DNA from: Cyanobium sp. T1B-Tous
GTDB taxonomy: Bacteria > Cyanobacteriota > Cyanobacteriia > PCC-6307 > Cyanobiaceae
Length of the DNA: 64,000 nt
Assembly: GCF_024345475.1 (NCBI RefSeq)
Contig: NZ_JAGQBE010000004.1
Location: forward strand, 1-64,000
Direction: 5' to 3'
Position 1 is the stretch's first letter, and each line of letters starts with the position of its first letter. Below the pieces are notes generated by a model. That model was not told the DNA's origin and ran no database searches. It saw only the letters and a program-made list of their open reading frames with translations. Positions 1 to 64,000 of this stretch are shown one piece after another. Made by a program: the position numbers and the translations under genes.

Positions 1-390
1 CCCCTGCTGGTGGCCCGGGTGGCCGGGGCCAGGGATCCGCTGGCCCTGGCGGAGCGGCTGCAGTTGCCCCATCGCCAGCACCGGCTGCTGGTGCACTGGT
101 TGGAGCTGCGCCGCCGGCTCGGGGAGCAGCCGCAGGGCTGCAGCCTGGCGGTGGACCAGTGGTGTGCCCTGTTGGAAGCCCCGGGCTGCAGCGCCGAGGC
201 GGTGGCCCTGGCCCTGGCCTGCGGCACCGGCCCGCGTCGGCCCCTGCTGCGCTGGTGGCTGCGCTGGCGCCACCTCAAGAGTGAACAGGCCGCGGCCGAC
301 CTGCTGGCCGCTGGGATGGGTCAGGGGCCGGAGCTGGGCCAGCGGCTGCGGGAGCTGCGGGCCGAGCGGCTGCGGCGGGAGCGGCTTTAG
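1..390 (+). CDS. CCA tRNA nucleotidyltransferase, C-terminal part (partial)
   Basis: The reading frame is open from the first base and ends with TAG, so the 5' part lies outside the window. The visible 129 residues are an arginine- and leucine-rich helical region that ends in GQRLRELRAERLRRERL. This resembles the C-terminus of CCA-adding enzymes and poly(A) polymerases, which carry a G..L..LR...L helix after the RNA-binding domains. These enzymes add or repair the 3' CCA of tRNA in the cytoplasm. The catalytic nucleotidyltransferase head is not visible. The product is assigned from tail similarity and from its place before kdsB, as I recall it in related cyanobacteria. Another helical C-terminus cannot be excluded. 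Confidence 0.6.
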   Translation, partial: PLLVARVAGARDPLALAERLQLPHRQHRLLVHWLELRRRLGEQPQGCSLAVDQWCALLEAPGCSAEAVALALACGTGPRRPLLRWWLRWRHLKSEQAAADLLAAGMGQGPELGQRLRELRAERLRRERL

Positions 391-399
391 CGTCAGCCC

Positions 400-1182
400 A
401 TGACCGATCCGGTGCGTGATCCCTGCGTGGTGGTGGCCGTCCCGGCCCGGCTGGAATCGGCCCGGCTGCCTGGCAAGTTGCTCGCCGACATCGCCGGCAA
501 ACCCATGCTCCAGCACGTGCTGGAGCGCTGCCGCCAGGCCAGGGGTGTGGCGGCCGTGGTGGTGTGCACCGACAGTGACCAGGTGCGCGCGGGCGCCGCT
601 GCCTGGGGCTTCCCGGTGCTGATGACCTCCGCCAGCTGCCGCTCCGGCAGTGAGCGCCTGGCCAGCGTGGTGGAGCAGCTGGTGGCTGCTGCGGGGGGAT
701 TGCCTGCGGAAACCTTGGTGATCAATGTGCAGGGGGACCAGCCCCTGCTGGATCCGGGGATCATCGAGGCGATGGTGGCCCAGTTCGTGGCCCTCGAGCG
801 GCCGCCGGTGCTGACCCCCGTCTATCCGCTGGCCGCCGACAAGCTGCACGATCCCAACGTGGTGAAGGTGTTGCGGGCCGGCGACGGGCGGGCCATCACC
901 TTCTCGCGCAGTGCCCTGCCCCACCTGCGCGGGGTGCCGCCGGAGCAGTGGGCCGACCACACCACCTACTGGGGCCATGTGGGCCTCTACGGCTACCGGG
1001 CCGATGTACTGGCCGGTTGGATGGCCCTGCCTGTCTCTCCCCTCGAGGATCTCGAGAAGCTGGAGCAGTTGCGACTGATCGACGCCGGTATTCCCCTGCT
1101 CACCTTCGTGGTGGATCAGGACTGTCTCTCGGTGGACACCCCGGAGCAGCTGGAGCAGGCCCGGGACCTGGCCCAGCCTTAG
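400..1182 (+). CDS. kdsB: 3-deoxy-manno-octulosonate cytidylyltransferase (CMP-Kdo synthetase)
   Basis: The enzyme activates Kdo with CTP to CMP-Kdo, the donor used by WaaA. The 260-residue protein has the N-terminal nucleotide-binding signature PARLESARLPGKLLADIAGKP near residues 14-34. It also has the metal-site motif NVQGDQPLLDP near residue 109 and the SPLEDLEKLEQLR motif near residue 208, all typical of KdsB. The length matches the family (about 245-260). The ATG lies 9 bp after the upstream stop. Its TAG overlaps the TAA of the convergent kdsC by 4 bp (1179-1182). The genes that make its substrate (kdsC, kdsA, kdsD) follow directly on the opposite strand, so a complete Kdo supply module is assembled here. 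Confidence 0.95.
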   Translation: MTDPVRDPCVVVAVPARLESARLPGKLLADIAGKPMLQHVLERCRQARGVAAVVVCTDSDQVRAGAAAWGFPVLMTSASCRSGSERLASVVEQLVAAAGGLPAETLVINVQGDQPLLDPGIIEAMVAQFVALERPPVLTPVYPLAADKLHDPNVVKVLRAGDGRAITFSRSALPHLRGVPPEQWADHTTYWGHVGLYGYRADVLAGWMALPVSPLEDLEKLEQLRLIDAGIPLLTFVVDQDCLSVDTPEQLEQARDLAQP

Positions 1183-1748
1183 GCGTTGCCCTCGCGCCAG
1201 CCCTGCTGATGGAGCTGACGCCACAGCCCCCGCTGGTGCAGCAGGGACTCCGCCAGTTCGCGCACGGCGCCATCGCCGCCCCGGCGCTGCAGCACCCAGT
1301 CGGCCTGGCGGCGCAGGCCCGCGGCTCCATCGGCAGGGCTGATCAGCAGGCCCGTGGCGGGGCGCACCGTGAGGTCGTTGAGGTCATCGCCGATGAAGGC
1401 GGTGTGGTCCCGATCCAGCTTCAGGCTGGCCTGGAGTTGCTCCAGGGCCGCGAGCTTGTCGCCCACCCCCACCAGGCAGTGGCTCACCTGCAGATGGCGG
1501 GCCCGTTGCTCGATGGCGCCGCTGCGCCCGCCACTGAGAAAGGCCACCTCGATGCCGGCCCGTTGCAGCATCCGGATCGCCAGACCGTCCCGCACGTCGA
1601 AGCGCTTCACCACCCGACCCTGCTCGTCGTAGTGCAGGCCCCCATCGGTGAGCACGCCGTCGACGTCGCACACCAGCAGGCGGATCTGGCGCAGGCGTGG
1701 CCTGAGCAGGCGCCGCTGCAGCCGCGAGCGCAGATGCAACCGGCTCAC
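1179..1748 (-). CDS. kdsC: 3-deoxy-manno-octulosonate-8-phosphate phosphatase
   Basis: This HAD-superfamily phosphatase removes the 8-phosphate from Kdo-8-P. The HAD motif I sequence [11 protein letters not shown] lies near residue 20, the threonine/serine motif is FLSGGRSG, and the later GDDLNDL motif supplies the metal-binding aspartates. At 189 residues it is a typical small, cap-less KdsC. The GTG start at 1748 overlaps the kdsA stop as GTGA, so translation is probably coupled to kdsA. An open frame continues upstream through kdsA, but it has no family similarity before the GTG. The 3' end overlaps kdsB by 4 bp. Confidence 0.93.
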
Positions 1749-2575
1749 AGGGTGCTCGCCGCCAGGCCGCCTTCTAGGCCCTGGCGCAGGGCCAGCAGCT
1801 GGCGCAGCAGGGCTTCGAGCCGGTGCAGCGGCACCATGTTGGGCCCGTCGCTGAGGGCGTTGTCGGGATCGGGGTGGGTCTCCATGAACAGGCCATCCAC
1901 GCCCACGGCCACGGCGGCTCTGGCCAGGGGTGCCACAAATTCCCGCTGGCCACCGGTGCTGGTGCCGCGCCCTCCCGGCTGCTGCACGGCGTGGGTGGCA
2001 TCGAAGATCACCGGGCAACCCAGGGCCTGCATCTGGGGGATACCGCGGTAGTCCACCACGAGGGTGTTGTAGCCAAAGCTGGAGCCCCGTTCGGTGAGCC
2101 AGAGGCGGCCGCTGGCGGGATCCAGGCCGAATTCCGCCATTTTGTTCACCACCTGGGCCATGTCCCAGGGCGCCAGAAATTGCCCCTTCTTGACGTTCAC
2201 CACCTTGGTGGTGCCGGCCACGGCTTGGGCGGCCGCCTCCAGCAGGTCGGTCTGGCGGCAGAGGAAAGCGGGAATCTGCAGCACGTCCACGGCCTGGGCC
2301 GCGGCGGCAGCTTGATGGCTTTCGTGGATGTCGGTGAGCACCGGCACCCCGAAGCTCTGGCCCACCTCCTGCAGGATCGCCAGCCCCTCCTCGGGGCCTG
2401 GACCGCGAAAGGATTGGCCCGAGCTGCGGTTGGCCTTGTCAAAGCTGGCCTTGAACACGTAGCGAATGCCCAGCTTCTGGCAGAGCGCGCTCACCTGCTC
2501 GGCCACCCGCAGCACGAGCTCGCGGTTTTCGATCACGCAGGGCCCGGCGATCAGGGTGAAAGGGATGGCCGTCAT
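1745..2575 (-). CDS. kdsA: 3-deoxy-8-phosphooctulonate synthase
   Basis: KdsA condenses phosphoenolpyruvate with arabinose-5-phosphate to give Kdo-8-phosphate. The 276-residue protein begins [20 protein letters not shown], with the PEP-binding AGPCVIEN motif, and continues with [11 protein letters not shown] and the GxxFGYN-type loop [12 protein letters not shown]. The N of the KANRSS motif and the lack of an obvious metal-site Cys suggest the metal-independent class, but this was judged by eye. The ATG overlaps the kdsD stop as ATGA (2572-2575) and its own TGA overlaps the kdsC GTG. The three genes therefore form a translationally coupled kdsD-kdsA-kdsC unit. Confidence 0.95.
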
Positions 2576-3603
2576 GGGCGCTCCGCGGCGGGGCTGGTGG
2601 TGAACCCAGCCTGCACCAGATCGTGCAGCCGCAGCAGACCCAGCAGCTGGCGGGGCTGGGCCGGATCCACCACCGGCAGCACCGAAATCGCCTGGCGGGG
2701 GTTGCGCTCCATCAGCTCCAGGGCCGCGACGGCCAGGGTGTCCGGCGCCACGGTGATCGGGTTGGCGGTGGCCATGGCGCTGGCACGCAGGGCGGCCCAG
2801 CTGTCGGGGGCATGGCGTTGCAGGGTGCGGCGCAGGTCCCCGTCGGTGATCAGCCCGGCCAGCTCGGCGGGGTTGTGGGCGGCCTGCACCCAGGCGGCGC
2901 CGAGGCTGCCCTTGCCGTTGCTGCCCTCGGTGAGGCGACCGATCACCTCCGCCAGTGGAGCCTCGGGGGACAGGCCTTCCAGATCGGCGGCCGGCACCAT
3001 CAAATCGGCCACGGTGAGGGTGAGCTGGCGGCCCAGGGATCCGGCCGGGTGGTTGATGGCGAAGTCCTCCGGCGAGATGCCGGCCCGCTCCATCCACACC
3101 GCCGCCAGGGCATCGCCGATCGCCATCGCCACTGCCGTGCTGGCGGTGGGGGCCAGGTTGAGGGGGCATACCTCCCGATCCACTGCGCCATCGAGAACCA
3201 CGTCGCAGCCCAACGCCAGGCTGGAGGCCAGGCGTCCCACCAGGGCGATGCGGGCGGTGCCGCGGCGGCGCAGGTGGGGAAGGATCGCGAGCAGCTCTTC
3301 GGTTTCGCCGCTGTTGGAGAGCAGCAGGGCTACGTCGTCGGAAGCCACGATGCCCAGGTCGCCATGCAGGGCGTCGACCGGATTGAGAAACACGGCCGTC
3401 AGGCCGATCGAGGAGAAGGTGGCGGCGATCTTGCGGGCGACGATGCCGCTCTTGCCTACCCCCGTCACCACCAGTTTGGCCCGCCGCTGCCGGCAGCCTT
3501 CGAGCAGCTCCAGGGCCGCTTCCACCTGGGTGCTGCTGAGGCGCTGGGCGGCGGCGGCGATGGCGGCAGCCTCTTCCTCCAGGCAGCGGGTGAGGGCAGA
3601 CAC
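2572..3603 (-). CDS. kdsD: arabinose-5-phosphate isomerase (KpsF/GutQ family)
   Basis: This enzyme isomerises ribulose-5-phosphate to arabinose-5-phosphate, the first step of Kdo synthesis. The N-terminal SIS sugar-isomerase domain (about residues 20-190) contains [26 protein letters not shown] and HPAGSLGR. Two C-terminal CBS domains (about residues 205-340) follow, including ITDGDLRR and the ISVLPVVD strand. The 343-residue length matches KdsD/KpsF with tandem CBS domains. Translation starts at GTG 3603; no closer ATG gives an intact domain. It is the first gene of the overlapping kdsD-kdsA-kdsC set and lies 54 bp after selD on the same strand. Confidence 0.93.
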
Positions 3604-3657
3604 GATGCCGGGATCAGCAGTGGTGCCATTCTCCCTGCCGGCCCGCTGCGGCGGGAC

Positions 3658-5754
3658 TCAGGTGTGCACCTGGCCGATCAGGGCCGCCTGGGCGAATCCC
3701 GCCTGCTGCAGGGCGGCGAGGGCGGCGTCGCATTGATCGGCGGGAATCGCTGCCAGCAGGGGGCCGCAGGTCTGGGGGTCGATCAGCAGGCCCTGGCGGG
3801 CGGCGTCGGCTGGGCCATCGAGGCGTACCCGCTTTTCCAGCAGGGCGAGGGCGCTGGCATTGGAGGGGGCCAGGCTGCTGGCCCAGCCCTGCTCCAGCAG
3901 GGGCAGGGCCCCGGCCAGGGCCGGAATTGCGGCGGCCTTCAGCCTCACGTGGCTGGGCTCGGGGCTGGCAGCCAGCATCTCGCCCAGGTGTCCCAGCAGC
4001 CCGAAGCCGGTCACGTCGGTGCAGGCCCGGCAGCCGTGGCGGGCCAGGAGCTCCACCAGGGCCGCCTGGCTCTGTTGCATCTGGAGCAGGGCGGCGTCGA
4101 TCCAGGCGGGCTGGGCCCTACCCGCCATGGCGGCGGCAAACAGCACGCCGCTCCCGATCGGCCGGCTCAGCAGCAGGCCATCGCCCGGCCGCAACGGCCC
4201 CTTCGCCCAGGGCTCCCCGGCGGCCGTGCAGCCATTCACGCTCAGCACCAGGCTCAGGCCACCGGGATGTCCTAGAGGGCCTGCGCCATCGCGGGCCTCG
4301 AGGGTGTGGCCGCCGATCAGCCGGGCGCCCAGGGGGGCCAGCACCGATTGGATTCCGGCCAGGGTGTCGCTCAGCAGGTCGGCCTGGAGCTGCTCCGCCA
4401 GTTCCGGCAGGGTGACCACCGCCTGGACGGTGGTGACACGGGCGCCGCAGGCCCAGAGGTCGCTGCAGGCATGCAGGGTGGTGAGCCGGGCATTCAGCCA
4501 GGCGTCATCCACCAGGGCGGGGAAGCCATCCACGCTCTGCAGCAGGTGGCTGCCCTCCAGGGTTTGGCCGATCACGGCGGCGTCCTCGGCGCTACCCGGG
4601 GTGCCCCCGCCCAGACCGTTGCGGGCCAGGGCGTCCTGGAGGGGGCTGGCGGCCAGCTTGGCGGCACAGCCGCGGCAGGCCATGGGGCTGGCTCTGCCGG
4701 GATCCATGGCTTTGAGGCTGCTGAAGCGGGCCATGAAGCGTTGGTCCAGGGAGTGCTTCCAGCGCCAGAGCAGGGGGCTGGGCCCGATGGCCCAGGGCCC
4801 CCAGAAGGCGACCGCCTGGGGCTTCTGCCGCAGGCTGCCGCCATCCCCCAGCAGCTGCAGGGCCCAGCGCTGGGGCCGCCAGGGCCGCAGCGGCCGGCCC
4901 ACCACCGCGGCGGTGAGGTTGTGGGCCAGGCTCGGGGCGCAGCGCACGGCCCACACGCCCGAGGGGGGCCGGGGATGGTCGGCGATCACGCCGCAGTCAC
5001 CGCTGGCGAACAGTCCGGGATGGCCCAGCACCTGCAGGCTGGCCCCGGTGAGAAGCCGTCCCCGGGGGTCGCTCGGCAACCCACTGGCGGCGAGCCAACG
5101 GGGGGCTCGGCTGCCGGTGCAGGCCAGATCGGCGGGGGCCTCGGGGCTGGCGTCCTGGAGCGTGATGCCAGCGGCCTGGAGCAGCCGTTTTCCCAGTTGG
5201 TTGGCGGCCCGGGAGCCCAGATGCAGGTCGCTGCCCCGCAACAGCAGCTCCGGTTGCAGGCCCCGGGCCCGCAGGGCCAGGGCCACCTCCACGGCCGCGG
5301 CGCCACCGCCCCGGATGCGGACGCCGCCCTGGTGGTGCTGGCCGCACCACTGCAGGAACGGCTCCAGGGGCTTGATCGCCATGGTGGCCTGCTGGGTGTC
5401 GATGGTTTCGGCTCCCACATCGAGGCTGAGCCAGTCCCAACGCAGGCTGGGCCGTCCCTCCAGCTGCAGCTCCTGGGCCTGGGGATCGAGGCCCGTGATC
5501 TCCGCCTGCACGAAGGTCACCCCGGCCAGCCGGCAGAGGCGGCGCAGGTCGATGCTGCAGGCCTGGGTGTCGTAGAGACCGGCCACCAGCCCCGGCACCA
5601 TGCCCGAATAGAGGGCTGTGCTGTGGCGACTCACCAGGGTGATCTGGGCCGGTGGGCGCCGATTGCTCTGGCGCCGTGCCATCGCCCACATCCGCAGCAC
5701 CAGGGCATGGCTGTGGCCGCCACCGGCCAGCACCAGCCTGCCTTCAGCGGCCAT
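3658..5754 (-). CDS. selD: fused FAD/NADH-dehydrogenase-like and selenide, water dikinase protein
   Basis: This is a two-domain protein of 698 residues. Residues 1 to about 335 form a pyridine nucleotide-disulfide oxidoreductase-like domain with AGGGHSHALVL near residue 9 and an FASGDCG FAD-contacting motif. From about residue 345 on comes SelD, which uses ATP and selenide to make selenophosphate. The SelD active-site loop is CRGCAAKL, with Cys363 and Lys366 in the places of E. coli Cys17 and Lys20; the second E. coli cysteine is Ala. GGHTLEARDG and DVTGFGLLGHLGEM are further SelD motifs. The ATG at 5754 overlaps the galE end by 11 bp. The fusion is known in cyanobacteria; the electron-transfer role of the N-terminal half is not established. 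Confidence 0.9.
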   Translation of the reverse strand: MAAEGRLVLAGGGHSHALVLRMWAMARRQSNRRPPAQITLVSRHSTALYSGMVPGLVAGLYDTQACSIDLRRLCRLAGVTFVQAEITGLDPQAQELQLEGRPSLRWDWLSLDVGAETIDTQQATMAIKPLEPFLQWCGQHHQGGVRIRGGGAAAVEVALALRARGLQPELLLRGSDLHLGSRAANQLGKRLLQAAGITLQDASPEAPADLACTGSRAPRWLAASGLPSDPRGRLLTGASLQVLGHPGLFASGDCGVIADHPRPPSGVWAVRCAPSLAHNLTAAVVGRPLRPWRPQRWALQLLGDGGSLRQKPQAVAFWGPWAIGPSPLLWRWKHSLDQRFMARFSSLKAMDPGRASPMACRGCAAKLAASPLQDALARNGLGGGTPGSAEDAAVIGQTLEGSHLLQSVDGFPALVDDAWLNARLTTLHACSDLWACGARVTTVQAVVTLPELAEQLQADLLSDTLAGIQSVLAPLGARLIGGHTLEARDGAGPLGHPGGLSLVLSVNGCTAAGEPWAKGPLRPGDGLLLSRPIGSGVLFAAAMAGRAQPAWIDAALLQMQQSQAALVELLARHGCRACTDVTGFGLLGHLGEMLAASPEPSHVRLKAAAIPALAGALPLLEQGWASSLAPSNASALALLEKRVRLDGPADAARQGLLIDPQTCGPLLAAIPADQCDAALAALQQAGFAQAALIGQVHT

Positions 5755-6811
5755 AGCCGTGGGGGTTGGCCTGTTGCCAGCACCAGCCGTCGCGACACAT
5801 GTCGGCCAGCCCGCGGCGGGTGCGCCAGCCCAGCCGCTCGGCGGCCAGGCGCGGATCGGCCACCGTGCTGGCTGCATCGCCATCGCGCCGCGCCACGATC
5901 GCGTAGGGCACGGGGCAACCGCTGGCGGCTTCAAACGCCCGCACCACCTCCAACACGGAGTGGCCCTCGCCGCTGCCCAGGTTGAGGGTGAGCAGCTGGG
6001 GCGGCTCTGCCAGCAGCACGTCGAGGGCGGCCCGGTGACCCTCGGCCAGATCCATCACATGGATGTAGTCGCGGATGCCGCTGCCATCGGGGGTGGGCCA
6101 GTCGCCACCGAACACCTGCAGCTCAGCCCGCCGGCCTACTGCCACTTGGCTCACAAAGGGGAACAGGTTGTTGGGGATGCCACTGGGGTCTTCGCCGATG
6201 CGTCCACTGGGGTGGGCCCCCACGGGGTTGAAGTAGCGCAGTCGGGCGATGCGCCAGCCGGGCTCACTGGCGGCCAGATCGGCCAGCAGCTGCTCCACGG
6301 CGGCCTTGCTGTGGCCGTAGGGATTGATTGGCTGGATCGGCGCCGTCTCGGCGATCGGCACAACCTCGGGATAGCCGTAAAGGGTGGCGCTGCTGCTGAA
6401 CACCAGGGTGCGGCAGCCGTGGGCCTGCATCGCTGCCAGCAGCTGGCGGGAGCCGGCCAGGTTCACATCCCAGTAGCGCAGTGGTTCGCGCACCGATTCC
6501 CCCACCGCCTTGAGCCCGGCGAAGTGGATCACGGCCGCGACGGGCCCGTTGCCAGGGGCCGCGGCGAAGGCGCGATCCAGATCGGCAGCGGAGCGGATGT
6601 CGCCCTCGACAACCGTCAACCGGTGGGCTGCTTCAGGGCCGGCCAGCTCCCGCACCCGTCGCAGGGCTTCCGGGGCGCTGTTGGAGAAGTTGTCGAGCAC
6701 CACCAGGCTGTGGCCGGCCTCCAGCAACACCAGGGCGGTGTGGCTGCCGATGAAGCCGGCACCTCCCGTGATCAACAGCTGGGCCAAGGGGCTGTTCCGC
6801 GCTTCCGGCAT
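5744..6811 (-). CDS. galE: UDP-glucose 4-epimerase
   Basis: This extended short-chain dehydrogenase/reductase interconverts UDP-glucose and UDP-galactose. The NAD-binding GGAGFIGSHTALVL motif lies near residue 16 and the catalytic YGHSKAAVEQLL (Tyr-x3-Lys) near residue 150. NFFNxxGAHP-type RYFNPVGAHPSGRIGED and GTGxxDYIHV-type GSGIRDYIHVMDLAEGH are characteristic of GalE rather than its homologues. The length of 355 residues fits. It is transcribed away from ugd with only 29 bp between the chosen starts, and its 3' end overlaps selD by 11 bp. It is the first gene of a possible galE-selD-kdsDAC transcript. Confidence 0.95.
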   Translation of the reverse strand: MPEARNSPLAQLLITGGAGFIGSHTALVLLEAGHSLVVLDNFSNSAPEALRRVRELAGPEAAHRLTVVEGDIRSAADLDRAFAAAPGNGPVAAVIHFAGLKAVGESVREPLRYWDVNLAGSRQLLAAMQAHGCRTLVFSSSATLYGYPEVVPIAETAPIQPINPYGHSKAAVEQLLADLAASEPGWRIARLRYFNPVGAHPSGRIGEDPSGIPNNLFPFVSQVAVGRRAELQVFGGDWPTPDGSGIRDYIHVMDLAEGHRAALDVLLAEPPQLLTLNLGSGEGHSVLEVVRAFEAASGCPVPYAIVARRDGDAASTVADPRLAAERLGWRTRRGLADMCRDGWCWQQANPHGYGR

Positions 6812-6840
6812 AGTCTCGCGTTCGGGAGATGCTGCGTTTC

Positions 6841-8238
6841 ATGGGGTCACCAACCATCCGCAGCATTTGCTGTATTGGTGCCGGCTATGTGGGCGGACCA
6901 ACGATGGCGGTGATTGCCGATCGCTGCCCGGCGGTGCAGGTCACGGTGGTCGACCTGAATGCCGAGCGGATCGCCGCCTGGAACGATCCCGATCTGGGCC
7001 AGTTGCCGGTCTATGAACCGGGCCTGGATGCGGTGGTGGGCCGCTGCCGGGGCCGCAATCTGCACTTCTCCACGGCGGTGGAGGAGTCCATCGCCGCCGC
7101 TGACATGGTGTTCCTGTCGGTGAACACGCCCACCAAAACCAAGGGTTTGGGGGCCGGCCAGGCCAGCGATCTCAAGTGGGTGGAAGCCAGCGCCCGCACC
7201 GTGGCCCAGGCGGCCCGGGGCCACACGATCGTTGTGGAGAAAAGCACCCTGCCTGTGCGCACGGCGGCGGCGGTGAAGGCGATCCTGGATGCGGGGCCAG
7301 CGGGCAAGAGTTTTGCGGTGCTCTCCAACCCCGAATTCCTCGCCGAGGGCACGGCGATTGCGGATCTGGAGGCTCCGGATCGGGTGCTGATCGGCGGGGA
7401 GGACGCTGATGCGATCGAGGCGCTGGCGGGTCTCTACAGCGCGTGGGTGGCGCCCCAGAAGATCCTGCGCACCAACCTCTGGAGCAGTGAGCTCTCCAAG
7501 CTCACGGCCAATGCCTTTTTGGCCCAGCGGATCAGCTCGATCAACAGCATCGCCGCCTTCTGTGAGGCCACGGGCGCTGATGTGCGGGAGGTGGCCCGGG
7601 CGATCGGGGCCGACAGCCGGATTGGCCCCAAGTTTCTGCAGGCCGGGCCGGGGTTTGGTGGCAGCTGCTTCCAGAAGGACATCCTGAATTTGGTGTACCT
7701 GTGCCGCCACTACGGCCTGGAGGAGGTGGCGGCCTACTGGGAGCAGGTGGTGACGCTCAACACCTGGCAGCAGCACCGCATTGCCAAGTTGGTGGTGACC
7801 AGGTTGTTTGGCACGGTGAGTGGCAAGCGGATCGGGGTGCTGGGGTTTGCCTTCAAGGCCGATACCAACGACACCCGCGAATCGCCGGCGATCCGCATCT
7901 GCCGGGATTTGCTCGAGGAGGGTGCCCAGCTGGCGATCGTGGATCCCAAGGTGAGCGAGGCCCAGATGGCACGCGATTTGGGCCAGCCGGCAGGTGCGGC
8001 CAGTGCTGAGCACGCAGCCGAGGGGAGCTGGCACGCGGTGAGCGATGTGCAGCAGGCGGCGAGCGGCGCCGATGCCCTGGTGCTGCTCACGGAGTGGCAA
8101 CAGTTTGCGGCGATCGATTGGCCGGCAGTGGCGGCGGTGATGCGCCAGCCGGCCTGGCTGTTTGATGCCCGGGCGAAGGCCGATGGGCACGCTGCCCGGG
8201 CGGCGGGGCTGCAGGTGTGGACCGTGGGGGAGGGCTGA
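6841..8238 (+). CDS. ugd: UDP-glucose 6-dehydrogenase
   Basis: The enzyme oxidises UDP-glucose to UDP-glucuronate in two NAD-dependent steps. The N-terminal dinucleotide fold has CCIGAGYVGGPTMAVIADR; the middle has NAFLAQRISSINS; the catalytic cysteine lies in FGGSCFQKDILNLV; and the C-terminal domain shows FAFKADTNDTRESPA. The 465-residue length and the GxGYVGGPT sequence place it in the longer, animal-like UGD class. ATG 6841 was chosen because a GGGAG at 6824-6828 lies 12 nt upstream; the earlier ATG 6829 abuts that site. It supplies the two downstream UDP-glucuronate enzymes. Confidence 0.95.
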   Translation: MGSPTIRSICCIGAGYVGGPTMAVIADRCPAVQVTVVDLNAERIAAWNDPDLGQLPVYEPGLDAVVGRCRGRNLHFSTAVEESIAAADMVFLSVNTPTKTKGLGAGQASDLKWVEASARTVAQAARGHTIVVEKSTLPVRTAAAVKAILDAGPAGKSFAVLSNPEFLAEGTAIADLEAPDRVLIGGEDADAIEALAGLYSAWVAPQKILRTNLWSSELSKLTANAFLAQRISSINSIAAFCEATGADVREVARAIGADSRIGPKFLQAGPGFGGSCFQKDILNLVYLCRHYGLEEVAAYWEQVVTLNTWQQHRIAKLVVTRLFGTVSGKRIGVLGFAFKADTNDTRESPAIRICRDLLEEGAQLAIVDPKVSEAQMARDLGQPAGAASAEHAAEGSWHAVSDVQQAASGADALVLLTEWQQFAAIDWPAVAAVMRQPAWLFDARAKADGHAARAAGLQVWTVGEG

Positions 8239-8241
8239 GCC

Positions 8242-9183
8242 ATGCCCGCTTCTCTCCCCCGCAACCTGATCACCGGCGGCGCCGGGTTTGTGGGTTCGCA
8301 CCTGGTGGACCGGCTGATGGAGGCCGGCGAGGAGGTGATCTGCCTCGACAACTACTTCACCGGCCGCAAGGCGAATGTGGCCCAGTGGATCGGCCATCCC
8401 CGCTTTGAGCTGATCCGCCATGACGTCACCGAGCCGATCAAGCTCGAGGTGGACCGGATCTGGCACCTCGCCTGCCCAGCCTCACCGGTGCACTACCAGC
8501 ACAACCCGATCAAAACCGCCAAAACCAGTTTCCTGGGCACCTACAACATGCTGGGCCTGGCCCGGCGGGTGGGGGCCCGGCTGCTGCTGGCCAGCACCAG
8601 TGAGGTGTACGGCGATCCGGAGGTGCACCCCCAGCCCGAGAGCTATCGGGGCTGTGTCAACACCATTGGATTGCGCAGCTGCTACGACGAGGGCAAGCGC
8701 ATCGCCGAAACGCTGTGCTTCGACTACCGGCGCATGCACGGCACCGAGATCCGGGTGGCGCGGATCTTCAACACCTACGGGCCGCGGATGCTGCCCGACG
8801 ACGGCCGGGTGGTGAGCAACTTCATCGTGCAGGCGTTGCGGGGCGAACCGCTCACCCTCTATGGCACCGGCAGCCAGACCCGCAGTTTTTGCTACGTGGA
8901 TGATCTGGTGGAGGGCCTGATCCGGTTGATGAACGGGGCGCACACCGGTCCGATCAACATCGGCAACCCCGGCGAGTTCACCATCCGCCAGCTGGCCGAG
9001 CTGGTGCGCTCTCGGATCAACCCCGAGCTGCCGCTGATCGAACAACCGCTGCCCGCCGACGATCCGCTGCAACGGCAACCGGTGATCGCGTTGGCGCAGC
9101 AGGAGCTGGGCTGGCAGCCCACGGTGCCTCTGGACCAGGGTCTGGAGCCCACCATCGCTTACTTCCGCGAGGCCCTCAGCTGA
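8242..9183 (+). CDS. UDP-glucuronate decarboxylase (UDP-xylose synthase)
   Basis: This extended SDR protein converts UDP-glucuronate to UDP-xylose. It has the [17 protein letters not shown]-binding motif near residue 11, [10 protein letters not shown], the [10 protein letters not shown] segment, and [16 protein letters not shown] with the catalytic Tyr and Lys. [18 protein letters not shown] and [14 protein letters not shown] follow. These segments are highly characteristic of UXS enzymes from plants and bacteria. It starts 3 bp after ugd, so the two are almost certainly co-transcribed and channel UDP-Glc through UDP-GlcA to UDP-Xyl. No membrane segment is seen, so the enzyme should be cytosolic. 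Confidence 0.93.
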
Positions 9184-9224
9184 ATGCGTAAGGACCCATT
9201 CCCCAAGCTGCCCTCCCTGATTCC

Positions 9225-9254
9225 GTACAGCCTGTACAGAATTCAGCACAGGCT
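9225..9254. promoter_or_regulatory. nested inverted repeats between UDP-xylose synthase and UDP-GlcA epimerase genes
   Basis: Two overlapping dyads lie in the 110-bp gap. GTACAG and CTGTAC (9225-9230 and 9232-9237) form a 13-bp palindrome around a single central base. AGCCTGT (9229-9235) and ACAGGCT (9248-9254) form a second 7-bp inverted repeat with a 12-nt spacer. The two halves share bases, so the structures are mutually exclusive in RNA. An operator or an attenuation-like switch before the epimerase gene is possible, but no matching regulator is known to me. Confidence 0.35.
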
Positions 9255-9293
9255 CCTGTGGAGTGAACCGGCCGCTCCCCCCGCTCCCTGCTC

Positions 9294-10304
9294 ATGACCA
9301 TTGTCGTGACGGGTGCCGCTGGCTTCATCGGTGCGGCCGTTTGCGAGCGCCTGTTGGCCCGCGGTGAGCAGGTGGTGGGGTTGGACAACTTCAATCCCTA
9401 CTACGAGCCTGCGTTGAAACGGGCGCGGATCTCCCAGCTGCAGGCCACGGAGTCGCGCACCTGGACGCTGATTGAGGCCGATCTGGAGGATCGGGCGGCG
9501 GTGGAGGCTGTCTTCGCCCAGCACAAGCCCAGGGGGGTGATCCACCTGGCCGCCCAGGCGGGGGTGCGCTACTCGCTGGAGAACCCGGCGGCCTACATCC
9601 AGAGCAATCTGGTGGGCTTCGGCCACATTCTCGAGGGCTGCCGCCACCACGGTGTGGAGCATCTGGTGTACGCCTCCAGTAGCTCGGTGTATGGCGGCAA
9701 CACCAATCTGCCGTTCACGGAGCACCAGCCGGTGAACCACCCGGTGAGCCTGTACGCGGCCACCAAGAAAGCCAACGAACTGATGGCCCACACGTACAGC
9801 CACCTCTACGGGCTACCCGCCACAGGCCTGCGCTTCTTCACGGTCTACGGCCCCTGGGGCCGGCCCGACATGGCGCCGATGCTGTTCGCCAAAGCGATCC
9901 TGGCCGGCGAGCCGATCCGGGTGTTCAACCAGGGCCGTATGCGCCGGGATTTCACCTACATCGACGACATCGTCTCTGGGGTGATCGCCTGCGCCGACAA
10001 GCCGGCCACCCCCAATCCCGCCTTCGATGCTTCGGTGCCCGATCCAGCCACCAGCTGGGCGCCGCACCGGGTGTTCAACATCGGCAACAGCGAGCCGGTG
10101 GCGCTGCTGCGCTTCATCGAAGTGCTGGAGCAAGCCCTGGGCCGGCGGGCGATCCGCGATCTGCAGCCGATGCAGCCCGGCGATGTGGAGGCCACCGCTG
10201 CCGACACGGCCCTGCTGGAGGCCTGGGTAGGCTTCCGGCCCTCCACCTCGATCGAGGTGGGGGTGGAGCGCTTCGCCCACTGGTACCGCGCCACCTACGG
10301 CTGA
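9294..10304 (+). CDS. UDP-glucuronate 4-epimerase
   Basis: This SDR protein of 336 residues is predicted to interconvert UDP-glucuronate and UDP-galacturonate. The motifs are VVTGAAGFIGAAVCERLL at the N-terminus, LDNFNPYYEPALKRARI, YASSSSVYGGN, and YAATKKANELMAH with the catalytic Tyr and Lys. RFFTVYGPWGRPDMAP is typical of the CapI/GAE subgroup acting on UDP-glucuronate. It follows ugd and the decarboxylase in the same direction, so the cluster could feed both xylose and galacturonate into surface polysaccharide or LPS. UDP-glucose epimerase activity is an alternative that sequence alone cannot exclude. Confidence 0.88.
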   Translation: MTIVVTGAAGFIGAAVCERLLARGEQVVGLDNFNPYYEPALKRARISQLQATESRTWTLIEADLEDRAAVEAVFAQHKPRGVIHLAAQAGVRYSLENPAAYIQSNLVGFGHILEGCRHHGVEHLVYASSSSVYGGNTNLPFTEHQPVNHPVSLYAATKKANELMAHTYSHLYGLPATGLRFFTVYGPWGRPDMAPMLFAKAILAGEPIRVFNQGRMRRDFTYIDDIVSGVIACADKPATPNPAFDASVPDPATSWAPHRVFNIGNSEPVALLRFIEVLEQALGRRAIRDLQPMQPGDVEATAADTALLEAWVGFRPSTSIEVGVERFAHWYRATYG

Positions 10305-10343
10305 GCGCCGGCAGGCAGACTCACCCCATCCGCTCCTTTCGCC

Positions 10344-11624
10344 TTGGCGTCGCTGCAGAGCCTGCGTGGCATGGTCGATCTGCTGCCTGAGCAGCTCGGC
10401 CTCTGGCAGCACGTGGAAGTCACGGCCCGGGAGCAGTTCCGCCGGTCGGCCATCCGCGAGATCCGCACGCCACTGCTGGAGGTCACCGAGCTGTTCGCCC
10501 GCGGCATCGGCGAGGCCACCGATGTGGTGGGCAAGGAGATGTACACCTTTTTCGATCGCGGCGAGCGCAGCTGCACCCTGCGACCGGAGGGCACGGCCTC
10601 GGTGGTGCGGGCGGCGATCCAGCACGGTCTGCTGAGCCAGGGGCCCCAGCGCCTTTGGTATGGCGGGCCGATGTTCCGCTACGAACGGCCCCAGGCGGGC
10701 CGCCAGCGCCAGTTTCACCAGATCGGGGTGGAGCTGTTGGGCTTTGCCGATGCCTGCAGCGATGTGGAGGCCATTGCGGTGGCCTGGGATCTGCTGGCCG
10801 AGCTCGGCGTGGGCGGTCTGGAGCTGGAGCTCAATTCCCTCGGCAGCGCTGAGGATCGGGCTCGCTACCGCGAGCAACTGGTGGCCTGGCTGGAGCAGCA
10901 CCGAGCGGAGCTCGATGCCGATTCCCAGGACCGCATCCACAGCAATCCCCTGCGGGTGCTCGATTCCAAGCACCCTGGCACCCAGGCCCTGCTGGCGGAG
11001 GCTCCCAGCCTGGCCTCGGCCCTCAGCGACGCCAGCCAGTCCCGCTTTGCTGAAGTGCAGCAGGCCCTGACGGCCCTGGGGATCCCCTATGTGCTCAACC
11101 CCCGCTTGGTCCGGGGTCTGGATTACTACAGCCACACCGCCTTTGAGATCACCAGCAGCCAGCTGGGCGCCCAGGCCACCGTGTGCGGTGGCGGCCGCTA
11201 CGACGGCCTGGTGCAGCAACTGGGCGGCCCCGCGACGCCGGCGATTGGCTGGGCCCTGGGGATGGAGCGGTTGGTGTTGCTGCTCAGCCAGCTCAAGCGT
11301 CCGGCCGCGGTTGCTTCGGCGTTGGATCTCTATGTGGTGAGCCGTGGTGAGGCGGCGGCCACCCAGGCGCTGGCCCTGGCGCGGCGCTGCCGCCAGGCCG
11401 GGCTGGCGGTGGAGCGGGATGCCAGTGGGGCGGCCTTCGGCAAGCAGTTCAAGCGGGCCGACCGCTCCGGGGCCCGCTGGGCGGCCGTGATTGGCGAACA
11501 GGAGGCGATCGATGGCGTGGTGGCCCTCAAGGATCTGCGCGCCGACGGCGGCGAGCCAGCCGATCGGCGGCTCAGCCCCGAAGGCCTGCTTGAGGCCCTC
11601 GGAGCGGCCCTGCCGAGGCCATGA
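10344..11624 (+). CDS. hisS: histidyl-tRNA synthetase
   Basis: This class II aminoacyl-tRNA synthetase charges tRNA-His. At the N-terminus [14 protein letters not shown] and [14 protein letters not shown] form motif 1. Motif 2 is [21 protein letters not shown], and the histidine-specific signatures [14 protein letters not shown] and GGGRYDGLV are present; motif 3 is [14 protein letters not shown]. The anticodon-binding domain fills the C-terminus. The 426-residue length is usual. The first in-frame start that leaves the N-terminus intact is TTG 10344, used here; the next ATG would remove the conserved LRGM leader. It lies 39 bp after the UDP-sugar genes. Confidence 0.96.
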
Positions 11625-11715
11625 CGCCACAGGACCTGTCCACCGGAGCAGGCCACTCCAGGGTGCTGGGCCTTTGACTGCCCGTACCACTGAGTGCGGA
11701 GCAGTTTCGGCCCTG

Positions 11716-12549
11716 ATGGGTGATCCGACCCTCGCGATCATTGCCGGAGAGGGCGCATTGCCGAGGATGCTCTCGGAGGCACTCACCCGCGCGGGCCGCG
11801 CCCACATTGCCTGTTACCCCCATGGACTGGAGGTGGAGGTGCCGGGGGCGGAGGAATTTTTCTTTGAGCGTTCGATCGCCTTCATCAAATCGCTGCAGCA
11901 GCGGGGCATCGATCAGATCGTGATGGTGGGCAAGTTTGTGCGGCCGCGCTCGCTCAACCTGCTGCGCTTCGAGGGTTCCACCCTGATGGCGGCCCCTCGC
12001 ATCCTGGCGTCGCTGCGCAATGGCGATGACGCCTCCCTGCGGGCCCTGGCCCAGATCATCGAGGAGCACGGCCTGAAGGTGGTGGGCATCGAGGACGTGG
12101 CCCCGAATCTGCTGCCGGAGCCCGGCCTTTACGCCAGCACGGTGCCCAGCGATCTCGATCGGGCCGATGTGGAGAGGGCGGCTTACATCGTCGAGGCCAT
12201 CTCCCAGGTGGATGTGGGCCAAGGTGCGGTGGTGGCCAAGGGCCTGTGCCTCGCCACCGAAGCCCTGCCCGGCACCGACGCCATGCTCGAGTGGGTGGCC
12301 TCCACCCGCACCGATCGGCCGGAGACAGGTCGCTCCGGGGTGCTCTACAAGGCCCCCAAGCTCAATCAGGACCGGCGCATGGACCTGCCCGGCATCGGCC
12401 CCACCACCGTGGCGAAGGCGGCGGCGGCAGGCTTGGCCGGCATCGCCTGGGAAGCCCGCAGCGCCCTGTTGCTCGATGCCGAGCAAACCATGGCTGACGC
12501 CGAGCGGCTAGGGCTGTTTTTGTGGTCGCGGGAGCCGAATGTGGACTGA
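11716..12549 (+). CDS. lpxI: UDP-2,3-diacylglucosamine diphosphatase LpxI (DUF1009)
   Basis: LpxI hydrolyses UDP-2,3-diacylglucosamine to lipid X and UMP and replaces LpxH in many bacteria. The 277-residue protein begins LAIIAGEGALPRMLSEALTR and contains VGKFVRPRSLNLLR, HGLKVVGIEDVAP and LYKAPKLNQDRRMDLPGIGP, all strongly conserved in this family. An ATG at 11716 was preferred over an upstream TTG because the family similarity begins right after it. It precedes the convergent hisB by 30 bp. Its product would feed LpxB, encoded about 22 kb downstream. Confidence 0.92.
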   Translation: MGDPTLAIIAGEGALPRMLSEALTRAGRAHIACYPHGLEVEVPGAEEFFFERSIAFIKSLQQRGIDQIVMVGKFVRPRSLNLLRFEGSTLMAAPRILASLRNGDDASLRALAQIIEEHGLKVVGIEDVAPNLLPEPGLYASTVPSDLDRADVERAAYIVEAISQVDVGQGAVVAKGLCLATEALPGTDAMLEWVASTRTDRPETGRSGVLYKAPKLNQDRRMDLPGIGPTTVAKAAAAGLAGIAWEARSALLLDAEQTMADAERLGLFLWSREPNVD

Positions 12550-12578
12550 ACCGAGATCCGGTTCGGGCTCGATCCGAC

Positions 12579-13196
12579 TCACCCTCCTGCCTGTTCCAGC
12601 ACGCCCTTGCTGCTGGGCACCGCGCCGGCCCGGCGGGGATCCACTTCCACCGCCAGTCGCAGCGCCCGGGCGAAGGCCTTGAAGCAGGCCTCCACGATGT
12701 GGTGGGAGTTCACCCCATCCAGCTGGCGGATGTGCAGGGTCAGGCCACTGTTGTTGGCCACTGCCACGAAGAACTCCTTCACCAGCTCGGTGTCATAGCT
12801 GCCGATCTTCTGGGCCGGAATCTGCAGGCCGTAGCTGAGGTGGGGCCGGCCGGAGCAGTCCAGGGCCACTTGCACCAGGGCCTCATCCAGCGGTGCCACG
12901 AAGTGGCCGAAGCGGTGGATGCCGCGCCGCTCGCCCAGGGCCTGGGCCAGGGCCTGGCCCACCGCAATGCCCACGTCTTCGTTGGTGTGGTGATCGTCGA
13001 TATGGGTGTCCCCCACCGCCTTGATCTCCAGGTCGATCAGCCCGTGGCTGGCCAGCTGGTGGAGCATGTGGTCGAGAAAGGGCACGCCGGTGTTCACCGT
13101 GCAGTGGCCGCTGCCATCGAGCCCCAGCGTCACGCGCACATCGGTCTCGCCGGTGACGCGGTGGATGGTGCCAACTCGCTCAAGGCCTGGGGGCAT
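12579..13196 (-). CDS. hisB: imidazoleglycerol-phosphate dehydratase
   Basis: This enzyme of histidine synthesis dehydrates imidazole glycerol phosphate using manganese. The metal-binding motifs [30 protein letters not shown] and the repeated [16 protein letters not shown] are present in order, and the 205-residue length is that of the monofunctional enzyme. It is the last gene of a minus-strand group with fabI and a bestrophin upstream, 69 bp after the bestrophin stop. The ATG at 13196 opens directly before the conserved [14 protein letters not shown] strand. Confidence 0.96.
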
Positions 13197-13265
13197 GGGT
13201 GCTGGGAGCGCTGTTCGGCGCCGATGCGGGCTGGACCGATCATGCCGAAGCCTCTTGCCCTTGGC

Positions 13266-14156
13266 TCAGGTCCACACCGTGGCGGAGCTGGGCTGGGGGC
13301 GCTGGGCCAGGGGATGGGCAGCCCCCAACAGGTCTCGGCTGATTGCAGCGCAAATGTGATGCTGAGGCAGACCCAGCAGCGGATCCCTCAGGGGCTGGTC
13401 GAGATAGGCCGCCAGCCGTTCCGCGGTGACGTATCCCACCATCAGGCCGAAGGCCACGACGTTGCCGAGGGCGGGGGTGAGCGGCTCGGCCTCTAACCGA
13501 AGAAACATCAGCCAGGCAAACAGCCACACCACCAGCCGGCTGAACAAGGTCACCGCTGCTGGGGGAGGCTGGCTCTGGATGCGCTCCAACCCACCGATGG
13601 CATTCTCCCCATCGCGCAGCAGTTCGGTGAGGAGGCCGCGCCCCGTGGGTTCCAGCATCCCCGCCTGGTAGGCCTGGGCAATGGCCTGGGCCTGGGCATC
13701 CAGGAGCCCCTGACTGTTGCTTTCCCCTGGAAAGCCCTGGCGCAGGCCGTCAAGCGGTAGGGCCAATTCCGCCGGGCACGGCGTTGCGGGCCGCAATTCG
13801 GCCGCCAGGGTCCACACCAGCAGCACCTGCCGCTCCAGCATCGGCTGCAAAGGCTCGACCGCCAGGGCCAGCAGTCCTGTCTTCCAGGCACGGCAGGCGT
13901 TGCGCAGCTGGCCCCAGAGGGTGCGGGCTTCCCACCAGCGGGCATAGGCCTGGGTGGAGCGAAAGCCGATCAGCACCGAGGCCACGATGCCCAGAAGGGG
14001 CAGTACCAGGTCGGGGGTGAGTTTCTGGCTGAGGGTCGGGCCCAGGGGCACCGTCAGCGCAGCGATCAGGAAGGCAACGGCCAGATCGGGCCAGAGCCGG
14101 CGCAAGAGGGCCGCCAGCAGGCGCAACGCTCCAAGGCGACCCGAGGCACGCAGCAT
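13266..14156 (-). CDS. bestrophin family anion channel (UPF0187)
   Basis: The 296-residue membrane protein has an N-terminal hydrophobic hairpin (WPDLAVAFLIAALTVPLG, then LVLPLLGIVASVLIGFRSTQAYARWWEAR). The FRSTQAYARWWEAR segment is the bestrophin-like signature. A C-terminal hydrophobic region includes RLVVWLFAWLMFLRL and VVAFGLMVGYVTAERLA, followed by the DNPLR..-like DQPLRDPLLGLP. Bestrophins form pentameric anion channels; algal thylakoid members pass bicarbonate, but the ion and membrane used here are unknown. The ATG at 14156 lies 4 bp after the fabI stop, so the two are likely co-transcribed. Confidence 0.85.
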   Translation of the reverse strand: MLRASGRLGALRLLAALLRRLWPDLAVAFLIAALTVPLGPTLSQKLTPDLVLPLLGIVASVLIGFRSTQAYARWWEARTLWGQLRNACRAWKTGLLALAVEPLQPMLERQVLLVWTLAAELRPATPCPAELALPLDGLRQGFPGESNSQGLLDAQAQAIAQAYQAGMLEPTGRGLLTELLRDGENAIGGLERIQSQPPPAAVTLFSRLVVWLFAWLMFLRLEAEPLTPALGNVVAFGLMVGYVTAERLAAYLDQPLRDPLLGLPQHHICAAISRDLLGAAHPLAQRPQPSSATVWT

Positions 14157-14160
14157 CCGC

Positions 14161-14943
14161 TCACATCCCCGTGATGCAGTAGCCGGCATCCACGTAGATC
14201 ACCTGGCCGGTGATGCCGGAGGCCAGGGGGCTGGCCAGGAAGGCGGCGGTGCTGCCCACCTCCTCCTGGGTCACGGTGCGCTGCAGGGGGGCCTTCGCCT
14301 CCACGTTGTGGATCATGTCGAGGATGCCGCCGATGGCGCTGCTGGCCAAGGTGCGGATCGGACCGGCGCTGATGGCGTTCACGCGCACCTGCTTCTCGGG
14401 GCCCAGCTCGGCGGCCAGGTAGCGCACCGAGGCCTCGAGAGCCGCTTTGGCCACACCCATCACGTTGTAGTTGGGGATGGCCCGCTCGGCCCCCAGATAG
14501 CTCAGCGTGATCACGCTGCCGCCTTCATTGAAGAGAGGCTTGGCCCAGCGGCACAGCGGCGCCAGCGAATAGGCGCTCACCTCCAGGGCCCGGGCAAAGC
14601 CCTCGGGGCTGATGGCGGAGTAGTCGCCGATCAATTCGTCCTTGCCGGCGAAGGCCAGGCAGTGCACCAGCACATCGATCGAGCCCCACTGTTCTTTCAC
14701 CCGGGCGAACACGGCTTCGATCTGGGCCGGGTCCTGCACGTTGAGGGGTTCAAACAGGCTGGGGGCCAGGGGGGCGGTGAGCTCGCGCACCTTGCCCTCG
14801 AAGCGGCCCTTCTCATCGGGGAGGTAGGTGACCCCCAGCTCGGCGCCCGCGGCATGCAGCTGCTGGGCGATGCCCCAGGCGATCGACTTGTTGTTGGCGA
14901 TGCCCGTCACCAGGGCTTTCTTGCCGCGCAGATCAAGGAGCAT
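14161..14943 (-). CDS. fabI: enoyl-[acyl-carrier-protein] reductase (NADH)
   Basis: FabI catalyses the last reduction in each round of fatty-acid elongation. The protein has KKALVTGIANNKSIAWGIA for NADH binding, the catalytic pattern SYLGAERAIPNYNVMGVAKAALE (Tyr-x6-Lys), and AISAGPIRTLAS. From ATG 14943 it is 260 residues, the usual length; an open frame extends 17 codons further, but those residues are unrelated to the family. It leads a minus-strand group with a bestrophin and hisB, and diverges from the split photolyase genes with 26 bp between starts. Confidence 0.95.
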   Translation of the reverse strand: MLLDLRGKKALVTGIANNKSIAWGIAQQLHAAGAELGVTYLPDEKGRFEGKVRELTAPLAPSLFEPLNVQDPAQIEAVFARVKEQWGSIDVLVHCLAFAGKDELIGDYSAISPEGFARALEVSAYSLAPLCRWAKPLFNEGGSVITLSYLGAERAIPNYNVMGVAKAALEASVRYLAAELGPEKQVRVNAISAGPIRTLASSAIGGILDMIHNVEAKAPLQRTVTQEEVGSTAAFLASPLASGITGQVIYVDAGYCITGM

Positions 14944-14969
14944 GGGAGCAGAAGCCGGGAGCCGGAACG

Positions 14970-15803
14970 ATGCGATCGGGGGATTCTCTCCCACCCGGGG
15001 ATCTGCCCCGCCAGTTCGCCAGCCGAACGGAGCTGCAGGCCAGCCTGCGGCAGCTGTTTCCCGAGGCAGTTGGCGACCTGAGCCCGATCCGGGGTGGGCA
15101 CCAAGCCGCGGCGGCTGCCCTGGCGGCCATCGATCCGGCGGCCTATGGCCGCAGCCGCAATCACCTCGATGGGGCGGTGACGCACCTGTCGCCCTGGATC
15201 CGCCACGGCGTGCTCACCCTGGCGGAGGTGCGCGAGAGGGTGTTCGCCTGGCTGGAGTGCAGTGGCCAGCCGCCGCAGGCCGCCGCCAAGCTGATCAATG
15301 AGCTGGGCTGGCGCGACTACTGGCAGCGCCTGTGGCGCCGCCTGGGCGACGGCATTTGGCACGACCGCGAACCGCTCAAGACCGGCCATGCCCCCGAGGC
15401 CTACGCCGCGGCGTTGCCGGTGGATCTGCTGGAGGCCCGCACCGGTCTGGCCTGCATGGATGGTTTCGTGCAGGAGCTGCACACCACCGGCTGGCTGCAC
15501 AACCATGCCCGGATGTGGCTGGCCAGCTACGTGGTGCACTGGCGCCGGGTGGGCTGGCAGGCCGGCGCCCGTTGGTTTCTGCAGCACCTGCTCGATGGCG
15601 ACCCCGCCAGCAACAACCTCAGCTGGCAGTGGGTGGCCAGCAGCTTCAGCAGCAAGCCCTACCTGTTCAACCGCGACAACCTGGAGCGCTTCAGCTCCGG
15701 GCGCTATTGCTGCGTCTGCAGCGCCGCCACCGACGGCACTTGCCCCTTTGATGCCAGCTATGAGCAGCTGCAGGCCCAGTTGCTTGGTGGGCCGCCGTGT
15801 TGA
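14970..15803 (+). CDS. stand-alone FAD-binding domain of the photolyase/cryptochrome superfamily
   Basis: This 277-residue protein corresponds to the C-terminal helical FAD domain of photolyases only. NHLDGAVTHLSPWIRHG, ELGWRDYWQRLWRRLG, TGLACMDGFVQELHTTGWLHNHARMWLASYVVHW and DGDPASNNLSWQWVAS follow the family order and include the Asn-rich flavin loop. The C-terminus ends in a cysteine cluster (YCCVCSAATDGTCPF) not found in classical CPD photolyases. The N-terminal antenna domain is absent here but is encoded by the next gene, which overlaps by 7 bp. DNA repair, light sensing or another flavin function are all possible. Confidence 0.8.
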   Translation: MRSGDSLPPGDLPRQFASRTELQASLRQLFPEAVGDLSPIRGGHQAAAAALAAIDPAAYGRSRNHLDGAVTHLSPWIRHGVLTLAEVRERVFAWLECSGQPPQAAAKLINELGWRDYWQRLWRRLGDGIWHDREPLKTGHAPEAYAAALPVDLLEARTGLACMDGFVQELHTTGWLHNHARMWLASYVVHWRRVGWQAGARWFLQHLLDGDPASNNLSWQWVASSFSSKPYLFNRDNLERFSSGRYCCVCSAATDGTCPFDASYEQLQAQLLGGPPC

Positions 15804-16261
15804 AGCCCGTGCTCTGGATGCATGGCGAGGCCCTGGGGCCGGCCAACCCCGCCCTGGTGGCCCACCCGGGGGCGCCGGCGGTGTTCGTGTTCGACCGGGA
15901 GCTGATTGTGCAGGCGGGCCTGAGCCTCAAGCGCCTGGGCTTTCTCTACGAGTGCCTGCTGGAGTTGCCGGTGACCCTGCGCCACGGCGACGTGGCCGAG
16001 GAGGTGCTCGCTTTCGCCCGACGCCACGGGGCCGATGGGGTGGTGACCACCGCGGCGGTGGATCCGCGCTTTGCCCTGCTGCGCGAGCGGATCGCCGCCC
16101 AGCTGCCGGTGCAGGTGCTGGAGCCCGAGCCCTTCGTGGAGCTGCCGGAGTCGGTCGATCTGGCCCGTTTCAGTCGCTATTGGCGTCGGGCTGAGCCGGT
16201 GCTGTGGGCGCGGGCTGGAGCAGCCGCTCCTCCTGCTCCAGCACGGCGTTGGGATCGCTGA
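15797..16261 (+). CDS. stand-alone photolyase-type N-terminal alpha/beta domain
   Basis: The 154-residue product starts MLKPVLWMHGEALGPANPAL and continues with PAVFVFDRELIVQAGLSLKRLGFLYECL and HGADGVVTTAAVDPRFALL. This is the Rossmann-like antenna-binding domain that normally begins a photolyase. GTG 15797 overlaps the preceding FAD-domain gene by 7 bp, so both are probably translated together and may assemble into a two-subunit flavoprotein with domain order inverted in the DNA. The alanine- and proline-rich last 17 residues overlap a convergent gene by 92 bp and may be unstructured. Confidence 0.72.
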   Translation: MLKPVLWMHGEALGPANPALVAHPGAPAVFVFDRELIVQAGLSLKRLGFLYECLLELPVTLRHGDVAEEVLAFARRHGADGVVTTAAVDPRFALLRERIAAQLPVQVLEPEPFVELPESVDLARFSRYWRRAEPVLWARAGAAAPPAPARRWDR

Positions 16262-16766
16262 GCAGGTCGGGTTGCTCCAGCAGCGGGTAGGGCGCGGGTT
16301 TGATCTCTTGGGCCGTGCGGGGCGGCTCCACCCAGCTGAAGCTGCTGCGGGGTGCGCGCTCACGGCAGAGGGCCTCGCTCTGCTCGCGCAGGGCCCGGCG
16401 CACGTCCGCCCGGGCCACGGCCTGGAAGAACTCCTCGCGCGGCGCCAGCCCGGAGCTGAACGGCGCGCTGCCATTGCCGTTGAACAGGCGGGCCGCATCG
16501 GCGCTCCAGCGGGGCTGGCAGCGGCCGCTCTGGCGGGTGTCGGTGTCGATCCAGATGTGCAGGCCGTAGCCATCGGGCTGGCTCACCACGGCCAGGCCGT
16601 CGTGGGGCAGCCGGCGCTGCAGGGGGAAGATGGCCCAGGTGGCGTGACGGTGGGCTGGCACACAGGCACTGAGCACACTGGCGCCCAGGCCGGTGGCGAG
16701 GGCCGTGGCCAGGGCGCGGCCCAGGGGGGGGAGTCTCCGGAATGGGGTCACAATTGGCGGGCGCAT
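16170..16766 (-). CDS. predicted lipoprotein of unknown function
   Basis: The 198-residue protein has an arginine-containing N-terminus, a hydrophobic stretch (GRALATALATGLGASVL) and the lipobox LSAC with Cys35, so it should be lipidated after export. The rest is soluble-looking, with DGYGLHIWIDTDTRQSGRC and an acidic, proline-rich tail. I do not recognise the domain. It is transcribed divergently from a redoxin gene with 18 bp between the starts. Its last 92 bp run antisense through the end of the photolyase alpha/beta-domain gene. The strand choice is supported by the lipobox in exactly this frame. Confidence 0.65.
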   Translation of the reverse strand: MRPPIVTPFRRLPPLGRALATALATGLGASVLSACVPAHRHATWAIFPLQRRLPHDGLAVVSQPDGYGLHIWIDTDTRQSGRCQPRWSADAARLFNGNGSAPFSSGLAPREEFFQAVARADVRRALREQSEALCRERAPRSSFSWVEPPRTAQEIKPAPYPLLEQPDLLSDPNAVLEQEERLLQPAPTAPAQPDANSD

Positions 16767-16784
16767 TGCGGAGCGTTGGGAATC

Positions 16785-17402
16785 ATGGCCCTCACCCCCT
16801 CCACGATGTTGCCGTTGGGCACACCGTTGCCTCTCGAGCGGATCGCCGCCGAGCTGGGTGCCGGCACCACCCGCCAGGTGAGCGGCGCCCCTCTGAATCT
16901 GGCGGAGCTGGCGGGGCGTCCGGTGCTGGTGCTGTTTCTCTGCGCCCATTGCCCGTTTGTGAAGCACATCGAGCCCGAGCTCACCCGGCTGGCGGGCGAT
17001 CACGCGGGAGGCACGGGCCCCGCTGGGCTGCAGCTGATCGGGATCTCCAGCAACAGCACCCTCAGCCATCCCCAGGACGGCCCGGAGGGTTTGCGGGCCC
17101 AGGCCGCTGCCTGCCACTGGACCTTTCCCTATCTCTTTGATGCCGAGCAGGCTCTGGCTCGGGCGTTTCACGCGGCCTGTACGCCCGATCCGTTCCTGTT
17201 TGGCCCGGACCATCGGCTGGCGTATCGCGGCCAATTGGATGGCAGCCGTCCCGGTCAGGGCCAGCCCTGCGATGGCCGGGATCTCCGTGCCGCCCTTGCC
17301 GCCGTCGTTGCGGGAGATCCGGTGATCGGGGAGCAGCGCCCATCCATCGGCTGCAACATCAAGTGGCATCCCGGCCGCGAGCCGGAGTGGTGGGCGACTT
17401 AA
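16785..17402 (+). CDS. thioredoxin-fold redoxin (AhpC/TSA-like)
   Basis: The 205-residue protein has a thioredoxin fold with the active-site sequence LFLCAHCPFVKH (CxxC near residue 50) after the GRPVLVLF strand. IGISSNSTLSHPQDGPEGLRA and FPYLFDAEQALARAFHAACTPDPFLFG follow, and the C-terminal SIGCNIKWHPG has another cysteine. This pattern matches the thiol-disulfide or peroxiredoxin-like proteins with PSIGCNIKW tails common in cyanobacteria and environmental bacteria. No signal peptide is evident, so a cytosolic redox role is likely. The substrate is unknown. Confidence 0.85.
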   Translation: MALTPSTMLPLGTPLPLERIAAELGAGTTRQVSGAPLNLAELAGRPVLVLFLCAHCPFVKHIEPELTRLAGDHAGGTGPAGLQLIGISSNSTLSHPQDGPEGLRAQAAACHWTFPYLFDAEQALARAFHAACTPDPFLFGPDHRLAYRGQLDGSRPGQGQPCDGRDLRAALAAVVAGDPVIGEQRPSIGCNIKWHPGREPEWWAT

Positions 17403-17412
17403 GTTGCTCCCC

Positions 17413-18618
17413 ATGCAAGTGCCCCCCTTCAGCCTCAGTGAGCAGATCCAGGAGCTGGGTGCAGCTCTCGATCAGGCCGTGCTGGAGGTGTTGCGCAGTG
17501 GTCAATACATCGGCGGCGCCACGATTGCCCGCTTTGAAGCCGACTTCGCCACGGCCTGTGGCGTTCCCCACGCCATCGGCTGCAACAGCGGCACCGATGC
17601 CCTGATCCTGGCCCTGCGGGCCCTGGGCATCGGCCCTGGGGATGAGGTGATCACCGCCTCCTTCAGCTTTTTCGCCACCGCCGAAGCCATCAGCGCCGTG
17701 GGTGCCACGCCGGTGTTTGTGGATGTGGAGGAGAGCAGCTACCTGATCGATCTCGACCAGCTGGAAGCGGCCATCACCCCCGCCACCCGGGCGCTGCTGC
17801 CGGTGCATCTGTTCGGTCGCCCCGTCGACATGGAGCGGGTGTGTGCGATCGCCGCCCGTCATGGGCTCAAGGTGATTGAAGACTGTGCCCAGGCCACGGG
17901 AGCCAGCTGGGCCGGCCGTCCCGTGGGCAGCTGGGGGGATGCGGGCTGCTTCAGTTTCTTCCCCACCAAGAATCTCGGTGCCGGCGGGGATGGGGGCGCG
18001 ATCACCTGTCGGGATGCCGAGCTGGCCCAGGCCATCCGTGAGCTGGCGGTGCACGGCATGCCCCGCCGCTACCTCCACACGGCGCTCGGCTACAACAGCC
18101 GCCTCGACGCCATCCAGGCGGCCGTTCTCAACGTCAAGCTGCCCCATCTGCCCCGCTGGGTCGAGCGCCGCGGTGCCATTGCCCGCCATTACCGCGAGCA
18201 CCTGGTGGCCCTGGGCGCCGTGGCCTTGCCGGAAGCCGGCCCCGCGGGTCATAGCTGGAACCAATTCGTGCTGCGGGTGCCCCAGTGCCCCGGTGCCCGG
18301 GCCTGCGAGGCGGCGCCCGGAACCTGTGTGCCCTCGTCCGACAGCGCCACCTTCGCCCTCCCCGAGGCCTGCTGCCGCGACTGGCTCAAGCAGCAGCTGC
18401 AGGACGCCGGCGTCAGCACGATCATCTACTACCCCATCCCCATCCACCGCCAGCCGGCCTACGACGGGCTGGGCTACGGCCCGGGGTCCCTGCCGATCAC
18501 TGAGCGCCTCTGCAGTGAGGTGCTCAGCCTGCCGATCTTCCCCGAACTCACCGACGCGCAGCAGCAGCGGGTGATTGAGGTGCTCCGCAGCGTGGTGGGG
18601 CAACCCATCGCGGTTTGA
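17413..18618 (+). CDS. DegT/DnrJ/EryC1/StrS-type sugar aminotransferase
   Basis: This PLP enzyme of 401 residues probably aminates a nucleotide-linked keto sugar. The fold signatures are VLRSGQYIGGATIARFE, GCNSGTDALILALRALGIG, DCAQATGASW and FSFFPTKNLGAGGDGGAI, where the Lys of PTKNLG should bind PLP. Unusually, residues of about 290-322 form a cysteine-rich insertion (CPGARACEAAPGTCVPSSD, then EACC) between the conserved NQFVLRVP strand and RDWLKQQL. The end YYPIPIHRQPAY is typical. ATG 17413 is preferred to the TTG 9 bp upstream. Partner dehydratase genes are not adjacent. Confidence 0.88.
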   Translation: MQVPPFSLSEQIQELGAALDQAVLEVLRSGQYIGGATIARFEADFATACGVPHAIGCNSGTDALILALRALGIGPGDEVITASFSFFATAEAISAVGATPVFVDVEESSYLIDLDQLEAAITPATRALLPVHLFGRPVDMERVCAIAARHGLKVIEDCAQATGASWAGRPVGSWGDAGCFSFFPTKNLGAGGDGGAITCRDAELAQAIRELAVHGMPRRYLHTALGYNSRLDAIQAAVLNVKLPHLPRWVERRGAIARHYREHLVALGAVALPEAGPAGHSWNQFVLRVPQCPGARACEAAPGTCVPSSDSATFALPEACCRDWLKQQLQDAGVSTIIYYPIPIHRQPAYDGLGYGPGSLPITERLCSEVLSLPIFPELTDAQQQRVIEVLRSVVGQPIAV

Positions 18619-18630
18619 GCGCTGCTTGGA

Positions 18631-20103
18631 TCAGGTCTTGATCGTGGCGTAGAGGGCCTTGAATCGGGCCTGCTGGGTTTTGTGGTTCACCAAGGGCGCC
18701 GGGTAGCCCCGGCGCTCCAGCGGGGCGATCTCGCCACTGAGTAGGTCGCGGGTGCTCACGTGGCGCAGTTCCGGCAGCCAGGTGCGGATGTAGGTGCCCT
18801 CGGGATCGAACTTGCTGGCCTGGGTGGCCGGGTTGAAGATGCGCAGGGGCTTGGGGTCCATGCCGCTGCTGGCGCTCCACTGCCAGCCGCCGTTGTTGGC
18901 GGCCAGGTCGCCATCCACCAAACGCGCCATGAAGGCGGCTTCCCCCCAGCGCCAGTCGCAGATCAGGTCCTTCACCAGGAAGGACGCCACGATCATCCGG
19001 CAGCGGTTGTGCATCCAGCCGCTGGCGTTGAGCTGGCGCATGGCCGCATCGATGATCGGCATGCCCGTGAGCCCTTCTCGCCAGGCCTCAAGCCAGTCCT
19101 GGTCGTTGTCCCATGGGAAGGCCCGCCACTGGGGCCGGTAGGGGCCGCCTGCCAGCTCCGGGAAATGGAACAGGGCCTGCTGGTAAAACTCGCGCCAGGC
19201 CAGCTCCTGCTCCCACACCTGGATCGACTGCCGCTCCTCCTCGCTGCGGGCCAGCGAGCGGGCCTGCTGGGCGGCCCCCCAGGCCTGGCGGGGGCTGAGC
19301 GTGCCGAACTTGAGGGCGGCGCTGAGGGCCGAGGTGCCCGCCTCCCCAGGGATGTTGCGGCCCGGTTCGTAGCCCAGTAGGGGGATGGAGCGGCCATCCC
19401 CATCGCAGAAGGCCCGCAGCTGCTCCAGGGCCGCCCGTTCGCCGGGGCGGCAGGGGCAGAGCTCGGCGCCGCTAAAGCCATGCTCCAACTCCGGGCTGGC
19501 GAGCGGCAGAGCCTTCAGGGCCTGGGCCAGCTGGCCGGAATCGCAATCGATCAGGGAACGCGGCGGCGGCAGGGGATCCAGACCACCCGAGGCGGCCGAA
19601 CCCAGGGCGCTGGCTTGCTCCACCTGGCCGCGCCAGTTGCGCCAGAAGGGGCCGTAGACCCGATACGGGTCGCCGCTGCCGGTTTTCAGGGCTTCCGGGG
19701 GGATCAGCAGCTGGTCCCAATCGGCCAGCACCTTGCGCCCCTCCGCCTGCAGGGCCCGCGCCACCCGCCGGTCGCGCTCCCGTCCGAATGGCTCCACGTC
19801 CCGGTTCCAGGCCACCACGTCGGCGCCGATCGCGCTGGCCAGGCGGGCCAGGAGTTCGGCCGGATCCCCGCGGAGCACCACCAGCCGGCTGCCGGCCTGC
19901 TGCCAGCTCTGCTCCAGCTCCCGCAGGCTCTCAGAGAGAAACCACAGCCGTGCCGGCGCCATGGTGCGGTCCGAGAGGATGGCTGGATCCAGCACGAACA
20001 CGCCGGTGACGGCCGGGGTGGTGGCGGCCGCAGCAGCCAGGCCCCGGTTGTCCGCCAGGCGCAGGTCGCGGCGGTGCCAGAACAGCCAGCGGGGTGGAGT
20101 CAT
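18631..20103 (-). CDS. phrA: deoxyribodipyrimidine photolyase (class I, CPD)
   Basis: The enzyme repairs UV-induced cyclobutane dimers using blue light. The protein has 490 residues in canonical order: the antenna domain begins RWLFWHRRDLRLADNRGL, and the FAD domain contains ELAWREFYQQALFHFPEL, IDAAMRQLNASGWMHNRCRM, VDGDLAANNGGWQWSAS and LRIFNPATQASKFDP. It overlaps the upstream Nudix gene as TGATG (20103 shared). Together with the split photolyase at 15-16.3 kb, it gives the window two separate members of this superfamily. Confidence 0.95.
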   Translation of the reverse strand: MTPPRWLFWHRRDLRLADNRGLAAAAATTPAVTGVFVLDPAILSDRTMAPARLWFLSESLRELEQSWQQAGSRLVVLRGDPAELLARLASAIGADVVAWNRDVEPFGRERDRRVARALQAEGRKVLADWDQLLIPPEALKTGSGDPYRVYGPFWRNWRGQVEQASALGSAASGGLDPLPPPRSLIDCDSGQLAQALKALPLASPELEHGFSGAELCPCRPGERAALEQLRAFCDGDGRSIPLLGYEPGRNIPGEAGTSALSAALKFGTLSPRQAWGAAQQARSLARSEEERQSIQVWEQELAWREFYQQALFHFPELAGGPYRPQWRAFPWDNDQDWLEAWREGLTGMPIIDAAMRQLNASGWMHNRCRMIVASFLVKDLICDWRWGEAAFMARLVDGDLAANNGGWQWSASSGMDPKPLRIFNPATQASKFDPEGTYIRTWLPELRHVSTRDLLSGEIAPLERRGYPAPLVNHKTQQARFKALYATIKT

Positions 20104-20663
20104 CAGAGGCCCAGCAGTTGCTTGGCCCGCAGCCAGGCGGTCACGCTCTTGCCGTCGAGATATTCGTTGCCGCTGGCCAGGGCTGCATCGAGTTCGGCCG
20201 GTTCCATCAACAGCACCTCCAGGTCCTCGTCGTCGTCGCCGGCGGGGGGCTCGGCCAGGGGGCTGAGTTCGCGGGCCAGGAACAGGTGGATCACCTCATC
20301 GGAGTAGCCCGGGCACGGCAACATCGCCCCCAGGGCATCCCAGCGGCTGGCGCTGTAGCCGGCCTCCTCCTGGAGCTCCCGCTGCATGGTGCTGAGGGGA
20401 TCCTCGCCGTCATCGAGGGTGCCGGCGGGAAATTCCAGCAGCCGGGTGGCCACGGCGAACCGATACTGGCGCAGCAGCACCACCCGGCCGTCGTCGAGCA
20501 CGGGTACGGCGAGGGAGGCGCCGGGGTGGCGGATCAGGCCGAAGCTGCCCACCACGCCCATCGGCAGCTCGACCCGGTTCACCTCAAAGCGGATCTTGCG
20601 GGCCTCGAGCACCGCGGTCGTTTCCAGGTGGCGCGCGGGCTCAGGAGCGGGGAGGGGCGCCAT
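20103..20663 (-). CDS. Nudix hydrolase, ADP-ribose pyrophosphatase-like
   Basis: The 186-residue protein contains a complete Nudix box, GTLDDGEDPLSTMQRELQEE with AGY after it, near residues 80-102. VLLRQYRFAVATRLLEFPAG before it and the CPGYSDEVIHLFLARELSP stretch after it are typical of the ADP-ribose or nucleoside-diphosphate-sugar pyrophosphatase subgroup. It probably clears ADP-ribose or similar metabolites in the cytosol. It lies between folK and the photolyase on the same strand, overlapping the latter by one base. Confidence 0.88.
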   Translation of the reverse strand: MAPLPAPEPARHLETTAVLEARKIRFEVNRVELPMGVVGSFGLIRHPGASLAVPVLDDGRVVLLRQYRFAVATRLLEFPAGTLDDGEDPLSTMQRELQEEAGYSASRWDALGAMLPCPGYSDEVIHLFLARELSPLAEPPAGDDDEDLEVLLMEPAELDAALASGNEYLDGKSVTAWLRAKQLLGL

Positions 20664-20717
20664 GGGCGAGCGGTGATTGCAGCAGTGCGGTCAGCATCGC
20701 GCAGGGATGGCTGCTGT

Positions 20718-21329
20718 TCACCCACCCCGCTTGCCCTCCAGCTGCTCGGGCCAGCCGGCTCGACCGGGGAGGGCCATCGCCGTGCCGCCGGGCCCGAGGG
20801 CTGCACGTCCCAGCGCCGCACCGAGGTTCGGATCCAGGGCCGCCAGCGGGGCCAGCACGAAGTCCCGCTCGCGCCACAGGGGATGGGGCAGGTGCAGTCG
20901 GGGGGTCTGGCAGCGCAGATCTCCCCACCACAGCAGGTCGAGGTCGAGGCTGCGGGGTGCCCAGCGTTCGTGGCGCTCCCGGCCAAAGTGCTGTTCCAGT
21001 CCTTGCAACTGCTCCAGCAGTGCCTCGGCTGCTTTGGTGTGGGGGGGGCTGGGGCCATCCACCAGCACCACGGCATTGAGGTAGTTGGGTTGGCCCGGGG
21101 GGCCGCCGACGGGTTGGGTTTCGAACAGGGGCGACCAGCGAAAGGTTGCTGGTTCCCCTGGGGGCGGTAGGCCCTCCCGCCACTCCTGCACCCTGGCCTC
21201 GAGCAGGGGCCGTACGGCGATCAGGGTGGTGAGCGGGCTGCCACCGGGGCCCGGCAGGTTGGCTCCCAGGGCAATGGCCAGGGTCGCCGAGGCGCCTGGG
21301 CCGGTCTGATCAGCGAGACTGGCGCGCAC
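20718..21329 (-). CDS. folK: 2-amino-4-hydroxy-6-hydroxymethyldihydropteridine diphosphokinase
   Basis: FolK transfers pyrophosphate from ATP to the pterin in folate synthesis. The protein shows [20 protein letters not shown] at the N-terminus, [12 protein letters not shown], and the hallmark [17 protein letters not shown]. It ends in the [17 protein letters not shown] motif. The start is uncertain: GTG 21329 gives 203 residues and leaves 23 bp before the divergent chlD start; the longer open frame would overlap chlD. Family enzymes begin only a few residues before the ALGAN strand, so the first 15 residues may be an extension. Confidence 0.87.
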
Positions 21330-21352
21330 GTGAATCGGACCCGGGCCTCCCC

Positions 21353-23506
21353 ATGGTTGCAAGCGGATCGACGCCCGGCGCCACCGCCACCAGCAGCGAT
21401 ATCGCATCGAGGGCCTTCCCCCTGGCTGCCATCACCGGCCACGGCACCCTCAAGCTGGCCCTGCTGCTGGCGGCCGTGGATCCGGGCCTGGGGGGGGTGG
21501 TGATCGCGGGCGGCCGCGGCACCGGCAAGTCCGTGCTGGCGCGAGGTCTCCATGCCCTGCTGCCCCCGATCGATGTGCTCGATCTGGGTGCCTCCGCTCC
21601 CGGCCAGCCCGCCCCCGCCGCGCTCAACATCGATCCCCAGCGCCCCGACGACTGGGACGCCGTCACCTGCGCCCGGCTCACCGAGCTCGGTGCCGATCCC
21701 ACGGGTGCCGACGCCCAGGCCCTGCTGCCCACGCGGGTGATTCCGGCTCCCTTCGTGCAGGTGCCCCTCGGCATCACCGAAGACCGGCTGGTGGGCTCCG
21801 TGGATGTCACGGCCTCTCTGGCCAGCGGCCAGGCGGTGTTCCAACCCGGCCTGCTGGCGGAAGCCCACCGGGGCGTGCTCTACGTCGATGAGCTCAACCT
21901 GCTCGACGACAACATCACCAACCTGCTGCTGGCGGCGGTGGGCTCCGGCGAGAACCGCATCGAGCGCGAGGGCCTCAGCCTCAGCCATCCTTGCCGCTGC
22001 CTGCTGATCGCCACCTACAACCCCGAGGAGGGGGTGGTGCGCGATCACCTGCTGGATCGCTTCGCCATCTGCCTGAGTGCCAACCAGGCGTTGGAGCTCG
22101 AGCAGCGGGTGGCGATCACCCGCAGCGCCATCGGCCACGCCGAATCGAGCGAGCAGTTCCGCCAGACCTGGCAGGAGGAGACCGACGCCCTCGCCACCCA
22201 GCTGCTCCTGGCGCGCCAGTGGCTGCCGGATGTCCAGATCTCCCGCGAACAGATCACCTATCTGGTGGCCGAGGCCCTGCGCGGCGGCGTGGAGGGCCAC
22301 CGCAGCGAGCTCTATGCCGTGCGGGTCGCCCGCGCCCATGCCGCCCTCAGTGGCCGCGACCGGGTGGAAGCCGACGACCTGCAGGTGGCCGTGCGGTTGG
22401 TGATCGCGCCGCGGGCGCTGCAGCTGCCGCCCCCCGATCCCGACCAGCCGCTGGAACCGCCACCGCCACCCCCGCCCCCGCCCCAAGGCGAGCAGGAGCC
22501 CGAGCAGCCCGAGCCCCCCGACAACGAGCAGGAGCCCGACGAGCCCGAGGACGACAACGAAGACGACAACGACCAGGAGGAGGACACCCCCGAGGATCAG
22601 GCACCCCCCCAGGTGCCTGAGGAGTTCCTGCTGGATCCGGAGGCCCTCGCCATCGACCCCGACCTGCTGCTGTTCAATGCCGGCAAGGCCAAGAGTGGCG
22701 GCAGCGGTAGCCGGGCCGTGGTGTACAGCGATTCCCGCGGCCGCTACGTCAAGCCGATGCTGCCCCGTGGCCCCGTGAAGCGCATCGCCGTGGATGCCAC
22801 CCTGCGGGCGGCGGCGCCCTATCAGAAATCCCGCCGCGAGCGCGAACCCCATCGCACCGTGATCGTCGAAGACGGCGATCTGCGGGCGAAGCAACTGCAG
22901 CGCAAGGCCGGGGCCCTGGTGATCTTTTTGGTGGATGCCAGTGGCTCGATGGCCCTCAATCGCATGCAGAGTGCCAAGGGCGCCGTGATCCGGCTGCTCA
23001 CCGAGGCCTACGAAAACCGCGATGAAGTGGCCCTGATCCCCTTCCGCGGCGAACAGGCTGAGGTGCTGCTCCCCCCCACCCGCTCGATCACCGCCGCGCG
23101 CCGTCGCCTGGAATCGATGCCCTGCGGCGGCGGCTCACCGCTGGCCCACGGCCTCTCCCAGGCCGCCCGGGTGGGGGCCAATGCTCTGGCCACCGGCGAC
23201 CTGGGCCAGGTGGTGGTGGTGGCCATCACCGATGGCCGCGGCAACGTGCCCCTCAGCCGCTCCCTCGGCCAGCCCCAGCTGGAGGGCGAGGAGCCGGTGG
23301 ACCTCAAGGAGGAGGTGAAGCAGGTGGCCAGCAAATACCGGGCCCTGGGCCTGAAGCTCCTGGTGATCGACACCGAGCGCAAGTTCATCGGCAGTGGCAT
23401 GGGCAAGGATCTCGCCGAGGCCGCTGGCGGCAAATACGTGCAGCTGCCCAAGGCCAGCGATCAGGCCATCGCCGCCATTGCCATGGAGGCGATCAGCGGG
23501 GTTTAG
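21353..23506 (+). CDS. chlD: magnesium-protoporphyrin chelatase subunit D
   Basis: ChlD works with ChlI and ChlH to insert Mg into protoporphyrin IX for chlorophyll. The 717-residue protein has an AAA+ domain (about residues 20-330) with [14 protein letters not shown] and [15 protein letters not shown] proline-rich then strongly acidic linker follows (about residues 360-420; [10 protein letters not shown], then [20 protein letters not shown]). The C-terminal von Willebrand A domain has the MIDAS motif [17 protein letters not shown] near residue 528. The linker is typical of ChlD. The gene overlaps the convergent MlaD gene by 14 bp. Confidence 0.96.
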
Positions 23507-24419
23507 CGGCGCCTGCTGCGCGGGCCGCCTTGTCCCGTTCCACTCCGGTCTGGGCGGGGTACAGCTCGTCGAAGAATTTGCCCAGGCCCACGGCCACGCT
23601 GCGGATGCCGTCCATGAAGCGGGGATCGTCGGTGAGTTTGGTCACATCACCCCCCACCGCATTCCATTTGGCGGTGAGCTGTTCCGCGTTGCTCACGGTG
23701 GTCTGCAGCTCCTGCAGCGTTTTGGGATTGTCCAGGGCGGCCAGCAGCTGCTTCAGGTGGGCGCTGCTGCTGTTGAGGTTGGTGATCGTGGGCTGGGCCG
23801 ACTTCACCGTGGATTCCAGCTCTTTGGCCAGCGCTTGGCCATCCTTCATGAAGGCGGAGGTGTCCTTGGCCGTGCGATCAAAGCTGCTCGCGGCCGTAGA
23901 CACCTTGCTCAGCAGTTTCATCTGGTCCGTTTCCACCAGCATCTTGTGCATCAGCGTCGTCACGCTGCTGAGGCTCGGCCCCTGAACGCCGGCGATGGTG
24001 GCCCCATTGCAGAGGGCCAGGGAGGGGTTGCAGGCCTTGGAGCGGGGATTCGGCGATCCCGCCGGTAGGGCTTTGCCCGCGCTGATCAGGGCGACTTCCG
24101 CTTCCCCGCCCAAGAGGGAGGCTTCGCCGATCTCAGCCATGGCGGGCAGGGCCAGATTGAGGTCGGGATGGTTGATTTCCAGCTCGGCAATCACCGCCTC
24201 CGGGGTGACCCGCACCTTTCGCACGCTGCCCACCAGCACTCCCCGATACACCACGGGAGAGCGCTCGGCCAGCCCTTCGGCTTCCTCGAAGCTGGCGTTC
24301 ACCGTCCAGTTCTGACGGCCTAGGGAAATGCCGCGCAGCCAGAAGGACAGCCCCACTGCGCTGGCGATGGCGGCCAGCAGGGAGAAGCCGACGATCGCTT
24401 CACGGATACTGCGGCGCAT
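23493..24419 (-). CDS. MlaD/MCE-domain lipid-transport protein
   Basis: The 308-residue protein has one N-terminal membrane anchor ([21 protein letters not shown]) followed by an MCE domain (about residues 37-120, [30 protein letters not shown]). A long helical region rich in Ser, Thr and Lys follows ([20 protein letters not shown] onward). MCE proteins bridge the periplasm to move phospholipids or related lipids; plant TGD2 is the plastid counterpart. The ATP-binding partner lies 4 bp upstream on the same strand; the permease is not in the window. Confidence 0.9.
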
Positions 24420-24423
24420 CGAC

Positions 24424-25182
24424 TCAGAGCTCCGCCGGCTGCATCGGTCCGCGCAGACTACCGCTCCTGAACTGCACCACGTAGGGATCGTCGCAGCTGC
24501 GGTACTCCTCCACGGTGCCGTTCCAGCGGAATTGGCCGTCGTAAAGCAGCACCACGCGCTGCGCTGAGCGTTCGATGGTGCTGTGCACGTGGCTCACCAC
24601 CACGGAGGTGGCTCCCGCGACATCGGTGGTGCGCACGATCAGGTCTTCGATTCGGGTGCAGGCCACCGGGTCGAGTCCGGCGGTGGGTTCGTCAAACAGC
24701 AGCAGGGGCATCTGGTCCGTTGATTTGCCGGGATCGTCGATCAGGGCCCGGGCAAAGCTGACCCGCTTCTGCATGCCGCCGCTGAGTTCGCCGGGCAGCT
24801 GCTCTTCGATGCCCTGCAGTCCCACGGCATTGAGGGCGGCGCCCACCCGGTCGCGAATCTCCCGTTCGCTAAGGCGGCCGTAGCGGTAGAGAAGGAAACC
24901 AACGTTTTCGCGCACGGTGAGCGAGCCGAGCAGCGCTGGGTTCTGAAACACCAGTCGCACATCAGGTGGGGTGCGTTGATCCAGCCGCAGATAGGTCTGG
25001 GGGAGCCCGTAGAGGCTCAGGGATCCGGAGCTGGGCAGCTGCAGCCCGGCCAGCAGCCGCAGGATGGTCGACTTGCCGGCTCCGGACGGTCCGACCACCA
25101 CCAAGCGCTCCCCAGGGGCAATGCGCAGGTTGACGGCGTCCAGCACCCGGCGGCTGCCCCAGCGCACGCTGAGGTTGGCCAT
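24424..25182 (-). CDS. ABC transporter ATP-binding protein, MlaF-like
   Basis: This ATPase of the MCE lipid transporter has Walker A GPSGAGKSTILRLL near residue 31, the Q-loop VFQNPALLGSLTVRENV, the signature LSGGMQKRVSFARAL and Walker B LLLFDEPTAGLDP. The LSGGMQKR form of the signature is characteristic of MlaF/TGD3 proteins. With the MlaD gene directly downstream it should form an inner-membrane lipid importer or exporter. ATG 25182 gives 252 residues; the open frame continues upstream with a proline-rich stretch, so a somewhat longer N-terminus cannot be excluded. Confidence 0.88.
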   Translation of the reverse strand: MANLSVRWGSRRVLDAVNLRIAPGERLVVVGPSGAGKSTILRLLAGLQLPSSGSLSLYGLPQTYLRLDQRTPPDVRLVFQNPALLGSLTVRENVGFLLYRYGRLSEREIRDRVGAALNAVGLQGIEEQLPGELSGGMQKRVSFARALIDDPGKSTDQMPLLLFDEPTAGLDPVACTRIEDLIVRTTDVAGATSVVVSHVHSTIERSAQRVVLLYDGQFRWNGTVEEYRSCDDPYVVQFRSGSLRGPMQPAEL

Positions 25183-25419
25183 CTCCGCCAGAGGCTTGGG
25201 TTGGGGTGGCGTCGGGGTGGCCAGAACGGGGCGCAGCGGACCGACTCCACTCTGGCCCTTTGCGCCCGGGTTGGGCCTCCGTAAAGTTCAGCCACTTGCG
25301 GCAGCGTCCTCCCCCGCCCTTTGCGCCCCCCCGCTCCGGCTTCCCGATTGCGGCGATCCCGCCGACCGCTGCCGAAACCGGGCTGGCTGGGCCGCGGAGA
25401 TCTGCGCCAAAAAGATCTG

Positions 25420-26739
25420 ATGAGCCGCTCCCGCCGGGCGGCCCGCTGGCTGCAACCCGGGCTGGTGGTGAAGCGCTGGGTGCTCACCTCAGGCCTGGGC
25501 TTGCTGGTGGCCCTGCTCGGCGCGGCGGTGTGGGCCGATCTGCAGCCGATCTACTGGATGATTTCCAGCATTCAGTGGCTGCTGGCCCAGGTCACCGGGG
25601 TGTTGCCCCGCAAAATCACCGGGCCCCTGGTGCTGCTGGTGGGCGCCGTGTTGATCTGGCTTGGCCAAAGCCGCAGTTTTGGCTCCATCCAGCAGGCCCT
25701 GGCTCCGGAAAAGGACACCTTGCTGGTGGACGCCCTGCTCGCCCAGAGACGCCTCAACCGGGGGCCAAGCATCGTGGCGATCGGCGGTGGCACCGGGCTC
25801 TCCACCTTGCTTAGCGGGCTGAAGCGCTACAGCAGCAACCTCACCGCGATTGTCACGGTCGCCGACGACGGCGGCAGCAGTGGCGTGCTGCGCCGGGAAC
25901 TGGGGGTGCAGCCACCGGGGGACATTCGCAATTGCCTGGCCGCCCTGGCCCGGGAGGAACCCCTGCTCACCCGCTTGTTCCAGTACCGCTTCAAGGCGGG
26001 CAGTGGGTTGGAGGGTCACAGTTTCGGCAATCTGTTTCTCTCGGCCCTCACCGCCATCACCGGCAATCTCGAATCGGCCATCACCGCCAGCAGCCGGGTG
26101 CTGGCGGTGCAGGGGCAGGTGGTGCCCGCCACCAATGCGGATGTGCGGCTGTGGGCAGAGCTGGAGAACGGGGATCGGATTGAGGGGGAATCCAAGATCG
26201 GCCATGCGGCCAGCCCGATCGTGCGGCTGGGCTGCACGCCGGAGCGCCCGCCCGCCTTGCCCCGGGCCCTGGAGGCCATTGCCCATGCCGACCTCATCGT
26301 GCTCGGTCCGGGCAGTCTTTACACCTCCCTGCTGCCCAACTTGCTGGTGCCCGAGTTGGTGGAAGCCATCCGCCGCAGCAAGGCCCCCCGGCTGTACATC
26401 TGCAACCTGATGACCCAGCCCGGCGAAACCGATGGCCTGGATGTGGAAGGGCACCTGCGGGCCATTGAGGCCCAGCTGGCCAGTCTCGGTGTGGAGGAGC
26501 GTCTGTTCACCGCCGTGCTGGCCCAGGAGGATTTCGGCGATTCCCTCCTGGTGGACCATTACCGCCATCAGGGAGCTGAACCGGTGGCCTGTGATGTGCG
26601 CCAGTTGCGTCGTCAGGGCTATGACGTGACCCTGGCTCCCCTGCAGGGCGCCAGGCCTACAGCCACCCTCCGGCACGATCCGCGCAGCGTGGCTCTCGCC
26701 GTGATGCGTTTCTTCCGTAAGCACCAGCGAGGCGCCTAG
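25420..26739 (+). CDS. membrane-anchored YvcK/CofD-like gluconeogenesis factor
   Basis: The 439-residue protein has two N-terminal membrane segments (about residues 19-40 and 66-83) and then a YvcK/CofD domain with [62 protein letters not shown] and [16 protein letters not shown]. YvcK proteins bind UDP-sugars and affect cell-wall and central carbon metabolism in other bacteria; the membrane anchor is common in cyanobacteria. The ATG at 25420 follows a 237-bp gap in which no other gene was seen. The TAG overlaps the ndhJ stop by 4 bp (26736-26739). Confidence 0.9.
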
Positions 26740-27347
26740 TAGGCGTCCTGCATTTCGTAGAAGTCGGGCTGCACGTAGTCCTTGCGCAGCGGGTAGCCCT
26801 TCCAGTCCTCCGGCATCAGCAGCCGTTTGGGGTGGGGGTGGCCCTCAAAGCGGATGCCGTACATGTCGAAGGTTTCCCGCTCCTGCCAGTCCGCGCCACG
26901 GAACAGGCCATAGAGGGTGGGGATGGTGAGGTCGCCATCGCGCTCCAGGAACACCTTGAGGCGGACCTCTTCCGGGGCTGCTCCAGCAGGCGGAGCTCCC
27001 GCGGTGCTGCGATCAGCCAGGTCGGCCAGCTTCACCAGGTGGTAGAAGCTCACCAGCCGGCCTCCGGGGCCTTCGTCGTAGCCGCCCTGGCATTGCAGGT
27101 AGTCGAAGCCCTGGGTTTTCAGGGCGGTGGCGATCACGGGCAGGAACAGCGGTTCGACGCCGATCATTTCCACACCGAGATGGTCGGTGCCCAGCGCAAC
27201 CTGGTCGAATCCCTGGCTGGTCAGCCAGGCGCCCACGGCCCCCGCAGCGGGAGACGCTGGACTCTGCAGCGCCATCGCTTCTGGAGCCGCAGCAGGGGTG
27301 GCCTGGGGTGATGGCTCAGGCGAGGGGATGGGGGTCTCTTCGGGCAT
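26736..27347 (-). CDS. ndhJ: NAD(P)H-quinone oxidoreductase subunit J
   Basis: NdhJ is a peripheral-arm subunit of the thylakoid NDH-1 complex, which returns electrons from ferredoxin to plastoquinone. The 203-residue protein has an alanine- and proline-rich N-terminal extension of about 35 residues. The conserved core follows with the hallmark [31 protein letters not shown] and C-terminal [15 protein letters not shown]. It is third in the minus-strand ndhC-ndhK-ndhJ operon, 11 bp after ndhK. Confidence 0.96.
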
Positions 27348-27358
27348 GACGGGGGCGC

Positions 27359-28096
27359 TCAGGCGTTGGCTTTGGCAGGGATGGCGGCTGCCGGAGCAGG
27401 CATCGGCAGGGCGCTGGCCGCAGCCAGGGCTTGCTTCTGGGTTTCGGCGGCGAGGTATTGGCCGTTGACGATGGGCTCCACCGCCTTCATCTGGTGGGAC
27501 ACCGTGCAGTAGCGGTGCGTCTGCTGGAGGTTGCCGCGCTCGGCCAAGGCCTCGTTGCCCACCTTCTTGCGCAGCTTGATCACCGCATCGAAGATCGCCT
27601 CCGGCCGGGGCGGGCAGCCGGGCAGGTAGAGATCCACGGGAATCAGTTTGTCCACGCCACGCACCGCGGTGGTGGAGTCGGCGGAGAACATGCCTCCGGT
27701 GATCGTGCAGGCCCCCATGGCGATCACGTACTTCGGCTCCGGCATTTGCTCGTAGAGGCGCACCAGGGCCGGGGCCATCTTCATGGTCACGGTGCCGGCC
27801 ACGATCAGCAGGTCGGCCTGGCGGGGGCTGGAACGGGGCACGAGCCCGAAACGGTCGAAGTCAAAGCGCGACCCGATCAGGGCCGCAAACTCGATGAAGC
27901 AGCAGGCGGTGCCGTAGAGCAGGGGCCAGAGGCTGCTGAGTCGGGCCCAGTTGTGGATGTCATCGAGGGTGGTCAGGATCACGTTCTCGGACAGGTCCGA
28001 GGTCACCGTGGGAGCCCCCACGGGATTGCAGCTGGCTGCCCGCAGATCCTTGAGGGCGTTGATGGAGAGGCTGTCAGCGGGAATCGTGTTGGTCAT
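27359..28096 (-). CDS. ndhK: NAD(P)H-quinone oxidoreductase subunit K
   Basis: NdhK carries the terminal [4Fe-4S] cluster (N2) of NDH-1 next to the plastoquinone site. The cluster ligands are visible in [29 protein letters not shown] and [16 protein letters not shown]. The 245-residue length includes an alanine-rich C-terminal tail common in picocyanobacteria. It follows ndhC with a 3-bp gap, and the order ndhC-K-J is the conserved cyanobacterial and chloroplast arrangement. Confidence 0.97.
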
Positions 28097-28099
28097 GGG

Positions 28100-28462
28100 T
28101 CAGCTCCACTCGAGGGCGCCCTTGCGCCAGGCGTAGGCCAGGGCCACCACGAGGATGGCGATGAAGATCAGGGCCTCGATGAAGGCCAGCAGGCCCAGAC
28201 GGTGGAAGGCCACGGCCCAGGGATAGAGGAAGACGGTCTCCACGTCAAAGATGACAAAGACCAGCGCAAACATGTAATAGCGAATATTGAACTGGATCCA
28301 GGCACCACCAATCGGCTCCATGCCCGATTCATAGGTAAGTTCCCGTTCACCCACCCGGCTCTTCGGGGAGAGCAGCTTGTTGGCCACCAACGCCAGCACG
28401 GGTACGGCCGCTGAGATCAGCAGGAAGCCAAGAAAGGCGTCGTAGCCGGAGAGCACGAACAT
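28100..28462 (-). CDS. ndhC: NAD(P)H-quinone oxidoreductase subunit 3
   Basis: This small membrane subunit of NDH-1 has 120 residues and three predicted transmembrane helices (about residues 8-28, 61-82 and 87-110). The loop [25 protein letters not shown] and the second-helix sequence [16 protein letters not shown] are the family signatures. The ATG at 28462 fits the usual [15 protein letters not shown] start. It is first in the ndhC-K-J operon, and a perfect dyad lies 7 bp upstream of its start. Confidence 0.97.
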
Positions 28463-28469
28463 TCGGGCT

Positions 28470-28483
28470 GGCCAAACTTGGCC
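28470..28483. promoter_or_regulatory. perfect GGCCAA-N2-TTGGCC dyad upstream of ndhC
   Basis: Within the 91-bp divergent region between ndhC and the rubredoxin gene, GGCCAA (28470-28475) and TTGGCC (28478-28483) form a perfect 14-bp inverted repeat that ends 7 bp before the ndhC start codon. Its position could act as an operator, or as a hairpin at the very start of the ndhC mRNA. No known regulator motif is claimed. Confidence 0.3.
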
Positions 28484-28553
28484 CGCAGTCTGGCATCCGC
28501 GCCCGGGGCCTGGGGCCCGTCGATACAGTGGGTCCACCACCTCAGGCCCTGGG

Positions 28554-28970
28554 ATGAGCTCCACCGAAACGCCCGAGCCCCTTCCTGAGGCCACTTCGGC
28601 CCCTGAGCCCAATCCGGCTCCTGCGCCCACCCCAGCCGCCGAGCCCGCGGTGGACCCGGCGACCCATCGCTTTGAGTGCCGCAGCTGTGGCTTCGTCTAC
28701 GACCCGGCCGAGGGGGTTCGCAAGCTGGCCATTGAGCCCGGCACCCCCTTCGTGGAGCTGGATCCCATCGGCTTCCGTTGCCCGGTCTGCCGCAGCCGGG
28801 TGGGCGCCTTCAAGGACATCGGCCCCCGCAACAAGCCCAGTGGCTTCGAGGAGAATCTCAATTTCGGCCTCGGGGTCAACCGCCTCACGCCTGGCCAGAA
28901 GAACGTGCTGATCTTCGGGGGCTTCGCCCTGGCCTTCGCCTTCTTCCTCTCCCTTTATTCCCTGCGCTGA
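28554..28970 (+). CDS. rubA: membrane-anchored rubredoxin
   Basis: The 138-residue protein has a proline- and glutamate-rich N-terminus (about residues 1-36), then a rubredoxin domain with two iron-binding pairs, [15 protein letters not shown] (Cys42 and Cys45) and [10 protein letters not shown]-terminal transmembrane helix [21 protein letters not shown] follows. Cyanobacterial RubA of this design is required for photosystem assembly. It overlaps ycf48 by one base (TGATG) and precedes psbEFLJ, the conserved order of these genes. Confidence 0.95.
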
Positions 28971-29992
28971 TGACTGGCTCGTTTCTGTCCCGTCCCTTTC
29001 AGCCTCTGCTGCGTCCCCTGATCAGCCTGCTTCTGGTGATCGGACTGGGCTTCGGGCTCTCCGGCTGTGTCACCACGGGGCTGCCGGCGGCCGCCACCAG
29101 TCCCTGGCAGCCCGTAGCCCTGGCCACCAAGGCCAATCCCCTCGATGTGGCCTTCACCAATGACCGTCATGGCTTTCTGGTGGGCAGCAACCGGTTGATC
29201 CTGGAAACCGACGACGGCGGGGCCAGTTGGGCCGAGCGGGCCCTCGACCTACCGGAGGAGGAAAACTTCCGTCTGATCAGCATCGATTTCCGTGGCGATG
29301 AGGGCTGGATCGCTGGCCAGCCCGGCCTGCTGCTGCACACGACCGACGCCGGCCAGAACTGGAGCCGCCTGTTTCTCGACACCAAGCTGCCCGGGGAGCC
29401 TTACCTGATCACGGCTCTGGGTCCCAACCAGGCGGAACTGGCCACCAACGTGGGAGCCATCTACAACACCCGTGACGGGGGCACCAACTGGCAGGCGGAG
29501 GTGGATGACGCCGCTGGAGCGGTGCGGGAGCTGCGCCGCTTCGATGACGGTCGCTATGTGAGCGTCAGCAGCTTGGGCAACTTCTTTTCCACCTGGGATC
29601 CCGGTCAGGGCACCTGGCAGCCCCACCAGCGCATGAGCAGCCAGCGGCTGCAGTCGATGGGCTTCCAGCCCGATGGAACCCTCTGGATGTTGGCCCGCGG
29701 CGCCCAGATCCGCTTCAACCCCGATGCCGCCAACGTGGAGGAGTGGGGCAAAGCCGTGGTGCCGATCACCAATGGCTATGGCTACCTCGACATGGCCTGG
29801 GCCCCCGATGGCTCGATCTGGACGGGTGGCGGCAGCGGCACCCTGCTGGTGTCCAGCGACGGCGGCAAGAGCTGGCAGAAGGATCCGGTAGGGGCTGCCC
29901 AGCCCTCCAACTTCACCCGCATCAGCTTCAGCCCCGATGGCAAGGGCTTTGTGCTGGGGGAGCGGGGCTCGCTGCTGCGCTGGGTGGGTTGA
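28970..29992 (+). CDS. ycf48: photosystem II assembly factor Ycf48 (HCF136 homologue)
   Basis: Ycf48 is a seven-bladed propeller that binds early D1 intermediates at the lumenal side during photosystem II assembly and repair. The N-terminus has a hydrophobic stretch (LISLLLVIGLGFGLSGC) ending in a lipobox with Cys33. The propeller repeats show the recurring sequence TNDRHGFLVGSNRLILETDDGG and similar units ending in DGG..W, such as TRDGGTNW and SSDGGKSW. The 340-residue length is usual. It sits between rubA and psbE as in other cyanobacteria. Confidence 0.96.
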   Translation: MTGSFLSRPFQPLLRPLISLLLVIGLGFGLSGCVTTGLPAAATSPWQPVALATKANPLDVAFTNDRHGFLVGSNRLILETDDGGASWAERALDLPEEENFRLISIDFRGDEGWIAGQPGLLLHTTDAGQNWSRLFLDTKLPGEPYLITALGPNQAELATNVGAIYNTRDGGTNWQAEVDDAAGAVRELRRFDDGRYVSVSSLGNFFSTWDPGQGTWQPHQRMSSQRLQSMGFQPDGTLWMLARGAQIRFNPDAANVEEWGKAVVPITNGYGYLDMAWAPDGSIWTGGGSGTLLVSSDGGKSWQKDPVGAAQPSNFTRISFSPDGKGFVLGERGSLLRWVG

Positions 29993-30117
29993 GCTGGTGT
30001 GGCTTGGCTGCTCTCCCGACGATGGCCGCAGCCGCCAACTTCTGTAACCAAGCCGCCGTTCCGCTCCCATGCGCCGGCGGCGCACCCCTAGGATCTCCGA
30101 GCTGAACGCTTGTCGCT

Positions 30118-30366
30118 ATGGCTGCCGGCTCAACTGGAGAACGCCCGTTCTTCGAGATCATCACGAGCATTCGTTACTGGGTCATCCATGCGGTGACCCT
30201 GCCTGCCATCTTCCTGGCTGGCTTCCTGTTCGTGTCCACGGGCCTGGCCTACGACGCCTTTGGCACGCCTCGCCCTGACGCCTATTTCCAGGCTCAGGAA
30301 AGCAAGGCTCCTGTCGTGAGCCAGCGCTACGAGGGCAAGAGCCAGCTTGACCAGCGCCTGCAATAA
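30118..30366 (+). CDS. psbE: cytochrome b559 subunit alpha
   Basis: PsbE is the larger haem-binding subunit of photosystem II cytochrome b559. The 82-residue protein has [19 protein letters not shown] with the axial haem histidine, one transmembrane helix, and the lumenal [21 protein letters not shown]. It starts the psbE-psbF-psbL-psbJ operon. A TAGGAT at 30089-30094 could serve as a -10 element for this operon, but no convincing -35 was seen. Confidence 0.98.
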
Positions 30367-30369
30367 GCC

Positions 30370-30507
30370 ATGACCCAGTCTCCCGTTTCGACCACGCCCC
30401 GCAACTACCCGATCTTCACGGTCCGCTGGTTGTCGGTGCATGCCCTTGGCATCCCCACGGTGTTTTTTCTGGGGGCCCTGGCCGCCATGCAATTCGTTCG
30501 CCGTTGA
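30370..30507 (+). CDS. psbF: cytochrome b559 subunit beta
   Basis: The 45-residue protein begins [20 protein letters not shown] and has the haem-ligand histidine in [20 protein letters not shown], then ends FVRR. It forms the haem pocket of cytochrome b559 together with PsbE. The ATG lies 3 bp after the psbE stop in the conserved operon order. Confidence 0.97.
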
Positions 30508-30528
30508 GCCGGTTTCTCACCACCAGCC

Positions 30529-30648
30529 ATGCAACGCTCCCCCAACCCCAACAACCTGCCGGTTGAGCTCAACCGCACCAGCCTCTTTCTGGGGCTGCTG
30601 TTCGTCTTCACGATCGGCATCCTCTTTTCGAGCTATTTCTTCAACTGA
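30529..30648 (+). CDS. psbL: photosystem II protein PsbL
   Basis: The gene is too short for most automated callers but is clear: 39 residues beginning [20 protein letters not shown], then one transmembrane helix and the invariant end SSYFFN. PsbL stabilises the photosystem II dimer and the acceptor-side plastoquinone. It lies 21 bp after psbF. Confidence 0.97.
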
Positions 30649-30679
30649 TCCCTGATTCACGTCACCAGGAGAGCCCCCG

Positions 30680-30880
30680 ATGAGCGGCAAGAAGTCCAAC
30701 CTGCCTGACGGCCGGATTCCCGATCGTCTGCCCGATGGCCGTCCGGCCGTCGCCTGGCGTTCCCGCTGGACCGAAGGGGTGCTTCCCCTTTGGCTCGTGG
30801 CCACCGCCGGTGGCATGGCCGTCATTTTTGTGGTGGGTCTGTTCTTCTACGGCTCCTATGTGGGTGTGGGTTCCGCCTGA
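30680..30880 (+). CDS. psbJ: photosystem II protein PsbJ
   Basis: The 66-residue protein has an N-terminal polar segment ([20 protein letters not shown]) and one transmembrane helix with [20 protein letters not shown], ending in the conserved [11 protein letters not shown]. PsbJ affects electron flow at the acceptor side of photosystem II. It is the last gene of the operon and is followed by a terminator-like structure. The ATG has an upstream AGGAGA 8 bp away. Confidence 0.97.
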
Positions 30881-30900
30881 GGCGCCAGGGGTGCCGTTCT

Positions 30901-30945
30901 GAAAGCCCCTTCAGGCTTGCCTTCGGGCGGTCTGCGGGGGTTTTC
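30901..30945 (+). terminator. terminator-like structure after psbEFLJ
   Basis: GAAAGCCCC (30901-30909) pairs with GGGGGTTTTC (30936-30945) in a 9-bp stem with one G-U pair, and the 3' arm carries the T run. The enclosed sequence can form smaller hairpins, AAGCC/GGCTT and GCC-TTCG-GGC. It lies 20 bp after the psbJ stop and before the lipid A operon, where a transcript end is expected. Confidence 0.55.
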
Positions 30946-31031
30946 TGGTGATCGGCACGACCCATCGGCCCCTTGTTGATCCACGGTCGAGCAGGCTGGG
31001 GGATGGGGCTTGCCGAAGCAGGTGACTTGGT

Positions 31032-31694
31032 TTGGCGAAGAAACGAACGCTGTTCAACAACCGCCTCCTGGCCACCTTGGCCGGGGTGCTTCTCAACGCC
31101 TATGGCGAGCTGTTTCGCCGCACCTCCCGGATCCGCTTTCAGGCCCACCCCGGGGTGGAGCAGTTGGTGAAGGAGCAGGGCTCAGCCGTGATCTTCGCCC
31201 TTTGGCACCGCCATGCCTTTTTCGTGCCGCTGTTGCGGGGCTTCCAGCGCCAGCCCATCACCGTGCTGCTCAGCGCCCATCGGGATGCCCAGATCGTGGC
31301 GGTGGCGGTGCGGCTTCGGGGTCTGAAGGTCGTGGCTGGCTCCTCAACCCGCGGTGGGCTGAAGGCCTATTTGCAGCTCCGCAGGGTTCTGGACCAGCGC
31401 CAGTCGGTGTGCATCACGCCCGATGGTCCGAAGGGGCCGGCCGAGCAGGTCAAGGCTGGGGTGATCCACCTGGCCCAGCTCTCCGGTTGCGCGATCGTTC
31501 CGGTGGCGGTTGCCTGTTCCCGTGTCCACCGTCTGCGCTCCTGGGATCGATCGGTATTGCCCTTGCCCTTCTCGCGTGTGGTGATCGCCCTCGGTGAGCC
31601 GTTGCGTTCGGAGGGCCCCCTCGAAAAGGGGCAGGACCACCTGGCTGCGGGTCTTCGTCAGGCGGCCGCTTGGGCCGGTGAGTCGTCGCCGTGA
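31032..31694 (+). CDS. DUF374 lysophospholipid-type acyltransferase, LpxJ-like candidate
   Basis: The 220-residue protein belongs to DUF374 of the acyltransferase superfamily: FALWHRHAFFVPLL, VLLSAHRDAQIVAVAVR, GSSTRGGLKA and the typical CITPDGPKGPAEQVKAG. DUF374 includes LpxJ, the late acyltransferase of Campylobacterota lipid A. Its place directly before waaA (GTGA overlap at 31691-31694) and in one run with lpxK, lpxB and a flippase argues for the same role here; this remains an inference. The only in-frame start is TTG 31032, since a stop codon lies three codons upstream. Confidence 0.82.
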   Translation: MAKKRTLFNNRLLATLAGVLLNAYGELFRRTSRIRFQAHPGVEQLVKEQGSAVIFALWHRHAFFVPLLRGFQRQPITVLLSAHRDAQIVAVAVRLRGLKVVAGSSTRGGLKAYLQLRRVLDQRQSVCITPDGPKGPAEQVKAGVIHLAQLSGCAIVPVAVACSRVHRLRSWDRSVLPLPFSRVVIALGEPLRSEGPLEKGQDHLAAGLRQAAAWAGESSP

Positions 31695-32989
31695 CCCTGC
31701 CCCCCCTGTTTCTGCTGAGCCTGTATCGGCTGCTCGCCCTGGCGCTGACGCCCCTGTGGTTGGGGGTGTTGTTGCTTCGGCTGGCCCAGGGCAAGGAAGA
31801 CCCACGGCGCGTCAGGGAGCGGCTGGGCTGGCCCACCTGCCGCCGGCCCCCGGGCCCGTTGGTGTGGTTTCACGCCGCCAGCGTCGGGGAACTCAACAGC
31901 CTGCTGCCGGTGTTGGCTGCGCTGCAGAGTCGCGATGGTGCTCCTGTGGTGCTGATCACCACGGTGACGCGCACGTCCGCTGCTCTGGCGGCGCGCGTCC
32001 TGCCACCTGGCGTGATCCATCAATATGTGCCGATCGACCATTGGCTGGCGTTCCTTCCCTTTCGCTGCCACTGGCGGCCCCGGCTGGGTCTGTTGGCTGA
32101 GGCCGAGCTCTGGCCAGAGCTCATGCAGGCGATGCCCCATCTCCAGCTCATCAACGCCCGAATGAGCGAGCGCTCCTTTCGGAGCCATCGACGTCTTCCC
32201 TGGTATGCGGGCTGGTTGCTCTCCAGGGTGGAGGTTTGCCTGGCCCAGTCCCAGGCCGATGCCGAGCGCTTCCGCAGGCTGGGCGCCCGCGACGTACGTG
32301 CTGCCGGGTCGACCAAGCTCGATGCGGCGCCGCCGCCGGTTGATCCAGGGCACCTGCAACGGCTGCAGCAGCTGTTCGCCGGCCGGCCGGTCCTGGTGCT
32401 GGCCAGCAGCCATCCCGGTGAGGAGGAGCAATGGCTGCGGGCCTGGTGCGGCCGAAACTTGGCGGCCCGCGGTTTCGGACTGCTGCTGGTTCCCCGCCAT
32501 CCCCAACGGGCTGTGGAGGTGCGCGCCCTGGTGCGCTCCTGTGGGCTGTCGGCCACCCTCTGGAGTGAATGGGCCTCTGGGGCCTCGGTGTCCTCGGGGT
32601 CGCCGGCCGATGTGCTGGTGGCGGATGTGATCGGCGAGATGGGGACCTGGATCGCCGCGGCGACGGTGGTGGTGATGGGCGGCAGTTTCTATCCCTTGGG
32701 CCAGCCCCATGGAGGCCAGAATCCCCTGGAGCCCGCCGCCTTGGGGCGTCCGGTGCTCTGCGGCCCCGACATGGCCAACTTTTCTGACTTGATCGATCCC
32801 TTGGTGGCGGCAGGCTGCCTGCAGCAACAGGGTGATGTGGAAGGCTCCCTGGCCGCAGCCCTGCCACTGCTGGAACAGGCCGCGGCGCCCCCATCCACGG
32901 CCCAGGCCGTCCAGGCGCCGCCCGCCCGGCTGCGGTGGCAGGGCCCCTCGGCGCTGGTGGCCGATCTGGTGTTGGCCCGCTGCCTGTGA
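31691..32989 (+). CDS. waaA: 3-deoxy-D-manno-octulosonic acid transferase (Kdo transferase)
   Basis: WaaA transfers Kdo from CMP-Kdo to lipid IVA at the inner face of the cytoplasmic membrane. The 432-residue protein has an N-terminal membrane anchor (LYRLLALALTPLWLGVLLLRL), then the catalytic WFHAASVGELNSLLPVLAAL with the acidic residue of GT30 enzymes. TEAELWPE-like LLAEAELWPELMQAMP, INARMSERSFRSHRRLPW and C-terminal VVMGGSFYPLGQPHGGQNPLEPAALG follow. GTG 31691 overlaps the DUF374 stop. Together with kdsA-D at the left end it completes a Kdo pathway. Confidence 0.95.
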   Translation: MTLPPLFLLSLYRLLALALTPLWLGVLLLRLAQGKEDPRRVRERLGWPTCRRPPGPLVWFHAASVGELNSLLPVLAALQSRDGAPVVLITTVTRTSAALAARVLPPGVIHQYVPIDHWLAFLPFRCHWRPRLGLLAEAELWPELMQAMPHLQLINARMSERSFRSHRRLPWYAGWLLSRVEVCLAQSQADAERFRRLGARDVRAAGSTKLDAAPPPVDPGHLQRLQQLFAGRPVLVLASSHPGEEEQWLRAWCGRNLAARGFGLLLVPRHPQRAVEVRALVRSCGLSATLWSEWASGASVSSGSPADVLVADVIGEMGTWIAAATVVVMGGSFYPLGQPHGGQNPLEPAALGRPVLCGPDMANFSDLIDPLVAAGCLQQQGDVEGSLAAALPLLEQAAAPPSTAQAVQAPPARLRWQGPSALVADLVLARCL

Positions 32990-33007
32990 TGCCACGTCTG
33001 TGACGCC

Positions 33008-34060
33008 ATGCCCCTAACCACGCCGCGCTTCTGGTACGCAAGCCATCGCAGCTGGCAGGCCTGGCTGCTCGGGCCCTTCGGCTGGCTCTATGGCAAGGCC
33101 GTGGGCCTGCATCGCCGCCGCACGCGCCCCTGGCGTTGCGGTGTGCCCGTGCTCTCGATTGGCAACCTCACGCTCGGGGGAACGGGCAAGACCCCCTTGG
33201 GCATTGCCCTCTCCCAGGGGTTGGCCCAGCGGGGGTGGCGGGTGGCCGTGTTGCTGCGGGGCTATGGGGCCCGGCGGCGGGAGTCGCGTTTGCTCACCCC
33301 GGGCAGTCGCTTCGAGGATGTGGGCGATGAGGCCCTGGAATACGGCCTCGGTCTGGGAGCTGGTCCAGGCCCCTGGCCCGTGGCGGTGTGGGTGGGGTCC
33401 CACCGCTGCCACAGCGCCCAGCGGGCGATCGCCGCTGGCGCGGATCTGATCGTGCTGGACGATGGCCTGCAGCACTGGCCCCTCGCCCGCGACCTGGACG
33501 TGTCGGTGCTGGATGGCCGCCATGGCCTCGGCAACCGGCAGGTGTTTCCGGCGGGGCCCCTGCGGGAGCCGATCGAGCAGCTGGCCCGAGCCGACGTGCT
33601 CGTGCTCACTGGCTCCGGACCGGCGGCCCGGGCTCCGGCCGCGACCGGCTTGGCGTGTCCGGCGGAGTGGCCCCTCGGCCAGCCCTGGTTTGCGGTGCGT
33701 TTTCGACTGGAGCCGCCGCCGGAGCTGGTCGGCCAGCCCTTGTTGGCGTTCTGTGGCATCGGCCTGCCCCAGAAATTCTTTGCGGCGCTGCGGGCCTGCG
33801 GCCTCCAGCTGATGGCGACGGAATCCTTCCCGGATCACCACGTCTATGCTGACGCCGACCTGAATCGCCTGTTGGATTTGGCCCACGCCAACGGCGCCCA
33901 TCTGGTCACCACGGTCAAGGATGGGCAGCGCCTGCCCCCTGGTTTTCGTGAGGCCGTGACGCTGGTGCCCCTGCGGGTCGAGCCCACCAGCCTGGAGCCG
34001 GTGCTGGAGCTCCTGGATCGTCGCTTGTCTGCCCTTGCCGGCCCCCATCGCCATGGTTGA
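33008..34060 (+). CDS. lpxK: tetraacyldisaccharide 4'-kinase
   Basis: LpxK phosphorylates the 4' position of the lipid A disaccharide. The 350-residue protein has an N-terminal amphipathic or membrane-associated segment, the Walker A motif SIGNLTLGGTGKTPLGIAL near residue 50, LLRGYGARRR, and the LpxK signature LIVLDDGLQHWPLARDLDVS. DHHVYADADLNRLL follows in the C-terminal part. It starts 18 bp after waaA and overlaps lpxB by 8 bp. LpxK is absent from many cyanobacteria, which makes its presence in this run notable. Confidence 0.94.
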   Translation: MPLTTPRFWYASHRSWQAWLLGPFGWLYGKAVGLHRRRTRPWRCGVPVLSIGNLTLGGTGKTPLGIALSQGLAQRGWRVAVLLRGYGARRRESRLLTPGSRFEDVGDEALEYGLGLGAGPGPWPVAVWVGSHRCHSAQRAIAAGADLIVLDDGLQHWPLARDLDVSVLDGRHGLGNRQVFPAGPLREPIEQLARADVLVLTGSGPAARAPAATGLACPAEWPLGQPWFAVRFRLEPPPELVGQPLLAFCGIGLPQKFFAALRACGLQLMATESFPDHHVYADADLNRLLDLAHANGAHLVTTVKDGQRLPPGFREAVTLVPLRVEPTSLEPVLELLDRRLSALAGPHRHG

Positions 34061-35186
34061 GCTGGGTCGCCGTCGGGTCTTGGTCGTGGCCGGTGAGGCC
34101 TCCGGTGACCTCCACGGCGGCTTCCTCGTGCAGGAGCTCCAGCGTCAGCTGCCTGGGGTTGACGTTGCCGCTGTGGGCGGCGACCACCTGCGGGCCTGTG
34201 GCATCGACATCCTGGCTGATGTGCGCCTGCTCTCGGCGGCGGGGTTGGTCGAGATCGTCAGCAGCCTGCGCCGCCACCACCGGGTGATGGAGCTGCTCAA
34301 ACAGCAGATGGACCAGCAGCGTCCCGACGTGGTGGTGTTGGTCGACTACCCGGGCTTCAACATGTTTGTGGCCAAGGAAGCCAAGAAGCGGGGGATTCCG
34401 GTCTTTTTCTACATTGCCCCCCAGGTCTGGGCCTGGGGCAAGGGCCGCGCCAAAAAGATGGAGCGGCTGATCGAAAGGCTGGCTGTGATTTTTCCCTTTG
34501 AAGAGGCGATCTTCAACGCCCATGGCCGAAACTTTGCCCGTTACGTGGGCCACCCCCTGGTCGATGAGCTGCACGTCAGCGGCACCCGGGAGCAGATTCG
34601 GGAGCGCCATGGCCTCTCGCTCAACCAGCCTCTGCTGGTGTTGATGCCCGGCAGTCGCCGCTCCGAGGTGCGGCTGCTGTTGCCCTCGATGCTGCAGGCA
34701 GCCGAGCAGCTCAAGAGTGACGGCTGGCAGGTGGTGTTGCTCAAGGCTCCCACGATTGATCGCTCCTATCTCGAAGAGGTCATAGGGGGGCGGCCCCTGC
34801 CGGTTGCCCTGATCGATGGGGATGCCTACAACCTGTTGCATGCCGCCGATGCCGGCGTCATCGCCTCTGGCACGGCGACCCTGGAGGCGGCCCTGCTGGG
34901 TTGTCCCCATGTGATTCTCTATCGCTTCTCCAGGCTCACGTATCTGATCGCCAAGTTGGTGATCGGTCGGCGCATCATTGGGCTGCCCAATGTGATCCTT
35001 GGTAGGCCATTGTTTCCTGAGTTGATTCAGAGAGATGTCACCGCTGCCAACATTGTGAGGTCGGTGCGGCGGATTGTTGCTGATCGAGGAGCCTTCGACC
35101 AGGCCGTGGCCGAATTGCAGGCCACCATGGGCCCCCCTGGGGCCTCCCGGAGGGCCGCGCAGGAATTGGTGGGGCTGATGCAATGA
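34053..35186 (+). CDS. lpxB: lipid-A-disaccharide synthase
   Basis: LpxB joins lipid X and UDP-diacylglucosamine into the lipid A disaccharide. The GT19 protein of 377 residues starts with RRVLVVAGEASGDLHGGFLV and contains VDYPGFNMFVAKEAKKRGIP, YIAPQVWAWGKGRAKKMERL, LMPGSRRSEVRLLLPSMLQA and ASGTATLEAALLGCPHV. ATG 34053 was chosen because the VLVVAGEASGD motif follows within ten residues; a TTG 18 bp upstream would add six codons. It overlaps the next gene as ATGA. The last third has visibly lower GC than the first. Confidence 0.96.
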   Translation: MVELGRRRVLVVAGEASGDLHGGFLVQELQRQLPGVDVAAVGGDHLRACGIDILADVRLLSAAGLVEIVSSLRRHHRVMELLKQQMDQQRPDVVVLVDYPGFNMFVAKEAKKRGIPVFFYIAPQVWAWGKGRAKKMERLIERLAVIFPFEEAIFNAHGRNFARYVGHPLVDELHVSGTREQIRERHGLSLNQPLLVLMPGSRRSEVRLLLPSMLQAAEQLKSDGWQVVLLKAPTIDRSYLEEVIGGRPLPVALIDGDAYNLLHAADAGVIASGTATLEAALLGCPHVILYRFSRLTYLIAKLVIGRRIIGLPNVILGRPLFPELIQRDVTAANIVRSVRRIVADRGAFDQAVAELQATMGPPGASRRAAQELVGLMQ

Positions 35187-36931
35187 AATCCACGATTTAC
35201 CGTCGATTGGCTCGTTATGGCCGGCGTCACCTTTGGCCAGCATTTTCTTTCGCCCTCTTCTTCAATTTCCTGTATGGCGCCTCCACGGGATTTGTTCCCC
35301 TGGTGATCCGCTATTTGTTCGACGATATTTTGCCTTCGAGTGATCGCAGCAGGCTTTATCTGGCCCCAATTGTTATTTTGTCGGTTATTCTTTTGCGGGC
35401 TGTTTCTCAATACCTGGGAGCTTTTCTCACCGAGTCTGTTGGTCAGTCCATCACCGCTGATCTTCGTCACGATCTTGCTGAGCGGATTCTGGATCTGCCC
35501 CAGGCCTACGTGGATCGCAATCCTTCTACTGTCTTGGTCTCACGGGTGCTCACGGATGTCAACCTGGTCAAAACTGGGATCGTGGATGGATTTTCCTCGC
35601 TTTTTAAAGACAGCCTCACCTTGGTGGTGTTGGTTGGCGTGGCCTTTTACCAGGATTGGTTGCTCTCCATCATTGCCTTCATCCTGTTTCCTCTGGCGAT
35701 TTATCCCGTACTGAATTCCTCCAAGAAGGTACGCCGCCACTCCAGTAAGGGGCAGCTGAGCTTGGCTCGGTTGGCTTCCTTTTTGCAGGAGTCGGTCGTC
35801 GGTTTGCGGGTGGTGAAAATCTTTGGGATGCAGTCCTATGAGTTGGCCCGTTTTGAGGAGGAAAACCAGTCAGTGCTGCGGGCGGCGCTGAAGACCACCA
35901 GGGCCAAGCTGGCCAATCAGCCGTTGATTGAAGTTCTGGGGGCGATTGGTTTTAGTGCGGTGTTGGTGTATGGCGGTGAAAATGTCATTGCTGGTACCAG
36001 AACAACGGGTAACTTTTTTGCCTTCTTGACATCCCTCTACCTTTGTTACGCCCCATTCAAAGGGATTGCTCGCTCTAATTCAACCCTGCAGCAGGGGGTG
36101 TCGGCTGCTCAAGATTTGTTTGGCATTCTTGATACCCAGGCCGATCCTCCTGAGCCCGCCTCGCCCCGCGAACTCACCTCCATCTCCCGCGGCATCAAGG
36201 CCAGTCAGGTTTGTTTCGCCTATGAGGAAGAGCGGGTCATCGACAACCTGGATTTGGACTTGCCCATGGGCTGCACCATTGCCCTGGTGGGGGCTAGCGG
36301 TGGGGGCAAGAGCACAATCATTGATCTGTTCTGCCGTTTTTATGACCCCACCTCAGGGGTCATCACCATCGACGGGGTCGATCTCCGGGACGTGTCCCTG
36401 GGGTCGTTGCGTGCCCTGATCTCGGTGGTTGACCAGAACACGTTTCTGTTCAACGACACCGTGTCTGGAAACATTGCCTATGGGCTGGCCACCGCGAGCG
36501 CGGAGCAGATTGAGCAGGCGGCCCGGGCCGCCAATGCCCATGACTTCATCAGCCAGTTGCCCGATGGTTACGCCACGGTGATTGGCGAAAACGGCACCAT
36601 GCTGTCCGGCGGGCAGCGCCAGAGAATTGCCATTGCCCGGGCCCTGATCAAGAACGCCCCGCTGCTCTTCCTCGATGAGGCCACCTCGGCGCTGGATTCG
36701 GCGTCCGAACAGGTGGTGCAGGAGGCGCTGGATCGGCTGATGGCGAACCGCACCACCTTGGTGGTGGCCCACCGACTCTCCACCGTGGTGAACGCCGATC
36801 GGATCTGCGTCATCGACGCCGGACGACTGGTCGAGTCGGGAACCCACGCCGAGCTGCTCGCTCGCGGTGGCCGTTATGCCCACCTATTTTCGACTCAATT
36901 CGCCAGCGCTGACGCGGGATCTCCTGGATGA
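35183..36931 (+). CDS. MsbA-like ABC transporter, fused permease/ATPase
   Basis: The 582-residue half-transporter has an N-terminal membrane domain (about residues 1-310, with helices near FSFALFFNFLYGASTGFVPLV and LYLAPIVILSVILLRAV) and a C-terminal ATPase. The ATPase shows Walker A LVGASGGGKSTIIDLF, the Q-loop SVVDQNTFLFNDTV, signature LSGGQRQRIAIARAL and Walker B LLFLDEATSALDS. It closes the lipid A run with ATGA overlaps on both sides (lpxB before, carotenoid oxygenase after). Flipping of Kdo-lipid A is the likely function by position; other lipids or peptides cannot be excluded. Its first half is relatively AT-rich. Confidence 0.88.
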   Translation: MKSTIYRRLARYGRRHLWPAFSFALFFNFLYGASTGFVPLVIRYLFDDILPSSDRSRLYLAPIVILSVILLRAVSQYLGAFLTESVGQSITADLRHDLAERILDLPQAYVDRNPSTVLVSRVLTDVNLVKTGIVDGFSSLFKDSLTLVVLVGVAFYQDWLLSIIAFILFPLAIYPVLNSSKKVRRHSSKGQLSLARLASFLQESVVGLRVVKIFGMQSYELARFEEENQSVLRAALKTTRAKLANQPLIEVLGAIGFSAVLVYGGENVIAGTRTTGNFFAFLTSLYLCYAPFKGIARSNSTLQQGVSAAQDLFGILDTQADPPEPASPRELTSISRGIKASQVCFAYEEERVIDNLDLDLPMGCTIALVGASGGGKSTIIDLFCRFYDPTSGVITIDGVDLRDVSLGSLRALISVVDQNTFLFNDTVSGNIAYGLATASAEQIEQAARAANAHDFISQLPDGYATVIGENGTMLSGGQRQRIAIARALIKNAPLLFLDEATSALDSASEQVVQEALDRLMANRTTLVVAHRLSTVVNADRICVIDAGRLVESGTHAELLARGGRYAHLFSTQFASADAGSPG

Positions 36932-38430
36932 CCATCACCGCCGCCGCTGAGCAATCGGGCCTCGATCCCACCTACGACCGCCACGACTGGTCCAGTGCCT
37001 TTTGCAATGTGGAGGTAGAGCTCGATGGCGCCCCGCTGAGCGTGGTGCGTGGCACCATCCCCGAGGAGCTCAAGGGCACCCTGTACCGCAACGGCCCTGG
37101 TCGGCTGGAGCGCGGCGGCCAATGGGTGCATCACCCGTTCGATGGCGACGGCATGATCGCGGCCCTGCGCTTTGAAGGCGGCAAGGCCACCCTTCGCAAC
37201 CGTTTCGTGCGCACCGAGGGCTGGTTGGCTGAGGAGCAGGCGGGCCAGATCCTGTATCGCGGTGTTTTTGGGACCCAGAAGCCCGGCGGCCCCTTGTCCA
37301 ATGCCTTGGATCTGCGGCTCAAGAACATTGCCAACACCCATGTGGTGCGGCTGGGCGATCAGCTGCTGGCCCTGTGGGAAGCGGCTGAGCCCCATGCGCT
37401 CGACCCCGAAACCCTGGAGACCAGGGGCATCACCCTGTTGGATGGGGTCCTGCGCAAGGGTGACGCGTTCAGTGCCCATCCCCGCTTTGACCCAGGTCAC
37501 CACGGTGCGCCGCGGATGGTCACCTTTGGCGTCAAGGCCGGTCCGCGCAGCACGGTGCGGTTGATGGAGTTTGCCGTGGAGGACGACCCGGCCGCTGGTG
37601 TCAAAGCGGGCCAGTTGCTCAGTGACCGCCGCGACAGCTTCAACGGCTTTGCCTTCCTGCACGACTTCGCCATCACCCCCAACTGGGCGCTGTTTCTGCA
37701 GAACGCGATCGCGTTCAATCCGCTGCCCTACGTCACCGGTCAGAAGGGCGCTGCCCAGTGCCTGCAGTCCAAGCCCGGCGGTCAGGCCAAGTTCTGGTTG
37801 ATCCCCCGCGAGAGCGGGGCCTTTGCCGGCCAGCCGCCGCGCATCCTCGATGCACCCGACGGCTTTGTGTTCCACCACCTCAACGCCTGGGAAGACGAGG
37901 GAGCTGTGGTGGTGGAGAGCATCTACTACAGCGATTTCCCCTCGATCGGGCCTGATCAGGATTTTCGTGCCATCGACTTCGAGCTGCTGCCCGAGGGGTT
38001 GCTCGAGCAGTGCCGCATTGATCTGGGTGCCGGCACGGTCAGCACCACGCGGCTGAGCGAGCGCTGTTGCGAATTCGCCATGGTGAACCCCGAACGGGAA
38101 GGGCTGCCTTCCCGCTATGCCTGGATGGCGGTGGCCGAGCGCGAAACCGGTAACGATCCCCTACAGGCGATCAAGAAGCTCGACCTCCAGAGTGGTGAAC
38201 GGCGCGTCTGGAGCGCTGCACCGCGGGGCTTTGTCAGTGAGCCAGTGATGGTGCCACGGCCTGGGTCCCAAGCGGAAGACGACGGCTGGGTGCTGGTGTT
38301 GGTCTGGAATGGAGCCCGCGGCGCCACCGATTTGGTGATCCTGCAGGCGGGGGATCTGAGCGAGCAGGCGGTGCTGGAGCTCCCCTTGGCGATTCCCTAC
38401 GGCTTGCATGGCAGCTGGGCCCAGGCCTGA
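36928..38430 (+). CDS. carotenoid cleavage oxygenase (RPE65/CCD family)
   Basis: This iron-dependent enzyme is predicted to cleave carotenoids or apocarotenoids. The 500-residue protein has TLYRNGPGRLERGG and HHPFDGDGMIAALRF near residues 50-80. Candidate iron-ligand histidines lie in HPRFDPGHHGAPRM, FAFLHDFAITPNW, VFHHLNAWEDEGAVVVE and the C-terminal YGLHGSW, giving the expected four. The ATG overlaps the ABC transporter stop as ATGA, so it is translationally linked to a lipid A operon, an unusual pairing. The substrate cannot be told from sequence. Confidence 0.9.
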   Translation: MTITAAAEQSGLDPTYDRHDWSSAFCNVEVELDGAPLSVVRGTIPEELKGTLYRNGPGRLERGGQWVHHPFDGDGMIAALRFEGGKATLRNRFVRTEGWLAEEQAGQILYRGVFGTQKPGGPLSNALDLRLKNIANTHVVRLGDQLLALWEAAEPHALDPETLETRGITLLDGVLRKGDAFSAHPRFDPGHHGAPRMVTFGVKAGPRSTVRLMEFAVEDDPAAGVKAGQLLSDRRDSFNGFAFLHDFAITPNWALFLQNAIAFNPLPYVTGQKGAAQCLQSKPGGQAKFWLIPRESGAFAGQPPRILDAPDGFVFHHLNAWEDEGAVVVESIYYSDFPSIGPDQDFRAIDFELLPEGLLEQCRIDLGAGTVSTTRLSERCCEFAMVNPEREGLPSRYAWMAVAERETGNDPLQAIKKLDLQSGERRVWSAAPRGFVSEPVMVPRPGSQAEDDGWVLVLVWNGARGATDLVILQAGDLSEQAVLELPLAIPYGLHGSWAQA

Positions 38431-38463
38431 AGGCCGGCCCATCCGCCAGCGTGGCCATGCCGA

Positions 38464-39075
38464 TCAGCGCTCCAACAGCTGGAGCAGGGCCGGCGCGAGC
38501 AGGGCGAAAGCCCTGCCCCGGTGGCCGATCTGGGCCTTCAGCGCTCCGTCCATTTCCGCAAAGGTGAGGCCGACCTCCGGCACCAGGAACACCGGGTCGT
38601 AGCCGAATCCTCCCGTGCCCCGTGGCGTCTCCAGGATCAGGCCTGAGCAGCGCCCCTCCACCTCGAGCTGGATGTGGCCGCTGGGGTCGGCCAGGGCCAG
38701 GGCGGCGGCGAAATGGGCCTGGCGGTTGGGGGTGCCCGCGGTGGCTTGGGCTTGCCCCAGCTCCTGCAGCAGCCGGGTGATCCTGGAGCTGTCGCTGTCG
38801 GCGTAGCGCGCTGAATGCACGCCGGGTGCACCCCCCAGGGCATCCACGCTCAGGCCCGAATCGTCGGCGAGGGCCCATTCGCCGGTGGCTTGGGCAACGG
38901 CGATGGCCTTGAGGCGGGCATTTTTGGCAAAGGTGGTTCCGGTTTCCTCCACCTCCAGCCCTTCGGGCTGGGGCTGGATCGCCAGGCCCAGGTTGGCCAG
39001 CAGGGCGCTGAATTCGCGCACCTTGCCGGCGTTACCACTGGCGATCACCAGTTTGGTGAGGGGTGAGGGGGCCAT
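38464..39075 (-). CDS. rdgB: XTP/dITP diphosphatase
   Basis: The enzyme removes non-canonical purine nucleotides from the pool. The 203-residue protein begins MAPSPLTKLVIASGNAGKVR and contains ETGTTFAKNARLKA, ALADDSGLSVDALGGAPGVHSARYA and RGTGGFGYDPVFLV, all hallmark segments of the HAM1 family. ATG 39075 places the ASGNAGKVREF motif near residue 12. It starts 19 bp after the phosphohexomutase stop on the same strand. Confidence 0.94.
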   Translation of the reverse strand: MAPSPLTKLVIASGNAGKVREFSALLANLGLAIQPQPEGLEVEETGTTFAKNARLKAIAVAQATGEWALADDSGLSVDALGGAPGVHSARYADSDSSRITRLLQELGQAQATAGTPNRQAHFAAALALADPSGHIQLEVEGRCSGLILETPRGTGGFGYDPVFLVPEVGLTFAEMDGALKAQIGHRGRAFALLAPALLQLLER

Positions 39076-39094
39076 GGCATCGGCAGGCACGGCG

Positions 39095-40564
39095 TCAGCT
39101 CCCCTCCGCCAGGGCGCGCGCCCAGCCCAGCACCTCTTGCACCCGGGCCTCACTGGGGGCTTCGCAGTAGAGCCGCAGCAGCGGTTCGGTGCCGGAAAAG
39201 CGCAGCATCAACCAGTGGCTCGGGCCAAGACGCAGCTTCACCCCGTCGGTGGTGATCACGTCCAGCACGGGGCTGCCGGCCACCTCGCGCGGTGGGGTGG
39301 CGGCCAACGTTGCCTCCAGCCGCCGGCGGGACTCCATGTCGGGCAGACGCAGGTCGAGCCGGTCGTAGGCGGCGGCGCCCCCGCAGCGCTGCTGCAGGGC
39401 ATCGATCCGCTCGCCCAGGGGCACGCCTCCCTCCACCAGCGCCTCGATCAGCAGCAGGGCCGCGAAGGGCGCATCGCGCTCGGGCAGGTGCATGCCGAAT
39501 CCCACCCCGCCCGACTCCTCACCGCCCACCAGCACCTCACCCTGCAGCATTTCGGCGGCGATGTATTTGAACCCCACGGGCTTTTCCACCACCGTGCGAC
39601 CCAGTCCCTCGGCCACCAACTGCATCAGGTCGGAGCCGCTGACGGTTTTGATCACGCAGCCCGGGAGCTGGCGGGCCCGGGCCAGGTGGTCGATGAACAG
39701 GGGCATCAGCAGCTGGGTGCTGCAGAAGCGGCCGCGTTCATCCACCGCGGCGATGCGGTCCCCGTCGCCGTCGAACACGATCCCCACCGCTGGTCGGCCA
39801 GCGGCCGTGCTGGCCCGTACCGCGGTGATCAGGTCGACCAGGTAGGGGGCGAGGGGTTCGGGTGGATTGCCCCCAAACAAGGGATCGCGGTTCGCCCGGA
39901 TTTCGCGGATGGCGCCGCTGGCGGTGGCCCGTTCGCCCAGCAGGGCCGGCAGCACCCCAGCCGCCGAGCCATGCATCGGGTCGACGATCACGGTGAGCCC
40001 CAGGCGCTCGAGTCCCTCCGCCAGGGCGGCGGTGTTCACCTTGGCCTGGAGCCCGCTCACGTACGCGTCCAGGGCCGCCAGGCGGGGCGGTTGCCCTCCA
40101 ATGGGCACGCTGATGCCGCCGGCGGCCAGCCGGGTTTCAACGCGGCGGGTGAAGTCCCCTTCCACCGAGCCGCCGAAGGGGCCCTTGATTTTTAGACCCA
40201 GCCATTCGGGCGGGTTGTGGCTGGCGGTGATCACCAGGGCGCCGAGGGCTTGGCGTTGCACCACCGCCCAGCTGGAGGCAGGGGTGGGGGTGGGGGTGTC
40301 GCTGAGCAGGGGTTCGAGGCCACAGCCCCGCACGGCGCTGCAGATCGCTTCAGCCAGTTCGGGGGCCAGGAAGCGGCGGTCGTAGCCGATCACCACCTCC
40401 TTGCTGGCCAGGCCCTCGGGGGCGGAGTGGGCCAGTTCCTGGGCGGCGGCGGCTGCCACCGGCAACAGGCGTTCCATGGTGATGTCGACGCCGAGGATGC
40501 CGCGCCAGCCATCGGTGCCAAAGGCGATCGGACTGGCCTCCAGGGGCAGGGGGGCTGAGGCCAT
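39095..40564 (-). CDS. phosphoglucomutase/phosphomannomutase family protein
   Basis: The 489-residue alpha-D-phosphohexomutase has an N-terminal FGTDGWRGILG, the active-site serine loop VITASHNPPEWLGLKIKGP, metal-binding VFDGDGDRIAAVD, sugar-binding GGEESGGVGFG, and phosphate-binding RFSGTEPLLRLYCEA. It could supply glucose-1-phosphate for UDP-glucose, and so for ugd and galE, or mannose-1-phosphate; the loop GGEESGG does not settle which. It is transcribed ahead of rdgB. Confidence 0.9.
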   Translation of the reverse strand: MASAPLPLEASPIAFGTDGWRGILGVDITMERLLPVAAAAAQELAHSAPEGLASKEVVIGYDRRFLAPELAEAICSAVRGCGLEPLLSDTPTPTPASSWAVVQRQALGALVITASHNPPEWLGLKIKGPFGGSVEGDFTRRVETRLAAGGISVPIGGQPPRLAALDAYVSGLQAKVNTAALAEGLERLGLTVIVDPMHGSAAGVLPALLGERATASGAIREIRANRDPLFGGNPPEPLAPYLVDLITAVRASTAAGRPAVGIVFDGDGDRIAAVDERGRFCSTQLLMPLFIDHLARARQLPGCVIKTVSGSDLMQLVAEGLGRTVVEKPVGFKYIAAEMLQGEVLVGGEESGGVGFGMHLPERDAPFAALLLIEALVEGGVPLGERIDALQQRCGGAAAYDRLDLRLPDMESRRRLEATLAATPPREVAGSPVLDVITTDGVKLRLGPSHWLMLRFSGTEPLLRLYCEAPSEARVQEVLGWARALAEGS

Positions 40565-40637
40565 GGGGGCGGGAACGCCGAGCTGGGTTGATTCTGCTGT
40601 GCCGCTGGCGCTCCAGCCCTAGCGTTTGCACTGGTGG

Positions 40638-42140
40638 ATGCCCTCCTTGACGCCACTCCCACGAACGCCACTGCCCCAGCCGCCAGCTCCCCTGACCGAT
40701 CGGCTGCTGCGCAGCTGGCTGCGCTGCCGGCGCCGCGCCTGGCTCGATCGATTTGGGGTGCCGGAGGAGCGTCAGTGGAATGCCCACCGCGCCCTGGCCC
40801 TCAACGACCAGCTGCGCAGTTTTCAGACCCTGCTGCCCAAGAGGCCTGGCCACGGTGAGGCCGCCTGCGCCGCTGGGGCACCCGGCGTGGTGGGGTTGCG
40901 GCTGCGGGGGACGGCCCCCCCGGCGCTGGGGGTTCCCCTGGAAGCCCATCCCGCCCTGTTGGAACGCATCGCGGGGCAGAGCCGCTGGGGCGCGTTCGCC
41001 TACCGGCCCGTGCTGGCCCGGCAGGGTCGGCGACTGACGCGGGAGGCGCGGTTGGTGCTGGGGCTGTGGGGGCGTTTGCTCGCCGACCACCAGCAAGCCC
41101 CGGTGCCCCATGGGCTGGTGGTGGCCGGGGAGGGCCGGGCTTTGCAGCGGGAGCGGCTCGCCCTCGGCGGCGGGCTCCAGCACCAGCTCGATGACAGCCT
41201 GCTGCGCCTGGCCGGCGATCTCGACCAATCCACCCCTCCGCCCCTGGTGAGTGACCGCAAGAAATGCACGCTGTGCAGCTGGCGCGGCCTTTGCGACCGG
41301 GAGGCCGTGGGGGTGGGGCACCTCAGCGAGGTGAGTGGCATTGGCGGCAAGCGCCGCGAGATGTTGCTGGAGCTGGGAGTCACCAGCCTGGCGGCCCTGG
41401 CGGCCCGGGAGCCCGAGCAGCTGGCCGAGGAGCTCGCCGTCTATGGCGAGCAGCATCGGGAGATCGCCGCTGAGCTGGTGGCCCAGGCCCGGGTCCAGGC
41501 CAGCGGCGTGCCCCAGCGGCTGGGGGACGAGCCGGTGCTGCCGGAGCTCGAGACAGCGCCGGGAGTGCTGCTGTACGACATCGAATCCGATCCCGATGCC
41601 CGCGACGACTTTCTGCACGGGTTCCTGGTGCTGGAGCGGGAGCCCGGGGGGGGCTGGAACCTGGACTCGGCGCGGTATCAGCCGTTGCTGGCCCTCCAGG
41701 AGCATGGAGAACCACGCCTTTGGCAGCGGTTGCAGCGCCTGCTGGACCGCTATCCGGGCTGGCCGGTGCTGCACTACGGCGAAACCGAGGTGATTGGTTT
41801 GGTGCGCCTGGCCCAACGCCAGGGTGCCAGTGAGGCCGAGGTGCAGCGGTTGCGCGGGCGGATGCTGGATGTGCACGCCCGGCTACGGCGCCACTGGCGT
41901 TTGCCGGTGAGCAGCTACGGCCTCAAGGCGGTGGCGGCCTGGTTGGGCTTTGCCTGGAGCCAGAAGGGGGTGGATGGGGCCCGCTGCCTGCTCTGGTGGC
42001 GGCAGTGGCGGCAGTGGCATCGCGCCGGTGGGGCCCGGGGGCGGGCCAGCCGCCACCAGCTGCAGCGCATCTTTCTCTACAACCGCGACGACAGCCTCGC
42101 CACCGGGGCCGTGGTGCGCTGGCTCTTGGCCCAGCCCTGA
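40638..42140 (+). CDS. TM0106-type RecB-like putative nuclease
   Basis: The 500-residue protein begins with a RecB-like half (WLRCRRRAWLDRFG, later EARLVLGLWGRLLADHQQ). A cysteine cluster KKCTLCSWRGLCDRE, a helix-hairpin-helix segment LSEVSGIGGKRREMLLELG, and an RNase H-fold exonuclease half beginning GVLLYDIESDPDARDD then follow. Late motifs include YNRDDSLATGAVVRWLL. This order matches the TM0106 family. The pattern of cysteines resembles the iron-sulfur staple of Cas4/AddB nucleases, but only three or four are present. A TTG 12 bp upstream is an alternative start. Function in DNA repair or turnover is inferred. Confidence 0.85.
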   Translation: MPSLTPLPRTPLPQPPAPLTDRLLRSWLRCRRRAWLDRFGVPEERQWNAHRALALNDQLRSFQTLLPKRPGHGEAACAAGAPGVVGLRLRGTAPPALGVPLEAHPALLERIAGQSRWGAFAYRPVLARQGRRLTREARLVLGLWGRLLADHQQAPVPHGLVVAGEGRALQRERLALGGGLQHQLDDSLLRLAGDLDQSTPPPLVSDRKKCTLCSWRGLCDREAVGVGHLSEVSGIGGKRREMLLELGVTSLAALAAREPEQLAEELAVYGEQHREIAAELVAQARVQASGVPQRLGDEPVLPELETAPGVLLYDIESDPDARDDFLHGFLVLEREPGGGWNLDSARYQPLLALQEHGEPRLWQRLQRLLDRYPGWPVLHYGETEVIGLVRLAQRQGASEAEVQRLRGRMLDVHARLRRHWRLPVSSYGLKAVAAWLGFAWSQKGVDGARCLLWWRQWRQWHRAGGARGRASRHQLQRIFLYNRDDSLATGAVVRWLLAQP

Positions 42141-42158
42141 TTCGTCAGGTTGAAGGCT

Positions 42159-43118
42159 TTAGGGCTGACGGCCCGCTCCAACCGGCGGATCCACAAAGGT
42201 TGGCGGCCGTGACAGCTGCAGGCTGGGTGCCTGGGGCCCGTTGCCGGCCTCGAGCTCAGTCCATTCTAGGGCCTGGCGGCGCACCAGGGCCAGGCCGATC
42301 CAGAGGCCATCGCCGAGGTGCAGGGCTGAGGTGATCTGGCCGGCCCGTCGGCTGCTGTCGTCCCCTTCCCCTGGGCTGAACAGGGCGCTGGGGGGGGCAC
42401 TGGCGGGGCTGTCGCCGGCCGGTGATTGCCAGTGCCAGCGCCGCAGCTGTCGTTTCACTCCGTCGTAGGTGGCCAGTTTCGCCAGGGTTTCCTGGCCCAC
42501 GTAGCACCCTTTGCTCAGGCTCACCCGATCGGCCAGGCCCACTTCAAAGGGGTTGGTGTCTTCGTTGATTTCGCCTGGGGCGGCTGGGGTGCCCTGTTGG
42601 ATCCGCCAACGCTCCTGCTCCTGGGGGGAGAGGGGAGGGCGATCGGCCAGCCAGAGGGGCAGTGCCGCATCAGGTCGCAGCACCAACCGCGACCCCAGCA
42701 GCCAGCCGCTGCCATTCTCCAGGGCCAGCCAGCCGCCCTCGGGGCTCTCGGGCAGGCTTCCGGTGGCGTCTCCAAGGGGAGCAACCAGCTGGGCTGGCAC
42801 CACGGGGCCCAGCCGCACCTGATCGGCGGGGAACAGCACCCGATCGAGGGCCTGCCAGATGCCCGCTGCCTCGCCACTGGTGAGCAGCAGCCAGGCGCCG
42901 TCGTCATCCACCAGCACCTCCGCGAGGGCCCTGAGGCGGCCTGTGGCGCTGATGCAGCAGGTGGGAATCCAGCTGCCCGGGGGCTGGGTTTCGATCGCGG
43001 CACTGGTCTGGCCGTGCAGGAACCGGCGGGTGTCAGGGCCGTCGAGTCGGATCAGGCTGGCGTCTTGCTGACGGCGGCGGGGCCCGTCGGGTTGCCAGTC
43101 CCAAGGGGTGGCCGTCAT
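42159..43118 (-). CDS. ygfZ: folate-binding protein YgfZ
   Basis: YgfZ helps maintain iron-sulfur enzymes through a tetrahydrofolate-dependent step. The 319-residue GcvT-like protein contains the family signature [20 protein letters not shown] near residue 203, preceded by [15 protein letters not shown], and [16 protein letters not shown] at the N-terminus. The ATG overlaps the pyrE stop as ATGA (43115-43118), so the two are co-translated. Confidence 0.93.
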
Positions 43119-43723
43119 GGGGTGGCCAGCTGGGCGGCCGCGGCGGCCACCTCGTCCAGCAGAAACAGGCTGCGCAGGTCCAGCCCCGCTGCCGTCATGG
43201 CCTCGAGGCCCCCTTCCTGGCGATCCACGATCGTCACCACCCGCTGCACCTGATACCCCGCTTCCCGCAGCTGGTGCACGGCCTTCAGTGACGACCCGCC
43301 GGTGGTGACCACGTCCTCGAGCACGGTGATGGTGCTCCCGGGCTCCGGCAGCGGACCTTCCAGCCAGGCGCCGGTGCCATGGCCCTTGGCTTCCTTGCGC
43401 ACGATCAGGGCGTCGAGCTCCCGTCCCGCCAAGGCGGCCCGCATCGCCACGGCGCTCACCAGGGGGTCGGCTCCGAGGGTGAGGCCGGCGACGGCGATGG
43501 CTTCAGGCTCCACCTGCTCCAGCATCAAGGCCCCCAGCAGGGCCAAGCCCGTGCCGCTGAGGCTCACGGGCTTGCAGTTGACGTAGTGGTGGCTGGTGCG
43601 CCCGGAGGCCAGGGTGAACGTGCCGTGGCGGTAGGCCCGGGTGGCGAGCAGCGGTAGCAGGGCCACCCTCAGCTCGGCAGAGGTGGCGGTGGGGGAGGTG
43701 GCAGCTGGAGAAACGGTCGACAA
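43115..43723 (-). CDS. pyrE: orotate phosphoribosyltransferase
   Basis: PyrE attaches orotate to PRPP in pyrimidine synthesis. The protein contains [53 protein letters not shown] and the PRPP-binding [16 protein letters not shown]. No ATG lies close to the expected N-terminus. TTG 43723 gives 202 residues and fits the family length, while another TTG at 43735 or a more distant ATG are alternatives. The gene diverges from a secreted-protein gene and overlaps ygfZ at its end. Confidence 0.9.
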
Positions 43724-43798
43724 GATCTGGTGCAATTGCGATTGGTTGACTAGTTTGCGTCCAACGTGACATGTCCAGCTGTAGGGCGGACTGGATCC

Positions 43799-44359
43799 AT
43801 GGCGATTGCCAACCCCTTCACCGTTTCGACCAGTGCTGTTGGTCACCGCTTGGCACTGGGCGTGGCCTGTGCGGCGATCGGCGGCCTACTGGCGGCTCCA
43901 GCCTCGGCAGGCCCTGTGGTCTGCACCACAACCCTGGAAGCCCCAGTCGCCAACGGTCAGACGGCGGCCACCGGGCCTGTGGAAGTGACGCGCTGTGGCG
44001 CTGTGCAGACGTCCTCCCAACTGATGGAGCAGCGCTTCTTCAGTTACACAGCCCCCTTCGCCCGGGGCGTCAGCCTGACCAACCAAGTCACTGACCTGCT
44101 TGGAATCGCCATGGGTGGTGGCGATGGCACCAAGGTCATGGGCTTTGGCTTCCCTGAGCAGACGATCATCTGGGATGGCACCGCCGTCGAGAACACCTAC
44201 CAGGTGTTGCTGGAGAAGCAGAGTGATCCGATGCCCTGGCGCACGGCTGATGTAACCAATGGCTACTCCGGCAGCCTGGGTTCGGCCGGGGTGTCCCAGC
44301 AGAGCGCTTGGCAGGATGGCGGGGCCAGCTATGGGGCGCCGGTTCGAGGCCTCTGGTAG
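43799..44359 (+). CDS. secreted protein of unknown function
   Basis: The 186-residue protein has a clear signal peptide: [20 protein letters not shown], then a hydrophobic core and an ASA-G cleavage site around residue 37/38. The mature part begins [12 protein letters not shown] and has two cysteines within about 25 residues (PVVCTTT and VTRCGAV), which could form a disulfide after export. The C-terminal third is glycine-, serine- and alanine-rich. I do not recognise a domain. Similar short exported proteins are common in marine picocyanobacteria. It lies immediately before a tRNA gene. Confidence 0.75.
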
Positions 44360-44370
44360 GCCTAGCCCCC

Positions 44371-44443
44371 GGGGGTCTAGCAATCTGGTGAATGCAGCGA
44401 ACTCATAATTCGCCTTAGGCGAGTTCGATCCTCGCGACCCCCA
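44371..44443 (+). tRNA. tRNA with CAU anticodon (elongator Met or Ile2)
   Basis: A complete 73-nt cloverleaf is present: acceptor GGGGGTC (44371-44377) with GACCCCC (44436-44442), an anticodon stem GCGAA/TTCGC around the loop CTCATAA with anticodon CAT at 44404-44406, and a T stem GCGAG/CTCGC around TTCGATC. The D arm is atypical and weakly paired (GCAATCTGGTGAATGC). It lacks the unpaired C1 of initiators, so it is an elongator Met or a lysidine-modified Ile tRNA. CCA is not encoded. Confidence 0.9.
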
Positions 44444-44446
44444 TCT

Positions 44447-44463
44447 GGCTGGGGACTCCAGCC
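44447..44463 (+). terminator. hairpin following the CAU tRNA
   Basis: GGCTGG (44447-44452) and CCAGCC (44458-44463) pair around a 5-nt loop directly after the tRNA. Only scattered T residues follow, so it could equally aid 3' processing. Confidence 0.4.
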
Positions 44464-44509
44464 GCTCCTATTCTCGGGCCAGTGATGGCTCCCCGGGTGG
44501 GGTCTCCCC

Positions 44510-45838
44510 GTGATTCAAGTCCTGGCGCTGGCCATTCTGCTGGCCATGTTGGCCTTCTTTGCGGCTGGGGAATTCGCCCTGATCCGGCTGCGGCCCAGCA
44601 GGGTGCGTCAGCTTGAGGAGGCTGGCGAGCCCGGTGCCAAGGCCGTCGCCAAGCTGCAGCACCGGCTCCGGCGCGTGTTGGTGGCCACCCAGTTGGGGGC
44701 GGTGCTGGCCCTGGTGGCCCTGGGTTGGGCCGGCCGGGGGCTGGCTGAGCGACTGGGGGCCTGGCTGGCCAGCCAGCCTGGCTTGGGCCCCTGGCCCCAG
44801 GGGTGGCTCGATGCCGCCGTTTTTCTCGTGCTGGTGCTGCTCGCCACCGTGCTGGGAGGGCTGCTGCCCAAGGCCTGGGTGTTGCACCGCCCCGAGGTTT
44901 CGGCCCTGCGGCTCGCCCCCCTGCTGGATTCCGTCAGCCGCAGTCTGGCGCCGCTGCTCTCCCTGATCGAACGCTTCAGTGGCGTCCTGTTGCGCTTGCT
45001 GGGACTGCCGCGCAACTGGGATGAGCTGGTGCCCGCCCTATCCGCCGGCGAGCTCGAAACCCTGATTGAAACGGGCAGCGTTACGGGTCTGATGCCCGAC
45101 GAACGCAACATCCTGGAGGGGGTGTTCTCGTTGCGGGACACGCTTGTGCGCGAGGTGATGGTGCCGCGCGCCGGCATGGTCACCCTGCCGCTTGACGTCA
45201 GTTTTGCTGAGCTGATGCGCGAGGTGCATGACACGGCCCATGCCCGCTTTCCCGTGATCGGCAGCTCCCTCGACGATGTGCGTGGCCTGCTGGACCTCAG
45301 GCGGTTGGCGGATCCCATCGCGCGGGGCCTGCTCAGTGCCGATACGCCGCTGGCTCCCTATATCACCCCCGTGACGCGCGTTCAAGAGAGCACACCGCTG
45401 GCAGACCTGCTCCCCTTGATCCGCAGTGGCCAGCCCCTGCTGGTGGTGGTCGATGAACACGGCGGCACCGAAGGGCTCGTCACCGTGGCCGACCTCACCA
45501 GCGAGATTGTCGGTGAAGACGACGGTTCCCTGGAGGCGGCGCAGGACCTCCAGCAGCTGGGGGAGGGCAGTTGGTCGGTGGCCGGGGATCTCGAGATCTT
45601 CGAGCTCAATCGCCAGCTGGCCCTGCAGTTGCCGGAGGCCGAAGGGCACCACACCCTGGCGGGCTTTCTGCTCGAGCGGCTCCAGCACATCCCCTCTCCT
45701 GGAGAAGGCTTGCGCTGGAAGGGTCATCAGTTTCTGGTGCTGGCCATGGATGGCCCCCGGATCGAACGGGTCCAGATCGATCGACCGCTGGCCGAGCCGA
45801 TCACTGATAATGCCGCCAGCCGCGAGCCCTTGCCTTGA
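44510..45838 (+). CDS. CNNM/CorC-type membrane protein with CBS domains (hemolysin C family)
   Basis: The 442-residue protein has an N-terminal DUF21/CNNM membrane domain with helices near IQVLALAILLAMLAFFAAGEFALI, VLVATQLGAVLALVALG and AAVFLVLVLLATVLGGLLPKAWV. Paired CBS domains follow (about residues 210-330; VREVMVPRAGMVTLP and LLVVVDEHGGTEGLVTVADL). A C-terminal CorC/HlyC-type domain contains WSVAGDLEIFELNRQL and HTLAGFLLERL. These proteins are implicated in magnesium or cobalt transport. The GTG at 44510 starts the conserved membrane segment. It overlaps the next gene as TTGA. Confidence 0.9.
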   Translation: MIQVLALAILLAMLAFFAAGEFALIRLRPSRVRQLEEAGEPGAKAVAKLQHRLRRVLVATQLGAVLALVALGWAGRGLAERLGAWLASQPGLGPWPQGWLDAAVFLVLVLLATVLGGLLPKAWVLHRPEVSALRLAPLLDSVSRSLAPLLSLIERFSGVLLRLLGLPRNWDELVPALSAGELETLIETGSVTGLMPDERNILEGVFSLRDTLVREVMVPRAGMVTLPLDVSFAELMREVHDTAHARFPVIGSSLDDVRGLLDLRRLADPIARGLLSADTPLAPYITPVTRVQESTPLADLLPLIRSGQPLLVVVDEHGGTEGLVTVADLTSEIVGEDDGSLEAAQDLQQLGEGSWSVAGDLEIFELNRQLALQLPEAEGHHTLAGFLLERLQHIPSPGEGLRWKGHQFLVLAMDGPRIERVQIDRPLAEPITDNAASREPLP

Positions 45839-46827
45839 ACCCTGTGCGTGTGGGTGTCATCGGCATTGGCAACATGGGCTGGCACCACGCCCGGGTGCTG
45901 AGCCTGATCAAGGATGCCCAGCTGGTGGGGGTGGCTGATCCTGATCCGGTTCGGGGACAACTCGCCACCGAACAGTTCGGCTGCCGCTGGTTTCCGACCT
46001 ACGAGACCCTGCTGGCGGAGGTGGATGCGGTCTGCATCGCCGTGCCCACCCTGTTGCACCATCGGGTCGGTCTGGCCTGCCTCCGGGCTGGTGTGCACGT
46101 GTTGATCGAGAAGCCGATCGCCGCCAGCCAGGAGGAAGCCGCTGAACTGATCCATGCCGCTGAGCAGGCGGGACGCCTGTTGCAGGTGGGCCATATCGAG
46201 CGCTTCAACCCCGCCTTCCGCGAGTTGGTGAAGGTGGTGGCCAATGAGGAGGTGGTGGTGCTCGAGGCGCGGCGCCACAGCCCCAACGCCGACCGGGCCA
46301 ATGACGTGTCCGTGGTGCTGGATCTGATGATCCACGACATCGATCTGGTGCTGGAGCTGGCCGGGGCCCCGGTGATTCGGCTGGCGGCCGCCGGAGGGCG
46401 CAGCGCCGAAGGCCCGATCGATTACGTCAATGCCACCCTGGCATTCGCCAACGGGGTGGTGGCCAGCCTCACGGCCAGCAAGATGGCCCACCGCAAGATT
46501 CGCAGTCTTTCGGCCCACTGCCGCAGCAGCCTGGTGGAAACGGATTTCCTCAACCGCACGCTGCACATTCACCGCCGCGCCCATGAGTCGGTGAGTGCCG
46601 ATCACGGTGAGCTGGTGTATCGCTCCGATGGCGTGATCGAGGAGGTGAGCACCACATCGATCGAGCCTCTCTACGCCGAGCTGGAGCACTTTCTTCAGTG
46701 CGTGCGGGGGGTTGAAACGCCCGCCGTGGATGGGCTGCAAGCCTCCCGGGCCCTGCAACTGGCCGACCTGATCGAGCAGTGCGTGGAGCAGCCCAACCTC
46801 TGCATGAGCCTCGACGAGCCGATTTAG
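45835..46827 (+). CDS. Gfo/Idh/MocA-family oxidoreductase
   Basis: This NAD(P)-dependent sugar or inositol oxidoreductase of 330 residues has VGVIGIGNMGWHHARVLSLI for the dinucleotide, VLIEKPIAASQEEAAEL with the family EKP motif, and GHIERFNPAFRELVKVV. LMIHDIDLVLELAG contains the catalytic-site histidine and aspartate region. The substrate is not predictable; nucleotide-sugar or UDP-acyl amino sugar oxidation would suit the envelope genes nearby. The TTG start overlaps the CNNM stop. Its TAG overlaps the convergent GH15 stop by 4 bp (46824-46827). Confidence 0.88.
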   Translation: MNPVRVGVIGIGNMGWHHARVLSLIKDAQLVGVADPDPVRGQLATEQFGCRWFPTYETLLAEVDAVCIAVPTLLHHRVGLACLRAGVHVLIEKPIAASQEEAAELIHAAEQAGRLLQVGHIERFNPAFRELVKVVANEEVVVLEARRHSPNADRANDVSVVLDLMIHDIDLVLELAGAPVIRLAAAGGRSAEGPIDYVNATLAFANGVVASLTASKMAHRKIRSLSAHCRSSLVETDFLNRTLHIHRRAHESVSADHGELVYRSDGVIEEVSTTSIEPLYAELEHFLQCVRGVETPAVDGLQASRALQLADLIEQCVEQPNLCMSLDEPI

Positions 46828-49800
46828 GCGCCGCTGGTCTCGGTGAGCTGGCGCAAGGCCTCCAGTTGCCAGTGGCGGCAGTCCGCCGGGGAGGAGAGGT
46901 AAAACGCATCCCAGGCGTCCGCCTTGTGCTGGCCGTACTGCCCTGCCGGGATGGTGGGGTGTCGTTGTTGCCAGCCCACCCGCACGGCGTGACCGATCAC
47001 CACATCGAGCACGAGGTCATCGTCGAAGACCACCTTGGGGTTGGCTCCCACGAAGGCGATCAGGGTGATCAGGGTTTCGGTGCAGAGCTGGCGGTAGTCC
47101 GGGGCCTCAATCTTGCTCAACAGGTGATCCACCAAGGCCGCGAAGTTGTGTTCGCCCGGGGTCTTCTCGCTCAGTAGCGGAGCGCTGTCGAGCCGGTTGC
47201 GTTTCTCGAGTTTGTCGCCGATCACGATGCCGCGGCAGTGGTGCAGCAGATCCCAGATGCCGGGGTAGAAATCGCGGGGTACCCGGCCCAGGGCGCCGAG
47301 GCGCAGGCGGTGCTGCAGCCAGCAGCCCCCCCGGGGCAGCTCGCCCTGGGGATCGGGTACATCCCAGCGCACCCGTCCGCTCACATGCAGTTGCTCCTTG
47401 CGCTGCAGGGCGGCCTTGGCGTGCTCCAGGTCGGCGAGCACGGCCCGCAACCGCCGTTGGATGGCGTGGGGCGGTTGGTCGCAGAGGGCTTCAAAGGCGT
47501 CGATCGGACTGAGGTCGGCCTCGGTGGCCAGCTCGCCGGTGAGCAGCAGCAGCAGCTGCCCCAATTGCAGGGTGAGGCTGCCACTGAGCAGGTCAGGCTC
47601 GCGGCGGGCCAGGCCATCGAGGGCCAGCAGCAGTTCCTGCTGCAGCATCCATTCCCGGCCGTCTTCACCGCTGAACCGCTTGATCATGGCGGCGATGCTG
47701 GCGCTGCCCTGGGGTTCGCTGATCCGGGAATCGCTGGTGTAGTTCCGCCCGACCACCACCTGCTTCTGGCGCACCAACAGGTCGGTGAGGGCATCCTCCA
47801 GCTGGGGATGCACCAGGTCGAGGGACCCTGCCACCCGTCGCACCACGTTCCAGTCGGCTTCGGCCAAGGCGCGGCGGTAGACCTCTTCAAGCAGGTCCCG
47901 CAGCCGAACGGCCTGGCTCCCCGCGGGCCCCTGCAGACGGGAATCGGGCCCCAGGCGCCGCACCAGCTGCTCCAGCACTTCGCCCTGCTCCTCCAGGGAC
48001 GAACTGAGCCAGAGCCGCTCGGCCAGTTCGCCGATGCTGATGTCGTCGCGCTCGAGATCCTGCTCTTCCCGGGCGGAGAGGGGGGCCTGGCTGGTGCTGG
48101 CCCGCAGGGGGATGGGCGACGGGGACTCCGGGCCGGATCCGGTGCCGGCCTGGGGCGGCAATGGGATCCAGCAGGCCTGGTCCACCAGCTCAGCCAGGGG
48201 GGCCAGCTGCACGGGCACGCCGTCGAGCAGCCCCCCCTGCAGCTCGCGCCCCAGCCTCAGAAAGGCCTCGGGATTGGCCTGGAAGGCCCCTGCGGCCACC
48301 GGCACCAGCAGCAACGGGGAGCCGCTGCCCCGCCAGTGCCGTTGCAGCAGGCGCAGTTCCGCCCGGACGGTGTCGACCAGCTGTTCGGGGTCGTCGGCGA
48401 GATAGAACGTGTCCTCCTCCAGAACGGCGGGCAGAAAGGCGTGCTGGCTGTCGCCTTGCCGATAGAGGCGCGCTGTGGCCATGGTTTCCATCCGCACCGG
48501 GGGATGGCCCGTGAGCCCCAATCTGGGGTTGGCCCCCACCTGGGCCATGCGCTGGGCCAGGGCCCGGGAGCTGCCGATCTGCACGCCCCCGGGCTGGGCG
48601 CTGTCGTGGGCCACGGGGAGGCCCGCGGCCTGCAAGGCCGTGGCGATGGCCCCATTGCCGGGCACCAAGGCGACAAGCACCTGCTCAGCGCCGAGGGGGC
48701 TGGGCCGACGTCGCCCGAGCGGATCCAGGTCGTCCGGGGTGATCAGTCCATGCAGGAGTAGGTCGGAGAGCCAGGTGAGGCTCTGGGTCCACAGCAGGGG
48801 AACGTTGGGATTGGCCACCCGGCGCTGGCTGCCCGGCTGGCGCCGCTCGGCTTCGATCGCCTCCTCGGGCACGAGGTAGAGCTCGGGCAGCAGCGCCCCC
48901 CCCTCCTGGTCCAGGCTCACCGCCGCCAGGCGCTGGCGCCACGCGCGCGCTTCCTCCCAGCGCTCCTCGCAACAGGCGGTGATCAGCTCGTAGGCCCAGA
49001 ACAGGGGCCACTCACACTCCAGGTGCTCGAACTCGGCCAGTTCCTCCCGCTCGTAATGCAGGCGGGTGTGGTCTTCCACCACGGTCTGGTGGCCATCGCG
49101 GCGAAAGCGCTTGTAGCCGTAGGTGCCCCCCAGCTCCGTCCGGATCTTGTCCCGGGTGCGCTGGCGGAGCTGGGGATCCTCCACGGCCCAGGCCGGATAG
49201 CCAATCACCGAGAGGCAGGCACTGTCGACCTCCTTGCTGGCTGATTCCCGGGGCAGCAGGCTCCGCAGGGCGCGTCGCAGCCGCACGATCGCGTCGTGGG
49301 GGATCACCAGACAGCAGCTGCCGTCGCCATGGGGGCCGAAGAGGTCCAGGCCTTCCAGGGATTCGAGGGCGGCCTTCACCAGGCCGATGGAGCTGGCGTT
49401 GCGCTCGGGTTGGCCGTGGTTGCCCTTGTCTCCCCGCTCCCAGATGCCGTAGTCGGACACCCGGTAGGCCCGTGCCACGTAGTACACGAGGTTTTGCACG
49501 AAGTCGCACTCGTGGCTGCTCTGGAGCACCACCAGGCCGGAGCGGGTCAGCTGGGCCAGCTGCAACAGGAACAGGGCGGTGGCATCCAGCTGGAGATGGC
49601 CCCAGCCGTCGTCGGGCACCACCGGGGCCCCGGTGGCCGTGTCGAACTTGGCGTGGATGGCATGCAGCCGGTGCAGGCTGTGTTTGAACCGCTCCACCTT
49701 CGGCGCCTGGCGAAGCATGGCGTTGAGCAGGCCGCGCATCAGCTGCAGCACCCGGGCTTCCAGCTCATAGACCCGCCGGTTCGCGCCCCGCAGCCGCCGA

Positions 49801-50069
49801 TGGGCCAGGGCCAGTCCCCAGACGCATTGGATCGAATAGACGCAGTCGCGCACCCAGGCATCGCCGTAGTTGCCGTGCACCGTGTGGGCCGTGCTGGCGG
49901 GCAGGAGGCCGGTGATCGGATGCTGGCGGGCCAGCACCACCCGATCGATCTGGGCATCCAGCTCCTGCAGCACCGCCCAGGCCTGGGCAGGATGGACCAC
50001 GTCCGGCTCTGAGGCGTCGGCTGCACCGGTGCTGTCGGTGGAACCCTTCATCGGCAGGGATTGCGCCAT
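46824..50069 (-). CDS. GH15-like/phosphorylase-kinase alpha-beta-like protein
   Basis: The 1081-residue protein starts with an (alpha/alpha)6-type region similar to glycoside hydrolase family 15 and phosphorylase-kinase alpha/beta subunits. Motifs are HPITGLLPASTAHTVHGNYGDAWVRDCVYS (near residue 50; first part HPITGLLPASTA), VPDDGWGHLQLDATALFLLQL, and YGIWERGDKGNHGQPERNAS. A long helical C-terminal half (residues of about 650-1081) follows without a recognised catalytic domain. Such giant proteins occur in many cyanobacteria; a role in glycogen control has been suggested by the eukaryotic homologue only. ATG 50069 is a conservative start, as the open frame goes on to 50144. Confidence 0.82.
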   Translation of the reverse strand: MAQSLPMKGSTDSTGAADASEPDVVHPAQAWAVLQELDAQIDRVVLARQHPITGLLPASTAHTVHGNYGDAWVRDCVYSIQCVWGLALAHRRLRGANRRVYELEARVLQLMRGLLNAMLRQAPKVERFKHSLHRLHAIHAKFDTATGAPVVPDDGWGHLQLDATALFLLQLAQLTRSGLVVLQSSHECDFVQNLVYYVARAYRVSDYGIWERGDKGNHGQPERNASSIGLVKAALESLEGLDLFGPHGDGSCCLVIPHDAIVRLRRALRSLLPRESASKEVDSACLSVIGYPAWAVEDPQLRQRTRDKIRTELGGTYGYKRFRRDGHQTVVEDHTRLHYEREELAEFEHLECEWPLFWAYELITACCEERWEEARAWRQRLAAVSLDQEGGALLPELYLVPEEAIEAERRQPGSQRRVANPNVPLLWTQSLTWLSDLLLHGLITPDDLDPLGRRRPSPLGAEQVLVALVPGNGAIATALQAAGLPVAHDSAQPGGVQIGSSRALAQRMAQVGANPRLGLTGHPPVRMETMATARLYRQGDSQHAFLPAVLEEDTFYLADDPEQLVDTVRAELRLLQRHWRGSGSPLLLVPVAAGAFQANPEAFLRLGRELQGGLLDGVPVQLAPLAELVDQACWIPLPPQAGTGSGPESPSPIPLRASTSQAPLSAREEQDLERDDISIGELAERLWLSSSLEEQGEVLEQLVRRLGPDSRLQGPAGSQAVRLRDLLEEVYRRALAEADWNVVRRVAGSLDLVHPQLEDALTDLLVRQKQVVVGRNYTSDSRISEPQGSASIAAMIKRFSGEDGREWMLQQELLLALDGLARREPDLLSGSLTLQLGQLLLLLTGELATEADLSPIDAFEALCDQPPHAIQRRLRAVLADLEHAKAALQRKEQLHVSGRVRWDVPDPQGELPRGGCWLQHRLRLGALGRVPRDFYPGIWDLLHHCRGIVIGDKLEKRNRLDSAPLLSEKTPGEHNFAALVDHLLSKIEAPDYRQLCTETLITLIAFVGANPKVVFDDDLVLDVVIGHAVRVGWQQRHPTIPAGQYGQHKADAWDAFYLSSPADCRHWQLEALRQLTETSGA

Positions 50070-50128
50070 CGATGTCCCAGTGCCAGTGACGGGCCAGCCA
50101 TAGATTCTCCACCCCCACCGCACCCCTG

Positions 50129-50854
50129 ATGGCAGCAACGGCAACCGAACCTCTCCGCACTGGCGTCCTGGGGGTCCCGGTGAGCGTGTGCCCCGACGTG
50201 TTCGACGCTGCCCTGGCTCTGCACCAGCGGGGAGGGGGCCAGATCGTCACCCTCAATGCGGAGATGACCATGGCGGCCAAGGCCGACCCTGCCCTTGGCG
50301 GGGCGATCGCTGCGGCGGCCCTGGTGATTCCCGATGGCGCCGGGGTGGTGTGGGCCCTCGGGCGCCAGGGCTACCGGGTGCGGCGCAGTCCCGGGATCGA
50401 GCTCGCCCGGGATCTGTTGGCCCATGCGGCTGCCCAGGGCTGGAAGGTGGCCCTTGTGGGGGCCTCCCCGGCGGTGATGGACCAACTCACCCAGCGACTG
50501 CGCCGGGAGCTCCCCGGGCTCCAGTTGGTGCTGACCGCCCACGGCTACCAGCCCCCCGAGGCCTGGCCAGGCCTCGAGCAGCAGCTCCTGGCGGCCCGCC
50601 CGGACCTGGTGCTGGTGGCCCTCGGGGTGCCGCGGCAGGAAACCTGGATTCAGCAGTTTCCGGGGCGGCGCTGTGGCCTCTGGATGGGCGTGGGTGGCAG
50701 CTTTGACGTCTGGGCTGGGGTCAAAAAAAGAGCCCCCGCCTGGATGGGAGCTCTGCAGATTGAATGGTTGTACCGCCTGCTTCAGGAGCCGGCCCGCTGG
50801 CGCCGGATGCTGTCCCTGCCGGCCTTCGCCTGGGCCGTGCTCCGGCAGGGATGA
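50129..50854 (+). CDS. WecG/TagA/CpsF-family glycosyltransferase
   Basis: This 241-residue GT26 enzyme would add a UDP-linked amino sugar (ManNAc or ManNAcA in characterised members) to a lipid-linked acceptor. Typical segments are VTLNAEMTMAAKADPALGGAI, LVIPDGAGVVWALGRQG, VALVGASPAVMDQL and VALGVPRQETWIQQF, then MGVGGSFDVWAGVKKRAPAW. It is transcribed away from the GH15-like gene, with 59 bp between starts, and ends at a shared hairpin opposite psbK. Confidence 0.92.
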   Translation: MAATATEPLRTGVLGVPVSVCPDVFDAALALHQRGGGQIVTLNAEMTMAAKADPALGGAIAAAALVIPDGAGVVWALGRQGYRVRRSPGIELARDLLAHAAAQGWKVALVGASPAVMDQLTQRLRRELPGLQLVLTAHGYQPPEAWPGLEQQLLAARPDLVLVALGVPRQETWIQQFPGRRCGLWMGVGGSFDVWAGVKKRAPAWMGALQIEWLYRLLQEPARWRRMLSLPAFAWAVLRQG

Positions 50855-50863
50855 GGGGTGGAT

Positions 50864-50891
50864 CTGAACTGGGGGGTACGCCCCGGTTCAG
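50864..50891. terminator. bidirectional terminator-like hairpin between wecG-type gene and psbK
   Basis: CTGAACTGGGG (50864-50874) pairs with CCCCGGTTCAG (50881-50891) in an 11-bp stem containing one G-T mismatch, with a 6-nt loop. It lies between the two convergent stops (50854 and 50906). No T run follows on either strand, so termination efficiency is uncertain. Confidence 0.5.
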
Positions 50892-50905
50892 GGGAGCTGC
50901 CGGGT

Positions 50906-51049
50906 TTAGCGGAAGCCCACAGAGGCCTGCCACACGAAGGCCAGCAACAGGAAGAACAGGGGGATGATCGGCAGGATGTCGACCAGGGGACCGAAGGCCT
51001 GGTAGGCCTCGGGGAGCTGGGCCAGGGTCTGCAGGGCGTAGGCGGCCAT
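50906..51049 (-). CDS. psbK: photosystem II protein PsbK
   Basis: This short gene encodes 47 residues. A leader [11 protein letters not shown] precedes the mature start [21 protein letters not shown], and the end is the conserved [10 protein letters not shown]. PsbK is a one-helix core subunit of photosystem II needed for CP43 association. It lies 29 bp downstream of tgt on the same strand, a neighbourhood I recall from other marine cyanobacteria. Confidence 0.96.
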
Positions 51050-51078
51050 CCCGAAAATCGCTGAGCGTGAGGCGGACG

Positions 51079-52122
51079 CTACCACGTGTGGGCGGCTGGG
51101 GACTCGGGTTCCCAGGGAGCGAAATCCTCTGCAAAACAGCCGTCCTCGATGGCCCGGCCCATGGCGCTGGTGAAGCGCACCAGCTGGGTGATGTTGTGCA
51201 GGCTCAGCAGGATCTTGCCCAGCAGTTCCTCGCTCTTGATCAGGTGGTGCAGGTAGGCCCGGCTGTGCTGCCGGCAGGCCAGGCAGGGGCAGCTGCCATC
51301 GAGGGGGGTGTGGTCGTGGCGGAAGCGGGCGTTCTTGAGGTTCCAGCGCTCGCCGCCCACCAGGGCAGCGCCGTGGCGGCCCAGACGGGTGGGGATCACG
51401 CAGTCGAACAGGTCGAAGCCGTTGGCCACCGCGATGGCCATCTCCCGCAGGGTGCCCACCCCCATCAGGTAGTGGGGCACGGCCTCCGGCAGCAGCGGCC
51501 CCACCTGGCGCACGATCCGGTGCATCTCCTCGGTGGGTTCCCCCACACTCACGCCCCCCACGGCGATACCCGGCAGGCCCATCGAGGCCACCACCTGGGC
51601 TGAGTCCTGGCGCAGGTGGGGGAAGCAGCCCCCCTGCACGATGCCGAAGAGGGCCTGATCGGGCTTGGTGTGGCGGGTGATGCAGCGCTCCAGCCAGCTG
51701 TGGGTGCGCCGGCAGGCGGCGGCCACGTCCGCCTCGCTGGCGGGATAGGGGGGGCATTGGTCGAAGGCCATGGCCACATCGGCCCCCAGCGCCATCTGGA
51801 TCTCCATGGCCCGCTCCGGCGTGAGCTCGATGCGGGCTCCGTCGCGGGGGGACCGGAACACCACGCCGTGGTCGTTGATCGTGTTGATGTCGCCCAGGCT
51901 GAACACCTGGAAGCCGCCGGAATCGGTGAGCATCGGGCCGCTCCAGCCCATGAAGCGGTGCAATCCGCCGGCCTCCGCCACGATCGCCTCGCCCGGTTGC
52001 AGATGCAGGTGGTAGGTGTTGGAGAGCACCATCTGGGCGCCGGTTTCGCCCAGCTGGCTGGTGGTGATTCCCTTCACGGTGGCCAGGGTGCCCACGGGCA
52101 TGAAGCGCGGGGTGGTCACCAC
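51079..52122 (-). CDS. tgt: tRNA-guanine(34) transglycosylase
   Basis: Tgt exchanges guanine-34 of certain tRNAs for a queuine precursor. The protein shows [56 protein letters not shown] with the active-site Asp, [18 protein letters not shown], and the zinc site [17 protein letters not shown]. The first canonical start is GTG 52122, giving 347 residues. However, the codons upstream to about 52195 still encode family-like sequence ([19 protein letters not shown]), so the true start must be further upstream and non-standard, perhaps ATC 52212 or CTG 52224. Confidence 0.93.
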
Positions 52123-52249
52123 GCCATGGGGGGTGTGGAAGCAGCCGCAGCGGGCCCGGGTGCGCGGGCACTGGGCCGTGATGGAGAACGAGAAGGCGGG
52201 TGGGAAGCTGATTGCGCCGAACAGGTGCTGTTCTGACGCTAGGTGTCGC

Positions 52250-53017
52250 TTGTCGAAGCCTTTCTCTGCGTTGACCCCAGGCTGGCTCGCCGATCTGGCC
52301 GGGGCTTGGGTGTTCTACTCCGTGTTGCCCGCCTGGCCTGGGCTGACGCCGCGCTTTGAGCGAATCGCCCGCTTCGGTCCCCTGATCGGTCTGGTGCTGG
52401 GGGGCATCCAGGCGCTCTTCTGGGGGCTGACGGCCAGCTGGCTGCCGCTCGGCGCCCAGGTGGCCCTGGTGCTCGCCCTGGGCCTGGTGCTCACGGGTGG
52501 CCTGCATGTGGATGGGGCCATGGACACGGCCGATGGCCTCGGTGCCGGTCCCCGGGCCTTGGAGGCGATGGCGGACAGCCGCGTCGGGGCTTCCGGGGTG
52601 CAGGCCCTGGCGCTGCTGCTGTTGCTGCGGGTGGCGGCGCTGGTCTGCCTGGCTACGGCGGCTCCGCTGGCCCTGCTTTGGGCTGCGTTCTGGGGCCGGG
52701 TGGCCCCCCTGCTGGCGATGGCCTGGTTCCCCTATCTCCGGGATCAGGGCAGTGCCGCCTTCCACCGGCAGCACTGGCGGGGGTTGCTGCCGGAGTTGGC
52801 ACCGGCGCTGCTGGCCCTGCTGCTGGCCCTGCTGGGCTGGGCCTGGGCCGGCTGGCCGCTGCCGGATGGAATCGGCATCGTGCCGGCGCTGCTGGTGCCC
52901 CTGTGGTTCGGGCGCCGGCTGGGTGGCCACAGCGGGGACACCTATGGCGCTTGCGTGGAGTGGGTGGAGACCCTGGCTCTGTTGCTCAGTGGCCTGGGGT
53001 TGCGGCTGGCAGGCTGA
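52250..53017 (+). CDS. cobS: adenosylcobinamide-GDP ribazoletransferase (cobalamin synthase)
   Basis: CobS joins the nucleotide loop to the corrin ring in the last step of cobalamin or pseudocobalamin synthesis. The 255-residue polytopic membrane protein has the hallmark [20 protein letters not shown] near residue 80 and [40 protein letters not shown] follows near the C-terminus. There is no ATG near the expected N-terminus; TTG 52250 fits the usual length, and TTG 52271 is an alternative. It ends in a 32-bp overlap with the convergent sensor kinase gene. Confidence 0.92.
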
Positions 53018-54110
53018 GGCAGAACGCATTGCCGTGCCCAGGCAGCTCCGGGGCGATGGCGGCTGGCGGGAGCACCAGGGTCAGGTCGCCGTCCAGGTTG
53101 CGGGCCAGGTCCCTGGCCAGGGCCAGGCCCAGGCCCGTGCCCGTTCGGGTCTGGCCCGCGCGGCCCCGGAAGCCCCGTTCGAAAATCGCCTCACGCTCTT
53201 CGGCGGCAATCGGCTCGCCGCCGTCCCAGACCGTCAGTTGCCAGGGGCCTGCCGTGGTGGCCTGGCAGTGGAGTCCGATGGCGCTGCCGGCGGGGCTGTA
53301 GCGGAAGGCATTTTCCAGCAGGTTGGCCAGGATCTCGGCCACGGCGCCACTGTCGCCCCGCCAGCTCGGCATGCAGGCCGGAGGGTGCCAGGGGCGGCCC
53401 TGGAGGGCTGCCGTGGCAGCGGCCCGTTGCAGCAGGGGCTCCAGCCAGTCCTGCAGAGGCTCTCCCTCGGGTCCGATCAGCACGGGGGGCAGCAGCAGGG
53501 GCTGGCTGGCATCGCCCGTGACCGCCGGCGTCTCGCGCTGGCCCAGCTGGGAGAGCGCATCCACGTAGCGGTTGAGCTGGCGCTCCTCCGCCAGGAGCCC
53601 CTCCACCAGGGGCCGATTCTGGTTGTCCTGCTCGAGGCGCCGCAACAGCAACTGGCCAAAGGTGCGCAGGGCGGCCAGGGGGTTGCGCAGCTGATGCAGC
53701 AGCAGGTCCAGTTCCGCGTGTTGCTCCTGCAGGGTGCGTTGCAGCCGCTGTTGTTCCAGATCCAGGCAGAGGGCCTCGGTGAGGCACAGGGCGACAGCCT
53801 GCAACCGCTGACCGAGGGTGTCAGGCCAGGGCACCACCGTGGTTTCCACCTGAATGGCCCCCAGCAAGACGTTCTGGTGCCGCAGCGGCAGCCAGCGCCG
53901 CTCCTCGGATGGCACCCTCAGGGGGCTGCTGGCCTCCACGGGCGGGAGGGCCCGACCATCGCTGGGCCACTGGCCGATGGGCACCAGGCTGGGGGCGCTG
54001 CCATTGCCTGGCTGGGTCACGTACACGACCAGGGACCGCAGATCAGCCCGGTCGGCGAACTGGGCCAACTGGAAACGGAGCAGGGCTGAAAAGCGGTTGG
54101 AGACTTGCAT
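52986..54110 (-). CDS. sensor histidine kinase with GAF-like input domain
   Basis: The 374-residue protein has an N-terminal input region (about residues 1-120, GAF-like, with [15 protein letters not shown] and [18 protein letters not shown]) and a transmitter module. The H box is [21 protein letters not shown], where His139 should be phosphorylated. The ATPase part has N box [15 protein letters not shown]1 VWDGGEPI, F box IFERGFRG and G2 [14 protein letters not shown]. No transmembrane helix is seen, so it is probably cytosolic. No response regulator gene is adjacent, so the signal and partner are unknown. Confidence 0.9.
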
Positions 54111-54281
54111 CTGGGGCGTTCAACCGCCGTCCTGCCGCAGAAATTTTCGAACGGGTGTGTGAAAACCGGGAAAAAGTCTTAAGATCCTTGGTATCGACCA
54201 ATACGACGCGGTCCGCAAGCGGGCAGCGGCTCATCGTCGTGACACCCTCACCCTCGGTTGCCCTTTCAGGTTTTCGAGGCT

Positions 54282-54425
54282 ACAGCAGAGACAGATCCGA
54301 CTTCTCGCCGATCCCTCCTCTCTGCTGTTCCGCAACCCGAATGGGCGGGTTGTGGCGTCACTGACCTCCAGGCCTGCTGACCCCTCCGGACAACAGAACG
54401 TTTGGGCGTCGCCCGTGCTGTCCGG
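54282..54425 (+). ncRNA. candidate structured leader or small RNA upstream of DUF3155
   Basis: Three successive stem-loops are visible. ACAGCAGAGA (54282-54291) pairs perfectly with TCTCTGCTGT (54319-54328) across a 27-nt loop. CCGCAACCCG (54330-54339) pairs with CGGGTTGTGG (54346-54355) in 10 bp with one G-U. CCGGACA (54386-54392) pairs with TGTCCGG (54419-54425) and encloses GGGC-GTC-GCCC. The density of long perfect stems in non-coding sequence argues for a functional RNA, either a 5' leader of DUF3155 or an independent transcript. No family is recognised. Confidence 0.4.
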
Positions 54426-54524
54426 CCTTTCGGATGGCTGGGCGGGCTGAGTCACGGGCCCTGCGCATGTCTTGCGCTCCCAAGGTCCGTTCCCCCCCTC
54501 CGGTTTCTTCTCGTCCCCTCAATC

Positions 54525-54539
54525 CTCCCCCACCGGGAG
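54525..54539 (+). promoter_or_regulatory. Shine-Dalgarno of DUF3155 sequestered in a hairpin
   Basis: The ribosome-binding site GGGAG (54535-54539) lies 7 nt before ATG 54547. CTCCC (54525-54529) pairs with it perfectly around a 5-nt loop, and further C-rich tracts upstream (54491-54499) could pair with it as well. This suggests structure-controlled translation initiation. Confidence 0.45.
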
Positions 54540-54546
54540 CAGCTCA

Positions 54547-54918
54547 ATGTCTAAGAAGCGCAAGCGGATCAGCCGTCGCCGGCTCGCAGGCCAGCGGGTG
54601 CTGGCGCATGTCCCCACCTTCAATCTGGAGACCGGCTCCCATAAACCGGTCACCGCCGCCCGTCGCTACATCGCCGAGGAGCTGCTGGTGCCCCCGGCGA
54701 TCCTCAACGTCCGCCGCAACGAGCACACCACCGACCGCTTCTTCTGGGGCGAGAAGGGCCTGTTCAGCGCCCAGTACGCCGAGGAGAACCACTTCCTGTT
54801 CCCGTCCCTGCGTTCGATCGTCGATCGCATCGGTGAGGAGGTCCTGTTCGAAGGCATTGAGGCCCTTGCCGCCGACGACTGGGAGGAGATGGAGGAGTAC
54901 GAGTACGCCTTTGTCTGA
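54547..54918 (+). CDS. DUF3155 domain-containing protein
   Basis: This cyanobacterial protein of 123 residues has unknown function. It begins with a very basic segment (MSKKRKRISRRRLAGQRVL) and continues with HVPTFNLETGSHKPVTAARRYI, a conserved DUF3155 core. The end is strongly acidic (DDWEEMEEYEYAFV). The charge polarity suggests nucleic-acid or protein binding. The gene stands alone with a structured leader in front and two tandem hairpins behind it, so it is probably a single-gene transcript under RNA-level control. Confidence 0.85.
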   Translation: MSKKRKRISRRRLAGQRVLAHVPTFNLETGSHKPVTAARRYIAEELLVPPAILNVRRNEHTTDRFFWGEKGLFSAQYAEENHFLFPSLRSIVDRIGEEVLFEGIEALAADDWEEMEEYEYAFV

Positions 54919-54920
54919 AG

Positions 54921-54963
54921 ACTGACGCCGCGTCAGTGCGCCTGGCTGGCCACTCAGCCAGGC
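54921..54963. terminator. tandem hairpins between DUF3155 and the esterase gene
   Basis: Two perfect stems lie just after the DUF3155 stop: ACTGACG/CGTCAGT (54921-54927, 54931-54937; 3-nt loop) and GCCTGGCTG/CAGCCAGGC (54940-54948, 54955-54963; 6-nt loop). The second overlaps the stop codon of the convergent esterase. No T run follows. They are likely 3' end stabilisers or a bidirectional terminator. Confidence 0.55.
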
Positions 54964-55577
54964 CATTGGTGGCTCAGGTATTGGCGCAGGGCTGGGAACA
55001 GGCTGCTGTCGATGGTGTGTCCACCGGCAAAGCCGATCAATTCCGCGCCGATCCCGCTCCGGCGCAACTGCTCTTGCAGCACTTCACTGGCCCCGTAGGG
55101 CACCACCGGATCCTGCTCGCCGTGCGTGAGCAGGATCGTTTTGTTGGCTTGAAGGCCCGGCTCCCAGGCTGGATGGGGGTAGCCGCTGCAGCTGATCAGG
55201 CCTGCCAGGGGCAGCCCCTCCCCGGCGGTGGCCACATCCAGGGCCATGGCGGCCCCCTGGGAGAAGCCGAGCACCACCGTCTGTTCCAGCGGCACCTCGG
55301 CAGCCAGCGCCCCCAGCCGCTCGAGCAGGTTGGCTCTGGCTGCCGGGAGCTGGGGCCAGTTTGGCTGCTGCAGGTCGTACCACTGGCGACCGCTGCCGCC
55401 GGGGTGGGGCAAGGGTGCCTGCAGGGCCACCACGCTCACCGTGGGCTCCACCAGCACCTCTGCCAGGTCGAGCAGGTCGTCGGCGTCGGCTCCCCAGCCG
55501 TGCAGGAGCACCAGCCGTCGCTCGCTGCGGTCGGGGCCCAGCCGGATCAGGCCGGGCTCGGGGTTGGGATGGGTCAC
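54954..55577 (-). CDS. alpha/beta-hydrolase, phospholipase/carboxylesterase family
   Basis: The 207-residue protein has the oxyanion region [20 protein letters not shown], the nucleophile elbow [13 protein letters not shown] (Ser in GFSQG), the acid in [13 protein letters not shown] and the histidine in [14 protein letters not shown]. This is the YpfH/phospholipase-carboxylesterase type. No signal peptide is present, so it is cytosolic. It is divergent from purH, with 53 bp between starts. The substrate is unknown. Confidence 0.9.
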
Positions 55578-55630
55578 GGCGGGGGAGCTGCTGCTGCGTA
55601 GGTTGGCTCCAGACCCGCAGTTCGGCAGCC

Positions 55631-57175
<1,545 letters not shown>

Positions 57176-57269
57176 ATCCCTACCGCGGTCGGCGTGAGTT
57201 GTAGCTTCGCTCGATCAGCCCAGTTCTTCTGCGGCTCCCCGCTGCCCCTCTCTGGCCCCCTTTGACGCC

Positions 57270-57734
57270 ATGTCTGAAGCGCTTGCCTACAACCTGAACT
57301 TTCTCCATCCCCTGCTGATGGGGGGCCTGCTGGCCCTCTCCGGCTATGGGATGTTCCTGGGCATCAAAGCCAAGAAAACCCGCACGGCCGCGGCCGAAGA
57401 TCGCAAGGAGCTGATCAAGGGGCAGTACGCCCGCCGCCATTTCCAGATCGGCAGCCTGATCCTGGTGCTGATGGTGCTGGGCACCTTCGGCGGCATGGCT
57501 GTCACCTACTTGAACAACGGCAAGCTCTTCGTGGGCCCCCACCTGTTGGTCGGCATCGCCATGACCTGCCTGATTGCTCTGGCGGTGTCGCTCTCACCCT
57601 TGATGCAGCAGGGCAATCTGATCGCCCGCAAGGCCCATGTGGGTCTGAACATGGCGATGATGACCCTGTTCCTCTGGCAGGCCTTCACTGGTCTGCAGAT
57701 CCTGGCCAAGATCTGGGAGAAGCGGCCCGCCTGA
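57270..57734 (+). CDS. DUF4079 membrane protein
   Basis: The 154-residue protein has four predicted transmembrane helices (about residues 12-30, 58-78, 89-108 and 123-144). NFLHPLLMGGLLALSGYGMFLGIKAKK and GPHLLVGIAMTCL carry histidines in membrane segments, as does RKAHVGLNMAMMTLFLWQAFTGLQI. That pattern is typical of this cyanobacterial and plastid family and could support haem or metal binding. Function is unknown. Confidence 0.88.
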   Translation: MSEALAYNLNFLHPLLMGGLLALSGYGMFLGIKAKKTRTAAAEDRKELIKGQYARRHFQIGSLILVLMVLGTFGGMAVTYLNNGKLFVGPHLLVGIAMTCLIALAVSLSPLMQQGNLIARKAHVGLNMAMMTLFLWQAFTGLQILAKIWEKRPA

Positions 57735-57751
57735 GCCGTTCAGGCTGCGCC

Positions 57752-58438
57752 TCAGAACTGGGCCCGCCGCCGTGGCGGGCAGTCGAGGTTGTGGCTGGCA
57801 TGGAAATCCTCCTGAACCTTCCAGGTGAGCTTGCGGGAGATCTGCCGCACGATCTGCTTGAGCAGGTGGTCGCCGCTGGATTGCACCAGGCCCTCGGGCA
57901 GCAGGGTGATCACCCCGGGAAGCCGGATCCAGACACTGAGATCAAGCTGCCAGCGCACCAGCGTCAAGGTGCTGGTCTCATCGAGTTGCAGCGAGGCGTT
58001 GAACTCCACGTCATAGAGCCCATCGAGATTGGGGTCGCTGCAGGGCTGCGGCACGGTGAGGATCCGATAGAGCCCCTGGTCCTGCGGCAGGAGTTCCAGG
58101 CCGATGGTGGGTTCCACCTCGAAGCCGAAGTTGCCAAAGGTGCCCAGGGTCAGGGAGTAGCCCCGGTGGCCGATGGGCTCCACTTTCATCGGGGCGGCAC
58201 AGCGCCGAAACCAGCCCTCGTGGTGGTCCAGGTAGTCGGACACCACCGGCGACGCTGCCCGCATTTCCATCACGTCGGCGAAGGCGCTCGCATAGCGCCG
58301 GACGCGCTGGTCCTCGCTGTGGCGGAGGCCCTGGGGATCGCCCTGGGCGAGGCCTGGGTCCAGCGGTGCGGTCGACAACAGCAGAGACAACGGCTGAAAC
58401 TCCTGGCGGGTGGCCAGATCGGAGACGGACAGACTCAA
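57752..58438 (-). CDS. DUF1997 family protein
   Basis: The 228-residue protein matches a cyanobacterial and plant plastid family of unknown function, with YLDHHEGWFRRCAAPMKVEPIG and VRWQLDLSVWIRLPGVITLLPEG as conserved segments. The fold resembles lipid-binding or START-like proteins in my judgement, but this is weak. It converges on DUF4079 with an 18-bp gap. A CCCGCC/GGCGGG hairpin (57763-57779) lies within its last codons. Confidence 0.82.
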   Translation of the reverse strand: MSLSVSDLATRQEFQPLSLLLSTAPLDPGLAQGDPQGLRHSEDQRVRRYASAFADVMEMRAASPVVSDYLDHHEGWFRRCAAPMKVEPIGHRGYSLTLGTFGNFGFEVEPTIGLELLPQDQGLYRILTVPQPCSDPNLDGLYDVEFNASLQLDETSTLTLVRWQLDLSVWIRLPGVITLLPEGLVQSSGDHLLKQIVRQISRKLTWKVQEDFHASHNLDCPPRRRAQF

Positions 58439-58527
58439 TCTTTAATCAATGTAAAGCCAGTGCGGCGTCCCGTCGGGCTCCGCTGTGACACCCGGACATC
58501 AACCGTGCGGGTCCAGTGGGGAGCGGA

Positions 58528-59724
58528 TCAGGCCTCGCAGAGTTCGATCAGGCGCTCGATCACGTCCTCCACCACCCGATCGGGAGTGGAGGCGCCGGAG
58601 GTGATGCCCACCCGGATCGGCCCCTCGGGCAGAAAGGGCCGTTCAGTCTCCAGCGCACCGCCCAGCGGCATGTGCTCGATGCGGTTGCCGGGACCGATGC
58701 GCTCGGGGGTGTCGATGTGGAAGGAGCGGATGCCCCGGCTCACGGCGATTTCCTGCAGGTGGGTGGTGTTCGAGGAGTTGTAGCCGCCGATCACCACCAT
58801 CAGATCGAGGGGCTCATCCACCAGGGAGAACATGGCGTCCTGACGCTCCTGGGTGGCGTCACAGATGGTGTTGAAGGCCAGGAAGTGCTCATTGAGCTCG
58901 GCGGGGCCAAAGCGCTGCAGCATGGTGCGCTCGAACAGGCGGCCGATGTCCTCGGTTTCGCTCTTGAGCATGGTGGTCTGGTTGGCCACGCCCACCCGCA
59001 CGAGGTCCCGGTCGGGGTCGAAGCCCGGGGAGCAGGCCTTGGCGAAGCGCGTCATGAAGGCTTCCCGGTCGCCACGGCCGAGGATGTAATCGCACACCAG
59101 CTGGGCCTCTGCCAGATCCAGCACCACCAGGTAAATGCCGGCGAAAGAGCTGGTGGCGAGGGTTTCCTCGTGCTTCACCTTGCCGTGAATGATCGAGGTG
59201 AAGTCATGCTTCTTGTGCTTCTCCACGGTGTTCCACACCTTGGACACCCAGGGGCAGGTGGTGTCGACGATGTGGCAGCCGCGCTCGTTCAGCAACTGCA
59301 TCTCCTGCACGGTGGCGCCGAAGGCCGGCAGGATCACCACATCGCCGCTGGCCACGTCGGAGAAGTCCTTCACCCCCTCATCCACCTGGATGAACTGCAC
59401 GTCCATCTCCCGCAGGTGGTCGTTCACCGAGGGGTTGTGAATGATCTCGTTGGTGATCCAGATCCGCTCGGTGGGGTAGTGGCGCCGGGTTTCGTAGGCC
59501 ATGGCCACGGCCCGCTCCACGCCCCAGCAGAAGCCGAAGGCCTCGGCCAGGCGCACGGTCAGGCGGCCGCGCTGGAGCACGTAGCCGTTGCCGCGCAGCT
59601 TGGCGATCAGATCGCTTTGGTAGGCCTGCTCCAGGCTGCCGGCCACTTCTTCGCCCAGGCCGAAACCGCGGCGGTTGTAGCGCTCGGAGTGGTGCAGCGA
59701 GCGTTTGAAGGCGCGGGTATCCAC
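58528..59724 (-). CDS. ispH: 4-hydroxy-3-methylbut-2-enyl diphosphate reductase
   Basis: IspH is the last enzyme of the MEP isoprenoid pathway and makes IPP and DMAPP. The 398-residue cyanobacterial form contains the three cysteines for its [4Fe-4S] cluster in [32 protein letters not shown] and [30 protein letters not shown] and [15 protein letters not shown] supply substrate-binding residues. The N-terminal 60-residue extension before the core is usual in cyanobacteria and plastids. Confidence 0.97.
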
Positions 59725-59750
59725 AACATCTGGAGCTTGGTGACCCGACT

Positions 59751-60515
59751 CTATGGGCCCTCGGAGGGACCCCGTTGCTCAACGTTGGCCAGCCCCTGCC
59801 AGCTCACCGTGTCGGCCGTGAAGCTGTAGCGGCAGGGCAGCACCTCCACGCCGGCCGCCAGGGCCTGGCGGAACAGCTCGCCGTAGCGCGGGTCGGCCGC
59901 ATCTCCCGGGGCGAAACGGTTCACGTCGCCGCGGCTGAGGCAGGGCACCAGCACGGCTCGGGATTCCGGCAGCAGCGCCATCAGTTCCACCAGGTGCTTT
60001 TGCCCCCGTTCGGTGACGGTGTCGGGGAACAGGGCCAGCTCCCCCTGGGTCCAGGTGGTGTTCTTGACTTCGAGATAGATGGGCCTGGGATCGGCGGCCC
60101 CTTCGGCTGGGGTGAGCAGCAGATCGATGCGGCTGCGACGCCCCTCGCCGTAGGGCACCTCCGCCCGGATGGCGCCGATGGGGCCGAGCCAGGGCTCCAA
60201 GCACCCGGCCTCGATCGTGGCCCGCACCAGATGGTTGGGCAGGGCGGTGTTGATGCCCACCCAGATGGGGGTGCCGGCTGCGCCGATCACCTCGGCCTGC
60301 TCCCAGGTCCAGGCCAGCTTGCGGCTGGGGGAGGGGGCATGGCGCAGCCGAACCCGGCCGCCCGGGTGCAGCACGCCGGTCATGGGGCCGGTGTTCGGGC
60401 AATGGGCCGTGACCACCTCGCCGCCCTCCAGTTCCACATCGGCCAGGAAGCGCTTGTAGCGCTTCACCAGGGTGCCTTCCACCAGGGGACCAAGGCTGAG
60501 CACAGGGGTGGCCAT
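59751..60515 (-). CDS. sfsA: SfsA family DNA-binding/sugar fermentation stimulation protein
   Basis: The 254-residue protein shows [27 protein letters not shown] (first part [17 protein letters not shown]), [34 protein letters not shown], and YLEVKNTTW with the EVKN pair. These are the signatures of SfsA, a PD-(D/E)XK-like nuclease or DNA-binding protein. The start ATG 60515 was chosen because the open frame beyond it has no similarity. The gene ends 26 bp before ispH starts and diverges from murJ. Confidence 0.93.
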
Positions 60516-60590
60516 GGCGGCGGGGCTGGGTTGGCTGGTTGCGTGCCAGCCATACTGCCGCTCAACTCCAAGGGCCCAGGTCCCCACCGG

Positions 60591-62213
60591 ATGGCGAAGT
60601 CCCTCAGGCGCATTGCCCTGGTCGTGGCGCTCGCCACGGCCCTCAGCAAGGTGGCCGGCCTGGTGCGGCAGCAGGCCATCGCTGCGGCCTTCGGCGTGGG
60701 TGCGGCCTACGACGCCTACAACTACGCCTATGTGCTGCCGGGCTTTCTGCTGATCCTGCTGGGCGGCATCAATGGCCCCTTCCACAGCGCCATGGTGAGC
60801 GTGCTGGCACGTCGGCCCCGCCAGGAGGGCGCCCATGTGCTGGCGGCGATCAACACGCTCGTGGGCACGGGCCTGATCGGGGTCACCGTGCTGCTGCTCA
60901 TTTTTGCGGACCCCCTGATCACCCTGGTGGGTCCGGGTCTGGATGCCACCCGACACGACATCGCCGTCCTGCAGTTGCGCTGGATGGCGCCCATGGCCCT
61001 GTTCGCCGGGCTGATCGGGCTGGGCTTCGGTGCCCTCAATGCGGCCGATGAGTTCTGGCTGCCCTCGGTGAGCCCCCTGCTCTCCAGCGTGGCGGTGATT
61101 GCTGGCATCGGCGTGCTCTGGTGGCAGCTCGGCGCCTCCATCACCCTGCCCGCCACGGCGGTGCTGGGTGGGGTCGTGCTGGCCGGCTCCACCACCCTGG
61201 GGGCGGTGTTGCAGTGGTTGATCCAGCTGCCGGCCCTGGCCCGCCAGGGGCTGCACCGGTTCCAGCTGGTGTGGGACTGGAAGGATCCCGGGGTGCGTGA
61301 GGTGTTGCAGGTGATGGGGCCCGCCACCCTCTCCTCGGGGATGCTGCAGATCAATGTGTTCGTGTCGCTGTTCTTCGCCTCCGGCATTCCGGCTGCGGCC
61401 GCCGGACTCGGCTACGCCAATCTCCTGGTTCAGACCCCCCTGGGGCTGCTCTCCAATGCCCTGTTGGTGCCGCTCCTGCCGGTGTATGCCCGGCTCACGG
61501 CCCCAGAGGACCGGCCCGAACTGATCGGCCGCATCCGCCAGGGCTTGATGCTGTCCAACGCCAGCATGCTGCCGCTGGGCGCCCTGATGGTGGGGCTGGC
61601 GGTGCCGATCGTGGCCTTGATCTACGAGCGGGGGGCGTTCAATGCCGGTGCGGCCGAGCTGGTGGGCACCCTGTTGATGGCCTATGGCATCGGCATGCCC
61701 GCCTATCTGGCCCGCGACGTGCTGGTGCGCGTGTTTTATGCCCTCGGGGATGGGGTCACCCCGTTCCGCTGGTCGATGGCAGGCATTGGCCTGAACGCCG
61801 TCTTCTGCTGGGCCTTCGTCGGCGGACCGGTGCCGGTTCAGGGCCTGCTGTTGCCCCGGCTCTACTGCGGTGCGGCGGGTCTGGTGCTGGCCACGGTGGC
61901 GGTGAACCTGATCACCTGCGTCGGGCTGTTGCTGGCACTCCAGGCCCGCCTGGGCGGACTGCCCCTGCGGCTGTGGTTGCGCGACACCCTGCTGTTGTTC
62001 GGTGCGGCCGTGCTGGGCGGTTTGGCGGCCTGGGGTCTGGCGGCCGGGGTGGCCTGGCCCTCGGGCTTGGTGGGGCGCCTGTTGGAGTGTGGTTTCGCCG
62101 GGGGCGTCGGCGTGCTGGTGTATGGCGTGCTGGCGAGCCTGGCCCAGGTGCCTGAGGTCACGGATCTGCTGTCCCAGGTGCGGGGCCGCCTGCCGCGTCT
62201 GGGGCGGCGCTAG
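60591..62213 (+). CDS. murJ: lipid II flippase MurJ
   Basis: MurJ moves the peptidoglycan precursor lipid II across the cytoplasmic membrane. The 540-residue polytopic protein begins LATALSKVAGLVRQQAIAAAFG with the charged first-helix arginine, and shows LLGGINGPFHSAMVSVLARR, FGALNAADEFWLPSVSPLLS and VFYALGDGVTPFRWSMAGIG. About fourteen hydrophobic segments can be followed. Its TAG overlaps the stop of the next convergent gene by 4 bp (62210-62213). Confidence 0.95.
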   Translation: MAKSLRRIALVVALATALSKVAGLVRQQAIAAAFGVGAAYDAYNYAYVLPGFLLILLGGINGPFHSAMVSVLARRPRQEGAHVLAAINTLVGTGLIGVTVLLLIFADPLITLVGPGLDATRHDIAVLQLRWMAPMALFAGLIGLGFGALNAADEFWLPSVSPLLSSVAVIAGIGVLWWQLGASITLPATAVLGGVVLAGSTTLGAVLQWLIQLPALARQGLHRFQLVWDWKDPGVREVLQVMGPATLSSGMLQINVFVSLFFASGIPAAAAGLGYANLLVQTPLGLLSNALLVPLLPVYARLTAPEDRPELIGRIRQGLMLSNASMLPLGALMVGLAVPIVALIYERGAFNAGAAELVGTLLMAYGIGMPAYLARDVLVRVFYALGDGVTPFRWSMAGIGLNAVFCWAFVGGPVPVQGLLLPRLYCGAAGLVLATVAVNLITCVGLLLALQARLGGLPLRLWLRDTLLLFGAAVLGGLAAWGLAAGVAWPSGLVGRLLECGFAGGVGVLVYGVLASLAQVPEVTDLLSQVRGRLPRLGRR

Positions 62214-62470
62214 CTGTCCAACCGCACATCCCGTTCCGCCCGAACCTGCACCGGGATCTCCAGATGGGAACGCCCCAACATGCGGGGCCCATCCACCGAG
62301 AAGATCCGGGCTTCGATGCCGAACTCCTTGAAGGCGGTTTCCAGTTCCTGGATGAGCGCTTTCTCCACCTGGGCGTCGGCATCCACCACCTTGCCGATCA
62401 GGCGGCTTCCGAGCCGGCCCATGCGTTGACGCACCACCTCGCGGGCGTTGGTGACCTCAATGACCAGCAC
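62210..62470 (-). CDS. small conserved cyanobacterial protein of unknown function
   Basis: The 86-residue protein starts at GTG 62470 and reads MLVIEVTNAREVVRQRMGRL, then KVVDADAQVEKALIQELETAF and an alternating strand pattern to the end. I recognise similar sequences in other picocyanobacteria but no named domain. It is first to end beside murJ and sits downstream of a DUF3181 gene on the same strand, separated by 24 bp. Confidence 0.7.
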   Translation of the reverse strand: MLVIEVTNAREVVRQRMGRLGSRLIGKVVDADAQVEKALIQELETAFKEFGIEARIFSVDGPRMLGRSHLEIPVQVRAERDVRLDS

Positions 62471-62494
62471 AGCCCGTCGCCAGGTGGCGCAACC

Positions 62495-62785
62495 TTATCG
62501 GCAAAACGGTTCCAGCACCTCTTCGAGATCGCGCAGCTGACCGGCTGGCACGAGCCGGGCCAGGGGCAGTCGGGTGGGCCCGCCACCGATCGGCACCTGC
62601 ACCGCTTCCAGGGCCTGCCTGGCGCAGACGCCGGCCCCCTGGTCGAGTCGGGCGGAACACTCGATCGCCAGGGTCTGGGCCAGGCCGGCATCGCCCAGGT
62701 AGAGGTGCCAGCTGGCCACCTGCAGATAGAGCCGGTCGGCGAGGGCCAGCTCGAGCTCCTTCAGGTCGGCGGCATTGAGGGTCAT
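62495..62785 (-). CDS. DUF3181 family protein
   Basis: The 96-residue protein is helical throughout, with LELALADRLYLQVASWHLYLGDAGLAQTL as the most recognisable segment (core LYLQVASWHLYLGDAGLA). DUF3181 occurs mainly in cyanobacteria and has no known function. It lies 3 bp after a small membrane protein gene on the same strand, so both are probably co-transcribed. Confidence 0.78.
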   Translation of the reverse strand: MTLNAADLKELELALADRLYLQVASWHLYLGDAGLAQTLAIECSARLDQGAGVCARQALEAVQVPIGGGPTRLPLARLVPAGQLRDLEEVLEPFCR

Positions 62786-62788
62786 GGC

Positions 62789-63055
62789 TCAGGGTTGCTG
62801 GGTGGGCTGGGGGCTTTTGGGTTCCGGTCCTGGGCGCAGGGCCACCACCACGCCGGCGTGGACCAGCAGCACCAGCAGCCAGCCAAGGCTGAGCCAGTTG
62901 AGGTGACTCCAGGGGTGCCGCAGCTCCTGAACCACCCAGAGGCCGCTGTTGAGGGCGGCGAACAGGGCGGCGTGGAGCGTGAGGTTCACAATCCGCTCGA
63001 AGTGCCTGTAGGTGGGGTCTTCGGGGTTGGCGGGGCCGTACCAGCGAATGGGCAT
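62789..63055 (-). CDS. small two-helix membrane protein
   Basis: The 88-residue protein has two predicted transmembrane helices (about residues 25-43 and 52-72) after the conserved polar start IRWYGPANPEDPTYRHFERIV, and a proline-rich tail. The charged N-terminus and 2TM layout resemble small cyanobacterial 2TM-domain proteins. Function unknown. It is the first gene of a short minus-strand group leading to DUF3181. Confidence 0.75.
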   Translation of the reverse strand: MPIRWYGPANPEDPTYRHFERIVNLTLHAALFAALNSGLWVVQELRHPWSHLNWLSLGWLLVLLVHAGVVVALRPGPEPKSPQPTQQP

Positions 63056-63071
63056 GGGAAGGGGCAGGGAT

Positions 63072-63110
63072 TTGACGGATGGGCCCTCCGTGCGGTGAGA
63101 ATGGGCCCAT
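63072..63110 (+). promoter_or_regulatory. predicted tRNA-Arg promoter flanked by repeats
   Basis: TTGACG (63072-63077) and GAGAAT (63097-63102) are spaced 19 bp apart and could be -35 and -10 elements, the latter ending 8 bp before the tRNA. ATGGGCCC occurs at 63079-63086 and again at 63101-63108, and the second copy is part of the perfect palindrome ATGGGCCCAT (63101-63110), so the -10 is embedded between repeats. Confidence 0.4.
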
Positions 63111-63184
63111 GCGCTTGTAGCTCAGCGGATTAGAGCATCTGACTACGGATCAGAGGGTCGGGAGTTCGAATCTCTCCAGGCGCG
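63111..63184 (+). tRNA. tRNA-Arg (ACG)
   Basis: A 74-nt cloverleaf: acceptor GCGCTTG pairs with CAGGCGC (one G-T), D arm AGCTCAGCGGATTAGAGC, anticodon stem TCTGA/TCAGA around CTACGGA with anticodon ACG at 63145-63147, and T arm with GTTCGAATC. ACG should be edited to ICG. CCA is not encoded. A strong terminator follows. Confidence 0.97.
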
Positions 63185-63194
63185 CTTCCTTCCT

Positions 63195-63218
63195 AAACCG
63201 CCTTCGGGCGGTTTTTTT
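63195..63218 (+). terminator. intrinsic terminator after tRNA-Arg
   Basis: AAACCGCC (63195-63202), loop TTCG, GGCGGTTT (63207-63214), with a run of seven T from 63212 to 63218. It is the clearest rho-independent terminator in the window and separates the tRNA from glyA. Confidence 0.92.
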
Positions 63219-63310
63219 GTGTCTGATGGCCCAGCGGTGGCCAGTTCCCAACCGAGCTCCCCGCTGCGGGGGCCCTTCCTTACGATCGGGCAACGAAGCG
63301 TTCCCTCACC

Positions 63311-64000
63311 ATGGCCCACTCCGGCGGTGCTGCCCTCAACCAGTCCCTGGCTGCCGGCGATCCCGCCATTGCTGGGCTGATCGATCAGGAGGCTCGCCGG
63401 CAGGAAACCCACCTGGAGCTGATCGCTTCGGAAAACTTTGCCTCCCGGGCCGTGATGGAGGCCCAGGGCTCCGTGCTCACCAACAAGTACGCCGAAGGTC
63501 TGCCGTCGAAGCGCTACTACGGCGGCTGTGAGCACGTGGATGCGATCGAGGAACTGGCGATCGAGCGGGCCAAGCAGCTGTTCGGCGCCGCCTGGGCCAA
63601 CGTGCAGCCCCACAGCGGCGCCCAGGCCAACTTCGCGGTGTTCCTGGCCCTCCTGCAGCCCGGCGACACGATCCTGGGCATGGACCTCAGCCACGGCGGC
63701 CACCTCACCCATGGCTCGCCGGTGAATGTGAGCGGCAAGTGGTTCAAGGCGGTGCACTACGGCGTCGACCCCGACACCCAGCAGCTCAATTTCGACGCGA
63801 TCCGCCAGCTGGCCCTGGACCACAAGCCCAAGCTGATCGTGTGCGGCTACTCCGCCTATCCCCGCACGATTGATTTCCAGGCCTTCCGCGCCATCGCCGA
63901 TGAGGTGGGCGCCTATCTGCTCGCCGACATGGCTCACATCGCTGGCCTGGTGGCGGCGGGTGTGCACCCCAACCCGGTGCCGGTGTGTGATGTCGTCACC
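63311..64000 (+). CDS. glyA: serine hydroxymethyltransferase, N-terminal part (partial)
   Basis: GlyA converts serine and tetrahydrofolate to glycine and 5,10-methylene-tetrahydrofolate. The first 230 residues are present and the frame runs off the window. Visible motifs are [77 protein letters not shown] and [20 protein letters not shown]. The PLP lysine lies beyond the window end. The ATG is 93 bp after the tRNA-Arg terminator. Confidence 0.97.

Follow-up and report, generated by a model that had tools for sequence, protein, structure and literature searches.

The locus raises the question of whether the sequence ahead of a small, widely conserved cyanobacterial gene acts as a regulatory RNA and, if so, of what kind. 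The window (the whole 64,000-nt stretch of Cyanobium sp. T1B-Tous DNA that was analysed) carries on its forward strand a gene for a 123-amino-acid protein (54547-54918, start codon at 54547) with a basic N-terminus, MSKKRKRISRRR. The product is assigned to PF11352 (DUF3155) by a full hmmscan match (E = 5.9e-49; 164.8 bits against a curated cut-off of 22.1) and is identical to a protein of Cyanobium sp. FACHB-13342. On the reverse strand, and divergent from DUF3155, lies the gene of a sensor histidine kinase (52986-54110; HisKA and HATPase_c domains), an orthologue of Hik2/chloroplast sensor kinase (CSK). A preliminary description of the letters alone had placed three stem-loops and a hairpin over the ribosome-binding site ahead of DUF3155, and had proposed a riboswitch, a thermosensor or a protein-binding leader. 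The region is very probably a real, conserved and so far unnamed cis-acting gene-control element. It is ordinary in kind, a regulatory mRNA leader, and new as a member.

The predicted transcript begins well ahead of these structures. A conserved promoter block, GAAAAAGTCTTAAGAT, is located at 54170-54185 on the forward strand and ends in TAAGAT (54180-54185), which looks like a -10 element. The consensus of the block is gaAAAAAGTcTTAAGaT (n = 115 leaders); as GAAAAAGTNTTAAGAT it precedes the stems in nearly every Cyanobiaceae leader, with a spacing of roughly 95-115 nt in nearly all leaders between the block and the near-invariant sequence GGCUACAGCAG. With TAAGAT as the -10 element, transcription is predicted from conservation to start near 54192, so that the region before the Cyanobium gene would be an mRNA leader of ~355 nt. 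A start downstream of the stems, which the preliminary description held would argue against a structured leader, is not what the sequence indicates: the start predicted from the conserved promoter position precedes every stem. In a few Cyanobiaceae (L031, L066 and L068) DUF3155 is kept, and neither the promoter block nor the junction described below is recognisable upstream. No intrinsic terminator was found in 54050-54600. Transcription attenuation was rejected on this ground, and control of translation or stability is indicated instead.

The 5' portion of the leader consists of a multi-helix junction on the forward strand, closed by a long-range helix, P1 (54236-54365), in which 54236-54246 pairs with 54354-54365. 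P1 is present in the predicted full-length fold of the window leader. Among the leaders aligned by covariance model R1, 14 of its 15 pairs show two-sided changes; in the window clade 90% of cells are paired and the changes are one-sided, G-U only. Within it, hairpin P2 (54252-54279) has two-sided changes in four of eight pairs in the R1 family, and is weaker in the window clade; its register is shifted there and it was excluded from the count. GGCUACAGCAG (54278-54288) forms the 5' side of P3 and occurs in almost all Cyanobiaceae leaders. P3 itself (54282-54328) pairs as ACAGCAGAG/CUCUGCUGU and corresponds to the first stem of the preliminary description. It is paired in 94% of cells in 15 Cyanobium leaders and in 75% of cells in 34 other leaders, with two-sided changes in three of six pairs, and tolerates breaks in its 3' side. 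The second stem, P4 (54330-54355; CAACCCG-AAUGGG-CGGGUUG), has a conserved loop, CGAAUGGGCG, and two-sided changes in six of nine pairs across 15 leaders of the genus; it is limited to the Cyanobium side of the family. Both of these stems are thus real, and the preliminary description had missed the promoter, P1 and GGCUACAGCAG.

The remainder of the original picture fared less well. Since the fold of a 370-nt RNA cannot be predicted reliably from its sequence alone, two results are weaker than those from covariation: the third proposed stem (54386-54425) has almost zero pairing probability in the full-length window leader and near zero in 12 of 15 relatives, and the C-rich tracts, suggested as alternative partners of the Shine-Dalgarno (SD) sequence, pair with it in the window under 2% of the time, and this alternative pairing was rejected there. 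In the full-length leader the arms of the third stem are instead taken up by an outward extension of the junction and by a hairpin near 54410-54447. In the siblings L005, L006 and L009 the SD is predicted to pair over a long range with CUCUCC near the third stem. A conserved element, ACAGAACGUUUGGGCGUCG (54391-54411, forward strand), is part of the third stem and is ACGUUUGGGCGU-like in many Cyanobiaceae leaders. UGGG is common to several leader loops (CGAAUGGGCG and CGUUUGGGCG, within 54330-54355 and 54391-54411 of the window, and GAUGGGU in the marine P3), and one factor might bind at each of these repeats.

Taken alone, the window leader is unconvincing as a structured RNA, given that its folding energy stands out only a little (z = -1.85, with 7 of 200 shuffles equally good; mean z = -1.7 over 34 relatives) and that hairpins as strong as the one over its SD have a background of ~7%. 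It is conservation and covariation that convince. Seventeen diverged leaders were aligned without fitting to any model (alignment A1), and P1 enclosing P2 and P3 gave 12 pairs with two-sided changes against 6.2 in shuffles. Sliding the partners lowered pairing from 80% to about 28-41%; since the structure was hand-built from the same sequences, this share of paired cells leans towards it, and two-sided changes are the fairer measure. Model R1 aligns 34 leaders, and its alignment, being fitted to the model, leans towards it in the following values: two-sided changes in 21 of 29 pairs against 11.2 (sd 1.9) in shuffles, and in 49 cells against 18.2, values reached by none of 500 shuffles, with 79.6% of the unshifted structure paired against 32-41% of slid structures. 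In the window clade the overall count of covarying pairs does not exceed that of shuffles (95 of 500 reach it), and the signal there comes from P4, from the covariation score (8 of 500 shuffles) and from the slid controls. When 40 marine leaders were aligned with MAFFT alone, RNAalifold found no structure, since the leaders vary too much in length for such an alignment; the hand-built junction and the covariance model were used for this reason.

The 3' portion of the leader consists of a short hairpin (54525-54539, forward strand) in which CUCCC (54525-54529) pairs with the SD, GGGAG (54535-54539). The preliminary description had this right: the hairpin is paired in ~98% of the computed ensemble in the window, it is conserved, and its arms co-vary. 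Its 3' arm ends 7-13 nt upstream of the start codon in 113 of 132 distinct leaders; 33 of these 113 keep the hairpin though the 3' arm is no recognisable SD. Its position is fixed and its strength is above that of shuffled sequence. An equally strong hairpin occurs at the same place in ~7% of Cyanobium genes, compared with 46% of DUF3155 leaders, and at equal score the enrichment over other genes is 4- to 6-fold (control genes were called with a simple gene caller in the window and in 400 kb from a relative). RNAalifold found nothing in an alignment of the hairpin, because its loop varies from 3 to 8 nt. An alignment-free test was therefore used, in which 5' and 3' parts are exchanged between leaders while composition and SD conservation are kept. 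The arms co-vary (z = 5.4, 0 of 2000 permutations) and swapping lowers the score in 2000 of 2000 cases. This outcome indicates that the hairpin itself is under selection, which one example alone could not have shown. Compensatory substitutions, whose absence from homologues the preliminary description would have counted against the leader, are thus present in the junction, P4 and the SD hairpin, as in a structured mRNA leader.

The leader RNA is conserved across the family Cyanobiaceae (Prochlorococcus, Synechococcus and Cyanobium) and is confined to one gene. Model R1 has one match in each of 33 genomes and model R2, built from the window clade, one in each of 24; all 33 and all 24 lie directly upstream of DUF3155, so that together 57 genomes carry a single copy each, always directly before this gene. 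The window's own covariance-model match spans 54230-54366 (E = 4e-32). One gene-specific copy per genome is what an autogenous protein-binding leader would be expected to show.

The reading that we favour, and hold to be about evenly balanced between right and wrong, is that of a gene-specific cis-regulatory RNA that acts on translation, combines a junction as recognition module with the SD hairpin, and is bound by a protein. Translational control is the natural reading of a leader with no terminator, a covarying hairpin at the start region and a gene-specific junction. The junction (P1 closing P2, P3 and, in Cyanobium, P4), with its GGCUACAGCAG, would serve as the recognition module, and the 3' hairpin over the ribosome-binding site would lower initiation. 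A trans-acting factor that binds the junction could then shift initiation or mRNA stability. Since the element serves one gene only, a protein is a better candidate than a ligand, and protein binding fits best among the leader types first proposed. The protein may plausibly be DUF3155 itself, bound through its N-terminus; an invariant basic, arginine-rich stretch there makes it a candidate binder and autogenous control plausible. The autogenous leaders of ribosomal-protein mRNAs (rplJ, L11, S10 operon) are alike in being structured, in preceding a gene for a small basic protein, in occurring usually in one or a few copies per genome and in controlling translation at the start site. However, DUF3155 is not known to be a ribosomal protein, and Rfam holds no leader family that matches. 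Leaders of the ribosomal-protein type have been predicted in the same organisms (Axmann et al. 2005, PMC1242208).

Somewhat unlikely, in our judgement, is a leader that binds a small RNA, or the ribosomal or degradation machinery (RNase E, S1), and so tunes stability or constitutive expression without any specific signal. RNase E and small RNA control are widely used in cyanobacteria. In favour are a conserved pyrimidine tract ahead of the SD hairpin and the retention of the hairpin where the SD is lost, which fits structural tuning. However, this would leave unexplained why a near-invariant GGCUACAGCAG sits inside a covarying junction before this gene only.

A riboswitch, in which the junction would bind a metabolite or ion and the SD hairpin would be the expression platform, seems unlikely. 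The architecture is suggestive: a compact junction of several helices, with covarying stems and some nucleotides nearly invariant, lies upstream of an SD hairpin, much as translational riboswitches (preQ1, SAM classes) place a recognition domain before a hairpin that sequesters the SD. However, a widespread riboswitch usually has several transport or biosynthesis genes under its control, whereas this element occurs exactly once per genome, always before a gene not known as metabolic, and has no known ligand. P3 tolerates breaks in its 3' side, and no mutually exclusive fold that would free the SD was seen in the window. At E values up to 5, neither the window leader nor the leaders of 12 diverse loci matched any Rfam family, riboswitches included, and kinship with known RNA families was rejected for this reason.

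The conservation could also reflect DNA, that is, operator sites and a promoter region shared by the divergent Hik2 and DUF3155 genes. The synteny of this divergent pair is conserved and the promoter block is unusually long. However, double-stranded DNA needs no compensatory changes, and those in P1, P2, P4 and the SD hairpin all lie downstream of the promoter, which makes this reading improbable. An RNA thermometer, in which heat would melt the short hairpin that covers the SD as in FourU and ROSE-type elements, is scarcely credible and was rejected on modelled melting: the hairpin is G-C-rich and stable, the thermodynamic model keeps pairing of its SD arm at 0.92 or more between 10 and 60 °C, both for the window and for most of the relatives tested, with no melting in the physiological range, and the large conserved junction upstream would be superfluous.

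The leader region may have been detected before. Cluster 217 of Axmann et al. (2005; PMC1242208, Table 1) is a predicted RNA element of Prochlorococcus MED4 between a two-component sensor histidine kinase gene and a gene for a conserved hypothetical protein. It was represented by one sequence only, with strand-specific Z-scores of -1.63 and -4.28; its structure and gene were not named, and Northern blots in MED4 were negative. The same gene arrangement is found at DUF3155 in Prochlorococcus-type genomes, and cluster 217 is probably the homologous DUF3155 leader region. The negative blots are compatible with this, as a leader need not yield a short RNA band.

DUF3155 is near-universal in cyanobacteria. 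Of 119 relatives, 113 encode the protein, as do 282 of 291 genomes drawn from the cyanobacterial class; it is conserved and mostly present as a single copy per genome. In the searched literature a single paper mentions it, as an unannotated ORF with peptide and RNA-Seq support, there is no NCBIfam model for it, and no homologue was found in phage records. A structure model is confident for residues 11-90 (block mean pLDDT >90). Sequence search gave no solved relative, and a fold search gave neither a clear structural relative nor a match pointing to RNA binding, a missing match not being the same as a new fold.

The kinase adjoins DUF3155 at 77 of the 80 named loci, as it does in most of the other cyanobacteria examined, and its H-box, LLHQLRN, is the same as that of Synechocystis Hik2 (the latter taken from Hik2 mutagenesis primers, PMC4751278). 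Hik2/CSK and DUF3155 are arranged divergently in genomes from Cyanobium to Prochlorococcus, and many other cyanobacteria share this arrangement. The presence of the leader in Prochlorococcus, Synechococcus and Cyanobium, before DUF3155 only, suggests that the dose of DUF3155 is tightly controlled, and the leader offers a direct handle on this protein through whatever binds it. Protein regulators are few in picocyanobacteria, hence a conserved cis-acting RNA that has no name yet and lies next to the photosynthetic redox sensor Hik2 deserves attention.

Outside Cyanobiaceae the DUF3155 gene occurs without this leader. Outside the picocyanobacteria (L069-L088 and L199-L228) the gene begins with UUG at 49 of 50 loci and with GUG at the remaining one, at a constant position. 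The UUG is preceded by a mostly strong AGGAGG, which suggests that the initiation rate of DUF3155 is constrained in another way outside Cyanobiaceae. It is a tentative and rather doubtful proposal that DUF3155 is a new cyanobacterium-specific RNA-binding protein without a clear structural relative, which would control itself through the leader in picocyanobacteria and through the UUG start in other cyanobacteria and be functionally tied to the Hik2/CSK redox kinase. In the loci L206-L228 a 6-6-6 inverted repeat, UUGUAR-N6-YUACAA, occurs ~47 nt before the UUG and near the predicted transcription start. It appears in compensatory GUAG/CUAC and GUAA/UUAC versions, and could be either an RNA hairpin or a DNA operator.
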